From NCBI GenBank assembly GCA_948567375.1, contig OX419757.1:48977665-49041664 (forward strand): 64,000 nt of DNA, in the 5' to 3' direction. Source of the DNA: Lunularia cruciata. Its lineage: Eukaryota; Streptophyta; Marchantiopsida; Lunulariales; Lunulariaceae. Shown in pieces: positions 1-64,000 of the stretch. Position numbers and translations under genes: made by a program. The number at the start of each line of letters is the position of its first letter. Positions within the stretch are counted from its first letter, which is position 1. Under the pieces are notes generated by a model. The model was given only the letters and a program-made list of their open reading frames with translations. It was not told the origin of the DNA and did not search any database.

Positions 1-2
1 AA

Positions 3-469
3 TGTAATATTCTCAAGGATAGAGAAAACACAAAGTCCTCACGCAAACTTTGATGCCCCCAAAGGAGCACCTTCTCTTTATTATATAGCCAAAGAGGATC
101 TCCTCCAAGTAAGCTCCACCATAAAATTAGGTACATGGATAGGTGACCTGTCAACAAGTTCCACCCTTAGATTACTTGCTAGTATTGGTGACATGTTAGT
201 CCTGGTCCCATCCAGTTGGTCAAATAAGCTTTGACCAGAAGGAATCTTTTAGGGAATCTTCTTGAAGAATCTCAAAATCACATGGATGAGGTATCGTTGG
301 AAAGCTCTTGATGAGACAAACCTAAAGGAGGGAAGGCCAGCCTGTCCTATACATGGGGGAGGGGGGGGGGGAGGGGGGCATGGGGATGTGCACATTTTAA
401 AGGCCTAATTCATCCATTTAGACCTCCAAAATTGCCTCTAAAGTTTTCAAGCCTATGTTGGCTTCTGCC
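3..469 (-). mobile_element. Family R LTR, left part (split by the methyltransferase element)
   Basis: The piece starts TGTAATATTC and matches the family R LTRs at 31897, 38642, 55005 and 57289 through the landmarks CTCTTTATTATATAG, GGAAAGCTCT and GGCCTAATTCATCC. It contains a long G-rich run at about 357-378, a variable feature of this LTR. The match stops at 469, inside the second internal repeat unit, and resumes at 10343. The orientation is that of a minus-strand element. It may be a solo LTR or the end of an element, because the left flank is outside the window. Confidence 0.85.
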
Positions 470-1132
470 TGTCGTGCGTATATACATCGCTACACAACAT
501 ACATCGCTGTCAACATCATACACTATAAAAGCACAACTCACACATAAGTCATACATAGACTCTAAAGTGCCACAATAATCAGATTGCTTAACACTTTCAA
601 CTCAACTCAACTCAGATCAATACTTGATCTGTCACTCTATAAACTGCCAACAACTGGGCACTGATTACAGTCAAGCCACACCCACTCAAGCATAAAGAAT
701 CTAGGTGACGCTTGCCGGCCTCTGTCCACCATAGCCAGGAACTCGAAGGCTCAACATCAGAGAAGTGAGCTCTCTGGAGCTCACTTCGAAACTATACCCC
801 CTGGACTCGAGCTAGCCCTGAAACCCTAACGGTCACGCTGATGGCACACTCGACGGTGCAAACGGTGCAAAGTGACGGTGGGCCCCACCGTGAAGTCAGT
901 ACCCCGAACACGAAATCTAACCGTCGGAAAGTAGTCCCTAAGAAACAGCTAGAATAACTCTAACTACCATCACTGGAACTCCAGTGTCCGAGCATCTAGA
1001 TGCGGAACTACAAATGGCGAGATAGCTGTCGTGCGTATATACATCGCTACACAACATACATCGCTGTCAACATCATACACTATAAAAGCACAACTCACAC
1101 ATAAGTCATACATAGACTCTAAAGTGCCACAA
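470..1132 (-). repeat. Composite 3' end: a 106-bp direct repeat on both sides of an LTR body
   Basis: A 106-bp unit at 470-575 (starts TGTCGTGCG, ends GTGCCACAA) recurs at 1027-1132 with no difference seen by eye. Between them, 576-1019 matches 9894-10337 of the 5' LTR over 444 bp with about seven substitutions. The 5' LTR has no copy of the 106-bp unit on either side. The target duplication abuts the outer unit, so that unit is a true end of the inserted DNA. The unit contains TATAAAAG on the plus strand, antisense to the element. Confidence 0.8.
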
Positions 1133-1144
1133 TCGCCCCCCTAG
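1133..1144 (-). other. Polypurine tract of the methyltransferase element
   Basis: On the minus strand this reads TAGGGGGGCGA directly next to the inner 106-bp repeat. A purine run abutting the 3' LTR is where gypsy elements prime plus-strand DNA synthesis. It lies 157 bases past the pol stop codon. Confidence 0.6.
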
Positions 1145-1300
1145 CTGGCGGTTAGGTCCCTCTAACTCCAGATAGCCATCTACTCTAAGTATATGGTATA
1201 CTCTCTAATGGGCAAAGATCAGGAGGCCGGGTGCTATGGAGCCCCATCATTAGTCGCCTGTTTGCAATCTATACCATATAAAGAATGAACTAGCTACAGG

Positions 1301-3805
1301 TCAAGTACATCTAGGACATAACCACTGTCCCTGAGGAACCACCGTGAGGGGAGGAGTCATACATGCCATATGCCATCCTCTCGAACAGCTATCACACACT
1401 AACATAGTAGCAGCTCCACCAGAAGAGCCACATAACATACACCTCAAGCCTGCACGTACAAGTGCCAAGCTTGGGTCCATAGTACCATCAATGTTTGGAA
1501 GGTGGCATGGCGCACAATTGCGCACATGATCCTTCCAAACAACACCATCACATCCTTCTAACACAAGGACTCCAGATGGCAAAACCTCGCGCACTCTCAA
1601 GATAGTGCGGCCTGTAGAAACATCAAGTGTCGTCGGTGCTGTCTGCTGTAGATATACATAGTCGCCTGGATGAAATCGACGGATCGAGGGTCTATAACCT
1701 CCTCCTCGAATGGTAGCATAGCGTAAAGTATCTCTATGCTGAGCAATCGCCAATTTCTCAAAGGCCATCGGCATCACTCTCCGAAAGATCTCTGCCCGGT
1801 GAGAACATGAGCTCATCCATACATCGGGGTCATCCAAGTCCAAAACTACAGTAGCATCTTGACAAATGGCTGTAGGTAAATCTGGATCTCGTCCATAGAG
1901 TAGAAAGTATGGAGAGAAGGATGCTAAGGAGGCTTGCCGGCTGAACCGATAGCCCATGGCCAACCAAGGTAACTGGAGATCCCAATCTCCCAAGTGGCCT
2001 CTCTGCAAACCATACTTTTGTAATCCTCTCTTCACCGTCTGAACCACTCTCTCTGCTAAGCCATCTGCCTCAGGGTGATCTCGGGATGTAGTACGATGAT
2101 CAATCAAAGCCTTGTCACACAAGACCTGAAACTCTCCCAAGAACTCTGTACCCTGATCAGTCAAAACCTCAGCTGGTGCACCAAAATGACTAAGAACTCG
2201 ATCCAGGAACGAGTAAGCTGTCCCTTCACTAGACTTGTCAGGAAGTGCCACCAACTCAATCCACTTGGAGAAGTGCTCCACCATCACCAAAACATACCGA
2301 TGATGTCTCACAATCAGCGGTAAAGGTCCGGCGAAGTCCAAACTCCAACGGTAACCCAATCCCATGATAGGTAATGGGTGTAACTGTGGCGTAGGAGCAT
2401 TGAATGATGCTCTAACTCGGTCACAAACCACACATCTGGCAACAAACTGCTGTACCTCGGTCTGCATACCGTGCCACCAATAATGACTCTGGAGTAAGCT
2501 ATATGTACGCTTTACTCCAAAATGTCCTAGCTCCTCATGAGCATGACGGACCAACTGTGGTCTCTGTGATGGAAGTGGTACTACTCGCACTCTACCATCT
2601 TCCCATACACGCAAAAGGTGTCTACCCTCCAATCTGAACCGTCTGGCTCGCTGAAGAACACGGTCTCTCTCCTTGGCCCCAACTGTGCCACCCACAACAC
2701 CAGTGCGAAGATAGTCCATCACTAAGACATCATCATGAATGTCTCGCTGAACTGTACCAATATCTTCACTCTCTGGATCTGTGACCTCAATAACTCCTCC
2801 TGTATGCGCTGAGAGAGATACCACCAAAGTCTCTGCAAATATACACAGAAAGGCCGATGCATGCCAACCTGGCACCATCTCCTCATCTGTCTCACCATGC
2901 CAACGTGCTCCGGTCTGATCCTGCTGGCTGGGACATGGGTTTCTACTCAACCCATCTGCATCACGGTTCACCACTCCAGGTCTGTGAACAACCGTGAAAT
3001 CATACTCCTGTAAAATCAGAGCCCATCGTGCAAGCTTCCCTGAAAGCTTGTCGGACTCCATCAACCACTTTAGCGGCTGATGATCAGTGATGAGAGTGAA
3101 GGGGTTACCAAATAGGTAACATCGGAAATGTGCTACTGCCCAAACTGCTGCCAAGCACTCTCCCTCATATGAACTATACTTCGCCTCCGCTGAATTGTTG
3201 GAGCGACTAGCATAGGCCACCACAAACTCCTTCTCCTCATCATCATGCTGGGTGAGCACCGCTCCAAGCCCCAACATACTCCAATCAGTGTGAACCTGAA
3301 ATGGTCGTCCTCTTATCGGTCTCCTCAAAATAGGAGCAGATGTCAACCTCTCCTTGAGCTCTACAAAAGCTCTCTCCTGCTCATCTCCCCAACACCACTC
3401 CTGTGTAAGCTTGGTCAGCTTCGTGAAGGCCTTGGCAATGGCACTAAATCCTCTAACATAGCGGCGATAGAAGTTCGCCAACCCAAGGAATGCTCGCACT
3501 CTGCTCACATCCGTAGGCCGAGGAATACGTGCAATAGCCTCCACCTTGGTCTGCTGAACACCAAGTCCTCCGGGGTAGATAGTGTGACCCAAATACTCAA
3601 CCTGCTCATGGAAGAACCTACACTTCCCAGGATGTAATTTGAGTCCATGAGATCTCAACCTCTCAAACACCTCCAACAACTGTCTCTCATGCTCCTCCAC
3701 AGTAGTGCTATACACCAAAATGTCATCAATATAGCACCGAGCAAAATCCAGTCCAGCTAGGATCCTATCCATGACCCTCTGGAACTCAGCAGGAGCATTC
3801 TTCAA
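1301..3805 (-). CDS. pol C-terminal part: RT palm, RNase H, integrase, PHD finger
   Basis: This 834-residue open stretch starts within RT and is in the same frame as everything upstream; the leading Met is internal to RT and not a true start. The RT active site YIDD is at about residues 25-28. RNase H has TDWS at 173-176, where gypsy usually has TDAS, and DHQPLKWL near 241-248. Integrase has a zinc-binding HHCC region at about 421-461 and the catalytic residues D490, D550 and E585. The C terminus is a perfect C4HC3 PHD finger at 789-833 (C789, C792, C804, C807, H812, C815, C830, C833) with W828 before the last pair. PHD fingers commonly read histone H3 tails, so a chromatin-tethering role for integrase is inferred. 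No chromodomain is present. The stop is TGA. Confidence 0.88.
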   Translation of the reverse strand: MKNAPAEFQRVMDRILAGLDFARCYIDDILVYSTTVEEHERQLLEVFERLRSHGLKLHPGKCRFFHEQVEYLGHTIYPGGLGVQQTKVEAIARIPRPTDVSRVRAFLGLANFYRRYVRGFSAIAKAFTKLTKLTQEWCWGDEQERAFVELKERLTSAPILRRPIRGRPFQVHTDWSMLGLGAVLTQHDDEEKEFVVAYASRSNNSAEAKYSSYEGECLAAVWAVAHFRCYLFGNPFTLITDHQPLKWLMESDKLSGKLARWALILQEYDFTVVHRPGVVNRDADGLSRNPCPSQQDQTGARWHGETDEEMVPGWHASAFLCIFAETLVVSLSAHTGGVIEVTDPESEDIGTVQRDIHDDVLVMDYLRTGVVGGTVGAKERDRVLQRARRFRLEGRHLLRVWEDGRVRVVPLPSQRPQLVRHAHEELGHFGVKRTYSLLQSHYWWHGMQTEVQQFVARCVVCDRVRASFNAPTPQLHPLPIMGLGYRWSLDFAGPLPLIVRHHRYVLVMVEHFSKWIELVALPDKSSEGTAYSFLDRVLSHFGAPAEVLTDQGTEFLGEFQVLCDKALIDHRTTSRDHPEADGLAERVVQTVKRGLQKYGLQRGHLGDWDLQLPWLAMGYRFSRQASLASFSPYFLLYGRDPDLPTAICQDATVVLDLDDPDVWMSSCSHRAEIFRRVMPMAFEKLAIAQHRDTLRYATIRGGGYRPSIRRFHPGDYVYLQQTAPTTLDVSTGRTILRVREVLPSGVLVLEGCDGVVWKDHVRNCAPCHLPNIDGTMDPSLALVRAGLRCMLCGSSGGAATMLVCDSCSRGWHMACMTPPLTVVPQGQWLCPRCT

Positions 3806-3919
3806 CCCAAATGGTAAGAATCTCCACTAATATAACACATCCTTGCCGTGAGGATCAATAGCCCAAAATGCTATCTTGGACTTATCTTCCTCCCTGATCG
3901 GCAACTGATGATATCCCGC

Positions 3920-4306
3920 TCAAAGATCCAAAGTACTGAAGACCTTTGCATGCCCAATCGCATCAAAAATCTCCTCCGGTGTAGGCATGGCATACCGATC
4001 AGCCCTGGTCTGTCGGTTGATAGGACGGTAATCTCCACACATCCGCCTATCTGTATAGTTGCCATGCATATCCTTCTTGGCTGGCATCACTGTCGCTGAT
4101 GCATACTCTCTATGTGAAATCTCCACCAAACCAGCCTCAAAAAGATCACTACTCTGGCTCTGAATCAATGTCCTCTCCATCTCACTATATCGATAAGGAC
4201 GTCGGAAAACTGGTGTGTCGCTAGTCAGCTCAATCCGTATACCAGGTCCCTTCAGAGCACCCAAATCCTTCATACTGAAGGCAAAACAACTCGTGTGACT
4301 CCTCAA
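3920..4306 (-). CDS. RT N-terminal part of the methyltransferase element
   Basis: Residues match the start of gypsy reverse transcriptase: a YRYSEMER-like entry, CGDYRPIN and the motif STLDL that carries the first catalytic aspartate. It ends at TGA (3920-3922), exactly where the conserved LDLRAGYHQ motif has arginine, so a CGA to TGA change is the likely cause. The frame continues through AGYHQLPI to a TAG at 3827-3829 and then into the next open stretch. Upstream the frame is open back to the TAG at 4415. Read as one pol gene with point stops. Confidence 0.82.
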   Translation of the reverse strand: MRSHTSCFAFSMKDLGALKGPGIRIELTSDTPVFRRPYRYSEMERTLIQSQSSDLFEAGLVEISHREYASATVMPAKKDMHGNYTDRRMCGDYRPINRQTRADRYAMPTPEEIFDAIGHAKVFSTLDL

Positions 4307-4414
4307 GAACCTCCAAACCCTCCGTCTTTCCTCTCCAGTAAGCTTGGGTCCAAGATCTGGCTCCCAAGTATCCTCTGTAACTGTAGTAGGAGTGGAAGAC
4401 GTACTGACTGGCTG

Positions 4415-6229
4415 CTACACTGGGCCCTTGGGAGCAATGGTGTCATGCTCCCAACCACTAGAGGTCCCAACCTCTGTGTGAAAAACTCCCTCCACTCTGG
4501 CTGCAAGCTCCATACGTCCTCTGGCTGCATCCCATGTGGACCAAGGGTGTAATCCAAGTAGCCCATGCTCACCTGGATGGACTCCAAGTAGACCACTCTC
4601 CCTAGTAGCTACTGGACGTGTCCCAAGAATACCATGTCCACTCGGTCCATCGCCCCCAGCATGTGCCTGAATCGTCTCGATTGGCACAAGGCTCACAAGT
4701 GTCCGAGTGGTGATGCCTATCAAGCGCATCCTACGCTGCTCTACCAAACCAAGGCTCACAATCCAGATCAAACAGTTCAGGTCCATAGCCTGACCTAACA
4801 CTTGACGCCTGGATGCCTCTGACATTGCTGGAACAGCGGTAATACCAGTGCGAAAACCCATTGCCCGCTCTCTCTCATCAGCATTGGGCTCCACCAACTG
4901 CTGTAACTGTGAGTCCCAAACAAGTCCAGGTCCTCCCTCTCGAAAAGCATGAGAGCCTGGGAAACTCATGAGTGTGGGAAATGCAGCTCTAGGCTGTCCA
5001 ACTAGGTTCACCACTGCCATAGGTGACCTATCAGCCACTACCACTGTCTGAGACTGACGTCCAGCATCCAAGATATCATCAACAAGAATGTGGTCTATTC
5101 GCTGAATCCCATCATAACTACGCTGTAGAACCTCTCTGGGTAAAAGGTTCGTCCACCAAAGACGAAGACGATGAGCCCGTGATCCCACTCTGGCTGCATC
5201 TAACAATACAGCAGGTCCCATCCAAGAATGGACCTGATGTGTACTCACCACCACTCTAGTGCGAGAATCACCCATCAATGGAACGTTCTCCAAAAGGTAA
5301 GCTGGAGAAATAGACTGATGAACCTGGAGATGTCGTAATATCCGTAACATCTCCCAAAACACACCAGAACGAGGATCCTGAAGACCCAAACCGCGGCCCG
5401 CACGTGTATGTCCCTGACATGGCCATCCAGAAATCACCAAGTGAATAGGCCCATGTCTCTCTAGGTCATGCGCCCCCAATAAGGAAATGTCTCCTGGTAA
5501 GGCCTTCTGGTAACCTCTGACTGCTGACATCAGTAATAACTCCGGATACCGATAGGCCAAGTGTGCCACATGATGTAGAGAGACTCGCCTAGCAGTCTCA
5601 TCTCTCTCTATATACAAGTACCTCTGTACTCGGATACCCGCTTGTAACACCGCAGCTAGTCCGGTGCTGATCCCACCAAACAACTCTAATAGACATATCC
5701 CCTCTACTGGATACTGCCAAGCAATGAGTGTGGTATCCAGAGGTGTCAAAGCAATCGCCTCTGGAGGCTCATCTTCACACTCATCCCCTGATGGTACGAA
5801 GGCTCCACTCCAAGCCTGCTGCACCAACTGATCTGCATGTTGCTGCAATGCCTCCTCTGAACTCCACAATGGAACATCCAAGGTGGATGGAACAATCCCA
5901 CTCGTACTCCATAGCCGAGTGATCTCCTCTGGTACTGGAGTATCCTCTACATGGGCGTTCCCCTCCAACAAGTCACCAGGCCAAGTAACTGCACCGCTGA
6001 AAGCCAAAACTGATGTTGCCATGGTCCCGGACTGTAGTGAGCCAAGACTACCACTACTAAAGCGTACTGGTAGGCGACATACCCGTCCCTCACCAGACTG
6101 CCAACCAGGTCTATAAGAGGCTGTCTCCTCCCAATAGTCAATACTGAAACCCATAGGGTATAACACTGCTTCCCCAACTAGCACATCATATGACTCAGCT
6201 ATCGTCGCAATAGCCTGAGCTCTCACCAC
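4415..6229 (-). CDS. Cytosine-5 DNA methyltransferase domain within gag-pol
   Basis: This 604-residue stretch begins with the end of protease (DVLVGEAVL, about 15-23) and carries a complete m5C methyltransferase at about 175-492. The motifs occur in canonical order: motif I LLELFGGISTG (180-190, S-adenosylmethionine binding), motif IV SGWPCQG with the catalytic cysteine C271, motif VI LLENVPL (E314, N315), motif VIII RLRLWWTN (354-361), then ERERAMGF (452-459) and DLN (483-485) of motifs IX-X. The product would transfer a methyl group to C5 of cytosine in DNA. The domain sits between protease and RT, an insertion ordinary gypsy elements lack. The motif IV to VI spacing and the GWPCQG signature differ from plant MET1 and CMT types; a DNMT3/DRM-like or bacterial or phage-like origin cannot be settled by eye. 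It ends at a TAG followed by CAG. Confidence 0.9.
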   Translation of the reverse strand: MVRAQAIATIAESYDVLVGEAVLYPMGFSIDYWEETASYRPGWQSGEGRVCRLPVRFSSGSLGSLQSGTMATSVLAFSGAVTWPGDLLEGNAHVEDTPVPEEITRLWSTSGIVPSTLDVPLWSSEEALQQHADQLVQQAWSGAFVPSGDECEDEPPEAIALTPLDTTLIAWQYPVEGICLLELFGGISTGLAAVLQAGIRVQRYLYIERDETARRVSLHHVAHLAYRYPELLLMSAVRGYQKALPGDISLLGAHDLERHGPIHLVISGWPCQGHTRAGRGLGLQDPRSGVFWEMLRILRHLQVHQSISPAYLLENVPLMGDSRTRVVVSTHQVHSWMGPAVLLDAARVGSRAHRLRLWWTNLLPREVLQRSYDGIQRIDHILVDDILDAGRQSQTVVVADRSPMAVVNLVGQPRAAFPTLMSFPGSHAFREGGPGLVWDSQLQQLVEPNADERERAMGFRTGITAVPAMSEASRRQVLGQAMDLNCLIWIVSLGLVEQRRMRLIGITTRTLVSLVPIETIQAHAGGDGPSGHGILGTRPVATRESGLLGVHPGEHGLLGLHPWSTWDAARGRMELAARVEGVFHTEVGTSSGWEHDTIAPKGPV

Positions 6230-6259
6230 TGAGCTATCAGTCGGATGACCAGGCTGAAC

Positions 6260-7858
6260 CTAGACAACAAGCTCCCCACGTGTGATGTACTGTGTCGAAC
6301 CACCACCTAGAGATGTCTGGATCTGAAATGGACACCTCTCCACATCGGTCTTCCATAACTCCAGACCAACAACTGCAGCCTTCCCCAACATAAGGGGCTG
6401 CGCACCAGAGTCTAACAAGACTCTCTGTGGTGTATAGACCTTCCCTGAAGGTCCCACTAAACGAAAGATCCCCCTCTGGTTATCCAATAGGACAACACCA
6501 GGTGTAAACCGCGCTCTCTCAAAGGCCGGTCTAGCTGGCAACTCCTCCAGTCTAGCCGCTGCTGCCTGCCATAAACCATTGGTCGCTGAACGGATCCCAT
6601 GCTCTTCAACCAAGTCAGCTCCACTACCAACCACCTCTGCTCTAGTAGTAGGAACTGCACCATCCCTACTCTCACACAACGTGGCAGCCAACCGGAACAC
6701 TGGGGCTCGGTCAACTCCCAATGTAAACATGTCACTGGCTGAAAATAAAGGATGCCGCATAATCAGCTGAGCCGCCCCCAACATCATGCTAGACTCAGTC
6801 TGTGTAGTAGCAGGTGGCTGACTAGCAGGTAATCCATCATGTACTCCATCACCACCTACCACACCTGCACTGGGACGTCTAGGAACCATGGATGTCGTCT
6901 GCAATGCCTCAGATAGCGTGAAAGACTGGGGAAGTCTGACCTGTCTCCCAACCTCTCCTCTCTGTGGGTCCAACTCCACTGATGCTCCTCTAGGCTCTGG
7001 AGCACGTACTGCACTCCTAGTCACTGCTGCAGATGCATCCACCTGTGTTGCTCCGCACATGAAGTCCAAAGCATCTCTATCACCAGCATATGAGGTGGAA
7101 GCCTCAGCACCCGAATCTGATCTCCTCTGAGCAATAGCCATACTAGCCAATCTCTGCTCCAACTGCTCAATCCGAGTAGCCATAGCTGTGTCAGAAGTAA
7201 GGGCAGGTACTGCACCCCTACTAGGTGTAGATCCTCTACCACCACCTCTACCACCTCGTCCTCCATGAACTGGAGCTCCTCTACTACCTGCCATAGCAGT
7301 CCTACCACTCCGTAACTCCGGGTGTAGGTCAAAACACCGGTCACTAGTGTGACCAAATCTGTGGCAATGCTCACACTGTCTCTGTGATGGCTGTGATGCA
7401 CCAGAGGTATGAGGTCCGCTGCCCTGAGTACACTCTCTCCTATGGTGAGGTCCACCACAAGTCCAACAAGCAACACCACCACTCACTGGCTGCTGCTGAC
7501 CCGAAAATGAGGGTAAGGGTCTAACTCCACTAGGCCCTCCACTCGCTCCATAGGATCTGGGCTGTCCACCCTGTCCTCGAAAACCAACTGGGCGTGGTGC
7601 ACTCTGCTGCACTCTAGAAGAAGTCACAACCGTGGATGAGGTCTCTCTACCAAATCCAGCTGTCACCACTCTCTCCTCCACCATGTTGAGCTCAATACGC
7701 TCAGCCAAACCAAAGACTACTGCCAAAGTGGGTGAAGTAGCCTGCAACAACGTATCATCACGAACTCTACGTCGCAACTCCCTGTCCAGTATCCCATACC
7801 AAAACTGGACTGCTTGGGCCTCAGTAACTCCCTGAGTGAAACTGATCAGCCGCCTCAT
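6260..7858 (-). CDS. gag C-terminal part, two zinc knuckles and protease
   Basis: The 532 residues start with a gag capsid-like tail (RRLISFTQG, FWYGILD), then basic and glycine-rich sequence, then two nucleocapsid zinc knuckles: CWTCGGPHHRREC (spacing slightly off the standard) and CEHCHRFGHTSDRC (a standard CX2CX4HX4C). An R/G-rich stretch follows. The aspartic protease active site reads LLDSGAQ near the C terminus. The end is a TAG at 6260-6262 inside protease, after which the frame continues to the protease flap and the LVG motif in the next segment. The true beginning is upstream, across the TAG at 7898. Confidence 0.85.
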   Translation of the reverse strand: MRRLISFTQGVTEAQAVQFWYGILDRELRRRVRDDTLLQATSPTLAVVFGLAERIELNMVEERVVTAGFGRETSSTVVTSSRVQQSAPRPVGFRGQGGQPRSYGASGGPSGVRPLPSFSGQQQPVSGGVACWTCGGPHHRRECTQGSGPHTSGASQPSQRQCEHCHRFGHTSDRCFDLHPELRSGRTAMAGSRGAPVHGGRGGRGGGRGSTPSRGAVPALTSDTAMATRIEQLEQRLASMAIAQRRSDSGAEASTSYAGDRDALDFMCGATQVDASAAVTRSAVRAPEPRGASVELDPQRGEVGRQVRLPQSFTLSEALQTTSMVPRRPSAGVVGGDGVHDGLPASQPPATTQTESSMMLGAAQLIMRHPLFSASDMFTLGVDRAPVFRLAATLCESRDGAVPTTRAEVVGSGADLVEEHGIRSATNGLWQAAAARLEELPARPAFERARFTPGVVLLDNQRGIFRLVGPSGKVYTPQRVLLDSGAQPLMLGKAAVVGLELWKTDVERCPFQIQTSLGGGSTQYITRGELVV

Positions 7859-7897
7859 GCGAGTGTATGCCTCGCGTAGGCTCTCTCCAGCCTTCCG

Positions 7898-8647
7898 CTA
7901 GAACTCCTGCAAGCTCCTCAGCTTGTCAGTCCGCACTCCCTGGTAGTTCTGCCTCAAACATAGGAAGAACTCCACCATGGGGTTAAACCCTAGTACCACA
8001 CCACCTCCTGCAGCGGTACCTCCACTCGTAGTAGCACTATCTCCAGCTAGTGCACCTCCACTAGCTCCACCAACACTACTCGAGCTAGAACTCGTAGGTA
8101 CAGCCGACCTACTCCTGGCCACCAAACCTGAAGTGATGGAGACATAGTGTGGAGACCAATACTGTCTCCATAACTCAATCTCCTCCAAATGAGCTCTCCT
8201 GAACTCATGGTAGTCGTCCATCGGTGGACCCTCCAAGTGCTGAAACAACCCCTTCCATGCCATGAAAGGTGTGAACAAAGTCGGGTTCCGCATCTGCTGC
8301 AGATCACACCAACTATCAAACTCCTGGATGAAGTCATCCAACTCAATGGTACCCATTGTACCTGAGTAACGCCTAGGGCCTTTGGAGGCCCCATAAATCT
8401 CGTCCATGTCCCACAACAACGGTGCGGACACACCAAGTGCACTCTCAACTGAATCAGCTCCTGTGTCGAACTCCAACTCAGAGTCAATCTCCTCCCTCAC
8501 TGGGACCTGAGATACAGGCTGATACCGAGCACCACTCCGAGTAAACCCACTACGTACTGCAGGGCTAACTCCTCTGGAATCTCCAAAGAACTCCGTCGTG
8601 ACCACGTAACTGCAATAGCAAACCCGAACTACCAACTGCAACCGCAA
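7898..8647 (-). CDS. gag N-terminal part of the methyltransferase element
   Basis: This open stretch of about 249 codons has a retrotransposon gag character: a predicted helical core with aromatic and acidic residues (ELDDFIQEFDSW, MDDYHEFRRAHLEEIELW) and a serine/glycine-rich hinge. It ends at a TAG (7898-7900) in frame with the rest of gag. The start is unclear. The frame is open back to a TAG at 8711 and has no ATG until the motif WDMDEIYG, so either the original ATG was mutated or translation starts there. The leader to its right is non-coding. Confidence 0.75.
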   Translation of the reverse strand: MRLQLVVRVCYCSYVVTTEFFGDSRGVSPAVRSGFTRSGARYQPVSQVPVREEIDSELEFDTGADSVESALGVSAPLLWDMDEIYGASKGPRRYSGTMGTIELDDFIQEFDSWCDLQQMRNPTLFTPFMAWKGLFQHLEGPPMDDYHEFRRAHLEEIELWRQYWSPHYVSITSGLVARSRSAVPTSSSSSSVGGASGGALAGDSATTSGGTAAGGGVVLGFNPMVEFFLCLRQNYQGVRTDKLRSLQEF

Positions 8648-9146
8648 GTCGCAACTGCAAGTGCCCCACCAAGTGCCAACACCAACTAGACACCACCCAC
8701 TAATGTAACTCTAACCGAGATAACTACACTAGGGGAAGGGCAACCTGTAACCTGCCATCATAACACGCACTCTCACGGTCTGCAGGTCATCACTTCCTGC
8801 CTCACCGGAGAGAAACAAAGGTAGTCTGACTGGTCATCACTCCAGCCTCACCACCGAGAGCACACCAGAGCACCAACGCTCAAAAGTCAAGGCACCTCAC
8901 ACAAACGTGGTGCACAAACAGGAAGTAGAGAATGGAGGGGATCCAATCACAAGAAATCTAAACGAAAACCCTCCATCTCATAACACAACACGGGATTGAC
9001 TCTGCCACCATTTAGCATTTGACATAAGAGTAGTTCATATCTAAGTCCTAAGCTACCAGGATCACCAAGAATGGGATCAAACTGCCTCTCCTAGCCAAAG
9101 CTACATGTGTATAGATAACAGTGGCACAGTCACTATGACAACAAGT

Positions 9147-9215
9147 GAGGGTAGACCAGTTGGCTAGGGCACCAGTCTAGGAACAAGAGATCTAGGGGTC
9201 AAACCCTGTTGCGCA
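9147..9215 (+). repeat. tRNA-like segment, possible SINE head
   Basis: The plus strand has a box A-like TAGACCAGTTGG (9152-9163), one mismatch from the Pol III consensus, and a box B-like GGTCAAACC (about 9197-9205), with spacing typical of tRNA genes and tRNA-derived SINEs. The cloverleaf is not well formed, so this is not a functional tRNA gene. It is antisense to the host element and lies in its leader. Confidence 0.4.
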
Positions 9216-9377
9216 CAATCTAGCAAGAAAGGCAGATTTTGCCAACCAATGACCAAGATCTACACTAAACTAGCTAGCCTCACGCCAGCAAGCTGGCTTG
9301 CTGGCCCTTCTAGGCCTTCGTAGCCTCTCATAGCCCACAGCCCTATGCCTCGAAGCCTCTTGTTGCCACTTCGAACC

Positions 9378-9478
9378 TCCTCCAAAATTGGCAAAACTTC
9401 TCCAAATCTGCAAAACTCCTCCAAACTAGCGAAACTTCTCCAAATCTGGCCAAACAGGGAAACTCCTCCAAATTTGAC
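9378..9478. repeat. Short minisatellite in the leader
   Basis: Four to five imperfect units of about 19-28 bp, each starting CTCCAAA and containing an AAACT core, follow each other here. They lie in the 5' leader of the methyltransferase element. No coding meaning is apparent. Confidence 0.6.
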
Positions 9479-9891
9479 GTAAAATCTGACGTAAACCCTA
9501 AAGATGGATGTCCGCCAAATCCCCCGCTAACTTTCCACTCGAGCCAAATTGACAAAACGGGTTTTTCCAAATCACAATTTCATGAGAAGAGCTTTCCAAC
9601 TCCACCTTCAATTTCACTTTCTGAGCCCAACTCGCAGCAAATTGGTCCTGCCTTCACCTCCTAAGCTCAAAATCACAACACTGCTCGAAAATTGCTCCTT
9701 CTTTGCTCAAAATTTGGCCAGCGCTTCCGCACACCGTCCGCCTAACTGCCAAATTTGCATCAACTACACGAGCTTCTGCACACTAGGGAAACACAGAACC
9801 TGAATCGAGCTACCACGATCCACCGAGCTTGGAGATACCACCAACACTCAACGTTCTTGCACCCGATTTCCCCCTGACTTCACTTCTCTGA

Positions 9892-10342
9892 TGTAATCAG
9901 ATTGCTTAACACTTTCAACTCAACTCAACTCAGATCAATACTTGATCTGTCACTCTATAAACTGCCAACAACTGGGCACTGATTACAGTCAAGCCACACC
10001 CACTCAAGCATAAAGAATCTAGGTGACGCTCGCCGGCCTCTGTCCACCATAGCCAGGAACTCGAAGGCTCAACATCAGAGAAGTGAGCTCTCTGGAGCTC
10101 ACTTCGAAACTATACCCCCTGGACTTGAGCTAGCCCTGAAACCCTAACGGTCCCGCTGACGGCACACTCGACGGTGCAAACGGTGCAAAGTGACAGTGGG
10201 CCCCACCGTGAAGTCAGTACCCCGAACACAAAATCTAACCGTCGGAAAGTAGTCCCTGAGAAACAGCTAGAATAACTCTAACTACCATCACTGGAACTCC
10301 AGTGTCCGAGCATCTAGATGCGGAACTACAAATGGCGTGACA
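9892..10342 (-). mobile_element. 5' LTR of the methyltransferase element
   Basis: 451 bp, reading TGTCACGCC to GATTACA on the minus strand, so it has the TG/CA ends expected of an LTR. The body 9894-10337 is repeated at 576-1019. The outer end is fixed by the TGCC target duplication. The terminal sequences differ from those of the 3' end, which is unusual because both LTRs are normally copied from one template. Confidence 0.85.
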
Positions 10343-10631
10343 TGCCCTATTAGTAGAAGTGCTCTTTTGGTGATACCTCTATCTAATCTACTTTATCCAT
10401 CATATATAACATCCTTCCAAATGTCACCACTCCGAGTTTCACCTCTAGATCATATGCCTAGCTATTGATTCTAAAGTTTCCAAGCATGTTTTGGTTTTTG
10501 GCCTATTAATAAAAGTACTCTTTTGGTGATACCTCTGTCTGATCTATTTAGTCTAGCATGTATAACATCCTTCCAGATGTTACCAAACCAAATTTCATCT
10601 CTAGATCATTTGTCTAGTTGTTGGTATTACA
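10343..10631 (-). mobile_element. Family R LTR, right part (continuation of 3-469)
   Basis: This piece resumes the LTR at the words CCCTATTAGTAGAAG and ends GGTATTACA, the terminus seen in all family R copies. The first four bases (TGCC, 10343-10346) repeat 466-469 and are the target-site duplication of the inserted element. No family R polypurine tract or coding sequence follows 10631, so a solo LTR is the simplest reading. It is more diverged than the other family R LTRs in the window, which fits an old insertion. Confidence 0.85.
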
Positions 10632-10698
10632 TCAAACCACAACGCAATACCATGTTATTGCTTCTTGTGTGGCTTGGTCTATATAGAAAGGTTGTGCA

Positions 10699-11340
10699 TG
10701 TGCACATGTGAGGTGTATGAGGATGCTAACTTTAGCCAAGGTTTGGTTTCTTCCATTTGATAAGAGTCACTTGAGGCTTCGCGCTCCATTGTCAATGTGC
10801 TTATGAGACATTGGATTATTAATAGGGTGTTTAAACCCAAAACTCAATATAGTAATAGCCAATAATTGTTGGACTCAGTGTTACATAAAAATTGAAAAGG
10901 AATCTTGATTCCAAAGGCTCAAGCACATGTGAGGTGTATGAGAATGCTAACTTTAGTTGAGGTTGGGTTCCTTCCATATGATAAGAGGCAGTTATGTATC
11001 CATTGAGGTTTGGCTCTCCATGGTCATCCCTTAGGATGATGCATTTCTGAGATATTGGATTATTAATAGGGTGTATCAAGCCAAACTCAATTTAGAAATA
11101 GCCAATTGTGCATTGTATTTATGGACTTAATGTTACATTAAAAGTTCCAAGGAATCTTGATAGCAAAATGGTAAAAGTTAGGTTGTGTAGGAGTGATAAT
11201 AAGATTAATTCAAGAATAACAAAGGATGCATTGTGATTGTTGGACTTAATGTTACATAAAGATGCAAAGGAATATTGATATCAATGGTAAAAGCCAGGTC
11301 TTGTAGAAGTGATAATAATATCCATGCTCTTGTAGAGCAA
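10699..11340. repeat. Diverged tandem repeat, period about 220 bp then about 120 bp
   Basis: The block beginning CACATGTGAGGTGTATGAG at about 10699 recurs at about 10923, including ATTGGATTATTAATAGGGTG and GTTACAT. The last part (GTTGGACTTAATGTTACAT to GTGATAATAA) recurs again at about 11230. Divergence is visible, so it is old. No coding potential. Confidence 0.7.
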
Positions 11341-11540
11341 CGAGTGAATGAAATGTGGCACATGTCACTTCCTACTCCATCTTTTAACTCTTAGTTGGCA
11401 ATGCTTTCTAGAGAAAAGTGCTCTCTCTTGCCCACAATTGTCATGCTGATGCAAGCCAAAATATTTCTATAATGGAATGTATGTGTGATTTATAGAGCAT
11501 ATGTAAATAATAAGAGATGACATCCTACTCAGTTACTTAG

Positions 11541-12060
11541 CCAAGTAGCCAAAATAACTCAAGAGTGTTTCTCCCATAGTGGTTGTGAACACAAGTTGGC
11601 CTTTAAGTCATGTACAAGTAGCATTATGGGATCAAGATGCTATCTTGATGTACTATGTGCATTAAAAAATGCATTGTAAGTAGCATTAGCCTCTTAGAGC
11701 TAGAAAACTAAGCACTCAAACAATTCTGACCAGAAGGATTTTATAATGAGAGACAACATTATGTTTTAAATTATATCAATTGGAGGAAAGTATTGGCTTT
11801 ATTAGACACAAATTTTCTCACTATGGTAGTGTTGTAGATCTCTCAACAATCTTTATTAAGAAAGTGTGGTTTTTGGACTTTCTATCTCATGAGGATCAAA
11901 AGGGTGCAAAGAAAAGGTGTACAATTCAAAAGCAAACACTTTTTTGTCACCTTTAGCTTGTCCATGCTTAGATACGCTTTTGGCACAAATCACACTGTTT
12001 TTAATCATTTGGAAGAGCATTACAAGGCTCAACAAGACAAACACTTGAAGATACACCTAG
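11541..12060. repeat. Dispersed repeat of unknown class, copy 1
   Basis: This stretch resembles 13015-13505 in order and content: GGTTGTGAACAC, CTCACTATGGT, CTATCTCATGAGGATCAAAA, GGCACAAATCACACT, AAGGCTCAA. It lies in DNA without recognisable genes. The unit may be a decayed LTR or element interior; I do not recognise it. Confidence 0.5.
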
Positions 12061-12312
12061 TTTCCAACTCTAGTTGCATTTTGGAATACTAGTGTTGCAA
12101 AGCCTTGAAAATCTTGAAAGAGGAGGAGATTGGGAGGGAGGCTTAAATTATGTTCTCTCTTGTTTGTGGTTATCATATAAATGCAAGCACAAAAGATTTT
12201 TATGGTGGGAGGTGCATTTTATATTTGGGGCTTATGTTCTATATGCAAGTGATCATAGATGATATCCAACTCCTTAGACTTATTAGAGTGGCCAACTAAA
12301 CCAAGTATGTTT

Positions 12313-12967
12313 TGTGAGCCAGCTTATCTCTTACTTACAATGAACCTCTGATGTCTATGATAGTAACTTACCATGGACCAAGAAGTTGGGGAACCAAACT
12401 CCATCACATTCCTCCAAAGCTAAAACACCAAGGCAATTCCAAGACTCAAGTCATTGCTCACTAGTAGAACTTAATGAAAAGGAGATATATGTAAATCAAA
12501 GGCTCTTTGTCCTTAGTTTATGTACTTGCAAAATACTTATAAAAAAAGTGATAAATTATCAGAAAGTTTCAATTTACTTTGCAAAAATTCATTTAGAGTC
12601 AAAATTCTAAAGGAATATTTGAACTCTTGGATCTCATCACATAAGCATGTGCTATTATTTTGGTTGAATAACTAAGTCAAAGATTCATTCACATGGGCTA
12701 TCCTTGGACTATAGAAAAGCCCATACCAAAAAGGTTGATGGACCCAAGAATTCTCAATTCTTTCCTCAAAGCCAAACATCTAAGGATAATACAAAATCAA
12801 TATAATAGAATCCAAAATAATAATACCCACTCTTTCAACTTCCTCTAAAATAGAGTCACTTCTACTTGGCTATGAAAACTTTAGTTAAACATGGCTAATT
12901 TTAAATCTTTTTTAAAGTCCATATAAACAATATCTTTCAACTATTTGCAATACTAAACTAAATATCC
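12313..12967 (-). mobile_element. Decayed family S LTR
   Basis: It starts TGTGAGCC and follows the family S LTR (17664-18356) through ATGAACCTCTGATG, CACATGGGCTATCCTTGGACT and AACTAAATATC with many substitutions and small gaps. The expected end (GGGTGTTACA) is missing; the copy is cut where the inverted repeat begins. Same orientation as the complete family S element downstream. Confidence 0.75.
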
Positions 12968-13019
12968 CAATAGAGCATACATACACCAATGCATGTATGC
13001 TCTATTGGGATATTTAGTT
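12956..13019. repeat. Perfect 27-bp inverted repeat (hairpin)
   Basis: 12956-12982 is the exact reverse complement of 12993-13019, with a 10-base spacer. The left arm begins as the tail of the decayed family S LTR (CTAAATATC), and the right arm repeats that tail backwards. This looks like a fold-back made by template switching during replication or repair. AT-rich but with no terminator-like T run. Confidence 0.85.
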
Positions 13020-13505
13020 ATAGTTCTCTTGCGTTGGTTGTGAACTTGGGTTGGCTTTTGATTTGTGCCAAGCTAACAATACAAGGTTCATGATAGATAT
13101 ATATAAATGCACAATGACATAAGCAAAGTGCACTACAAGTAACATTGGCATTTTGGAACCAACCTGAATGGGTCTTTTGTCAATTTTGACCAAGATGTAT
13201 TTGTGATGAGTAATTGCACTATGTTCCAAAGGGTATTGGTAGGAGGAAAGTGATGATTATAGTGTATGTAACTTTTCTTGCTCACTATGATGGTGGTGCT
13301 TGCCTCTCAACTATTTACACAAAGAGAATGCAGATTTTGAACTCTCTATCTCATTAGGATTAAAAGGGTGTAAAGGGAGCATGCAGATTTAGGATAGGTA
13401 CTCATGGGAGCTATATCTATGCTTGTGTATGTTTTAGGCACAAATCACACTATTTTTAGGTATTCCATTGAGCCTAGAAAGGCTCAATGAGAAACACTTT
13501 GAGAA
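13015..13505. repeat. Dispersed repeat of unknown class, copy 2
   Basis: Second, diverged copy of the 11541-12060 unit in the same orientation. Shared words include CTCTATCTCAT, GGATTAAAAGGGTG, GGCACAAATCACACT and AAGGCTCAA. Its left edge coincides with the right arm of the hairpin at 12956-13019. Confidence 0.5.
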
Positions 13506-16500
13506 GATGTTTGGTGGCAGGTCGAGTTACATAAGGCCATGGGGGGATAAAGATCAATCACTTGGCTGATCCTACCATATATTTAATCACTTGGTTGATC
13601 CTAAACTCTTTATAATTTTGATACACAAAAGCTTCAAAGTATCCTCAGTCTACCCAATAGTTTCTTTTTACTTACAATCTAAAATAAGATAATTCTACTT
13701 TTTATGATATGTTTTTGGAAGAACAATCTTGAGACTTGGCACAAGAAATTTTTCACTATGGGTTCCAAATAAGATGTTTTAGTAGATAGATTGTAGATAA
13801 GCTTTTAAATGCTATATAATTTGTCCTAATTTAACTATTATAGCTCAATAGCAAGTATCTTTAGCTTGGTTTGATTTTGTTGCTTTGAACCCCATGTCAA
13901 AAGACTAAACAAAGTACCACTCTTGGTTCTTACTAAATTTTTCAATAGTCTTGGCTGAGGTGTTTAATTAGATATAAGGAACTCTCCAATAACTTATCAC
14001 TCCTTCAACCATTACCTCACATGGAAAAGTTACAACCAATTTGAATGGTAGATGAAACAATCCTTAGATGCTTATGAAAACATTTTTACTCAAGTTTGAT
14101 AGATAAAATCTTGTTCCTTTAAACCTAATGTAACCAAAAATACAAGATAATTTTCTATGAATTGGTCTAAAGCTCTATGGAGTTTAGTACTTGAATTCAT
14201 GACCAATTTTTATATATAGATCAATTGCTAGGTTGGACTACCATTTGAAGTCTACAAACTTATGTTTATTTGATCCAAGACCTTGAATTCTCTCCTTGAG
14301 TACTTCACACTTATATTTACACAAAGGTACACAACCAAGCCACCAACAATGCTACCATATGTTACAACCCACATTGAACTAGAACTTGACAAGTGACCAA
14401 ACCCCTAAGTTGATCATTATCTCCACATGAACATCTTAGTTTCAAGTCTTTTGACGTCAATTGATCATGTCATATTTAGTATTGACTCAAAAGAAGACTA
14501 TTTAAGGCATAGCTTAGATGCAATGAACTTGGAACCAAAATAAACTACCATCCAAACCCAAAAATGATCATTGTGCATAAATTAGAGCTTAATGTGAAAA
14601 GTGAATGGGAAGAGGTAGGTGAAGAGTACCACACATCCCTTTCATTATGCCCACTACTTAGCTTCTACCTTCAACACTCTACCACAACTCAAGACTCTAA
14701 ATACCAAAAACACACACCTCTCTATTGAACCTTCATCACCTATAAAGCTTGTAATTGTATCTTGGATCTTGGGTATGGATGAGTAGTCCACCTCTTTCTC
14801 TTTATAAATGTTGCCTCTCTCTTGTGGCAAAGGAGTACCTTTGGCCTTAATTTTTCAAGATATAGAGTTAGTGATGTTACTTTGAAAAGGTGCTTAAACT
14901 AAGCTTACATTGTAAATAAATTAGTATGGAATAATGCAAAGTCATATTGCATTGGTGCTTGCATCTAAATTATGATTAATATGGACAATATAAAACATTT
15001 TTATATCATGGCTAAAGGTGAAATCCTTGGATTTATGGAAGATGAAATTTTGTGAAATCACTTGTGAAGAAATTTTTCATTATCAAGAACAAGCATTAGG
15101 GGCTTTGAAGATAATCAAATATAGTACTAGTGCCAACTATAAACAATGAAAACTAGGGATCAATAAGTTTTAATGTAATGAATATATTAGCAACTCTTGA
15201 GAAATCAAAGTCCTTGGGTTTTAGGTGGAGTTTGATTATAAGGTAAAACTTATAGGCTTAGTTATAAGGCTAAAACTTTACTTATAAGGCTAAAAATTAT
15301 AATTGATGAAAGTGCACTACCAAGATTGGAGCTTGCAGCTAAATTTTACTCCACATAGGGAAACTTATTAAGTCTAAACATAATAAGGATTGACATATTG
15401 GAGATCTTTCTTGATTCTATGGGTGCATGGCCCTTCTCAATTAGTAGAGTCATTTTTCTAGTTAATTCTATTAGCAAAAAATAACTTAACTAGCTAAGCA
15501 AGGACTTGTCTTTGTGGTCATGATACCATAGGATACATATTAGTCATTAGAGGTAGTTTGATGCTTGTGAAAATAAGTACAATTAGTAAAATTTTGCAAT
15601 AACCAAGTTAAAGATCTTTAGTTAAGTTAGTATGGCTAAGTAAGGAGAGAGATTTAATATTTCATTATTGGATACTCAATGGGATCTCCTAGTAAAACAA
15701 AAATTAGTGTATATTTGAGTGGGACCTCCATCTTGGACTTCGCATGGTCAAATTGACTTGGTATATACAAAGTGTTGAAATCCTCTTGCCTTAACCAACT
15801 TAGATGACCTATGGTCAAGTTGGGTAGATTTGACTTACCTTGGGATATATTGTAATTTTTAATTAGAAGAAAGTTCTAGATACTTAGAAAATATTCTTGG
15901 AAGCTTCCAAAATTAAGCATGTGGAGCCACAAACTCATGTGGTTGCCCATTGAAAAACATTTATTACCTAGGGTAATTTAGAAAAATTAGGGATTTTATC
16001 AAGCCACAAAGGTTCTTACTGTGATATATAAGGTGAGGCTTAAAAGGTGAAAAGAATCCATTCCTCAATGAGCTTAAAGCATAGAGTGAGTGAGTGGAAT
16101 GAGACTTTGTGATATTTCTGTTTGAGAATAACATTACTATGGTGTTGATATTGGAGGAATCTCTAACTCTAGAGGACTCTTTTGTGATTGTGAGAGAAGG
16201 ATAATCTATGTTCACAGTGGTGAACTGCTCCATTGGAGCTCATTTTTTAAGGGTGTTTGCATAAGAGAGAGAATAAGTGACAAGAGGTAAAAATGAAAGA
16301 ATTGGAGAGTGAATGAGAATCATCTCTATATTATTATCCATGATGATGCCTAATAGCAATATGTTTTCCTTCTAGCACATGATAAATATACAACTATCAC
16401 TAGAAGTATCTCTTAGATGAGTGATAGACCTTGCACATTTCTCTTTGCATTTTAGGTCCCATTTTTGGATCCTCTCTAAAAAGAGTGAGGACATGTATTA

Positions 16501-16623
16501 AGTAAAGCTTTAGATTTGTTGAAAGTAGGTTATGATTATACACATATTGAGAATTCTTAAGAAAGAGAGAAAAGTTAATGTTGGAGAAAGAGGGGCCTTT
16601 TTTCTACCTTGTAGTCCACCATT
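13506..16623. other. AT-rich stretch without recognised genes
   Basis: No open frame here resembles a known protein and no LTR family of the window continues into it. Only minor local repetition is visible (TTATAAGGCTAAAA near 15250-15300). It is probably decayed transposon DNA. Confidence 0.6.
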
Positions 16624-17222
16624 ATATCTTGGAGGTGATTATGTAAATCTTGTTCACAAGAAAGAGTGTTGATTCTCAAGTTAAGTATAATTTCCAAGAG
16701 AGAGAATGTAGATTTGGTCCATCAAAATTTTTGTTGACCAAAGAAAGAGAAAGGAGATACCTATAGCCAAAGAAAAAGTAGAGAGATTATTAGGAGATAT
16801 GAAATATAAATCCTTAACATTTTGTGCCTAGGAAAATCCAAAGTTGAGTGAGTTCTCAAAGGAAAAGTGTTACTCTTGAGTTTTCTATATAGAGTCCATT
16901 TTTTCCTTTGTATTTCATCATTTTCCCAAATATCTTGGAGGTGATTATGTACATCTTGTTCACAAGAAAGAGTGTTGATTCTCAAGTTAAGTATAACTGC
17001 CAAGAGAAAGAATGTAGATTTGGTCCATCAAAAATTTTGTTGACCAAAGAAAGAGAAAGGAGATACCTATAGCCAAAGAAAAAGTAGAGAGATTATTAGG
17101 AGATATGAAATATAAATCCTTAACATTTTGTGCCTAGGAAAATCCAAAGTTGAGTGAGTTCTCAAAGGAAAAGTGTTACTCTTGAGTTTTCTATATAGAG
17201 TCCATTTTTTCCATTATTTTCC
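16624..17222. repeat. Near-perfect tandem duplication, period 306 bp
   Basis: 16624-16929 is followed directly by a second copy at 16930-17222, both starting ATATCTTGGAGGTGATTATG and containing CTATAGCCAAAGAAAAAGTA. Only a handful of differences are visible, so the duplication is young compared with its surroundings. It lies just upstream, in coding sense, of the old plus-strand family S relative at 17590, perhaps in its leader. Confidence 0.85.
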
Positions 17223-17589
17223 AAAAAATAAACTGAAGTGTCTACTAGCAAGATAGCCTTCTTGGTAAGCATTGAGAAATAAACTTCCCAAAGTAAGGTG
17301 GACTTTTTGCTAAAGTATAATTTGGGTCAAAGGAGGATTTTGCTGATTTCTCCTCATTTTTATAATCAAATGAGATGAAATTTTGTGAGCACATAGTCTA
17401 GATAAACCAATAGAAGTACAAAAAAATTTTAGAGTCTAGAGTTGAAAAGAAGGAGAGTTGTGAGTTTTGTAAGTTGTAAGAGTCAAATTTTTGAGTGTTT
17501 GGAAAATTTTGTAATCTTTTAGAAAGATAATGAATCTAAGGAGTGATAGAAAGACGTGAAGTGTGAGGTTGTAAGAATTTTTTTGGACC

Positions 17590-17663
17590 TAAATTTATAA
17601 TTTCTAACGCTACTTCAAAGAAAAAAAATCAAATTAGATTTTGAGGAAAGTCAAGTGAAGATC
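17590..17663 (+). pseudogene. Upstream zinc-knuckle ORF of an old family S relative, left half
   Basis: Directly before the inserted element the plus strand encodes KLDFEESQVKI, which aligns with IEFEESVERI in the upstream ORF of the complete family S element. The reading frame is interrupted by the 7.8 kb insertion and resumes after 25500. It is old and frameshifted. The rest of this relative's leader, 17223-17589, holds nothing I recognise. Confidence 0.55.
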
Positions 17664-18356
17664 TGTGAGCCGGCCTGTCTCTCACTCAGGATGAACCTCT
17701 GATGGCTATTATGGTAGCGCACCATGGACTAAGAAGGCAAGGAACCCCAACTCCATCATACTCCTCCAAGGCTAACACTCCAAGACTCAAGACATTTGCT
17801 CACTAGAGAACTCAATGAGAGAGAGATAGTTGCAAATGAAAGGATGATGAGTACCTCCTCACTCCTTGTTTATATACTTGTGAAATAGTTACGTACCAAA
17901 GTTACTAATTACCGTAGTAACTCAAGTTACTAGACTAAAAGTCAAGTAAAGTCAAAAAGTAGAAAGGAATATCCATTCACATGGGCATATTCCCCTAAGC
18001 ATGTGGTCTTATCTTGACCCAACCACTAAAGCAAGGATTCCTTCACATGGGCTATCCTTGGACTAAAGAAGAATCCAAAACAAAAAGGCTTGCGGGCCCA
18101 AGAGTTCTCAACTCTTTCCCCAAAGCCAAACACCTAGGAATAATACCAAGTCAACACACTAAAATCCAAAATAGTGGTGCTCATCTTTTCTACTTCCTCT
18201 AAAGTAAGGTCCCATCTATCTTAGCTATGACTAACTTTAGCTTGCCATGACTAATATAGAACCATCCTTTATCTCTATATAAATAATATCTCTTAAGTAC
18301 TTGTAATACCAAGCTAAATATCACAATACCACACACATGCACAAATGGGTGTTACA
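17664..18356 (-). mobile_element. Family S 3' LTR (693 bp)
   Basis: TGTGAGCC to GTTACA on the plus strand. A minus-strand TATATAAAC (17888-17896) is the likely core promoter. Identical by eye to the right LTR. A 62-codon plus-strand ORF in it is repeated in the other LTR and is not a gene. Confidence 0.92.
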
Positions 18357-18368
18357 TTTACCCCCGGA
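18357..18368 (-). other. Polypurine tract of the family S element
   Basis: The minus strand reads CCGGGGGTAAA directly before the 3' LTR start TGTAACACC, the expected position for plus-strand DNA priming. Confidence 0.65.
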
Positions 18369-18404
18369 CTAAGTTTTCACTTTGTCCTCAAATTGAAGGT
18401 CTCT

Positions 18405-21400
18405 CTACCTTCTATGGTACATCTTCAACTTATCATGGTTAATCCTATCAAAGTGTCTTCCTCCCAACTCCTTGAGATCATAAGTGTAATTTCCCCACAC
18501 CTTCTCTACTATGAAAGGTCCAAAGTACTTAGGCAAAAAATTATTTTGTACTCTCTTGAATCGAATGGAATCAAACAACATTACCCAATCACCTTCTTTG
18601 AAAGGCTCCACCTTCTTCTTGCCTTGCCTCTTGTCATAGCTCTCCTTTTGTTTCCTTTGGGCTTGCTCCACTCGAACCATAGCAACTACTCTTGCCTCTT
18701 CCAACTCCATGAGTTGATCCTTCCTTGACTTCTCTGCATCACTTCCTTGTGCTTTCTTCAATCTCCTATGAATGCTTTGGAAGGTAGGAAGATCAAAGTG
18801 AATAGGTAAGGTAGACTCAATACCATACACCAATTGGAATGGAGAATATCCAGTGGAAGTCTTCATGGTTGTCCTATACTCCCACAAAACTGCATGAATC
18901 CTCTTGTCCCAATGATGTTTAGCCCCCTCCATTTCTGCATCTTTGGCCAACATCATGCACAAGGTCTGATTGGTTCTCTCTGCCAAGCCATTGGAATTTG
19001 GCTTATAGGATGTAGTTACTCTATGTGTGATAGAGAAATGTCGTAGCATGGCTGTAGTAATGCTTCCTGTAAACTCTCCTCCTCTATCAGAAACCAACTC
19101 CAAAGGGCATCCAAACCTAGTGATAATGCGTTCATAAAGAAATCTACCCACTTCATCTTCATTCTTGTCCCTCAATGGTCTAGCCTCAACCCACTTGGTA
19201 AGGTAATCAGTAACTACCACAATGTACCGATTGTTCCTTGGGGTTCTATTGAGAGGTCCTACAAAATCAATTCCCCACTTCTCAAAGGGTCCTAGCAATG
19301 GAATTGATCTAAGTGGTGGAGTGGATGTAGACTTTCTAGCAAAAGCTTGACAAACATGACAAGTTTTGCAATAATCAAGACAATCCTTGAAAATCCCTCT
19401 CCAATGGTAACCTGCATCTAGAATCTTGAAAGCAGTCACCTTTCCTGCAAAGTGTCCTCCACATACTAAACCTTCATGAAGCTCCTTTATGAGTAGGATA
19501 GACTCTTCCTTACCCACTGCTCTTCGAAGTAGACCATCTGCTCCTTGGTGAAAAAGAATATCATCCACCATTGTGTAAGGTCTAGATCTTGCTGCAAGGG
19601 CCTTCCTCTCCCTAGCATGCATCCCTTCTGGATAGTTACCTCTTGTCACAAAATCCACAATCTCCTTGTACTCCATTGGAACCTCTTGAGTGACTGAGAT
19701 TGTCATGAGCTCCTCATCCGGGAAGGAATCATCTACTGGCTCATCTCCATCATGATCATAGGCTCTAGATAACAAATCAGCATTTGCATGTTTCTTTCCT
19801 GGCCTATCCTCAATTGTGTAGTCATACTCAGACAAGAGAATCATCCACCTTGCTAGTCTCCCTTCAACATTAGGCTTGTTGAAGATGTACTTCAAAGCCT
19901 TGTGATCCGTGACAATTGTGGCTTTCCCTCCAATCAAGTAGTGTCTAAACTTCTTGAGACCAAAGATCACTGCCAACCCTTCTCTCTCTGTGACAGAGTA
20001 GTTCTTCTCTGCTGAAACCATCTGCCTACTAGCATAAGCTATTGGATGATCATGCCCATCTTGGTCTAATTGACTAAGAGTGCATCCTATAGCTACATTA
20101 GAAGCATCAGTGTAGAGGATGAAAGGCTTACTCCAATCAGGTTTAGCAAGAATTGGAGCTACAACAAGGGATTGCTTGAGCTCCTCAAAAGCTTTGAGAG
20201 CCTCCTTGTCTTCCAAAATCACCATGTAATCTACACCCTTCTTCATGTAGATGGTCAATGCATAAGCCTTGTTGGAAAATGAGAAGATGAACCTCCTATA
20301 GTACCCAACCATTCCCAAGAATTGGCGTAACTTTGTCAAGCTTGAAGGGAATGGAAGGTCTGAGATTTTCCTCACCTTCTCAGGATCAACTGCTATTCCA
20401 TCCTTGGAGATGATGTGCCCCAAAAGTAGACCTTCTTCACATCCAAAAATGCACTTCTCTGGGTTGAGTGATGCATTTGCCTCATCCAAGCGTTGCAAGA
20501 CTTTGATTAGGTGCTCAAAGTGCTCCTCCTTGCTCCCATAGACACAAAAGTCATCAATGAAATCTCTCACAAATTTCCCAATGAAAGGTTCAAATACCTT
20601 GTTCATGAACCGTTGGAATGTGGCTGGAGCATTGCAAAGCCCAAAAGGCATGACCTTGAAAGCGTAAGTTCCCCAAGGTGTGGTGAATGTGGTGAGTTGT
20701 TGATGCTCTGGTGCAATCTTGATTTGGTTATATCCACTATAACCATCTCCAAAACTGTACCTCTCATGACCTGCAACCTCCTCCAAGATCTCATCAATGA
20801 ATGGCAATGGGTAGTAGTCCTTCTTGGTAACAGCATTGAGCTTCTTGTAATCCACACATACCCGAAGCTTGCCATTCTTTTTCTTCACAATGACAATTGG
20901 AGACACCCATTCTGAATTCTCCACCTCAAAGATAAATCCAGCCTCCTTGAGCTTATCAATCTCCTCCTTCACAACCAAAGATATTGGTGGGCTAATGCGA
21001 CGTTGCTTTTGGCGGATTGGTCTTGCATGTGACTCCACCTCTATCTTGTGCTCCTCCAAGGTGACTTCCTTCAAATCCTTGTAACTAAAAGCAAACACAT
21101 GGATGAACTTGCGGAAAATCTCCTCAAATCTCACCTTCTCCTCCTTGGTAACATTTGGGCCATACTTGAGGGTAGATAACCTTCTCTCTACCTCCTCAAG
21201 TGTCAATGGTGATTTATCTGGGTCCTTCAAAACCTCTGGCTTAGGTGCAAAATCCATAGCACACAAAGGATACACATCTGAATCAGATTCAGATTCATCC
21301 TCCTCCGTGGAAGTCTCCTCTTCCATGCTTGTGTCCACACCTGAAGCTCCTCCTTCAGAATCAGATTCCCAATAATCAGAAGATGGGGTATCTGAATGTG

Positions 21401-21605
21401 AAGTGTTGGTGGTGTTAGTCACAGGAACAGTGACTCTATGGTTTGATGGCCCAATCCTTAAGTACCCTTTGTGCCATCGATCAGTTGTGCGTGCTGCTCT
21501 CAACCATGGCCTCCCAAGAAGTAAGTCATAGCTTGAATCCTTCAAGACTTGGAAAGTCATGAGATTTTGAACTCCCATAACTGAAACTACCACCTTATCC
21601 ATCAC
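18405..21605 (-). CDS. pol of the family S element (RT, RNase H, integrase)
   Basis: This 1066-codon open frame continues gag after one in-frame TGA (21615-21617); the leading codon is GTG and translation is not expected to start here. It begins with the end of protease (LLLGRPWL, residues 28-35), then an acidic linker (70-110). RT has WVSPIVIV near 233-240, the first aspartate in DGYSGYNQ (D287) and FIDD at 349-352. RNase H has YTDAS (498-502) and TDHKALKY (566-573). Integrase has HHCC at about 710-753 and catalytic D780, D840 and E876. A C-terminal KRVQNNFLPKYFGPF-type module ends in basic residues without a chromodomain. All catalytic residues are present, so it appears functional apart from the stop upstream. 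Confidence 0.93.
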   Translation of the reverse strand: MMDKVVVSVMGVQNLMTFQVLKDSSYDLLLGRPWLRAARTTDRWHKGYLRIGPSNHRVTVPVTNTTNTSHSDTPSSDYWESDSEGGASGVDTSMEEETSTEEDESESDSDVYPLCAMDFAPKPEVLKDPDKSPLTLEEVERRLSTLKYGPNVTKEEKVRFEEIFRKFIHVFAFSYKDLKEVTLEEHKIEVESHARPIRQKQRRISPPISLVVKEEIDKLKEAGFIFEVENSEWVSPIVIVKKKNGKLRVCVDYKKLNAVTKKDYYPLPFIDEILEEVAGHERYSFGDGYSGYNQIKIAPEHQQLTTFTTPWGTYAFKVMPFGLCNAPATFQRFMNKVFEPFIGKFVRDFIDDFCVYGSKEEHFEHLIKVLQRLDEANASLNPEKCIFGCEEGLLLGHIISKDGIAVDPEKVRKISDLPFPSSLTKLRQFLGMVGYYRRFIFSFSNKAYALTIYMKKGVDYMVILEDKEALKAFEELKQSLVVAPILAKPDWSKPFILYTDASNVAIGCTLSQLDQDGHDHPIAYASRQMVSAEKNYSVTEREGLAVIFGLKKFRHYLIGGKATIVTDHKALKYIFNKPNVEGRLARWMILLSEYDYTIEDRPGKKHANADLLSRAYDHDGDEPVDDSFPDEELMTISVTQEVPMEYKEIVDFVTRGNYPEGMHARERKALAARSRPYTMVDDILFHQGADGLLRRAVGKEESILLIKELHEGLVCGGHFAGKVTAFKILDAGYHWRGIFKDCLDYCKTCHVCQAFARKSTSTPPLRSIPLLGPFEKWGIDFVGPLNRTPRNNRYIVVVTDYLTKWVEARPLRDKNEDEVGRFLYERIITRFGCPLELVSDRGGEFTGSITTAMLRHFSITHRVTTSYKPNSNGLAERTNQTLCMMLAKDAEMEGAKHHWDKRIHAVLWEYRTTMKTSTGYSPFQLVYGIESTLPIHFDLPTFQSIHRRLKKAQGSDAEKSRKDQLMELEEARVVAMVRVEQAQRKQKESYDKRQGKKKVEPFKEGDWVMLFDSIRFKRVQNNFLPKYFGPFIVEKVWGNYTYDLKELGGRHFDRINHDKLKMYHRR

Positions 21606-21614
21606 TCCTACTGG

Positions 21615-23231
21615 TCAAACTTGTTGCTTGTTTGCCATGCTCACCACAAATGTTGAAGCTCTTGAGGGTATCATACCCAACTTCTTCATCAACCTTTCTG
21701 ACATGGCATTCACTGCTGATCCTCCATCAACCAATGCATCCTTGATGTTGTGACCATTCACTCTCACATCAATCTTGGAGGCATATTCACAAGCTTCCCA
21801 TGGTGCTGGCTTGGCATCCACCACCCCCATTGATATTGGAACTTTTGCCTTCTTCTTCTTCTTGCTCCTTGTAGAACTCAAACCACCTCTAAGCTCCTTT
21901 CTCAAGGTAGGGTTCAAAGCAATTAATTGGCCCACTGTGATGTTAGCCTTGTGACTACCAACATCCTCCAACACATTGTAGTTCCATTGTTGCTTGGAGA
22001 TCAAGAAGTCCTCCATCCCCAACTTCTTCCTTGTAGTCTTTGTTGTTGATGGTGTTGAGGTGCGAGTGCTCCTAGTAGACATAGGAGTATCCTTGCTTGA
22101 AGTAAATCCTTGAGAAGAGTGAACATCCTCTGCAAAACGAGCTCTCTTCTTCTCTTGTGCCAAAAGCTCCAAATTAGGACCCTTGGAGTTTGAGCACTCT
22201 CCCTTCTCATACTTGCTCTCAACCACATCTATGGATGCTATCCCCTTACCTTTGTTGGGATTAGGAGCCACTTGGGTTTCACTACCTCCCTCTTTCCCTC
22301 TATTGGCTCCCTCATAACCCCTTCCTCCATGGTAAGTGGAATTTGGGCAATTCCTTTGGATATGGCCTCTTCCCCCACAACCAAAACAATTTCTATCATT
22401 GAAATTGTTGGCTGGTTGGCCTCCTCTATATGGATGGTTTCCATAACTCCTAGGCCCTCTCCCTACATTCTGATCCACCTCTCTCTTCTCCCATAATTGC
22501 ACCACATTGATCTTGAGATCCGCAAGTTGTTCTGTGATGGTTTGGAGTGGATCTTTTGGTAGAGGTGCAAGAACTGGAGCAACTACTACTTGTGGTGCAA
22601 CCCTTGTCACCAAAGTATCAGAAGTTCCACCATACTTGTAGCCTTGAGGAGGATGCACAACCTCCTTCACCACCAAATCACTTTCATCCCCTTCCAAACT
22701 CTCCTCCATACGAATTGCGATCTTGATAGCTTCAACCTTGGAAGAAGGTTTCTCATATCTCACCTTGCTTCTAATTTGTGGTCTCAATCCTCCCACAAAA
22801 TTCTTGGTGAGCATGGCCCCTATGCCAATCATTGTAGTCTCCACATCATCCCCACCCTTCCTCAACACTATGCGAAATCTGGACTCCAATTTTTCCACTC
22901 TTTCCACATAGACTCTCACTTTCTCTCCATCTCCTTGCTTGAGAAATGTAACCTCACTCATCAATCTCTCATAACTCTCATCAGGAAGAAAGTTCTCAAT
23001 GAGTGCTGAAGTCAAAGTCTCCCAAGACTCCTCTTCCCCCTCTCTCCTCTCTCTCTTTTGGTATTCTGACTCATACCATGTAAGTGCTGCATCCTCAAAG
23101 AAATCTGGTAATAATGAGGCCCACTCATTCTTCCTCCTCTCATTGTTTCCTATGCAAGCTCTCTTGAAGTCTCTCACAAAGGCCTCCACATCTTCTCCAT
23201 CCTTGCCAAAGAAAACCGGAAGTTTCCCCAT
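21615..23231 (-). CDS. gag and start of protease of the family S element
   Basis: 538 codons starting MGKLPVFFGKDG, a typical gypsy gag opening (PVFFGKDGEDVEAFVRDF). ATG follows AAG and is followed by G, a good plant start context. The gag core runs to about residue 180; the zinc knuckle is CFGCGGRGHIQRNC near 285-298. Protease has DGGSAVNAM near the end, where other families have DSG or DTG. The TGA at 21615-21617 falls between this active site and the LLLG motif, so gag alone would carry half a protease. The following codon is CCA. Relatives are expected to have arginine (CGA) at this point, so a CpG transition is likely; readthrough is the alternative. Confidence 0.92.
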   Translation of the reverse strand: MGKLPVFFGKDGEDVEAFVRDFKRACIGNNERRKNEWASLLPDFFEDAALTWYESEYQKRERREGEEESWETLTSALIENFLPDESYERLMSEVTFLKQGDGEKVRVYVERVEKLESRFRIVLRKGGDDVETTMIGIGAMLTKNFVGGLRPQIRSKVRYEKPSSKVEAIKIAIRMEESLEGDESDLVVKEVVHPPQGYKYGGTSDTLVTRVAPQVVVAPVLAPLPKDPLQTITEQLADLKINVVQLWEKREVDQNVGRGPRSYGNHPYRGGQPANNFNDRNCFGCGGRGHIQRNCPNSTYHGGRGYEGANRGKEGGSETQVAPNPNKGKGIASIDVVESKYEKGECSNSKGPNLELLAQEKKRARFAEDVHSSQGFTSSKDTPMSTRSTRTSTPSTTKTTRKKLGMEDFLISKQQWNYNVLEDVGSHKANITVGQLIALNPTLRKELRGGLSSTRSKKKKKAKVPISMGVVDAKPAPWEACEYASKIDVRVNGHNIKDALVDGGSAVNAMSERLMKKLGMIPSRASTFVVSMANKQQV

Positions 23232-23469
23232 CTTAACCCCTCACTATCTTTCTTTTCTCTCAATTTTTTTTTTTTCCTCTTTTCTTTTCTCTCACTCTAT
23301 TACTAATAGAGTATATACATGACTAACACCATCTGAGAATAATCCACTCTAGGGAACACAAAAGGTTCAGGTTGCTCCAAGATTTCTATAGCAACATCAA
23401 ATCCTAGAGTGCATATTAATCTAACTCTCATGGATAGTTTATCCATAAGTTGAAAGATTATCTCCATCA
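23232..23469 (-). other. Spacer between the upstream ORF and gag
   Basis: A pyrimidine-rich plus strand (purine-rich in the element's own sense) precedes the gag ATG. No ORF is seen. It could hold an internal ribosome entry or simply be leader. Confidence 0.4.
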
Positions 23470-23967
23470 CTAATCTTGAGAACTAGCTGATGAAGGTGGT
23501 AGTATTTCTGTAGCTGTACTAAGACTCTCTCCAAGATCCTTCACCAAAGTTTCCAAAAGTGCTTTTACTCCACTACACTCATGTCCTTTTGGAAGTCCTT
23601 CAACTCCACAAACCTCACACAACTCTTTGGTCTTAGATCTTCTCCCTCCCAATCTTGGTGAAGAAGGTCCAACATGCAAACCCAAGTCAAGTAAGCCTCT
23701 CCTTTCCCTCAATCTCTTGCTCTCAAAGGTCAATGGACATGAACTTGCCTTATGTCCCTTCTCTCCACATAGAAAGCACTTAGACTCACTCTTTCCTCCA
23801 AGTGGTGTAGGTTTTTGGATCCTCTCAACACTCTCTTCAAATTCTATTGTAAACTCTCTTTTCCTCAAATCCACCCCTACAATCACCTCAAACCCTTGGA
23901 GAACCTTGCATAATCTCAATTTCCACTCTTGATGACTCTCCATGTTCCCCAAGATGAATCTAAACAC
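23470..23967 (-). CDS. Upstream ORF with a CCHC zinc knuckle, family S element
   Basis: 165 codons between the 5' LTR and gag. The N-terminal 60 residues have no family I recognise. Residues 62-75 form a zinc knuckle CFLCGEKGHKASSC (CX2CX4HX4C), followed by basic sequence and a second cysteine group CEVCGVEG...HEC. This is not the nucleocapsid, which is encoded in gag. A decayed version occurs in the older plus-strand relative at 17590-17663 and 25501-25727, at a similar distance before its gag, so the ORF is a family feature. Some Tat/Ogre-type elements are known to have an ORF upstream of gag; whether this is related is unknown. An RNA-binding role is inferred. Confidence 0.65.
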   Translation of the reverse strand: MFRFILGNMESHQEWKLRLCKVLQGFEVIVGVDLRKREFTIEFEESVERIQKPTPLGGKSESKCFLCGEKGHKASSCPLTFESKRLRERRGLLDLGLHVGPSSPRLGGRRSKTKELCEVCGVEGLPKGHECSGVKALLETLVKDLGESLSTATEILPPSSASSQD

Positions 23968-24780
23968 TCAAACATGCTTTTTGTTGATCTCAAACTTCTC
24001 ATGCATGAGATCTCCACTCTGCAGAATTGACCCTTCCTCACAATGTCATTCAAATCTCCCAACCAATACGTCACAGTCCTCTGAAATTTTGCACACTTGA
24101 TCACAACTCCAGGGCGTCCCTTCCTGCTAAATTTCAGATCTTTTCATTGAGCCATTTGGCCTAGACACCTTTCTATTCAGCACCCATATTTCAGATTTGG
24201 TCTGAAAACCACCCCCCTCACTTCAAAAACTCATCACGCCCTGCGCAAAAACGATCTCTCTCTAATTTTTGTGGCAGCAGGTAGGATACAATGCACTGAA
24301 TTTTCTTGGAAATTTTCAGGACAATTCACTGAAAATTGAAGAAATGGCAGACTCTGTACAATTTTCCAGAGAGCATGCAGTTGCGGGAGCACTTTACCCT
24401 ATCAACTTTCAAAAATTCTAGCCCAGTGCGCATAGAAACTCTCTCAATAATTTCAAGTGTGCTAACTGAAAGATAACCCAAGCTATCATGTGTAGAAATC
24501 TCAAGTCCAGATCTCAAACTTGAGATTTTGCCCAAAATCACCTTAATCCCCAAAATCTGCAATCCACCTCACACAATCTCTCCAATTCCTCTCATGTGTA
24601 CAAGATGTACAAAATCACCTCAAAGACATCATAATGAACTACAGGGTATACAAATGGATCTTGGTTCTCTAACATAAGTTCAGCCCTCTCCTCTCCTAAT
24701 GTTCTCTCCAAGTGAGCTCTCATAGCCTCCTTCTGCCTAATGTAGAATTGGACGCGGAACATTATCTTGCCTTCTAGAGA
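23968..24780 (-). other. 5' leader of the family S element
   Basis: About 0.8 kb between the primer site and the upstream ORF. Two short minus-strand open stretches (24326-24562 and 24592-24825) resemble nothing known; the second runs through the primer site into the LTR and is unlikely to be translated. Confidence 0.5.
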
Positions 24781-24799
24781 GTTCCCGGCAACGGAACCA
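24781..24799 (-). other. Primer-binding site, tRNA-Asp-like
   Basis: The minus strand reads TGGTTCCGTTGCCGGGAAC four bases inside the 5' LTR. It resembles the TGGCGCCGTTGCCGGGGA primer site complementary to plant tRNA-Asp, with a few mismatches. Confidence 0.6.
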
Positions 24800-24803
24800 A
24801 AAA

Positions 24804-25496
24804 TGTGAGCCGGCCTGTCTCTCACTCAGGATGAACCTCTGATGGCTATTATGGTAGCGCACCATGGACTAAGAAGGCAAGGAACCCCAACTCCATCATA
24901 CTCCTCCAAGGCTAACACTCCAAGACTCAAGACATTTGCTCACTAGAGAACTCAATGAGAGAGAGATAGTTGCAAATGAAAGGATGATGAGTACCTCCTC
25001 ACTCCTTGTTTATATACTTGTGAAATAGTTACGTACCAAAGTTACTAATTACCGTAGTAACTCAAGTTACTAGACTAAAAGTCAAGTAAAGTCAAAAAGT
25101 AGAAAGGAATATCCATTCACATGGGCATATTCCCCTAAGCATGTGGTCTTATCTTGACCCAACCACTAAAGCAAGGATTCCTTCACATGGGCTATCCTTG
25201 GACTAAAGAAGAATCCAAAACAAAAAGGCTTGCGGGCCCAAGAGTTCTCAACTCTTTCCCCAAAGCCAAACACCTAGGAATAATACCAAGTCAACACACT
25301 AAAATCCAAAATAGTGGTGCTCATCTTTTCTACTTCCTCTAAAGTAAGGTCCCATCTATCTTAGCTATGACTAACTTTAGCTTGCCATGACTAATATAGA
25401 ACCATCCTTTATCTCTATATAAATAATATCTCTTAAGTACTTGTAATACCAAGCTAAATATCACAATACCACACACATGCACAAATGGGTGTTACA
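24804..25496 (-). mobile_element. Family S 5' LTR (693 bp)
   Basis: Same sequence as 17664-18356 as far as can be seen line by line. The minus-strand TATATAAAC at 25028-25036 would drive transcription of the element. Confidence 0.92.
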
Positions 25497-25500
25497 GATC

Positions 25501-25727
25501 CAAGTGCAATTTCTACACCTTTGTGAAAGTTGGTGCTCAAGTGTTACAATTGTGGGAAGAGAGACCACAAAGCTCAAGCTTGTACATCCAAAGGCAAAGG
25601 ATCCAAGAGAAGAAGGATATACTTGATCTTGGGTTGCATGCAGCATGATAGATACCTAGATGGAGGACATATAAAGGGATTTAATTTTGTTTCCCATTAT
25701 AGAGTAGAAGGAGTTCAAAGGAGATAA
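25501..25727 (+). pseudogene. Upstream zinc-knuckle ORF of an old family S relative, right half
   Basis: The plus strand encodes STPL, then KCYNCGKRDHKAQAC (CX2CX4HX4C), then a basic KGKGSKRRR stretch and LILG. This follows the same order as TPL, KCFLCGEKGHKASSC, RLRERRG and LDLG in the intact upstream ORF at 23470-23967. A stop and a frameshift are present. Together with 17590-17663 it shows that the complete element inserted within this ORF. Confidence 0.6.
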
Positions 25728-26249
25728 AAGTACAATGGAGTGGTAGCCATTCTTCAATATTTGGTGGAAAATTTTGGAGAAAGACTAAGTGCTACTATTT
25801 AGAAGGTGCAAAATTTAATAGAAACTCTAGCAATTAGCCATGAAGAATATTTTTAGAATCCTAAATGAGAGTATGAGAATTAGATTTATAGTCACCTTGG
25901 GAGTGGAAGCTATGCTACGCATATTTTCTTCACCTCTTCTTCTTCTTTTTCCTTTAATGCACTATTCTAGAACAAAACTAAACCTTGTGTGCTTTACTAA
26001 GACAGTTTCTTCTTTCATTAGCTTAAAATTTGCAAGAAATAATTTACCATCTTTCCATACAAAAAGTTTAGATTTTAGTGAAAGTAGGTCTTGGGAGTAT
26101 TATTTTACATCCATATTATCTAGTAAGTGGTATTTTGAGAGAAAGAATATGTTCTCTTCTTGGGTTGAACGCTCCAAAGAGAAAGATCTCGGATAATAGA
26201 ACCATAAGAGAAGAAGAATCTTCAAGGAAGTTATATCTTGAAAGACAAC
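25728..26249 (+). other. Spacer of the old family S relative
   Basis: Lies between the decayed upstream ORF and the decayed gag of the plus-strand relative, at about the spacing of the intact element. No coding signal is seen. Confidence 0.45.
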
Positions 26250-26730
26250 ATAATAGAGAAATTTCATATTTTCTATGTGGAAGGAGGTGAGGATGATGAA
26301 ACATATTTCATGGATTTCAAGTGAGATTGCATTGCAAAAAATAGGAAGAGAAAGTAAGATTGGGCTTCTCTCTTGGTTTATCTTAACAGCTTTAGCAGTG
26401 ATATAGAATTAGTACAAACAAAGAAACTTAGGATAAGCCAATGTAAACACTTAGGACTATTAAACAAAAGCTCTCATTTAGACTTTCTTCCATATAAGAG
26501 TTATGAGAGATTCATGAGTGAAGTAATTCATCTAAAATAAGGAGAGAAAGTACACATCTTTGCAAAGAGAGTGGATAAGTTGGAGCTAAATTTCAAGATG
26601 ACACTCAAAAGATATGGAGATGAAATTTGGTATAATATGGTGATAATAAGAGCAATATTGACCAAGAACATTGTAGTAAGATTGAGTCCACAAATTAGAA
26701 CCAAAGTGAGTATGAAAGCCATTTTCAAAG
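26250..26730 (+). pseudogene. Decayed gag of an old family S relative
   Basis: Plus-strand fragments align with family S gag: EGGEDDETYFMDFK near 26280 matches GKDGEDVEAFVRDFK, and ERFMSEVI plus an EKVH...KRVDKLELNF run at about 26500-26600 matches ERLMSEV and VRVYVERVEKLESRF. Then ILTKNIVVRLSPQIRTKVS matches MLTKNFVGGLRPQIRSKVR. Several stops and frameshifts are present and nothing recognisable of pol follows. Confidence 0.65.
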
Positions 26731-28699
26731 GTTGGAGTCAATAATATTGTAGTCCATGTAGAGTATAGAATTTTTAGTTCAATATAATATTCATATTTTT
26801 GTACAAGGATCTTGTCATTTTTGGAGAATTCATATAAATACATATGAGTTAAATCTTTTGTACCTTTTTCATTCGTTGCTTTGAAGAGAATTGATATCAA
26901 AGGCACATCTTTTAGCAATGGGTTTTTTCAAATAGAGTAGTCATTGATCTTGGTCATGGTTCAAAATTTAATTATTAAACTTAGACTTACATATCAAAAA
27001 AATTTCTATATGCACACTTATATATAGCCAAAGATAAAACTAGAGATTGGTTAAGTGGTAGTCAATCTTCAACTGTTCACTTGCTTGTTGTTGAGGCAAA
27101 TAAAAGAAGTTGATTTGGATTGCATTATGAAATTGGTGGTCTTGGATAGACAACAAACATTTTCATAAGCATTTTTGTGTTTGTCTAAAACTAGGAATGA
27201 ATCTCCTTTTGTGTCAAAAATTGATTTAGTTGGATACCTATCACTCTAAGAAACAACCTTAAATAGAATACATGTTTAAATTTTTCATCATAAAAATTAT
27301 TCATGATGACAACCTTAAATAGCAATAACAAAGTAACATTTAAGAAGTCTAATAGTTTTGTGATATTCTCATTAGCTTTTGGAGAGGTTGACTCCTTCTA
27401 GATCTATCTCATTACTCATAGGTTTTGAGAGTTTCACTCAATCTAACTTATTGACATCAATTATCCACTCTTTTATATCATCCTACTTATATTGATTCTA
27501 ATAATTTTTATCTTGATAATATTTGTTCCAATAAGACCAATAAATTTACTAAACTATCCAAATGCAGTAGACTTAACATTATACTTAAAACACTTAGCTA
27601 AGAAAAAAATTACACTCTTCTTTGAAACTATATATAGTATGCTAAATACATGCAAGTTTGGAAATGATAATTGTACTGGTCCATATTGCATGCATAAGCA
27701 ATACCTTTGAAGTACTTTCCATCCAACCTTAGTGTAGAGATTTTAAATTAGCATGCAAGTGAACACAAAAATGCTCATGTACAACCAATAAAAATAACTC
27801 TTAATGTAGTAATATCTGATGATTTTATCAATCTAACACGATGCTATATTATGGTAATCTACAACTCTTAAAAGAATGCTAAATAACTAACCAAACCATT
27901 ATTAATTTGTGGTGTTCTTAATTGAAACTATGATATATAATGATGATTCCTCTATTATTTTCAATCTAAGGCTAATGCCATAAATACTATCACAAGATAT
28001 TTTGGTTCTTGGAGTGACAAGCATCCAAATAAATTTATAATAATCCAATATTAACCTACTAATAGTAAAATGGTAAGAACAAGTTATTCCTTGAGGACAT
28101 GGGTAAAAAATGACTAGAATTGAAGACAATATAAATATCTTGCAGTCATATATTATTTCCTATTTAACCTCCTAGGTAGAAACCACTTCCAAAAGAAGGT
28201 AGTGTCACTTCTTATAGCATATTATAAGAATGGGAAACAAAAATCTCTTTCATTACAAATCTATTCAAAATTATTCTTGAAGGTAATGGCTCACTTTGCA
28301 CCAAAGGTCACTTCACTCTATAGATGGTGTATTACACTTCCAAAAAAGCACAACCTCAAAGGAGTCTTTGTATTGATCAATTGACCTGCTTTTTGTCTCA
28401 CATGGTACTTTTAATGCTCCAAATTATTCTTAATCCTTCAAAACATTGTCTTGCTCCTTTGAAACCTTAGGGATCAAACATCTCTAACAATTGAAAATGT
28501 CTATTTCTCTCACTCAAGCATTTTCATTCCTACTCAAGGTTCCTTACCATCACTCAATAAATTCATTCAATTAATTACTTTGTGTGTAGGCAAATTGCAA
28601 TAGAGTGTTGGAAGGTCTCTTTGCTAATTCTTTGATAACCAAAAAGTGAACTTGATTTAGATTGGGCTTAAGCTTTAAATTATTTCTTTGGGTCAACCT
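26731..28699. other. AT-rich stretch without recognised genes
   Basis: No reading frame resembles a known protein on either strand. It may be the decayed pol side of the old plus-strand family S relative, but I cannot show this. Confidence 0.5.
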
Positions 28700-31699
28700 C
28701 AAGTGGATCTAACAATTGTATCCTTCCATAGAGCTATTTTTTGCATCTACTTTGTACATGGCTAATCCTAACTTCCTACCCTATCTTATCCTAATATGGC
28801 TTAATGAAGGATCTTTAGTGACAGTGTGAGATCTTCCCTACTTACAAATTGAAAAATTATCCACCTTTGGACTTATGATCCAAGAGGTCTGTCTCACCAA
28901 AGTTATCTTCCACTACAAAGACCTTTTGCATCAAAGGTATCTTCCACATCGGAGGTCAACCTTAACATATTTACATTTATCAAATTATATGGCTACAAGT
29001 GGCCTACAACCTAAAGGTCTTTGACTACAAAGATCTTTGGCTGCACTATTGTGTAGGGATCACTTCATCCCTAAAAATCCTAATTAACATGTTTATCTTC
29101 CCCTTGTAGTTTGCAAATTTGAGGAGTAGAGAATCAGACAATTTGGAGAAGTTCTTGTTGATATGCTCCCTCAATCAAACTGCTAGCTGATCAAGTTGTT
29201 TGTTTGAATAGACCTTTGCCTCTAGAGTCTAAATCTGTAGCTTCAGCTTGTGGATTTTGGTGTGGTGTGGCCTTACTTGGATTGCCTTCTTTGTGAGGCC
29301 CACCAGTGGTCCTTTGTCTCCTCCATCCACTATAATATATTTGTCTTCTCCTCTTCTTAAATGATGTGGACCACTTATCAACTCCTCTCTCATTTTAGAG
29401 GCAATCCACTTTATCCCTTTTCCTTGTCCTTAGGTGTTTTCCTTCTCCAACTCCACAATCATCTCTTCCAATTGAACACCCAATTCATTGTGGTACTTGT
29501 TAAACTATACATCTATGATTAACAAGCAAATCTTGGCTTTCTTCAACTTCTCTTGGATACTTTGCACTTCCTCATCCCTTCCCTTCAGTTGCTTATTGTA
29601 CACTTGCTGCTTACCTTTGGCTTTGAGCCAAAGGGTCTCAATTCTCCTTGCAACCTCCTAATTTCTTTCCCATGCTTGATTTGTTCTACAAGAAGCATAG
29701 CATTTTATCTCTTTGCCTCAAAATTCTCTTGTATTGGCTCATTTAACTTCTTTGCATCCTCCATGTACGGTTCAGGCCCCTTCTCTATATCCTCCTTTTC
29801 CTTGACCTACTCTATGCTATTGAAGGGGTTTTTTGTGCAGTCTTTGTACAAGTAGTTGGTGATATTTGGGTAGTAGTCTTCTTAAATCAGCAAAACTTCC
29901 TTCATTAGCTTCAAGACCACCAAATGTATAATGAACTATCATCAGTTTATTATCATGGTTGTGGATTCTTGGAGTTGGAAGAAGTGCACACTCACCACTG
30001 CTTATACTAACTCCAAAGGCACTTCTCCTTTGCCTTTGATGTTAGTCTTGTATTCTTCATGTACTTTGGGTTACTTTTGCTCTTCATCTTGGTTTTCCTT
30101 ATCTCTCTTGGTCTTGATCTCACTTTTATCTTGGTGTTGTTCTTGGGCATCAAGTGCTGGACCTGTGGCTATAGTCACTCCTTCTTCTTAGCCTTTCTTC
30201 AACCTTGCTCTTTGTATCCAAAATCCCATTTCTTTGCCATGTGTGCCTTTAGTGTGGACTGCACTTCTGGCCAAAAGGTCTTTATCCTTGTTCAACTTGG
30301 GTTGTTGAAGCTCTTCTTTGCTTGTTTCTCCTACTATTGGTGCAAATTGTGCATCTTCATGGTGCTCATTTTCCTCCTCTCTTCCAAAAATGATCTAATA
30401 AGTGTGAGAGAGTTCTTTCTTTCTTGTTCTCATTCACTATCATTGTCTTTGGCCTTTCCCTCTAAATACACTTTAACACTTGAGTGTCCTTCATTACACA
30501 TTCTCCCTTTTAACTTCTTGTTGAAGCCAAGCTCTTGTCTAGTTGGTGCCATTAGATCTCCAAGGTCATTATTCTTGAAGGTGATTCTTGCTGATGACAT
30601 CTCCTCCAAATTACTTAGTCCAAGAAAATAAGTTTCCTCTCTAGTTCCCACTACCATGATACCTATTCTCTTTAATTTCTAGGATCATCCCCAAGTGATG
30701 CAACTCCTAATTCCATATCAAGAAACCCAACTTCTTACTACGTATTACTTCTACTTTATAGTGCAATGCCCCTTCTTTTATGGCCGGTGGTCTAAGAATT
30801 ATCTCAAGGGATGTTGCTATTACAAAGGTCTACAAAAACTTGATGCCAAAGGTGGAAGAACTCTCAATGGCTTTGAGCTTCTACAAACATTGATTTGTAG
30901 AATGTGAAGGATTGCTAATTTTGGCCCTTAGTTTATAGCCTTGGCTTGTGTGTTACCCACCTTTAGTGATTGAGTTGTGGTTGAGCAATCTCAATCCGCA
31001 TATGCAAATGCTTGAGTAGATGCCAATAGTTCTTGATGGTAGTTATTTATTTATATGGTAACAAATTCACACTATTTTACTTCCTTTGGGGCAAAAGGTC
31101 TTCCATGGCAAAGGTCTATGGGCCAAAGGTTGCCAGTAGTGAAGGTTTTTGATCTTGTACTCTTTTGGCATGGAACTTCCTTTAGCTCAACCACTTTAGA
31201 TTCATTTCTTCCATATGCAATTCCTCCTTTATGCTCATTCTTCTTACTTATGTAGTTTCCTTCCACTCCAAAGGCAAGTAGGATAAAACCACTTTCTAGC
31301 CTTGACAAGCCTTTAGCTTAAGAAAGGCATATAAAACTAAATAAAGAAAACATTTTTTAATGAAAATTCAGTCATTGCATACCCCACTCTTCAAAGGTGA
31401 GCATCTATGCAAACATTCAAGCCACTCCCTCTTTTGTGTGCTCAATTGTAATACATTTGGATATACCAACTATTTACTTAGGTGACAAATAGGTTTCCTT
31501 CTAAGTCAGCCAACTATAGAGATCCATTATCATAATTGTAACTACTCTATAAGGTCACACTCATCAAATATATAGTTTTATGGAGGAAAGCATGGTCAAC
31601 TATCATACAACAAGATTAATTGTCCTTCTACAATTGCGACTTGTTAGATCTTCTTGTTGTGGTGCTCTTTCCTTTGTAGTTGGTTTTTCTTTATTTATC
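28700..31699 (-). mobile_element. 3' region of an old Tat/Athila-like element
   Basis: This lies downstream of the integrase remnant at 31700-31891 in the minus-strand sense. The minus strand at about 29500-30660 encodes lysine, glutamate and glutamine-rich fragments (QEQHQDKSEIKTKRDKENQ), mirrored on the plus strand as misleading hydrophobic ORFs. The words CAAAGGTCTT or close variants recur at about 28930-31130. It could be a third ORF plus LTR remains. Boundaries are not determinable. Confidence 0.4.
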
Positions 31700-31891
31700 T
31701 CATGTATCATCTTTCTTCTCTTCCAAGAACATTAATTGTTGCATCTAAAGGTGCTTACTCTCTTCTTTGGACAATTGATCATAAAAAATGATCCTGTAAG
31801 ATGATATCTCAAATTCTATTGGTAGGATTGGATGTAACCTATATGTTAAGAAGTAGGGAGTCTACTTTGTAGTAATCTTCTTTGAGTTGCA
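31700..31891 (-). pseudogene. Integrase C-terminal remnant of the old Tat/Athila-like element
   Basis: The minus strand reads TPYFLTYRLHPILPIEFEIS and then DQLSKEES, clearly the gypsy integrase tail (TPFSLVYG-type, VLPIEIEIPS). It contains stops. The 5' part of the same integrase lies beyond 39382, so the family R element at 31897-39376 has split this gene. Confidence 0.75.
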
Positions 31892-31896
31892 ATAGG

Positions 31897-32818
31897 TGTA
31901 ATACTCCAAGGACAAGAGAAGAGAGAAAACACAGATTACACACTCAACATTTGGTGCCCCAAAGGAGCATCTTCTCTTTATTATATAGACAAAGAGGATC
32001 TCCTCCAAGGAAGCTCCACCATAGAATTAGGCACACAGATAGGTGACATGTCATCAAGCTCCACCCTTGGATTACTTACTTGGATGGGTGACATGTTGGT
32101 CTAGGTCCTATCTGGTTGGTCAAACAAGCTTTGACCAGAGGGAATCTTTTAGGGAATCTTCCTGTAAGAGTCTCAAAATCATGTGAGTAAGGTACCGTTG
32201 GAAAGCTCTCGATGAGACAAACCAGTGGGAAGGAAAGGCCAGCCTTTCCTCCAATGGGGGGGGTTATCTGCACATTTTTTAGGCCTAATTCATCCGTTTA
32301 GGCCTCCAAAATTGCCTTCAAAGATTTTAGGCATATTTCGGTTCCTACTCTATTAGTAGAAGTCTCCTTTTGGTGATACCTCTTTTTGATCTTTTTAGTC
32401 CCTCATGTGTAACATCCTTCCAGATGTTACCAAACCATGGGGGGGGCAAATGTGCACATTTTCAAGGCCTAATTCATCCATTTAGGCCTCCGAAATTGCC
32501 TTCAAAGATTTCAAGCATATTTTGGTTCCTAATCTATTAGTAGAAGTCTCCTTTTGGTGATACCTCTTTCTGATTTGTTTAGTCCCTCATGTGTAACATC
32601 CTTCCAGATGTTTCCAAACCAATTCTCACCTTTAAATCATATGTCTAGCTATTGGTTCTAAGGTTCACAAGTCTATTTTGGTTTCTACTCTATTTGTAGA
32701 AGTACTCTTTTGGTGATACTTCTATCTGATCTGTTTTGACCATCATGTATAACATCATTCTAGATGTTACCAAACCAAATTTCACATCTAGATCATATGG
32801 CTAGCTCATGGTATTACA
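31897..32818 (-). mobile_element. Family R 3' LTR with an extra internal repeat unit (922 bp)
   Basis: TGTAATACTCC to GGTATTACA. Compared with the 735-bp partner at 38642 it has one more copy of a unit of about 165-185 bp running from a poly-G tract through GGCCTAATTCATCC to GTTACCAAACCA (about 32262-32440 repeated at 32441-32620). Confidence 0.9.
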
Positions 32819-32834
32819 GACCTCTCTCCTTTTA
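32819..32834 (-). other. Polypurine tract of the family R element
   Basis: Minus strand AAAAGGAGAGAGGTC directly before the 3' LTR. The counterpart at 58028 reads AAAAGGAGGGAGGTT. Confidence 0.75.
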
Positions 32835-33336
32835 AGGCGCAACGTCCTTGTTGTGCAATTGTTGCTCAAATGCTTTCACCAACACCGGTGCATGTGTCAA
32901 ATTGGCAGCGGGCTCCCATGTTGCTTCATAGAGGGGTTACTCTTTCCATTGTATGAGATAGTCCACCCGTGGGTGGCGAGTACCACGCATGCATTTTTGG
33001 AGAATCCGCTCCACTTCATATTCTTTTGTGCCATCAATGAGTGTCAAACACGATCAAATGTCTTGTGTGGAATGACCCTGGCTTGATCGAGGAGCACATC
33101 GCATAGTAGGGCGACATAGAACATTGGATGGATCTTCATGTGTGGTGGTAGCTCAAGGTGATAGGCCACAAGCCAACGCGACAAAGAATCAAGAAAGGCC
33201 CAATAAAACAAGGTCTGAGCTTACGAGGTCCAACTAATGTGAGGTTGGTTGTCGATAGCCACACTTGATCCCCAACATTGAACTCCATGTGCCTACAGTG
33301 TGCATCAACATATTGCTTCTGTCAATTTTGTGCAAT
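32835..33336 (-). pseudogene. Chromodomain and integrase tail, family R element
   Basis: The minus strand matches 58041-58499, whose product has a clear chromodomain (EYEVERIL to YLVQWKGYP to EATWEP). Here the same parts appear with frameshifts and stops. Chromodomains direct integration to marked chromatin in plant chromoviruses. Confidence 0.7.
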
Positions 33337-33912
33337 CTATAATCTGTGCTTGGCGCTCTCTACACCGTGTTGGATTCTAGAAACAAATGTGTTGACGGCA
33401 TTGACCTTGGTTGCCACTGGACGGATCTTCATCAAGCTAGAAGGTGTGAAGGAATGCTCACCATACATGAGGAAGAATGGAGTGACTTGGATGGATGCAT
33501 TCACTGAATTGTTGTAAGTGAATTCCACCAACGTGAGTAGGGTGTCCCACCTCTCTTGCTCTTCTAAGGTGAAGCCGCGTAACATATTTTCAATCGTGCA
33601 ATTAGCCCGCTCTGTTTGGCCTTCTGTTTGTGGGTGATAAGCTACGGACATGGACAACTTGGTTTTGAAGAAACCAAAGAGTGTTCGCCAAAACAAACTG
33701 GTGAATTGAGTGCCTCTATAGGTGATAAGTACTCTAGATAGGCCATGGTGAGAGAAGACTGCATCTAAGTATAATTGAGCTAGTTGTGGAGCGGTCACAT
33801 CCTTGGTGGTAGGGCGTACATGAATTATTTTGCTGAGCCGGTCCACAAAGACCATGATGGAGTCAAACCCTGAGGTGATCTTGGGTAATTCACAGATGAG
33901 ATCCATACTCAC
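33337..33912 (-). pseudogene. Integrase catalytic core, family R element
   Basis: 191 open codons starting at MDLICELP. The first aspartate (D4) is present, but the second motif reads ITYRGTQF where active copies have ITDRGTQF, so a catalytic aspartate has become tyrosine. The glutamate in QTERANC is kept. The frame is lost on both sides. Confidence 0.85.
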
Positions 33913-33984
33913 TTGTTCCCAACGTTAAGTAGGCGTGGGGAGAGGTTGAAGGAGCCTTGCAGGAGCTTGATTAGAGGCTTTGTT

Positions 33985-34374
33985 CTATTGACAAAGTAGG
34001 CAGCTGCACACGTAATCCATCATGTTGTTGCTCATCTTGGGCCAATAGTAATGGCGTTGGACTGCCTCCAAGGTCTTATCCACTCCGACATGACCTGCAA
34101 TGGCCAAATCATGACATTCCGCTAGAATGGTGGTGCGTAGTTCTAGGACATTTGGGATCCATAATCTGCCATCACAGAAGGTGAGTCCTTGGGTGTTGGT
34201 GACGCCTTTAGATGATTGCGCTTCTACAATCTGCGGATCAGTTTTTGTAGCAGCCAGAATCTCTGGCAAGAATTCAAGGTTAATCTTAATCTCTGCCACC
34301 AAGTTGTTTGCCATTGGCATGCGGGTGAATGCATCTACAAGTTGCTTCTTACCTTCCATGTAGGTGATTGACAT
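33985..34374 (-). pseudogene. RNase H end and integrase zinc domain, family R element
   Basis: 129 open codons: the end of RNase H (MTYMEGKK-type), a linker, then HHCC residues in ECHDLAIAGHVGVDKT and CSCLLCQ. Aligns over its length with 59130-59786. Truncated by stops at both ends. Confidence 0.8.
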
Positions 34375-35432
34375 GTTGAAGCGTTGTCGCCACTCTGCTT
34401 ACTAAATTTGGCGACAAGATAGATCCTTCTGCGTCTTGAGGTAGACTAGAGGTTTGTGGTATGTCTCTACTACAAATGCCTTCTCACCCAAATAGTGCTT
34501 CTAATGCTTGGTTGCCAGAACAATGGCCAGCTCTTCTTGTTTGGTGGTGTGGTAGTTGCGCTCTGCCGGTAACAACTTTTGCAAGAAATATGCAATTGGA
34601 TGTCATCTGTCATGCTACTCTTGTTGTAGGACTGCTCCTATTGCTATGCCTTATGCATCTATAGCCAACTTGATTGGTCATTTTGGGTCATACCACTTCA
34701 AGATTGGTGCATGTAGCAAGGCGGCTTTCAATTCTTGAAAGGCCAACTCTTGTGCGGTTCCTCATGTCCACTTCTTCCCCTTGCCAAGTAGTGTTGTTAA
34801 AGGCTATGTAACCTTGGAGAAGTCCTTGACAAATCTATGATAGAATCCCATCAACCCCAAGAAGCTCTTGAGTTGAGTCTGATCTTTTGGGGCATGCCAT
34901 TTTTGAATTACCTCTATTTTATCTATCAGTACTTGAATGCCTGTACATTTACTCTATGCCCCAAGTAGTCTACTTTAGACTTGCCAAACTTGCACTTTGA
35001 GATTTTGGCGTACAATCGATTTTGTCTTAGAATCTGGAGGACTTCTTGTAGATGTTGTTTGTGTTCCGTCATTGTGCTACTGTATTACTAAGATATCGTC
35101 CAAGAAGACGATAACAGACTTATCTAAGTATGGATGAAATATGTCATTCATTAGACTCATGAAAGTGGTAGGTGCATTGGTGAGGCCAAAAGGTATCACA
35201 AGATACTTAGAGTGGCCATACTTGGTTCAAAAGGCAGTTTTGTACACATCCTCCTCTGCAATTTGGATTTGATTGTACCGCTCCACAAGTCCAATTTGGT
35301 GAAGTATCTTGCTCCATGGAATTGATCAAACATGTCATCCATGTTCTTCACCGTTTGCTCATTGAGACCTCAATAGTCAATGCACATGTGCATTGTACCA
35401 TCCTTCTTCTTCACAAACAAGAGAGGAGCCCC
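34375..35432 (-). pseudogene. RT and RNase H remains, family R element
   Basis: Homologous to 59787-60600 of the other family R element but broken by frameshifts; no open stretch exceeds a few dozen codons. The RT active-site region is near 35090-35110. A deletion at about 35340-35350 removes part of the [11 protein letters not shown] region. Confidence 0.7.
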
Positions 35433-36173
35433 CTATAGTGATACGCTATGTTGGATGAACCCCTTCTGTAGCATCTCCTCAATTTGAGTCTTACACTCCT
35501 CCAACTCATGAGGTGATAGGCGATATGGGGCCTTACAAGGATGTGTCTTCCTCGGGAGTGTCTCAATTTTATGATCTACTCTCCTTTTTGGTGATAATCC
35601 TGAGGGTAGATCATCAAGAAAGACATCTTGAAATTCATCCACCACAACCTTCAATTTCTCAAGAACTTGTCCATCAAGTTTTGCACTTTGGAATTCTCTT
35701 ATTACACCCATGAAACATCTATCGGTCTTACAGATAGTTGCCGTCCCTATGACATATAGAGGCAGATCCTGCTTGGGTGATTTTTCTTTAACCCCAATGA
35801 TTGACCATTGGTGGGTTCTCACTACTTTCTTCCTCCAATCTACCATAGGGTTGTAATGCTCCATCCATGGCATGCCTAAGATTACATCATAACAAGCTAA
35901 TTGTATCACTTGCCACTCAATTGCTTCCTGATATTCTCCTATAGAGAGTGTTACCCGTCTAGGTAATGATTCAATCCTCTCTATTTGCTTGTTATGCAAA
36001 TCTACTTCTTCACTCTTATCTCTCTCTAGATCCATTACCAATCTTATTGCAACATGGCAAGATAAGAAATTCTTTGTTGCTCCTGGATGGATTAATACTC
36101 TCACTTGATTGCCTTCTAGGACTCCATTCACGACAATCAATTGTGAGGTTGCCTTTCGGGGATCTTTGCGCAT
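35433..36173 (-). pseudogene. Protease and start of RT, family R element
   Basis: 246 open codons. The protease active site reads LIHPGATKNFLS in place of LIDSGATHNFLS, so the catalytic aspartate is lost; DVILGMPWM follows in the normal place. The C-terminal part (DDLPSGLSPKRRVDHKIE, then [19 protein letters not shown]) leads into RT and matches 60700-60836. Confidence 0.85.
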
Positions 36174-36299
36174 TAGTCTTCTTCCTTCCCTTGCTTCTCT
36201 TCTTCCTTATTGAGCCAATAAGGCCACAAGGTACATTTACTGGTGATCTTTGTTTTTTAAGTGATTTCCACCTCCTCCTCTTCAATGCACCTCTCCATG

Positions 36300-37360
36300 T
36301 TGTTCAAAGATTGCATGTATGAAGGCCGAGGGCCTCTAGGGAAACAAGTACGGAAGTTGGTAGATATGTGCCCAATACCACCACAATTGTAACAACGGCG
36401 TTGTTCTCCTTGAGTTCCTTCTCCTTGTGGTACTCCATGCCTTTGTTCTTCTACCCATCCACGCTCCTCTTGAAGCGGTTGTGCTCTTCAATCTCAAAAT
36501 TGAAGGTTGCCCAACTCCATCGATATTGGTCCACCCATGTATGGCATTTCTACCCAATAATTTTGAGGTGGAATTACTTCTTCACCTCCACCCAATGCTC
36601 CTGCTATTCTCTACGCACAAGCAATGGCTTCAAATACCATGCAAGGATTTTGCACCATGACTTCTTGGCAAATCCGCTCCTTTAACACTCGTTTGAAATT
36701 GTTGAGAGCCTCTACTACATATGTTGAGAGCCTCTACTACATATTGGTTATTGCAACTTGGAGATCTAAAAATGCCTCCACATACTCTTGTTCACTATTC
36801 TTCTGTCTCAATCTCCATAGTTGGGTTCAAGCCATCTATACAAAATCTACCAATTGGAAATTCTTCAGCAATCCTTCTTGCATTGTTGTCCACGTGACAT
36901 TGTTTCTCTCCGCCAAAATGGATCATTCCCAAGCATCATACCATGTGAGGGCTTTATCGCTCAAGAACCCACATGCAAACATGCCTGCAGTATACTCCGT
37001 GATCTCTGTTGAGAACAATCAGAAATATCAATTCATTCTCAAGATCCAATTTTCCACTACTCTCATTATACGTTGCCCCTTGTAAGGCTCGATGTTGCAG
37101 GTCTTCTTCATCCGGAGTAGCAATGTGGCTTCATTGATGATAGGGTTCGGAGGCACGGGTGCCTCTCCAAGTACTTCTATCGCAGATATTGGGTTTTGAG
37201 ACGGCTCTTCTTCTTGCATGGCTTGATCGTTCCTGAGGATTTGCACTTGACTTTGTAATGTCTCCATGGTCATCTTAATCTCTTGAAATTCATTCAACTT
37301 CCTTTGCATTCCTTGCACCAGCTCTTGCAATTGCGGATCCATGGTTCCTGCAACACTCAA
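36300..37360 (-). pseudogene. gag of the family R element, decayed
   Basis: Starts MSVAGTMDPQLQELVQGMQ at 37360 with a coiled-coil-like N terminus (about 110 codons to 37028). The middle is frameshifted. A zinc knuckle is visible near 36370-36400 (CYNCGGIGHIST) with its last cysteine replaced. A short direct duplication (ATGTTGAGAGCCTCTACTAC) occurs near 36700-36740. Confidence 0.7.
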
Positions 37361-37803
37361 TTGCTAATATCTACTTCAATACAAAGTCAATATGATGACT
37401 CTGGATGGCGCACAAACTATCGGAACTACCATTGGGACCTTAGAAGCTATCACTCATTGATAATACTCCTCATCAAAATTCATAACCACAAAATCTCTAA
37501 ACATCACTTTTGGTCTCACTACATAACAAATTTCTACTTGAGTGTTGCAAGGGAGAGGATTTGGGACATTCACATCCATATTATCATAATAGAATGTAGA
37601 TTGTCAAATCCTACTCTCTGTCATATATTACCATAGGTAGAATCACTCAGTTTGGTGAGTTCATCACCCTATCCATGAATTCTACTCCAAAGTGATAAAC
37701 TAGCGATACCCTCATTTGTTCATGCTAGATGTACATAACCTTGATGTGGAATGGATTTGGGAATGGAAAGCTAGGTGCGGGAAATTGTCCTCCCGGTGCA
37801 TCC
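37361..37803 (-). other. Leader of the family R element, left of the solo LTR
   Basis: No coding sequence seen. The leader continues at 38496-38623 after the inserted LTR. Confidence 0.5.
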
Positions 37804-38495
37804 TGTAACACCCATTTGTGCATGTGTATGGTATTGTGATATTTAGCTTGATATTACAAGTACTTAAGAGATATTATTTATATAGAGATAAAGGATGGTT
37901 CTATATTAGCCATGGTTAGCTAAAGTTAGTCATAGCTAAGATAGAGGGGACCTTACTTTAGAGGAAGTAGAAAAGATGAGCACTAGTATTTTGGATTTTA
38001 GTGTGTTGACTTGGTATTATTCCTAGGTGTTTGGCTTTGAGGAAAGAGTTAAGAACTCTTGGGCCCGCAAACCTTTTTGTTTTGGATTCTTCTTTAGTCC
38101 AAGGATAGCCCATGTGAAGGAATCCTTGACTTAGTGGTTGGGTCAAGATAAGATCACATGCTTAGGGGAATATGCCCATGTGAATGGATATTCCTTTCTG
38201 CTTTTTGACTTTACTTGACTTTTAGTCTAGTAACTTGAGTTACTACGGTAATTAGTAACTTTGGTACGTAACTATTTCACCACTATATAAACAAGGGGTG
38301 AGGAGGTACTCATCGTCCTTTCATTTGCAACTATCTCTCTCTCATTGAGTTCTCTAGTAAGCAATGTCTTGAGTCTTGGAGTGTTAGCCTTGGAGGAGTA
38401 TGATGGAGTTGGGGTTCCTTGCCTTCTTAGTCCATGGTGCGCTACCATAATAGCCATCAGAGGTTCATCCTGAGTGAGAGACAGGCCGGCTCACA
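37804..38495 (+). mobile_element. Family S solo LTR inside the family R element
   Basis: 692 bp, reverse complement of the 17664 LTR, TGTAACACCC to GGCTCACA, flanked by ATCC at 37800-37803 and 38496-38499. Only a few substitutions separate it from the complete element's LTR. Recombination between LTRs has removed the interior. Confidence 0.93.
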
Positions 38496-38623
38496 ATCCA
38501 TCCTGTCTGCTCTCTAAAGTCCTTTCTAAGTCTAATAATTACTCTATGTTCTCCACCTCAAATTACTCAGTTTTAGTAGTTTGTGCTCTTCCAAGAGGGA
38601 TGATCCACTCTCTTGGACTAAGA

Positions 38624-38640
38624 CACTTGCTCTCATTCCA
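38624..38640 (-). other. Primer-binding site, initiator tRNA-Met type, family R
   Basis: Minus strand TGGAATGAGAGCAAG one base inside the 5' LTR; two differences from TGGTATCAGAGC. Confidence 0.65.
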
Positions 38641-38641
38641 T

Positions 38642-39376
38642 TGTAATACTCCAAGGACAAGAGAAGAGAGAAAACACAGATTACACATTCAACATTCGGT
38701 GCCCCAAAGGAGCACATTCTCTTTATTATATAGACAAAGAAGATCTCCTCCAAGGAAGCTCCACCATAGGATTAGGCACACAGATAGGTGACATGTCATC
38801 AAGCTCCACCATTGGATTACTTACTTGGATGGGTGACATGTCAGTCTAGGTCCTATCTGGTTGGTCAAACAAGCTTTGACCAGAGGGAATCTTTTAGGGA
38901 ATCTTCTTGTAGGAGTCTCAAAATCACGTAAGGTACCATTGGAAAGCTCTCGATGAGACAAACCATGGGGAAGGATAGGCCGGCCTTTATTCTGTTGGAG
39001 GAGGGGAATCTGCACATTTTTGAGGCCTAATTCATCCGTTTAGGCCTCCAAAATTGCCTTCAAAGATTTTAGGCATATTTCGGTTCCTACTCTATTAGTA
39101 GAAGTCCCCTTTTGGTGATAAATTTTTTTGATCTTTTTAGTCCCTCATGTGTAACATCCTTCCAGATGTTACCAAACCAATTCTCACCTTTAAATCATAT
39201 GTTTATCTATTGGTTCTAAGGTTCTCAAGTCTATTTTGGTTTCTGCTCTATTAGTAGAAGTACTCTTTTGGTGATACTTCTGTCTTATCTATTTTGACCA
39301 TCATGTATAACATCATTCTAGATGTTACCAAACCAAATTTCAAATCTAGATCATATGGCTAGCTCATGGTATTACA
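38642..39376 (-). mobile_element. Family R 5' LTR (735 bp)
   Basis: TGTAATACTCC to GGTATTACA. The minus strand has a TATATAATAAAG promoter-like element near 38715-38726. Two internal units of about 160 bp, both containing TATTAGTAGAAGT and TTTTGGTGATA, are present. Confidence 0.9.
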
Positions 39377-39381
39377 ATAGG

Positions 39382-42300
39382 CTCATAAGGATGTTGGAAA
39401 CTTTGCATTCCAATTGTATGCATAGTTCATAGTTATCTTTTCTTATTTACGATCTTGCAACATAAGCTTTTAGCTCTCTTTATCAAACTAATTGCCTTTG
39501 GGTTGTAATGAGTGGTCTTCTAGTGCTTGAGCTGAAAATACTTTGTAAGTGACTCCACCAAGCTATTCAAGAAGTTTATTCTCCTATCATTGACTAATTC
39601 TAAAGGGCATCTATATCAAGAGATGATGTTGCAAAAGAGAACATTGCTATTGTATCAATGTCATCTATTGTATCAATTTCATGGCTTTGGCCTCAACCAT
39701 CTTTGTTGCATAGTTAGTATAGGCCAATATATACCTTTTTGGAGTGGTTTTGGTGGCTAGTTGTATCAAGCCTATGAAGTTGATTCCCCATTTCTCAAAT
39801 GTAGCTAAGAGTATAATGGACCTCAAAGGCCACAGTGTAGTTGACATAAAATTTTTGGTTCATTGGCACATATTGCATCTTTTGATGTACTTGTATACAT
39901 CCTTGTACATGGTTGGCCACCAATAACCACTTACCAAGATCTTCTTCACTATGTTTTTCAAGGCATAATGTCCTCTAGTGGCATCCACATGCATGGTTTG
40001 TATTAATCCTCCTACTTTTTATGATTGAAAATAACATCAAAGAACTTTGTCTTCTCACATCTTGAATATGATATTGCTCTTCAACTTATATGGACTCATC
40101 TTGTGAAGGAATAATTTTCTTTGCTCTAGGTTCATCACTTTGGAGCAATGAAAAGTACAAATTTATTTGTAATCCAACAAGTAGCATGTTCTCTTTGCTC
40201 TTGAAATTTGGAAGATCTCTTCATCCAAAAAATCATCATTGAGATCTTTGGCTTGGTCTTTAGTCATAATTTGAGATAAGAAGTTAGCATATCATGATGT
40301 CTCCACTCCTCACTATATTGTGTAAGTAAATTCCTATAATAGGGGTTTCCATCTTGCTATTTGTCCCAACAAGTTGACCTTCTTCTCCAAGTGTTGCAAG
40401 ATGTAATGATCTACATGGAAGACAAACTCATATCCAACGGATAGTGGCAAAACTTCTTATAAGCATGCTTCATTCCTGATGCTTCTCTCTCAATGGTGGT
40501 ATAATTTAGCTCAACATTGGCTAATTGTCTATTGGCATAGTACACATGATTTTTTTTTGTGCTCATCCTTCTAGTTGAGTATTATTCCTACCACAACCAA
40601 AGATGTCTACATACACATGGAAAGTATTTCTTGAGTTAGAGGCTACATCATAAGTGCCTCTACTAACTTTACCTTTAGCATTACAAAGCCTTCTTCTTAT
40701 TACAATATTTATTCTATGGACTTCTTCAACAACTTTGTGAGGGATGCTACTAGAACTGCATAGTTTGTGATGAACCTCTTATAGTAACCAATATAGCCTA
40801 AGAAGGCTCTAAACTCTCTCAAAAATTTTGGTGCTTCAAGGGCATGAATCACCTTTACCTACTTTGTGTCTACCTCTATGCCTCTTCTTGAAACTTCATG
40901 CCCAAGCAGAATGCCTTTGGTCATCCCAACAAAACATTTCTTTAGATGTAAGAACAAGTTTTTTGATAAGCATTTTTCAAATGTCTGGAGTACAATGAGA
41001 GGTGATCTTTCCTTTGGCCAAAAACACAAACGTCATTGATGAAGATTTCCATGAATGTCTACAAGTAATCCTTGAAATTTTTTCTCAAAATTTACTGGAA
41101 AGTTGTATGCACATTACACAAACCAAATTCCATATGGTTATAAGCATAGGTACCTCAATCAGTGGGGAAGGTAGTCTTGTCCCTATCTTACTCCAAAATG
41201 GAGACCTGGTTATAATTTACAAATCTGTCTAAAAACTATAACACTCATGACCTACTACATGATTTGGAATAGCATTTGTGAAGGGCAAGAGATGGTGGTC
41301 CTTCTTTGTGGCTAAATTCAATTTCCAGAAATCCTTACACACTCTAATCTTCCATTTCTTCTTCTTTGATACAACTAAAATAGAGGACACTCATTTGCTA
41401 ATGAGTACCAAAAAGGTAATTCTAGCCTAAAGGTACTTGTCTATCTTGTCCTTCATTAGCAACAAAAACTTTGAATTGAATTTGTAATATCATTGCCTGA
41501 TCAAAACTACTCCTTCTTCCAAATCAATTTGATCTTCTCCATGGATACCAATCATTTGTTATCCATTTTCGTGATTTTCTAGGCAACGATATCTTAGTAT
41601 TCCTAGAAGTTGCATAGTCTTTATACTTCATTTGGAGCACAAACTTGGATATCTTTAGGGTTTTTCCTTGTGTTAAAAACACCTTCTAGTAACTATCAAT
41701 GTTAACAATTCCCTCCATATGGCTTATTAGGCTTCCTCCAAGAAGTGTTGGGTTATCTATCTGACCGTTAGGATGGTTACTCCTTTTGGCCTCATCTCAT
41801 AGAACTCTAGGTAGCTCATCACATCCTCCTCTAAAGAGCATTTGGAATCATCTAAGTTATCTTTGGTGTATTTCTCCTCTAATGACAAGGCTTCTCCTAA
41901 GTGCATGATCTTCTTCCAACATTAAATAACTTGTTTAGGATTTGTAGAGTTATGATCTTGGAATCAAAGCTTGCATTGGTACCTTTTGACCGTCACCCAT
42001 GCTCCATACAACCAAGGCCTCCCTATCAATACAAGGTAACTAGTCTTGATTAAAAGACAAAGGATGATATAGTCAAGGTAGAAGACAACATTGCCTATTG
42101 TAGTATGGACTCTCAACATCATTCCTTTGGAGTCATACATCTTTGGCCTAGAATCCAAGTCTCACTAGGGTATGATCACCACCAAATGGTTGTTTCTTTG
42201 ATTTTCTTATCTTTCCATCATCCTTGTGTACTTTTTTGAGTTGTTCTTTCACAAGGTCTTGTACTTCCTTCCAAATGTTTGCAACATATTTGAGGTTAAT

Positions 42301-42450
42301 ATCCTTGGTCAAATTGGCCCTTTTGGCTACACTAAGCATGGCTCCCTTCCTATTTCCCTTCCATCTGATTTTGGCCAATAACTTCAACTCCTTGTTGGAT
42401 AAGATCTTGTATGGATGTCTCGCTCCCTCTCCAGTTTGGGAGAAGAAGAC
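39382..42450 (-). pseudogene. pol of an old Tat/Athila-like element, decayed
   Basis: From right to left on the minus strand: protease end LIGRPWL (about 42010-42040); RT with SKKKKWKIRVCKDFWKLNLA and KKDHHLLPFTNAIPN (about 41230-41390); an active-site region reading FINDVCVFG where FIDD or FLDD is expected (about 41020-41045); RNase H remains (about 40250-40680); and integrase FEKWGINFIGLI and YTNYATKMVEAKA (39665-39847). The rest of integrase is at 31700-31891 beyond the inserted family R element. Many stops and frameshifts. Confidence 0.75.
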
Positions 42451-44770
42451 TCCAAAGACATTAAATCCAAAAAAACAAGCTAATCATTCCCTCTTGCTTG
42501 AGCAAGTATCTACTTGATTTACTTTCAAGTCAGGCCAACCATTTTTTTCATAGAGAAGTGCATCTTCTTCTCTTAGCTCTTCCAATGCAACATAATGAAC
42601 ATATGCATCCACTTTGGTGGAAATTTATGTTTGTGTGAACCTTATTGGTGGTCTTGGGAAAAGGAGTAGCTCACTACCATATGTTGTGGTGCTATACAGT
42701 TAACACACAACAAGATGTATTATATTTGTCTCTTTGGCTTTGGATAATGTAATGACTAATGTCTTGGTACTCTACAATTATAGCACATGCTGGATGTAGT
42801 ATTTTTCCTTGGAAGCAAGATCCTTCTTTGTGGTTTGTTGGTAGCATACTCTTTATGCACATAATGAGGAATGGTTATAAGAGGAATAGAGGCTATACTC
42901 TACTCTACTTGCATGGTTGGGTGAAGAAAGCACAACAAGCCTTGCTCTGGTTGATTTTGCAAAAAAGTGAAAAGGATCCAAGCACCCAATGGATATTTAA
43001 GGTGATAGCCCAACCTTTACAAACTTCTAGTAAGTGTGACCTTGGGTAAGCAATCACTACTTGGACATGTGAGTGGTTGACACAATCAAATGGTCATTAA
43101 TTGTAGTTCTTAACTTATTGAAACCACATTTACTTGTGAAAGTTTGTGCCAAGAGACATCCAAGCTGAGTGGCTTTTTTGGCCAAAGGTCATCCTATGGC
43201 AAAGGTCTCTTTTTAAGATTAAGGGTCTCCTTGCCAAAGGTTTTCTTATTTAATAGCCTTCTTCATCTTGTTGCCATGCTTCTTGCTCTTTATATAAATC
43301 TATTGCTATTGGCTCTTGTGCATTACATTTCTCATATGTGATCTTTCCCTTGAAGGTGTAGTTCTCCTTGAGATGAAAGGCAATGAAAGGTAATCATAAA
43401 TATCTTGTTTTCCTTATTGATTGACTATTATTATACTCTTCTTGGTTATGTTGAAAGAAGTTGAAAGAAAAAGGTGCACTTTATAAAGAGGTGAGGCATC
43501 ATAATAGTTCTTGTCCTAAACCTCTAGGGTAAGTCTAAGAGATTTTCACATCCTCTCTTCCTTAAATCTTTCTTAAGTTCCCCTTGTTTGGAGGCTATCA
43601 CAAGTACAATGGAGCTCAAATGATTTAAGGTTTGATACTACTTCTCTCTAGGTTTTACCCTAGACTCCCAGTTATCCCTATGATCATTAGAGTACCACCC
43701 AAATCCTCTTGGCCTAGCTTTGGCACCCTTTCCTTGATACTTGATGCTCTCTCTGCTCTCCATCTACATATCCAAGGATTTTTGGCAAACTTGCAATCTG
43801 TTTACTCTCCTTTCTTTGCGGCCATGTATTCCTTATACTAGTATGCTTGTTCAAGAAGGCAATGCATTGAATTCTCAAAGTTTTATCTAGATAGAACCTA
43901 GCTATTACTCATTCCTCCCTTCCTACATTTATAAGCTTGACCCATATGCCCAATTTTCCCTTGGTCAGCCTAAGAAGTATTGGTAGATTATCAAATCATA
44001 GCAATTTCTCTCCCTCTCTCTTTGTTGTACCAATTCAAAGGGAATATACTTCAATTCTAGGATCTCAACATTCACTATCTTTGCTATTTCTCTCTTCCTT
44101 AATGTGGTCCAATTTTTGTTCAAAAGGAAGTACACCTATAGAGGTTCAAGCCATCATCAAATTTGGAAGAATTGCTTTGCACACTTTAAGTATGTGAAGC
44201 CTAAACTTATTCCTTCAATGGTCCTTTGGGTTCTCGCTTTGCCAATTGCATAGGTAGGTTTAGTGAGTGTTTCCTTTTTGAATGGAAGGAAATCTCCTCA
44301 CTTCTTCTCCATGAGAACAATTTTGACATTTAATACCATGTTGATGTCCATCTTTGCTTCAGATGTGCACTCTAATGTGGACATACCACCTATTGCATCT
44401 AATCAGCATTGTGATCAAGGTGGCCTAGTATGGTACCATCTAGTGGTACTTGGTTTATTTCTGGATTCTAATTGGTTTTGGTCAAGACTTGGTTTCAATT
44501 TTGGATCTCAAGATCCAAAAAGACTTCCCAAACTTGGTTTTGCTTAAGGCTACAGTAACATAACCAAGGATTATATGATCTCTTTTTATGGTGGCACAAA
44601 GAAAGTGCTCTTTCTATATTTTCTAACACCAAACCATGTTGCAAGAAAAATCCTTTTTTGTAGCCTTGTTATTTTCTTCCATTGTCTTTATGGTCTATTT
44701 GTACCTTGGTTGAGAACTACTCTCTCCTTTGATTGTCAATTTCAAGTTTCTAATCTAGCATAGCCAATAT
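42451..44770 (-). mobile_element. Probable gag and leader side of the old Tat/Athila-like element
   Basis: It lies upstream of the decayed pol in the minus-strand sense. I could not trace a definite gag domain. CAAAGGTC-type words cluster at 43175-43240 as they do at 28930-31130. The right boundary and any LTR are not recognisable. Confidence 0.35.
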
Positions 44771-46150
44771 TGAATAAGTATTTTGTATGGCAAACTTCAC
44801 ACGCCTTTGTCTCTTGGATTGATAGTCAATTACATGCTAATCTCCTCTTGCTTCTACCTTGCAACATGAATTAGAGAACTACTACAAGGAGAAAAAGAAT
44901 TGTTGCTTATGGTTTTGTTACAATCACTACTTATGAAGTTTATTTTGTAATGCCTTCTAGACACAACTATCCTTTGTCATAGCTTCACTGTACGTAACAA
45001 GCATTGATCGAGGAGGATATGAAGTTCAAAATACTTCTAAAGGTCATATGTTCAAGATTAACACTACATAAGTACAGTCTTGCATGTAGAGCTTCCTCCA
45101 ACTTTTAAATAAGAATAATAATTTTCATTGTCAAAACTACAATTTATCCTATTGTTGAAACTTAGATTTGTTTGACAAAGCTAAAAGAATATAATGGTTG
45201 AGGAACCAATTGTGTGTTCCTTTTGAAATACATTGTGCTGCGATATAGAAAAAGGATATGAACTACTCAATTGAGATATATATTGCATTAGAAATTATCC
45301 CAAAGTTAAGAGTGTATGTCTTAATTATTGGAATGTTATTATCATGCTTGAGTGCAATTTAGTGTAGCACAAAGATTATAAACTCATGATTTCATGACCA
45401 TGTTTCCAAAAAAATATAAGCATGACATTTTTTATTTTAAATAATATATTTGACTTCCAAATGTAAATTATCTCATAACTTTCTAATTCTAGCTTATAAA
45501 GAACTAATTCTTGTAACAATAACATTTTAAATTTTTATTACTTCTCAATTTTCTATCATAAGTTCTGCATGTATAATCATTTATAAATTACTCAACTTCA
45601 AGTTTTAGATTATTATTTAGATCTTCAAATAATGAAAAACTATAAATTAAGACAGATCAAACAAGAACAGGTATTCCTTCTTTTATATAATTTTATAAAA
45701 TATAGTTAATAGTAGTTATAAAATATAAATTAAGACTGATCAATGTAGTTAATATATATATAAAGAACAGATCTTGTTTTAAAAAGAAACAAGATCTAAT
45801 TAGCAAAAAATCCAAGAAATGTAATTCAAATATTATTCATGTTATTAAAACCTTAAATAATGTTCTACCTCATAAAAGCTTGTCTATATGATATTTTAAA
45901 TTAATATATATTATTTTACTAACATAAGCTTCATAAATATATCTAATTGTAAAAATAATCAGATTCAATTCAAATAGTGAGGTTATTGATCTTTATAAGA
46001 TATCAATTTCTCCTAGTAGTATTTAGCCAAATGGATTACAACTATCATCTTTATTAATATAAGAAAAATGTAAGAATCAATCCAAAGGATAATATTTATA
46101 CAATATTCTTTTATCTTAACATCAATAGTTTCATAGAAGCAAATAGATAT
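44771..46150. other. Very AT-rich stretch without genes
   Basis: No ORF of note and no match to the LTR families in this window. Local A/T runs only. Confidence 0.6.
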
Positions 46151-46594
46151 TGGCTAATAATATGGAGTTAGTAAAAGCTAAATATAGCTAACAAGAGCTA
46201 AAATTAACACATAGCTAGGAAATTTTAACATTGTTCTAGAAGCATCCATGAAGCTTCTTGGTGAGAATGTTATAAGTAGCTCGGTGTACAAGGTACTCAG
46301 GGGGTTCATTGAGTAACTTGTACACCAAGTTGATGGTTAGCTTAGTTTATATGCCAAATGATTAGTTTAGCTTGCATGCCAAGTAAATGATTAGTTTAGC
46401 TTGCTTCCCAAGTAACTGTATATTTTAGAAGGAACCTACCTTAGAAGCTTCTTGGGAGCCTTGTACCCAAGTTGCCTAAAAATACCAAAGCTCAAGTTCA
46501 AGTTAGGCATGTAGAATTTCTTTCACTTAAGAGTTGTAATATTATTTTCCATTTTTGATTTTCCATTCTTCTATTTATCTCATTGGTTTTTACA
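46151..46594 (+). mobile_element. 5' LTR of the old family T element
   Basis: Starts near TGGCTAATAATATGGAGTTAG and ends TTTTTACA before the primer site. Matches 60829-61251 with heavy divergence, and many of its GAAGCTTC dyads are eroded. Confidence 0.75.
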
Positions 46595-46595
46595 T

Positions 46596-46607
46596 TGGTA
46601 TTAGAGC
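46596..46607 (+). other. Primer-binding site, initiator tRNA-Met, old family T element
   Basis: TGGTATTAGAGC, one change from TGGTATCAGAGC, directly after the LTR. Confidence 0.8.
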
Positions 46608-46849
46608 AAGAATGGGATGGATGGAATCTACAGACCACCAAATTTATTTCCTCCAAAGTTTTGGGATTTCCAAGTCCATGTACTACCAAAATATCATTTC
46701 ATGCAATTCATCATTTTTGAACATATTCATGTTATTTGATGAACCATTGGTCCTTCCAATTGTAACTGACCGAGTGCGGTGGACAGGTTGTATTTACATG
46801 TTAACTTAGATAAGTGCAAGTAGGTAGCTTGGTAGAGTAGTATTCATGG

Positions 46850-48406
46850 TGGCAATCCACAAAATTACATAGTTTCCGTTGTTGGAAGAAAAATATTGTG
46901 GTAGTCAATGAAAAGAGCAAGTAGAGAGAGTAATATTTTGAGAAGGAGAAGATCAAGTTTGATTTCCAAATTCACATGTACTTGAAGCCAAGAATCTACC
47001 AAGTGCAATAGAGAATTTTTGTTTAACTTCAAATGTTAATTTGAAGCTACAAATCTTCTAGATGAATGGAGATGGATTCTCTTGGATTTGAGCCAATTAA
47101 ATGGAGTGGCAAAACTCTGGAGACAATTCCAAGTAGAGCAATCTAAATAGTAATCACTTGTTCCAATCTTCACATGAGAAGAATTCAAGAGTGCAATTCA
47201 GAGATTCCAAGCAATGAATGTTGCAAAGAGCCGCACAAGATAGATTGGTAGAATTGAAATAGATTGGTTTGATGAGAAGCTATATCACTTAATTTAAAAT
47301 TATAATAATGTAGATTCTAGAGATAATAGAAGTCAAAGCTTTTGATGGGTTTGTGAGAGGCTTGATCACATACAAAATTGGAAGTAACCATGCACAAGTC
47401 TAAACATTTGGAGAAGCACTATCATTGGTCGAGCACTTTGATTCCTTGGTTGTCATAATTTGGTCTTGATTTTGACAAAACCTACAAAAATAACACGTAT
47501 GGGTGGAGGAGTCAACATTGATGGAGATTGATGATATCTTATTGAGACCACTTGGCACAACAAATAAAGAAAGATTGAGACAAAATGGTAGTTGTTTTTG
47601 TTGTTGTCAAATTGGACATTGCATTACCAAATGTCCAACTAGGAATATACAACCTCAACCCATTGCCCATATGGAGTTCTTGGAGCATGAGTATCAAGGA
47701 AATGAAGAACCAAAATTGATATCTATCCACTTATTGGGAACATAATTTATTCAAACAAGTATGAAGGCTTAACCTATACAAGTTTGATGCACTTGCAAGG
47801 CATGATATCCAATTATGGTTAAAGGATTTGGGTTGATTGTAGGATTTTTGAGAATTGCATGTCCATGCAATTAACAAAGGAATTTTATATTCCTTTCAAG
47901 TCAATACTTAGCAGAAAATTGATGATGATAGATGGTAGAAATAGTTATTCACTTTGTACCTCACATCTTATTGTATTCAAGATTGGAAAAGAGTATTCAA
48001 AGTGCATGAATTGTAATAGCTTCCCTACACTATGATCATTCTAGGTCTTCCTTGACTTGAATATTATGGGGATCAATTTGATTGGGCCAAATAAAAAATT
48101 CAAGTGCAATACCAAGGTAAAAATTATAAATTATGTTATTTGGCAATTTTCAGGAAGACACATAAGAGTAGTTAGTCCCAAGATGACAATTTTGTCAGTA
48201 TAGTGGTTGTAGAACAAGCTTTGCAAGAAGATATTACTATTTTTTTGTGTGGATCAAGCCAACAACACTAGGAGAATTTGATGAGGACAAGAAGCCTCAA
48301 AAGGCAATGTTCAATCAAATAGTTCAAGAGTTTGTAAGTGTATTTTTGGATGATCTTCCAAGGGAACTACCCTTTGATCAAGGTCTGCAATTTGGTACTA
48401 CCTAGC
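46850..48406 (+). pseudogene. gag, zinc knuckle and protease of the old family T element
   Basis: Decayed gag (46850-47500) aligns with 61523-62254. An open stretch at 47503-47745 keeps the zinc knuckle region CFCCCQIGHCITKC after LRPLGTTNKERLRQNG. Protease remains run to about 48090 (CRIFENCMSMQ-like and ILGLP-like pieces), then the linker and the DDLPRELPFDQG-like start of RT up to the insertion at 48411. Multiple stops. Confidence 0.7.
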
Positions 48407-48411
48407 AATAG

Positions 48412-48811
48412 TGTAAAATACCGTGACCAAGGAGAGAAATAAGAGAATGGAAGCTCACATTGGGACAGTTGAATGAGGGAAAACTCCAAATGCCTAGCAT
48501 GAGCTTTGGCTCTTGTATTTATAGGGATTATATAAGGATCTTGAGAAGCTTCTCAAGAAGCTTCCTTTAGCCTTTTTCTTGGAGTGCAAGCCAAGTTAAT
48601 TGGGAAGCTTTTCAAGAAGCTTCCTTCTAGAAGTCGCTTACTTGGCATGCAAGCTAAGCTAGTTGGAACTTTCTAGAAGCTACTTACTTGAGGTGCAAGC
48701 TTAGCTAGTTGGGAAGCTTCCTATATACTTTTGGAATATTCTAGGGTAATTTGTCTTATTTTCTACTTTGTTAGCCCTACTAACTTTGTCGCTAAACTCC
48801 ATTTTGTTTCA
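48412..48811 (-). mobile_element. 3' LTR of the nested family T element (about 400 bp)
   Basis: TGTAAAATACC to TTTGTTTCA. Contains the GAAGCTTC dyads and a TATAAATA (minus strand) near 48515-48525. Clearly diverged from its partner at 53603. Confidence 0.85.
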
Positions 48812-48819
48812 TATTCCTC

Positions 48820-50860
48820 CGTAACTAGTTGGTGACGTCCTTGTTGCCATTGAAGCTTCAAACTCCTAGATGGCCATCTGTGCATTTTGGAGATGAGAAA
48901 GAGGTTCTTATGTGGTATCATGAAGGGGATACCCTTTCCAAAGGACCTTGTACTCCGTATGTTGTTGGCGTCCTTGTTGAATGTGGCGACGTGCAAGGAT
49001 ACAATCAACTTTGTACTCCTCATGATCATTGATAGGGATGGGAGGAGGAGGAGGTTGGACATGAGAGGAAAAAGAAGATGGGTTAGAAACAAAGGGTTTC
49101 AACTTGGAAATGTGAAAGACAGGGTGGATGTGCATATGACAAGGTAAGGCAAGTCAATAAACAACAAGAGAGATGATTTGGGTGACCTTAAAGTGTCCTA
49201 TCCAATTAGGGTCAAGTTTATGAACTTGGGTATCAAGTGGGAGGGGAAGGTTACTAGAGGTTAACATGAATTTATCACCAACTTCAAAGGTGAGATCACA
49301 ATGATGGTGGTTTGCATATTGTTTTTGATGATTTTGAGCAACAAAGAGGTGAGATTTGGCTTGTTGGAGAGATTGGGATATGGTCAAGAAGGTTGAAGTA
49401 TGAGGGACCTGAGATGGAGGAGGAGTAAGAAGAGAATCTAGAACAAGCAGATCTTGGCTAGAATTGAGAAAAAAGAGAGAAAATCTGGTGCTTGCTTGTT
49501 TGGAATTATTGTAAAAATAATCTACAATTGCAAGACATTCATCCAAATTGGTATGGTAGACATTGACAAAAGCACATAGCATATCCTCCAAGGTACAATT
49601 TGCACATTTGGTTTGTCAATCAATTTGAAGATGATAGACCATGGACAAAGTAAGCTTGGTGCCAAGTATTTGGAAGAGTGCTTGCCAAAACTTCCTGGTG
49701 AATCAAGGATCATGGTCAGAGATGAGTACACAAGGCATCTCATGATGCTTGAAGACATTGTTGAAGTAGATTTGCGCTAAGGTTGGAGCATCCACGGTAT
49801 CAATGGTTGGTGCCAAGTGGATGTGCTTATTGAGCTTATCCATAGAGACCACGATTGTTGTGTGTCCTTGCTTTGTCTAGCGCAAGGATGTGATGAGATC
49901 CAAGCTTACGTGTTCCTATTGAGTGGATGGAATGGGGAGTGGTTGAAGGAGTCCACTCGGCTTTTGGTTGTTAGCCTTGTTACGTTGGTAGCTCTCACAC
50001 AATCAAACAAACTCTCAAACATCTTGTGTCATGTTGGGCCACCACCATTGGCATTGGAGGGTACCCAAGGTCTTGTCCACACCCATATGCCTAGCTATTG
50101 GTAAGTCATGGGCTTCTTGAAGGCGTACAAGTCGTAGATCACCTTTGGCTAGAACATAGATCCGATCCTTTGTGGAAAAGAAGGTCTTCCTTGATGGAGA
50201 AGGTGTTGTACTCCTTGTTGCATGTTGTAAGATGACCATGTACCATTTGGAAGAATGGATCTTGTTGTAGAGCTGACCGGAACTAGTTTTGGACCTTGGA
50301 ATCAATTGACACCATTGTAATTGCTACCATGATGAGAGGAAGAGACTTCAAATGAGGTCATTGTGATAGAGCATGAAGGATGACATGGAACCGACCTGGT
50401 TTGTACTTAAGTTTGATATCAAAAAATTGGAGTTATTCCTCCCATCGATGATGCCAACTCTTCATGTGTTCCAAGTGTAAGGTCTGCAACAATGGTTTGT
50501 GATCAGTTTGCATGATCATTTGTTTCTCCAAGAGATAATGCCTCCATATTTTGGTGGCATATACCATTGCAAGTTGTTCTTAGTCTCAAGTAGAGTAATT
50601 TCTTTAAGCTATACTTGGTCAGTGAGACACAAAGATAATGGGATGTACTCCATCTGGGAATTCTTGTTGCAACACGGCTCTAATTGCAAAGTTAGAAGCA
50701 TCAAAATCAACCACACAAGGTAGTTGAGGATGATACGGTGGAAGGATGGGTCTTGAAGACACCATATGTTTCAACTTCTGGAATGTTTCTTTGTGTTTGG
50801 TGGTCCATTGGAAGTCTGAGTTCTTCTCCAAGAGGTCAGTCAATGGTGCGACCACATGAG
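48820..50860 (-). pseudogene. RNase H, integrase and chromodomain of the nested family T element
   Basis: The chromodomain fragment at 48908-49135 has EEYKVDCIL and YKVLWKGYPLHDTT. The integrase tail (49154-49591) has FEVGDKFML. The integrase core is broken (about 49600-49900; DSPGSFG frame remains), the zinc domain at 50015-50305 has HDLPIARHMGVDKT, and RNase H at 50619-50855 has VDFDASNFAIRAVLQQ. Stops and frameshifts separate them. Confidence 0.8.
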
Positions 50861-51246
50861 CATAATAATGAATGAACCATCAATAAAAACTGGCCAATCC
50901 ATTAAATGCCCATACTTTTGTTGTGTCCTTTGGAGTAGGCCAATCAATAATGGCCTTGATTTTCTCCTCTTCCATCTTGATCCCCTCTAATGAGATCTTA
51001 TGACCCAAAGAAGATAACTTCCTTTTGCCCAAGATCACACTTCGACTTCTTGCAATAAAATTATCATTGTTGTAGTCGTCTTAGGACTTCTTGCATGTGA
51101 TTCACATGTTCTACCTCTATCTTACTATAGATTAAGATATCATCCAAGAACACCACCACATACCCATCCAATAGTCTATCCAACACTTGATGCATCTGAT
51201 CTATGAAGACCATTGGAGGATTAGTGAGCCTAAAAGGTAGAATTCT

Positions 51247-51642
51247 CTACTCAAAATCTCCATACCTTGTGCAAAAGGTAGTCTTTTTCACATCCTTCCT
51301 ATCAATGGGGATTTGCCAATAGCCACTACAAAGATCTAGTTTGGAAAAGTATAGTCCTCCACTCAATTGATCAAGCAAGTCATCAATCTGAGGCAAGGGA
51401 TATGCATTCTTCACTGTTTGCTTATTGAGCCCACAATAATCAATACAAAAACAAAGTCCTCCATCCTTCTTTGGAACAAATAGTAATGGTGCTCCCCAAG
51501 GAGAGGTACTATATTGTATGAAATCCTTCTCCAACAACTCCGTAAGTGTTGTTTGCAACTCCTCCAAATCCTTTGGTGAGAGCCTATAGATTGGCCTACT
51601 CATTGGAGTACTCCCTTGCAATAACTCAACCTTGAAGGGCAT
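51247..51642 (-). pseudogene. RT N-terminal part of the nested family T element
   Basis: 131 codons: [29 protein letters not shown], then [13 protein letters not shown]. The first catalytic aspartate is kept, but several conserved arginines are cysteine (CGN to TGN changes). The active-site part continues frameshifted in 50860-51246, where a LDDILIYSK-like sequence lies near 51130-51150. Confidence 0.85.
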
Positions 51643-51739
51643 ACCATGATCCCTTCGTCAGATCATCCGGAAACACATCTACAAACTCTTGAACTATTTG
51701 GTCAACCTTTGCTTGATGAGGCTCTTGGCTCTCCTCATA

Positions 51740-52399
51740 TTATCCTTGTGCAATGGGTTTGATCCACACTGCAAAAATAGACCTATCTTCCTCCAAAGCT
51801 TGCTCTATGGCTGTTTCACTAACAAACTTCCCATCTAAGGACTCACCTCTCTTCAAAGCTTGCTCCATGGTTGCCTCCCTAGCAAACTTCCCATCTTGGA
51901 GCTCCTCTCTCTTCAAGGCATGCTCTATGATTACCTTCTCAACCAAATTCACATCTTGGGATTGACTATTCTTAGGTGTCTTACTCAAAGGTGCCAGACA
52001 ACTTAATTAGAAATTCCTACCTTGGTGTTGTACTTGAATTTATCATTGGGTCCAATCAAATTGAACCTTATGACGTTCAAGCCAAGGTAGTCCTAGAATG
52101 ACATCATAGTGTAGAGGTGCCACTACAAAGCTCATACACTCCAAATACTCCTTCCCAATCTTAAAAGTAACAGGATGTGAGGTATAGAATGCAAAACATT
52201 TTCTACCATCCGCCATCATCAATCTACTTCCAATTATTGGCTTGATAGGAATATCCAATTCCTTTGCTACATGCATAGATATGCAATTCTCTAAACTTCC
52301 ATAATCAACCAAAATTCTACAATCTTGATTAGATATTGTACCTTGCAAGTGAAGCAAACTTGCATAGGTTGAGACTTCAATCATATTGGAACAAATCAA
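51740..52399 (-). pseudogene. Protease and linker repeats of the nested family T element
   Basis: Protease at 52043-52399 has ILVDYGS where family T has ILVDSGS, and DVILGLPWLERH. After a stop the linker (51740-51988) carries three 20-residue repeats of the GKFAREATMEQALKRGES type, then [10 protein letters not shown]. Same layout as 62445-63100. Confidence 0.85.
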
Positions 52400-53602
52400 G
52401 CTTCCAATAGGTGGCCCAAAATCTCCTATTGGGATCCCTTGTTTCCTTGATCATTCTGTTCCACAATCACCATCTAGGCAACTTGTTGAGGTCACCTATT
52501 CTTGAGTAGACATTCAACAATGCAATGTCCAACTTGGCGATAATAAAAACAACCTCCATTTTGTTGCAATCTTTCTCTATCCATTGTACCAAGTGGTCTC
52601 CGTTGGATAACATCAATCTCTATTGGTGCTGGTTCCTCCACCTGTGTATAGTGTACTAGTAGGCTTTGTGTAGGTCAAGGTCAAGACCAAGTTGTTGCAA
52701 CCAAGGAATCAAAGCGCTCAGCCAATTGCATGGGTCTTCTACATTTTGTGATTCCTGCATGGTCACCTCTAATTTGGTTTATGCTTTCAATCCACACACA
52801 AATCAATCAAGAACTTCACCTTCTTGTATATTTGGAATTTGCATGATGATGTTTTGAAATTATATGATGTAGCTTTTTATAAAGCCAATTTGCTTTAACT
52901 CCGCTAGTTTATCTTGTGCAACTCGGGTGGCATTTATAGTTTGAAATTGACCAAGTATTGCATTCTTGAATTCTGCTCATGTCAAAATTGGTGCAACAAT
53001 CTGTTGTTCAGCTCGCTCCACGTGGAATTGTCATTTAAGTTTTGCCACACTATCCAATTGGCTAGAAGCCAAGAGAATCTATTTCCATTCATCTTGAAAG
53101 TAGGTGGCTTCAAAGTAACATTTGTAGTCAAACAAAAAATTCTCCATTGTTCTTGGAAGATTCTTTCCTTCAAACACCTTGGGTTTTGGAAATCGGATGT
53201 GATCTTCTCTATCTCAAACTAGTGCACTCTCTATATATTCTTGTTGTTGTTGCTCTCATTCACCCAACAATTGAGGAAGGTGCTCAATTTGTTGTTGCAT
53301 CGCAAGGATAATGTCCGGTATTTCCGCCAAAGCTACTACTCTATCCCACTACTCTCAATTTATCTAATTTATTAACACATAGATGCAGCACATCCACCAG
53401 TCTCCATAAGTTACAATCGGAAGTATCAAGGGTTCCTCTGACAAGATGATCATATGCAAAAAATCCTACCCAAAATGCAAGGTGATGAATTGAGTGAAAC
53501 AATGCTTGGGTAATATCTAGACATGAAAATCCCAATGGTTTGGCGGAAGAAGATTTGGTGGTCCATAAATTCCATCCATCCCATTCCTACTCTTATACCA
53601 AT
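52400..53602 (-). pseudogene. gag of the nested family T element, decayed, and primer site
   Basis: The minus strand aligns with the family T gag (61523-62254): start near 53330 with EIPDIILAMQQQI-like sequence and the zinc knuckle near 52520-52570. The short open stretches are fragments. The primer site next to the LTR (about 53587-53601) reads TGGTATAAGAGTAG. Confidence 0.7.
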
Positions 53603-54012
53603 GTAAAAGACCGTGACTAAGGATAGAAATAGGAGAATGGAAGCTCACATTGAGACACTTGAATGAGAGAAAAATTTGAATGCCTAGCATGAGCTTTGGC
53701 TCTTGTATTTATAGGGATCATACAAGGATCTTGAGAAGCTTCTCAAGAAGCTTCCTTGAGCCACTTTCTAAGAGTGCAAGCCAAGTTAATTGGGAAGCTT
53801 CTCAAGAAGCTTCCTTCTAGAATTCGCTTACTTGGCATGCAAACTAAGCTAGTTGGAACCTTCTAGAAGCTACTTACTTGAGGTGTAAGCTAAGCTAGCT
53901 AGGAAGCTTCCCAAGAAGCTTCCTAGATACTTCTAAATATTATAGGCTAATTTGTCTTATTTGTTACTTTGTTAGCCCTACTAACTTCATTGCTAAACTC
54001 CATATTGTTACA
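53603..54012 (-). mobile_element. 5' LTR of the nested family T element (410 bp)
   Basis: TGTAAAAGACC to ATTGTTACA. On its own strand, several GAAGCTTC and TTCTAGAA dyads (53730-53930) precede a TATAAATA near 53703-53716. Same promoter layout as the LTR at 60829. Confidence 0.88.
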
Positions 54013-54017
54013 AATAG

Positions 54018-54840
54018 CTTGATCAATACTCCAATAAGTAGACCAATCTATAAGCTCTCACCAAAAGAGTTAGAAGAACTTTGAACATGCTAATCAAGTT
54101 GTTGGAGAAGGATTTCATACAATATATTACGATTGGTATGAAGCTTGCCTTGTCTACAACATGTCATTCTCAAATTGATAGGCAAAGAGAACATGCAAAT
54201 TGTGCTTTGGAAGATATGTTATGTGCCTCAATGTTCATCACACTAATTGAGATATTTGTCTTGCAGTTGCTAATTTTACCTACAATAATTCTAAGGATGC
54301 AAGTATAGGCTTCCTTCCCTTCTTCCTCAATTATGGACAAGATCCACTCACTCCAAATTCTCTTCTTACTCCATTGCCATCTTACTTCCACCTTCTTGTC
54401 CAAGCTATCTACTTCCTTATACCAAGCAAAGTCTGTCTTGTTGTTCAAAATTGGCAAAAACAATATGCTAATAGTCATTGTTGTGATTTCACTTTTCAAA
54501 TTAAAAATAAGGTCATACTTTCCTCTAATAACCTTTCTCTCTCTCTTGACACCCATGTTAATAAACTTACTTCTAGTTGGGTAGGTCTCTTGATATTATC
54601 AATCAGTTCTCTTGTCACCTACAAACTTGCACTTCCTAATCACATGAAAATTCATCTTGTCCTCCATTTCTCCAAGTTAAAACTCTTTGTTTCTACGCAT
54701 CTTCCTTTCTTACTCACCTCCAACTCTTCCTCCTCCAATCCCAATTAACAATCATAAAGAATATAAAGTTGACCATATACTTGCACATTGTGACATCCAA
54801 TGTGGCCACCAATGAAATTAAATATAAGATCCTTTGGAAA
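54018..54840 (+). pseudogene. Rest of pol of the old family T element, internally deleted
   Basis: RT start (STPISRPIYKLSPKELEEL-like) to FIQYI at about 54130, then a jump straight to integrase (CHSQIDRQREHANCALEDMLC) at about 54165. Roughly 1.5-2 kb of RT, RNase H and integrase are missing. The integrase tail and remains of a chromodomain (EYKVDHILAH near 54755-54790) follow. Confidence 0.8.
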
Positions 54841-54960
54841 AGGTAATCTCTTCACAATCTCACATCAAAGCTCTTTTTATCTCTAAAATGCACAAGCTGT
54901 TATTCAAGAGTTCAAAGATTCCATGGTGACAAGGATATCACTCACTAGCAGAGGGGGGAT

Positions 54961-55004
54961 ATTTAATAATATAGAGTTAGAAAAAGCTAAATATAGCTAA
55001 TAGG
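54961..55004 (+). mobile_element. 3' LTR of the old family T element, first part
   Basis: Begins after the purine tract AGAGGGGGGAT and reads AATAATATAGAGTTAG, matching 46158-46190. It is interrupted by the family R solo LTR. Confidence 0.75.
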
Positions 55005-55743
55005 TGTAATACTCCGAGGACAAGAGAAGAGAGAAAACACAGATTGCACACTCAAACATTCGATGCCCCAAGGGAGCACCTTCTCTTTATTATATAGGCA
55101 AAGAGGATCTCCTCCAAGGAAGCTCCACCATAGGATTAGGGACACAGATAGGTGACATGTCAGCAAGCTCCACCCTTGGATTACTTACTTGGATGGGTGA
55201 CCTGTCTGGTCTAGGTCCTATCTGGTTGGTCAAACAAGCTTTGACCGGAGGGCATCTTTTAGGGAATCTTCCTGTAGGAATCTCAGAATCACATGAGTAA
55301 GGTACCGTTGGAAAGCTCTCGACGAGAAAAACCAAGGGGGAGGGAAGGCCAGCCTCTCCTCTGTTGGGGGGGGGGATCTGCACATTTTTGAGACCTAATT
55401 CATCCGTTTAGGCCTCCGAAATTGCCTTCAAAGATTTCAGGCATATTTCGGTTCCTACTCTATTAGTAGAAGTCCTCTTTTGGTGATACCTCTTTCTGAT
55501 CTGTTTAGTCCATCATGTGTAACATCCTTCCAAATGTTACCAATCCAATTCTCACCTTTAAATCATATGTCTAGCTATTGGTTCTGAGGTTCCAAGTCTA
55601 TTTCGATTTCTGCCCTATTAGTAGAAGTACTCTTTTGGTGATATTTCTATCTGATCTATTTTGACCATCATGTATAACATCATTCTAGATGTTACCAAAC
55701 CAAATTTCACATCTAGATCATATGGCTAACCCTTGGTATTACA
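55005..55743 (-). mobile_element. Family R solo LTR
   Basis: 739 bp, TGTAATACTCC to GGTATTACA, flanked by ATAGG at 55000-55004 and 55744-55748. Contains a ten-base G run near 55366-55376 and two internal repeat units. No family R interior is attached. Confidence 0.93.
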
Positions 55744-55748
55744 ATAGG

Positions 55749-56078
55749 TGGTAAAATTAACACATACCTAGGAAACTTTAAGAATATTCTAAAAGTATCC
55801 ATAAAGCTTCTTGGTGAGAAGTTTCTAGTAACTTTCCAAGGATTGAGTAACTTGTATACCAAGTTGATAGTTAGCTTAGCTTGTATGTCAAGTAAATGAT
55901 TAGCTAAGCTTGCATTCCAAGTATGTCAACTTCTAGAAAGAACTTTTCTTGGAAGCTTTTCAGGAATTTTACACCCATTTTACCAAAGCACAAGCTCAAG
56001 CTAGGTATTTGGAATTCACCTACTTGTGAGTTCTAATATGATCTTCACTTATCCTATCACTTTACTCATTATTTTACA
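55749..56078 (+). mobile_element. 3' LTR of the old family T element, second part
   Basis: Continues AAAATTAACACATACCTAGG as in 46203-46222 and ends ATTTTACA. Old and diverged. Confidence 0.75.
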
Positions 56079-57288
56079 TGTTGAGAAGCTAAAGTATAAT
56101 AATAAGCACTCAAATCCTTCAATTTCTAAGATATATATATAAGTAGTATTTCAGATATTAAAAAAATAAATTTATAGGATAAGTATTTTATTCATTACAA
56201 AATAAAATTAGATGCAAATTTAGAACTAATTAATTTTTCAATAATGAAATATTTATTTTTAGTATTTTCTTAGAAATAATTAAAAATAATTAATGATTTA
56301 AATTAGTGTCAAAAATTTGCTGAAATTAAGAATTACTATTCAATGTATTTAGCAGTTTTATCTCTTATCATGGTAACTTATTCGTTGTAATTGAATGATG
56401 ATTGACTCTCCAAGTGTAGTCTTAAGAAGAAATATCTCCTTGATAATATTGACTAAAAGTATTCTTGATACTCATATACAAACAGAAGGTTATGAATGTC
56501 TTCTCTTTTTTTTGTTAAGTACAATACAAACAATATGATCTAAAAATATCTAGATATTTTGCAAATTTATTTATAGAAATATCAGTGAATTTACTCAAGT
56601 TATTTTTGTATCATTCACGATAAAAAAGCTTAAAGAAAAGAAAATATTTTGCTAAAAACCAACCATGATGAGTTATATTTTCTTAGGTCCAACCTTACAT
56701 GCTTAGAAAATCAAGTGTTGTTCAAAGCATATACTTAAGTATATTTCACCAAAAGTATAAACAAGGATTATCTCATGAGCTCTAGCTTCTCATCGGGTAC
56801 CCTATCAACTATCCTAAATTGAGTTTCATTGTTTTCTCATAGGTAGTAGATAAAGAATTCTTATTTTCTATGTTACTTTATCTTTTCTAAAATATTATAA
56901 ATAATTATAATATTTTTTATCTTTTATTTGTAAAATAATTTTTCAAAAGACTTAGTTTGATGCGTTAAGGATAAAGATGAGTTCTACATAAGTTCTAGAT
57001 ATAGAATTTAAAGATAAGTACAATCTTCATCCTAAGCATCTATATTTATATAGACTCTCCTACCTAACTTATCTACCTAAATCCAATTATTAAATCCGAC
57101 AACCTAAATGCACTTAAGGTAACATACACACTATGCAACGTGAAATTATGAATTTATCTACTCATTGGATTCTCTATTTGTGTCTACTTGCATTATGTAT
57201 TAGATCCAAACTTCAACTTAAAAAATAAAAGTTCAAATTTTATATGACCAAATTCACCAATAAAAATTTCTGGACTTTGATATAAAAG
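56079..57288. other. AT-rich stretch without genes
   Basis: No ORF or repeat of the families in this window is recognised. It separates two transposon clusters. Confidence 0.6.
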
Positions 57289-58027
57289 TGTAATGCTCCA
57301 AGGACAAGAGAAGAGAGAAAACACAGATTGCACTCAAACATTCGATGCCCCAAGGGAGCGCCTTCTCTTTATTATATAGACAAAGAGTATCTCCTCCAAG
57401 GAAGCTCCACCATAGGATTAGGGACACAAATAGGTGAGATGTCAGCAAGCTCCACCCTTGGATTACTTACTGGGATGGGTGACCTGTCTGGTCTAGGTCT
57501 TATCTGGTTGGTCAAACAAGCTTTGACCGGAGGGCATCTTTTAGGGAATCTTCCTATAGGAATCTCAGAATCACGTGAGTAAGGTACCGTTGGAAAGCTC
57601 TCGACAAGACAAAGCAAGGGGGAGGGGAGGCCAGATTTACTTCTGTTAGGGGGGGGGAATCTGCACATTTTTGAGACCTAATTCATCCGTCTAGGCCTCC
57701 GAAATTGCCTTCAAAGATTTCAGGCATATTTTGGTTCCTACTCTATTAGTAGAAGTCCCCTTTTGATGAAACCTCTTTCTGATCTGTTTAGTCCATCATG
57801 TGTAACATCCTTCCAGATGTTACCAAACCAATTCTCACCTTTAAATCATATGTCTAGCTATTGGTTCTAAGGTTCTCAAGTCTATTTTGGTTTCTGCCCT
57901 ATTAGTAGAGGTACTCTTTTGGTGATACTTCTATCTGATCTATTTTGACCATCATGTATAAAATCATTCTAGATGTTACCAAACCAAATTTCACATCTAG
58001 ATCATATGGCTAACCCTTGGTATTACA
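57289..58027 (-). mobile_element. Family R 3' LTR (739 bp)
   Basis: TGTAATGCTCC to GGTATTACA, followed by the purine tract AAAAGGAGGGAGGTT on the minus strand. Nine-base G run near 57641-57650. Possible outer target sequence AAAAG at 57284-57288. Confidence 0.9.
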
Positions 58028-58040
58028 AACCTCCCTCCTT

Positions 58041-58499
58041 TTAAGACGCAACGTCCTCGTTGTGCAATTGTTGCTCAAATGCTTGCACCAATACCGGTGC
58101 ATGTGCCAAATTGGCCGCAGGTTCCCATGTTGCTTCATAGAGGGGGTAACCTTTCCATTGTACTAGATAGTCCACCCGTAGATGGCGAGTACCACGCATG
58201 CGCTTTTGGAGAATCCGCTCCACTTCATATTCCTTTGTGCCATCAATGAGTGTCGGACAAGGTTGAATGTCCTGTGTGGAAGGACCTTGGCTTGATCGGG
58301 GAGCATATCTGCGTAATAGGGAGACATGGAACAGTAGATGGATCTTCATGTGTGGTGGTAGCTCAAGGTGATAGGCTATAGTGCCGATGCGACGAAGAAT
58401 CGAGAAAGGCCCAATAAAATGAGGTCTGAGCTTACGAGATCCAACTAATGTGAGGTTGGTTGTCAATAGCCACACTTGATCCCCAACATTGAACTCCAT
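58041..58499 (-). CDS. Integrase tail and chromodomain, family R element
   Basis: 152 codons after an in-frame TAG. The integrase GPY/F-like module (FIGPFSILRRIGTIAYHLELP, split here as FIGPFSILRR and AYHLELP) is followed by a chromodomain at about residues 97-140: EYEVERIL, YLVQWKGYP and ATWEPAANL, including the aromatic positions that bind methyl-lysine. The C terminus is the true end of pol. Confidence 0.88.
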   Translation of the reverse strand: MEFNVGDQVWLLTTNLTLVGSRKLRPHFIGPFSILRRIGTIAYHLELPPHMKIHLLFHVSLLRRYAPRSSQGPSTQDIQPCPTLIDGTKEYEVERILQKRMRGTRHLRVDYLVQWKGYPLYEATWEPAANLAHAPVLVQAFEQQLHNEDVAS

Positions 58500-58523
58500 G
58501 TGCCTACGGTGTGCATCAGCATA

Positions 58524-59129
58524 CTACTTTTGTTGATTTTGCGCAATCTGTAACATGTGCTTGGCGCTCTCCACACCTTGTTGGATTCTAGAAACAAATG
58601 TGTTGACTGCATCAACCTTGGTAGTCACTAGACGGATCTTCATCAAGCTAGAAGGTGTGGAGGGATGCTCACCATACATGAGGAAGAATGGAGGGACCTG
58701 GGTGGAGGCATTCACTGAATTGTTGTAAGCAAATTCCACCAATGGTAGTAGGGTGTCCCACCTCTCTTGCTCTTCTAAGGTGAAGCCTTGTAACATGTCT
58801 TCAATCGTGCAATTAGCCCGCTCTGTTTGGCCATCTGTTTGTGGGTGGTAAGTTGTGGACATGGCCAACTTAGTTTTGAAGAAACCAAAGAGTGTTTGCC
58901 AAAACAAATTGGTGAATTGGGTGCCTCTATCGGTGATGAGTACTCTAGACAAGCCATGGTGAGCAAAGATTGCCTCTAAGTATAGTTAAGCTAGTTGTGG
59001 AGCGGTCACCTCCTTGGTGGTAGGGCGTACATGAATCATTTTGCTAAGCCGGTCCACAAAGACCACAATGGAGTCAAACCTTGAGGTGGTCTTGGGTAAT
59101 TCACAGACGAGATCCATACTCACTTGTTC
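58524..59129 (-). pseudogene. Integrase catalytic core, family R element
   Basis: Continues from EQVSMDL (first catalytic aspartate) through a TAA near 58986-58988 to the open stretch 58524-58952, which has ITDRGTQF with the second aspartate and QTERANC with the glutamate. The DDE triad is therefore intact apart from the stops. It ends at TAG (58524-58526). Confidence 0.85.
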
Positions 59130-59786
59130 CTAACATTGGGTAGGAGTAGGGAGAGGTTGAAGGAGCCCTGCAGGAGCTTGATTAGAAGCTTTGTTCTGTT
59201 GAAAAAGTAGGCAGCTATGCACATAGTCCACCACGTTGTTGCTCATCTTGGACCAATAGTAATGGCGCTTGACTGCATCCAAGGTCTTGTCCACTCCAAC
59301 ATGAGCTGCAATGGCCGAATCATGACATTCCGCTAGAATGGTGGTGCGTAATTCTGGGACATTTAGGATCCATAATCTGCCATCCCGAAAGGTGAGTCCT
59401 TGGGTGCTGGTGACACTTTTGGACGATTGCGCTTCTACAATCTGTGGATCAGTTTTTGTAGTAGCTAAAATCTCTTGCAAGAATTCAGGGTTAATCTTAA
59501 CCTCTACCACCAAGTTGTTGGCCATTGGCATGCGGATGAATGCATCTGCAAGTTGCTTCTTACCTTCCACGTAGGTGATTGTCATGTTGAAGCGTTGTTG
59601 CCACTCTGCCCACCGAATTTGGTGACGAGATAGATCCTTCTGTGTCTTGAGGTAGACTAGAGGTTTATGGTCTGTCTCTACTACAAATGCCTTCTCGCCC
59701 AAGTAGTGCTTCCAATGCTTGGTTGCTAGAACGATGGCCAACTCTTCTCGTTCTGTGGTGTGGTAGTTGTGCTCTGCCGGTAACAA
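59130..59786 (-). pseudogene. RNase H end and integrase zinc domain, family R element
   Basis: 218 codons: LPAEHNYHTTEREELAIV, VETDHKPLVYL, then the zinc region HDSAIAAHVGVDKT with SCLLFQQ, where the second cysteine is phenylalanine. It ends at a TAG that replaces the tryptophan of QWEQVSMD. Confidence 0.85.
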
Positions 59787-59789
59787 CTT

Positions 59790-60227
59790 TCAAGAGAAAT
59801 ATGGAATTGGATGCCATTCGTCATGCCACTCTTGTTGTAGGACTGCTCCTATTGCTACGCTTGATGCATCCATAGCCAACTTGATTGGACGTTTTGGGTC
59901 ATACCACTTCAAGATTGGCGCATGTAGCAAGGCGGCCTTCAATTCTTGAAAGGCCAACTCTTGTACAGTTCCCCATGTCCACTTCTTCCCCTTGCCAAGT
60001 AGTGTCGTTAAAGGATGTGCAACCTTGGAGAAGTCCTTGACAAATCTACAATAGAATCCCGTCAACCCCAAGAAGCTCTTAAGTTGAGTCTGATCTTCTG
60101 GGGCACTCCATTTTTGAATGACCTCTATTTTATCTGTCAATACTTGAATGCCCTCTGCACTTACTCTATGCTCTAAGTAGTCTACTTCAGAGTTGCCAAA
60201 TTCACTCTTTGAGATTTTGGCGTACAA
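59790..60227 (-). pseudogene. RT thumb and RNase H start, family R element
   Basis: 145 codons in frame with its neighbours: KSFLGLTGFYCRFVKDFS, then RNase H AMDASSVAIGAVLQQ. Ends at TGA (59790-59792). Confidence 0.85.
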
Positions 60228-60266
60228 CTGATTCTGTCTTAGAATTAGGAGGACCTCTCGTAGATG

Positions 60267-60828
60267 TTATTTGTGTTCTGTCATCATGCTACTATATACT
60301 AAGATATCATCCAAGAATATGATAACAGACTTATCCAAGTATGGACGAAATATGTCATTCATTAGACTCATGAAAGTGGCAGGCGCATTGGTGAGGCCAA
60401 AAGGCATCACAAGATACTCAAAGTGTCCATACTTGGTTCGAAAGGCAGTTTTGTACACATCCTCCTCTGCAATTCGGATTTGATTGTAACCGCTCCGCAA
60501 GTCTAGTTTGGTGAAGTATCTTGCTCCATGGAGTTGATCAAACAGGTCATCCATGCGAGGTAAGGGGTATTTGTTCTTCACAATTTGTTGATTGAGACCC
60601 CGATAGTCAATGCACATGCACATTGTACCATCCTTCTTCTTCACAAACAAGACAGGGGCCCCATATAGTGATACACTAGGTTGGATGAACCCTTTTTGTA
60701 GCATCTCCTCAATTTGAGTCTTACACTCCTCCAACTCATGAGGTGATAGGCAATATGGGGCCTTACAAGGAGGTGTCTTCCCCAAGAGTGTCTCTATTTT
60801 GTGATCTACTTGCCTTTTAGGTGGTAAT
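60267..60828 (-). pseudogene. RT N-terminal part, family R element
   Basis: About 187 codons up to the junction: [39 protein letters not shown] and the active site [10 protein letters not shown]. It ends at TAA (60267-60269). The open frame runs a few codons into the inserted LTR at its upstream end, which is not genuine. Confidence 0.87.
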
Positions 60829-60903
60829 TGTAACAATATGGAGTTTAGTGACGAAGTTAATCGGGCTTACGAAGTAGAGAATAAGACAAAATAGCCTAGA
60901 ATA

Positions 60904-61120
60904 TTCTAGAAGCATCTAAGAAGCTTCTTAGGAAGCTTCCCAACTTGTTAACTTGCGCCCTAAGCAGGTAGCTTCTAGAAGGAAGCTTCTAGAAGCTTCT
61001 AACTAGCTTAGCTTACACGCCAAGTAGGTGGCTTCTAGAAGGAAGCTTCTTGAGAAGCCTCCTAGTTAACTTGGCTTGCACTCCAAGAAAGCGGCTCAAG
61101 GAAGCTTCTTGAGAAGCTTC
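60904..61120 (+). promoter_or_regulatory. Array of heat-shock-element-like dyads in the family T LTR
   Basis: Dyads GAAnnTTC or TTCnnGAA occur at 60904-60911, 60920-60927, 60932-60939, 60973-60980, 61033-61040, 61042-61049, 61101-61108 and 61113-61120. At 60982-60999 there is GAAgcTTCtaGAAgcTTC, four perfect alternating 5-bp units, the canonical binding pattern of heat-shock factors. The array ends 20 bp before the TATA box. Similar dyads stand upstream of TATA in the LTRs at 48412 and 53603. Heat or stress induction is inferred. Confidence 0.65.
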
Positions 61121-61139
61121 AAGGGTCTTGTATGCTACC

Positions 61140-61147
61140 TATAAATA
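61140..61147 (+). promoter_or_regulatory. TATA box of the family T LTR
   Basis: TATAAATA, about 110 bp before the LTR end and just after the GAAnnTTC array, a suitable place for the U3/R boundary. Confidence 0.75.
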
Positions 61148-61252
61148 CCAAGGCCGAAGCTCATGCTAGGCATTCGGAGTTTTCCCTCATTCAAGTGTCG
61201 CAATGTGAATTTCCATTCTCCTATTTCTCTCCTCGGTTTTGGTCTTTTACAT

Positions 61253-61264
61253 TGGTATCAGAGC
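61253..61264 (+). other. Primer-binding site, initiator tRNA-Met
   Basis: TGGTATCAGAGC, the standard plant initiator tRNA-Met primer site, one base after the LTR. Confidence 0.95.
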
Positions 61265-61522
61265 AGGAATGGGATGGATGGAATTTATGGACCACCAAAT
61301 CCACTTCCGCCAAACCATTGGGACTTTCATCTCCAGATATTACCAAAGCATCGTTTCACACAATTCATCACCTCACGCTTTAGGCAGGATTTTCTACATA
61401 TGATCACCGTGTCAGAGGAACCCTTGATACTTCCAATTGTAACTTATGGAGAACGGTGGACGTGTTGTATCTATGTGTTAATCAACTAGATAAATGGAGA
61501 GTAGTGGAATAGAGTAGTAGCG

Positions 61523-62254
61523 ATGGCGGCAATACCGGATGTTATCCTTGCAATGCAACAACAAATCGATCATCTTACTCGATTGTTGGATGAACGAGAC
61601 CAGCAACGACGAGAACAAATAGACAGAGAGCCCGTTCGAGATGGAGAAGATCGCATTCGATTTCCGAAACCCAAGGTGTTTGAAGGCAAGAATCTTCCAG
61701 GCATAGTGGATAATTTTGTGTTTGACTGTGAACGTTACTTTGAAGCCACCAATCTTCAAGACGAGCGGAAACAAATTCTCTTGGCTTCTAGCCAGTTGGA
61801 TGGCATGGCAAAACTTTGGTGGCGATTTCGAGTAGAAAGAGCTGAACGACAAATTGTTACACCGATTTTGACATGGGCAGAATTCAAGGATGCAATACTT
61901 GGTCGATTTCAGACTATAAATGCCACCCGAGCTGCACGAGATAATTTGGCGGAGTTGAGGCAGATTGGCTCAATGAGAAGCTACATCACACAAGTTCAGA
62001 ATATCATCATGCAAATTCTAGATATCCAAGAAGGTGAAGTTCTGGATCGATTTGTGCGAGGATTGAAGTCACGAACCAGATTGGAGGTGACCATGCAAGA
62101 GCCACAGAACGTAGAAGAAGCCATGCAATTGGCTGAGCGTTTTGATTCCTTAGTTGCAACAACTTGGTCTCGACCTCGACCTAAAACCTACCCCGTACCA
62201 CGAGTGGAAAAACCGGTACCAATGGAGATTGATGCTATCCAGCGAAGACACTAG
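61523..62254 (+). CDS. gag of the family T element
   Basis: 243 codons starting MAAIPDVILAMQQQIDHL (ATG preceded by AGCG and followed by G). The gag core is typical: NFVFDCERYFEATN, LDGMAKLWWRF, MRSYITQVQ and FVRGLKSRTRLEV. It stops at TAG 62252 because of a one-base loss just before; the older copy at 47503 keeps the intact order RPLGT at this point. The zinc knuckle follows in another frame. Confidence 0.88.
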   Translation: MAAIPDVILAMQQQIDHLTRLLDERDQQRREQIDREPVRDGEDRIRFPKPKVFEGKNLPGIVDNFVFDCERYFEATNLQDERKQILLASSQLDGMAKLWWRFRVERAERQIVTPILTWAEFKDAILGRFQTINATRAARDNLAELRQIGSMRSYITQVQNIIMQILDIQEGEVLDRFVRGLKSRTRLEVTMQEPQNVEEAMQLAERFDSLVATTWSRPRPKTYPVPRVEKPVPMEIDAIQRRH

Positions 62255-62416
62255 GCACAGCAGATAGAGAAAGATTACGACAAAATGGAGGTTGCTTTTA
62301 TTGTCGCCAGTTGGGGCATCGCATTGCTGAATGTCCACTCAAGAATGGACGACCTCGACAAGTTGCCCAAGTGGAGGTTGTGGAGCGGAATGATCCGGGA
62401 AACGAGGAATCCCAGT
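62255..62416 (+). pseudogene. Nucleocapsid zinc knuckle of the family T element, out of frame
   Basis: In a different frame from gag the sequence reads ERLRQNGGCFYCRQLGHRIA with a standard CX2CX4HX4C ending AEC, up to a TAG near 62416. Protease then continues in the third frame, so a second frameshift lies between about 62345 and 62440. Confidence 0.8.
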
Positions 62417-62444
62417 AGGAGATTTTGAGCCGCCTACTAGGAGC

Positions 62445-62837
62445 TTGATTAGTTCCAATGGGATTGAAGGCTCGACCTATGCAAGTTTGCTTCACTTGCA
62501 AGGTATTATATCTAATCGGGGTTGTAGAATTTTGGTTGATTCTGGAAGTTCAGAGAATTGCATGTCTATGCAAGTGGCAAAGGAATTGGGTATTCCTATC
62601 AGGCCAATGATTGGAAGTAGTTTGATGATGGCGGATGGTAGAAAGGGTTCTGCATTCCGCACCTTGCATCCTGTTACCTTCAAGATTGGGAAGGAGTATT
62701 TGGAGTGTATGAGGTTTGTAGTGGCACCTCTACATTATGATATCATTCTAGGTCTACCTTGGCTTGAATGTCATAAGGTTCAATTTGATTGGACCCGACA
62801 CCAAATTCAAGTACAACACCAAGGTAGGAATTTCTGA
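62445..62837 (+). CDS. Protease of the family T element
   Basis: 130 codons. The leading codon is TTG, so this is an internal part of the polyprotein. The active site ILVDSGSSENCM is intact and IILGLPWLECH marks the end of the fold. It ends at TGA (62835-62837) in frame with the downstream linker and RT. Confidence 0.85.
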   Translation: MISSNGIEGSTYASLLHLQGIISNRGCRILVDSGSSENCMSMQVAKELGIPIRPMIGSSLMMADGRKGSAFRTLHPVTFKIGKEYLECMRFVVAPLHYDIILGLPWLECHKVQFDWTRHQIQVQHQGRNF

Positions 62838-62888
62838 TTAGGTTGTCTGGCACCTCTGAGTAAGACACCTAAGAATAGTCAGTCCCAA

Positions 62889-63068
62889 GATGAGAAGTTT
62901 GTCGAGAAGGTAGCCATAGAGAAAATCTGGAAGGGAGATGAGTCCCAAGATGGGAAGTTTGCCAGGAAGGCAACCATGGAGCAAGCTTGGAAGAGAGATG
63001 AGTCCCTAGAAGGGAAGTTTGTGAATGAAGCAGCCATAGAGCAAGCTTTGGAGGACGATAAGTCTGTA
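62889..63068 (+). repeat. Three 60-bp coding repeats between protease and RT
   Basis: Units start at 62889, 62949 and 63009, each exactly 60 bp and encoding a 20-residue block of the type [20 protein letters not shown]. Being a multiple of three they keep the frame. The nested copy at 51740-51988 has the same three blocks, so the array is older than the split of these copies. Confidence 0.88.
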
Positions 63069-64000
63069 TTTGCGGTGTGGATCAAGCCGATTGCACAAGA
63101 ACAATCTGAGGAGGGCCAAGTGCCGCATCAAGCAATGGTTGATCGGATAGTTCACGAGTTTGTAGATGTGTTTCCAGATGATCTGCCAAAGGGATTACCC
63201 TCGGATCGAGGTATGCCCTTCAAGATCAAGTTATTGCCAGGGAGTACTCCAGTGAGTAGACCAATCTATCGGCTCTCACCAAAGGAGTTGGAGGATTTGC
63301 GAACAACACTTACAGAGTTGTTGGAGAAGGATTTCATACAACATAGTACCTCTCCGTGGGGAGCACCGGTACTAATTGTTCCAAAGAAGGATGGAGGACT
63401 TCGTTTCTATATTGATTACCGTGGGCTCAATAAGTAAACCGTGAAGAATGCATATCCCTTGCCTCGGATCGATGACCTACTTGATCAACTAAGTGGAGCA
63501 CGCTACTTTTCCAAGCTGGATCTTCGTAGCGGCTATTGGCAAATTCCTATTGAAGGAGAGGATGTGCAAAAGACTGCTTTTCGCACAAGGTATGGACATT
63601 TTGAGTGGAGAGTTCTACCTTTTGGACTCACTAATGCTCCAGCAGTCTTCATGGATCAGATGCATCAAGTGTTGGAGGGACTATTGGATCGGTCCATGGT
63701 GGTGTTCTTAGATGATATCTTAATCTATAGTAGGACAGAGGCAGAACATGTGAATCATGTGCGAGAAGTCCTAAGACGACTACGACAGTGGAAATTTTAC
63801 TACAAGAAGTCAAAGTGTGCTTTTTGGCAGAAGGAGGTTACCTTCTTGGGTCATAAGATCTCATCAGAGGGGATCAAGATGGAAGAAGAGAAGATCAAGG
63901 CCATTACTGATTGGCCTACCCCGAAGGATGCTATAGAAGTACGAGCATTCAATGGACTGGCCAGTTTTTACCGACGGTTCATCCACTATTATGCTCACGT
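62976..64000 (+). CDS. pol (linker and RT) of the family T element, partial
   Basis: The open part 62976-63434 carries the last linker repeats, [21 protein letters not shown] and [17 protein letters not shown], then a TAA (63435-63437) where relatives have glutamine (LNKQTVKN). The same frame continues with [13 protein letters not shown] (first catalytic aspartate), [10 protein letters not shown] (active site near 63702-63731), [12 protein letters not shown] and the [12 protein letters not shown] connection at the window edge. RT is otherwise intact. RNase H, integrase and the chromodomain are expected beyond the window. Confidence 0.88.

Follow-up and report, generated by a model that had tools for sequence, protein, structure and literature searches.

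Why would a transposon carry an enzyme of the type that silences transposons? This question is raised by a retrotransposon on the minus strand of the window (the whole stretch of DNA that we analyzed, 64,000 nucleotides). An earlier note had described it as a gypsy-type element with a motif-complete cytosine-5 DNA methyltransferase (DNMT) between the protease and the reverse transcriptase (RT) and with a PHD finger. The follow-up confirmed this description: the domain matches the Pfam DNA_methylase profile (PF00145) above its cut-off; motifs I, IV (PCQ), VI (ENV), VIII (RxR), and X lie in order at 5707-4754; and the PHD finger is present at the C-terminal end, as it is in a relative that is described below. 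The features of the element, in window coordinates, are as follows.

470 to 10342, minus strand: whole element, 9,873 bp, with termini TGTCACGCC...GCACGACA
10343 to 10346 and 466 to 469, read on the minus strand: the 4-bp target duplications GGCA that flank the element
9894 to 10342, minus strand: repeat A1 at the 5' end, R-U5 by position
8647 to about 6430, minus strand: gag part, from the sequence
7334 to 7468, minus strand: two zinc knuckles in the gag part, CWTCGGPHHRREC and CEHCHRFGHTSDRC, from the sequence
6260 to 6430 (approximate limits), minus strand: protease core VLLDSGAQPLMLG, by eye from the sequence
4754 to 5707, minus strand: DNMT domain, a profile match, free of stops in the window copy
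4415 to 4417, minus strand: TAG, then CAGCCA (the UAG-CARYYA type of leaky stop), from alignments of the family and the relative
3002 to 4414, minus strand: RT and RNase H, from profile search and sequence
2072 to 2569, minus strand: integrase, with an H2C2 zinc-binding domain and a DDE core (rve), from profile search
1307 to 1441, minus strand: PHD finger at the C terminus (E = 5.7e-11; the relative's PHD finger, E = 4.3e-10)
1134 to 1148 (limits by eye), minus strand: polypurine tract AGGGGGGCGAT, adjoining repeat B1
1026 to 1133, minus strand: repeat B1, U3 by position
577 to 1025, minus strand: repeat A2, 98.2% identical to A1
470 to 576, minus strand: repeat B2 at the 3' end, identical to B1

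The element at 470-10342 is a Ty3/gypsy-type retrotransposon. Its domains share a single frame in the order gag, protease, DNMT, RT, RNase H, integrase, and PHD finger, and the protease-RT-RNase H-integrase order with a DDE integrase is that of Ty3/gypsy elements (the protease was recognized by eye, and that of the relative, L251, matches Asp_protease_2 below the cut-off). In the profile search, neither the gag part nor the protease region of the window element had a Pfam match. The RT and RNase H of the window copy contain in-frame stops at 3922-3920 and 3829-3827; other copies too have a stop at the first of these positions, for a total of 12 in 57 rows.

Elsewhere in the window, another gypsy-like element (18405-23231) has reading frames of 1,066 and 538 amino acids in which no DNMT is visible by eye. 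At 58041-58499 is the end of a chromovirus, which has SH3_Tf2-1 and Chromo domains; its chromodomain aromatic cage looks complete by eye, given what we take to be the cage residues. PMC6317226 reports a complete cage only in non-seed plants. A heavily diverged 18S rRNA-like stretch at 14744-15537 (RF01960, 94.3 and 63.3 bits) is presumably an old rDNA pseudogene.

Instead of a pair of identical terminal LTRs, the element has A at the 5' end and B-A-B at the 3' end (A-coding-B-A-B). Such split direct repeats are typical of DIRS elements; however, the window element has an rve integrase and a target duplication, and not the tyrosine recombinase without target duplication of DIRS. When we sampled six further copies, the 3' end was B-A-B in all six, and the 5' end was A alone in five; the 5' end of the sixth copy (L272) gave no match. 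Perfect 4-bp target duplications flank five of the sampled copies as well as the window element. Overall, a target duplication and TG..CA ends were found in 6 of 7 copies, window included, and the seventh (L272/L273) lacks a readable 5' end. A different reading, in which the LTRs are ordinary but the 5' one is truncated and a 108-bp piece is duplicated, was overturned by the ends of the other copies. The polypurine tract, read in two copies, adjoins B1. By position, B thus corresponds to U3 and A to R-U5, and a permutation by one B distinguishes the insert from an ordinary LTR element. How split repeats go together with integrase-type insertion is a separate replication puzzle.

The differences between A1 and A2 are mostly at CG or CHG: across six copies there are 29, including 26 transitions, of which 22 are at such sites. 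Single copies have just 1 to 9 differing sites, so some of the insertions are young. The observed/expected (o/e) ratio for CpG is 0.49 in the element versus 0.22 elsewhere in the window. The decay at CG and CHG and the CpG depletion fit methylation after insertion, for which the host's enzymes alone could suffice.

The window element is a decayed member of a large family of the KnitGypsy-Dnmt3 kind (see below), which also includes some young copies. We searched the genome in which the window lies (566 Mb, 74 contigs, with nearly all of the sequence in eight contigs of 60-85 Mb). A 23-base pattern for motif IV, with up to 2 mismatches, had 3,397 matches, and a pattern for the RT had 5,103; neither reversed pattern had any. 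We sampled the RT sites by taking each fifth entry among the first 100 in the list; all of those drawn lie on contig C1. DNMT sequence was in the expected place at 16 of these 20 sites (at one of them over 145 bases only), and the other 4 had no DNMT match. All 54 of the pol matches that were scored (the best of 61,015 candidates) extend to the end of the query, so each of them includes the PHD finger. We fetched 60 copies, from 60 of 123 scored places, and their DNMTs are 79.5-98.4% identical to that of the window; because these copies were located through the DNMT match, they are uninformative on how often the domain is lost. One diverged, older copy (L304; G000:C1:233761-235461) keeps TAG-CAACTA and the sequence between the DNMT and the stop but has no match to the DNMT core. 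It is possibly a family member that lost the domain.

Outside this genome, we identified one relative, in CADCWO010000201.1 (L088/L251). It encodes gag-protease-DNMT, a TAG, and then RT-RNase H-integrase-PHD in the same frame, with both parts open. Its DNMT is 52% identical to that of the window over 316 residues and keeps the catalytic Cys, ENV, and RxR; from the middle of the RT to the PHD finger of the query, the identity is 67%. The ends of the contig overlap by 127 bases, as in a repeat that was collapsed by the assembler, and the start of gag spans the join. The contig is filed under a genome labeled uncultured Synechococcales AVDCRST_MAG81. Gypsy-like pol matches at 28-40% also occur in five other contigs from this MAG (G001 contigs C16, C91, C92, C123, and C259), and the record therefore probably includes some eukaryotic DNA. 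The relative comes from another organism, probably a eukaryote with DNA that ended up in the cyanobacterial bin. The relative is less depleted in CpG than the window element (o/e of 0.82 versus 0.49). Single-protein scans of viral contigs and genome contigs found no close relative. Scans with mixed alignments yielded 80 loci each, of which only L088 (52%) was of the retro type, with the others at 23-37% identity, a further search for relatives yielded 8 loci with short matches at 26-43% identity, and yet another yielded none.

Where does the DNMT come from? Among the matches listed, DNMT3 is the nearest of the solved C5 enzymes in both sequence and fold, and DNMT3A/3B are closest in the fold comparison. 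There was no DNMT2 chain among the 50 fold matches listed, a listing that excludes nothing. A profile built from the domain together with seven phage enzymes gave DNMT3A/3B up to 147 bits, versus up to 97 bits for DNMT2 chains. We also built a tree of 60 rows, including 6 of the 7 phage loci. Leaving L088 aside, the mixed-alignment scans had given 159 loci, and the 46 of them that match a motif pattern were included as well. In this tree, the retrotransposon rows group together as a single clade (100/100), which has a long branch of its own. The DNMT3-like genes of the host join DNMT3A at 97/95, and constraining the retrotransposon rows and DNMT3 to a joint clade was not rejected (AU p = 0.44). 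In BLASTP comparisons with the window domain, several bacterial or viral enzymes reached up to 96.7 bits, versus 66.6 for DNMT3A and 45.1 for the host's DNMT3, but the bacterial and viral rows had been collected by similarity to the query itself. Thus, the domain is DNMT3-like in fold but far from the host's own DNMT3 genes, and it is probably no recent copy of the host gene. Recent capture from the host's DNMT3 is also unsupported by the BLASTP ranks relative to the window domain (L168 is 59th of 60 and DNMT3A is 46th).

The host's genes comprise two of the DNMT3 type (L168 and L171) and a DRM with rearranged motifs (L169), all labeled from their motifs, and a fragment (L170) that we take to be CMT- or MET-like. 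L171 (G000:C1:51667193-51670357) is the second DNMT3-like locus, and its exon pieces were joined by eye for the tree. DRM is described as confined to streptophytes (PMC12344493), and DNMT3 is described as not found in flowering plants (PMC6453930). Together, these two points indicate a non-flowering streptophyte; the eight large contigs would fit a liverwort, and the host is probably a land plant rather than an alga.

A stop codon assigns the DNMT to the gag part of the element. In an alignment of 61 rows, window included, all 58 rows with sequence at 4417-4415 have TAG there, and the next most common stop column is found in 16 of the 61 rows. The TAG is followed by an exact match to CARYYA (six degenerate bases) in at least 54 of the 58. 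In the draw of 20 RT sites, 17 stretches were readable, and TAG is present in 16 of them (the remaining one has AAG); by our own count, CARYYA is exact in 14 of these 16. The open frame is exactly 1,037 residues in 34 of the 54 pol matches, which by our count is the length back to the TAG. A diverged copy, just 75% identical around the stop, has TAG-CAACTA, and the relative has TAG-CAATCA in the corresponding place. Because of this conserved TAG before the RT, the element has two open reading frames in the same frame: ORF1 is gag-protease-DNMT and ORF2 is RT-RNase H-integrase-PHD. The earlier note had placed the DNMT in frame with gag and pol. The shared frame stands, but the DNMT is split from the RT by a conserved stop of the leaky type and lies on the gag side. 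In plant viruses and other systems, readthrough is favored by a CARYYA immediately 3' of the stop (PMC4132726, PMC2194720), so the sequence context suggests that the TAG would be read through.

There are signs of purifying selection on the DNMT, both along the replicating lineage and between the two elements. Between the window and L251, pN is 0.34 and pS is 0.75 in the DNMT (synonymous sites are saturated), which is similar to the protease (0.36/0.83) and the first part of the RT (0.30/0.78). The pN is 0.23-0.24 in RT/RNase H and integrase and 0.30 in the PHD finger; just 10 codons align in the linker from the DNMT to the stop. Within the genome, we counted nonsynonymous and synonymous variants (N and S) in 57 of the 61 rows, after dropping four with large indels or rearrangement (L208, L185, L195, and L193). 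In the DNMT, N/S falls from 2.47 in singletons to 0.75 in variants shared by 10-28 copies (12:16). Singletons (148:60) differ from variants that occur in at least 5 copies (33:30; p = 0.009); for the RT, the corresponding counts are 107:36 and 19:15 (p = 0.036). N/S also declines as variants become more frequent in the linker between protease and DNMT (p = 0.007), and hence the DNMT is not alone in this trend. The linker from the DNMT to the stop, which has few sites, shows no fall (p = 0.30). Shared transversions in the DNMT number 6 N to 5 S, or 0.29 of expectation (11 changes), and many of the transitions that are shared among copies look recurrent. When pooled over all variant frequencies, the DNMT's ratios are 0.85-1.25 of the neutral expectation, which implies that most of the fetched copies evolve as dead ones. 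Pairwise dN/dS relative to the window is 0.36-0.53 for older, dead copies and 0.29-0.38 for three young copies; because these values mix selection with decay and are biased by transitions, we rest no conclusion on them. The earlier note had called for further copies and for signs of purifying selection, and both were found, with the domain at thousands of places in the genome. It had also named the absence of a profile match, or a lone copy with neutral dN/dS, as evidence against its proposal, and neither was observed.

What might the DNMT do? The best overall explanation, to which we give about an even chance, is a family of the KnitGypsy-Dnmt3 kind whose Gag-side DNMT methylates the element's own cDNA. 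Most translation would end at the TAG and yield Gag-PR-DNMT, so the amount of DNMT would be similar to that of Gag, and the enzyme would be packaged in the particle, while readthrough would supply a little Pol. Once in the particle, the DNMT would most likely serve to methylate the element's cDNA while reverse transcription is under way or very soon afterward, before insertion. The integrase would insert this cDNA, perhaps steered by the PHD finger. Methylation of their own cDNA was proposed for the elements of Symbiodinium, where the DNMT is in Pol; the DNMT of KnitGypsy had no activity in yeast, which was judged inconclusive there (PMC5890265).

A fuller version is more tentative, and we doubt that it holds in all its parts. 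It has a Gag-borne DNMT that premethylates the cDNA, an integrase whose PHD finger would read histones, an integrated linear DNA that would be circularly permuted with its ends at the B|A junction, and a lineage that spans the streptophytes. If self-methylation is true, then copies would be born methylated and quiet, so thousands of them would be possible without harm to the host, and the lineage would be streptophyte-wide rather than an algal oddity.

Alternatively, the DNMT might act on the host genome or the insertion site: freed from the particle or together with the integrase, it would methylate the target chromatin, hiding or silencing neighbors. The PHD finger at the integrase end of both elements and the very high copy number favor this idea, but the stop leaves the DNMT with gag and not with the integrase, and the CpG depletion outside of the element needs no such enzyme. 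We consider it unlikely. Methylated plant genomes are commonly CpG-poor.

Another alternative is that the DNMT methylates nothing and was retained for nucleic-acid binding, assembly, or SAM sensing. The activity of a gypsy-type DNMT is so far unshown (PMC5890265), but retention of the catalytic Cys, ENV, and RxR in two elements whose DNMTs are just 52% identical makes a noncatalytic role improbable. Methylation of RNA (genomic RNA or the primer tRNA) was suggested for the LINE DNMTs of dinoflagellates (PMC5890265), and a gag-side DNMT would be placed beside the packaged RNA. However, both the profile scores (DNMT3A/3B above DNMT2) and the fold (nearest to DNMT3A/3B) argue against this, and we think it quite improbable. 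Last, a one-off or passenger domain that is carried unused in a young burst would be compatible with the near-neutral pooled ratios and the stops in many copies, but is very improbable given the copy number, the conservation between two elements at saturated synonymous sites, and the fall in N/S with variant frequency.

Compared to known systems, neither this kind of element nor the proposal that it methylates its own cDNA is new (PMC5890265), and the earlier note was right about methyltransferase captures in dinoflagellates and a charophyte. The dinoflagellate elements described there, SymbioDIRS-Dnmt3 and SymbioLINE-Dnmt, are also retrotransposons with a cytosine DNMT, but they have tyrosine-recombinase DIRS or LINE backbones and are independent captures. 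Elements of the DIRS/PAT type share the split direct repeats (A1-B1-A2-B2), but they are described as being without an integrase, and their recombinase gives no duplication (PMC4157794), whereas our element has a DDE integrase and a 4-bp duplication. Tobamovirus-type readthrough likewise uses UAG-CARYYA between two parts in the same frame (PMC4132726, PMC2194720); for our element, the likeness is in the sequence only.

The closest system is KnitGypsy-Dnmt3 from Klebsormidium nitens (de Mendoza et al. 2018, PMC5890265). As published, it combines gypsy domains with an intronless Dnmt3-type DNMT that is under purifying selection, and it has DIRS-like repeats despite its gypsy domains; the legend of Fig. 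4 gives the A-coding-B-A-B plan for both DIRS and KnitGypsy-Dnmt3. Judged against this description, our family also has gypsy domains, a Dnmt3-type DNMT, and DIRS-like repeats. However, the DNMT of KnitGypsy-Dnmt3 is reported in the ORF for the Pol polyprotein, its host is an alga, and its copies are fewer than in Symbiodinium. Our DNMT shares the pol frame but precedes the conserved TAG, and the family departs from the description in its gag-side DNMT ahead of TAG-CARYYA, its PHD finger, its 4-bp duplications, and a copy number in the thousands. The main text of PMC5890265 (figures and supplements apart) contains neither "PHD" nor "readthrough," and "site duplication" appears there only for SymbioLINE. 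Our searches of the open PMC literature turned up no DNMT retrotransposon from a land plant, none whose DNMT precedes a leaky-type stop on the gag side, and none with a PHD finger. Such transposons were stated to be absent from land plants such as tracheophytes (PMC6338049). This statement is too wide if our host, whose genome has its own DRM and DNMT3 genes and carries thousands of copies, is a land plant. As far as the search extends, what is new relative to KnitGypsy-Dnmt3 is the apparent land-plant host, the gag-side DNMT behind a leaky-type stop, and the copy number. Because the conserved stop puts the enzyme on the gag side, the question of why a transposon carries a transposon-silencing type of enzyme becomes testable.
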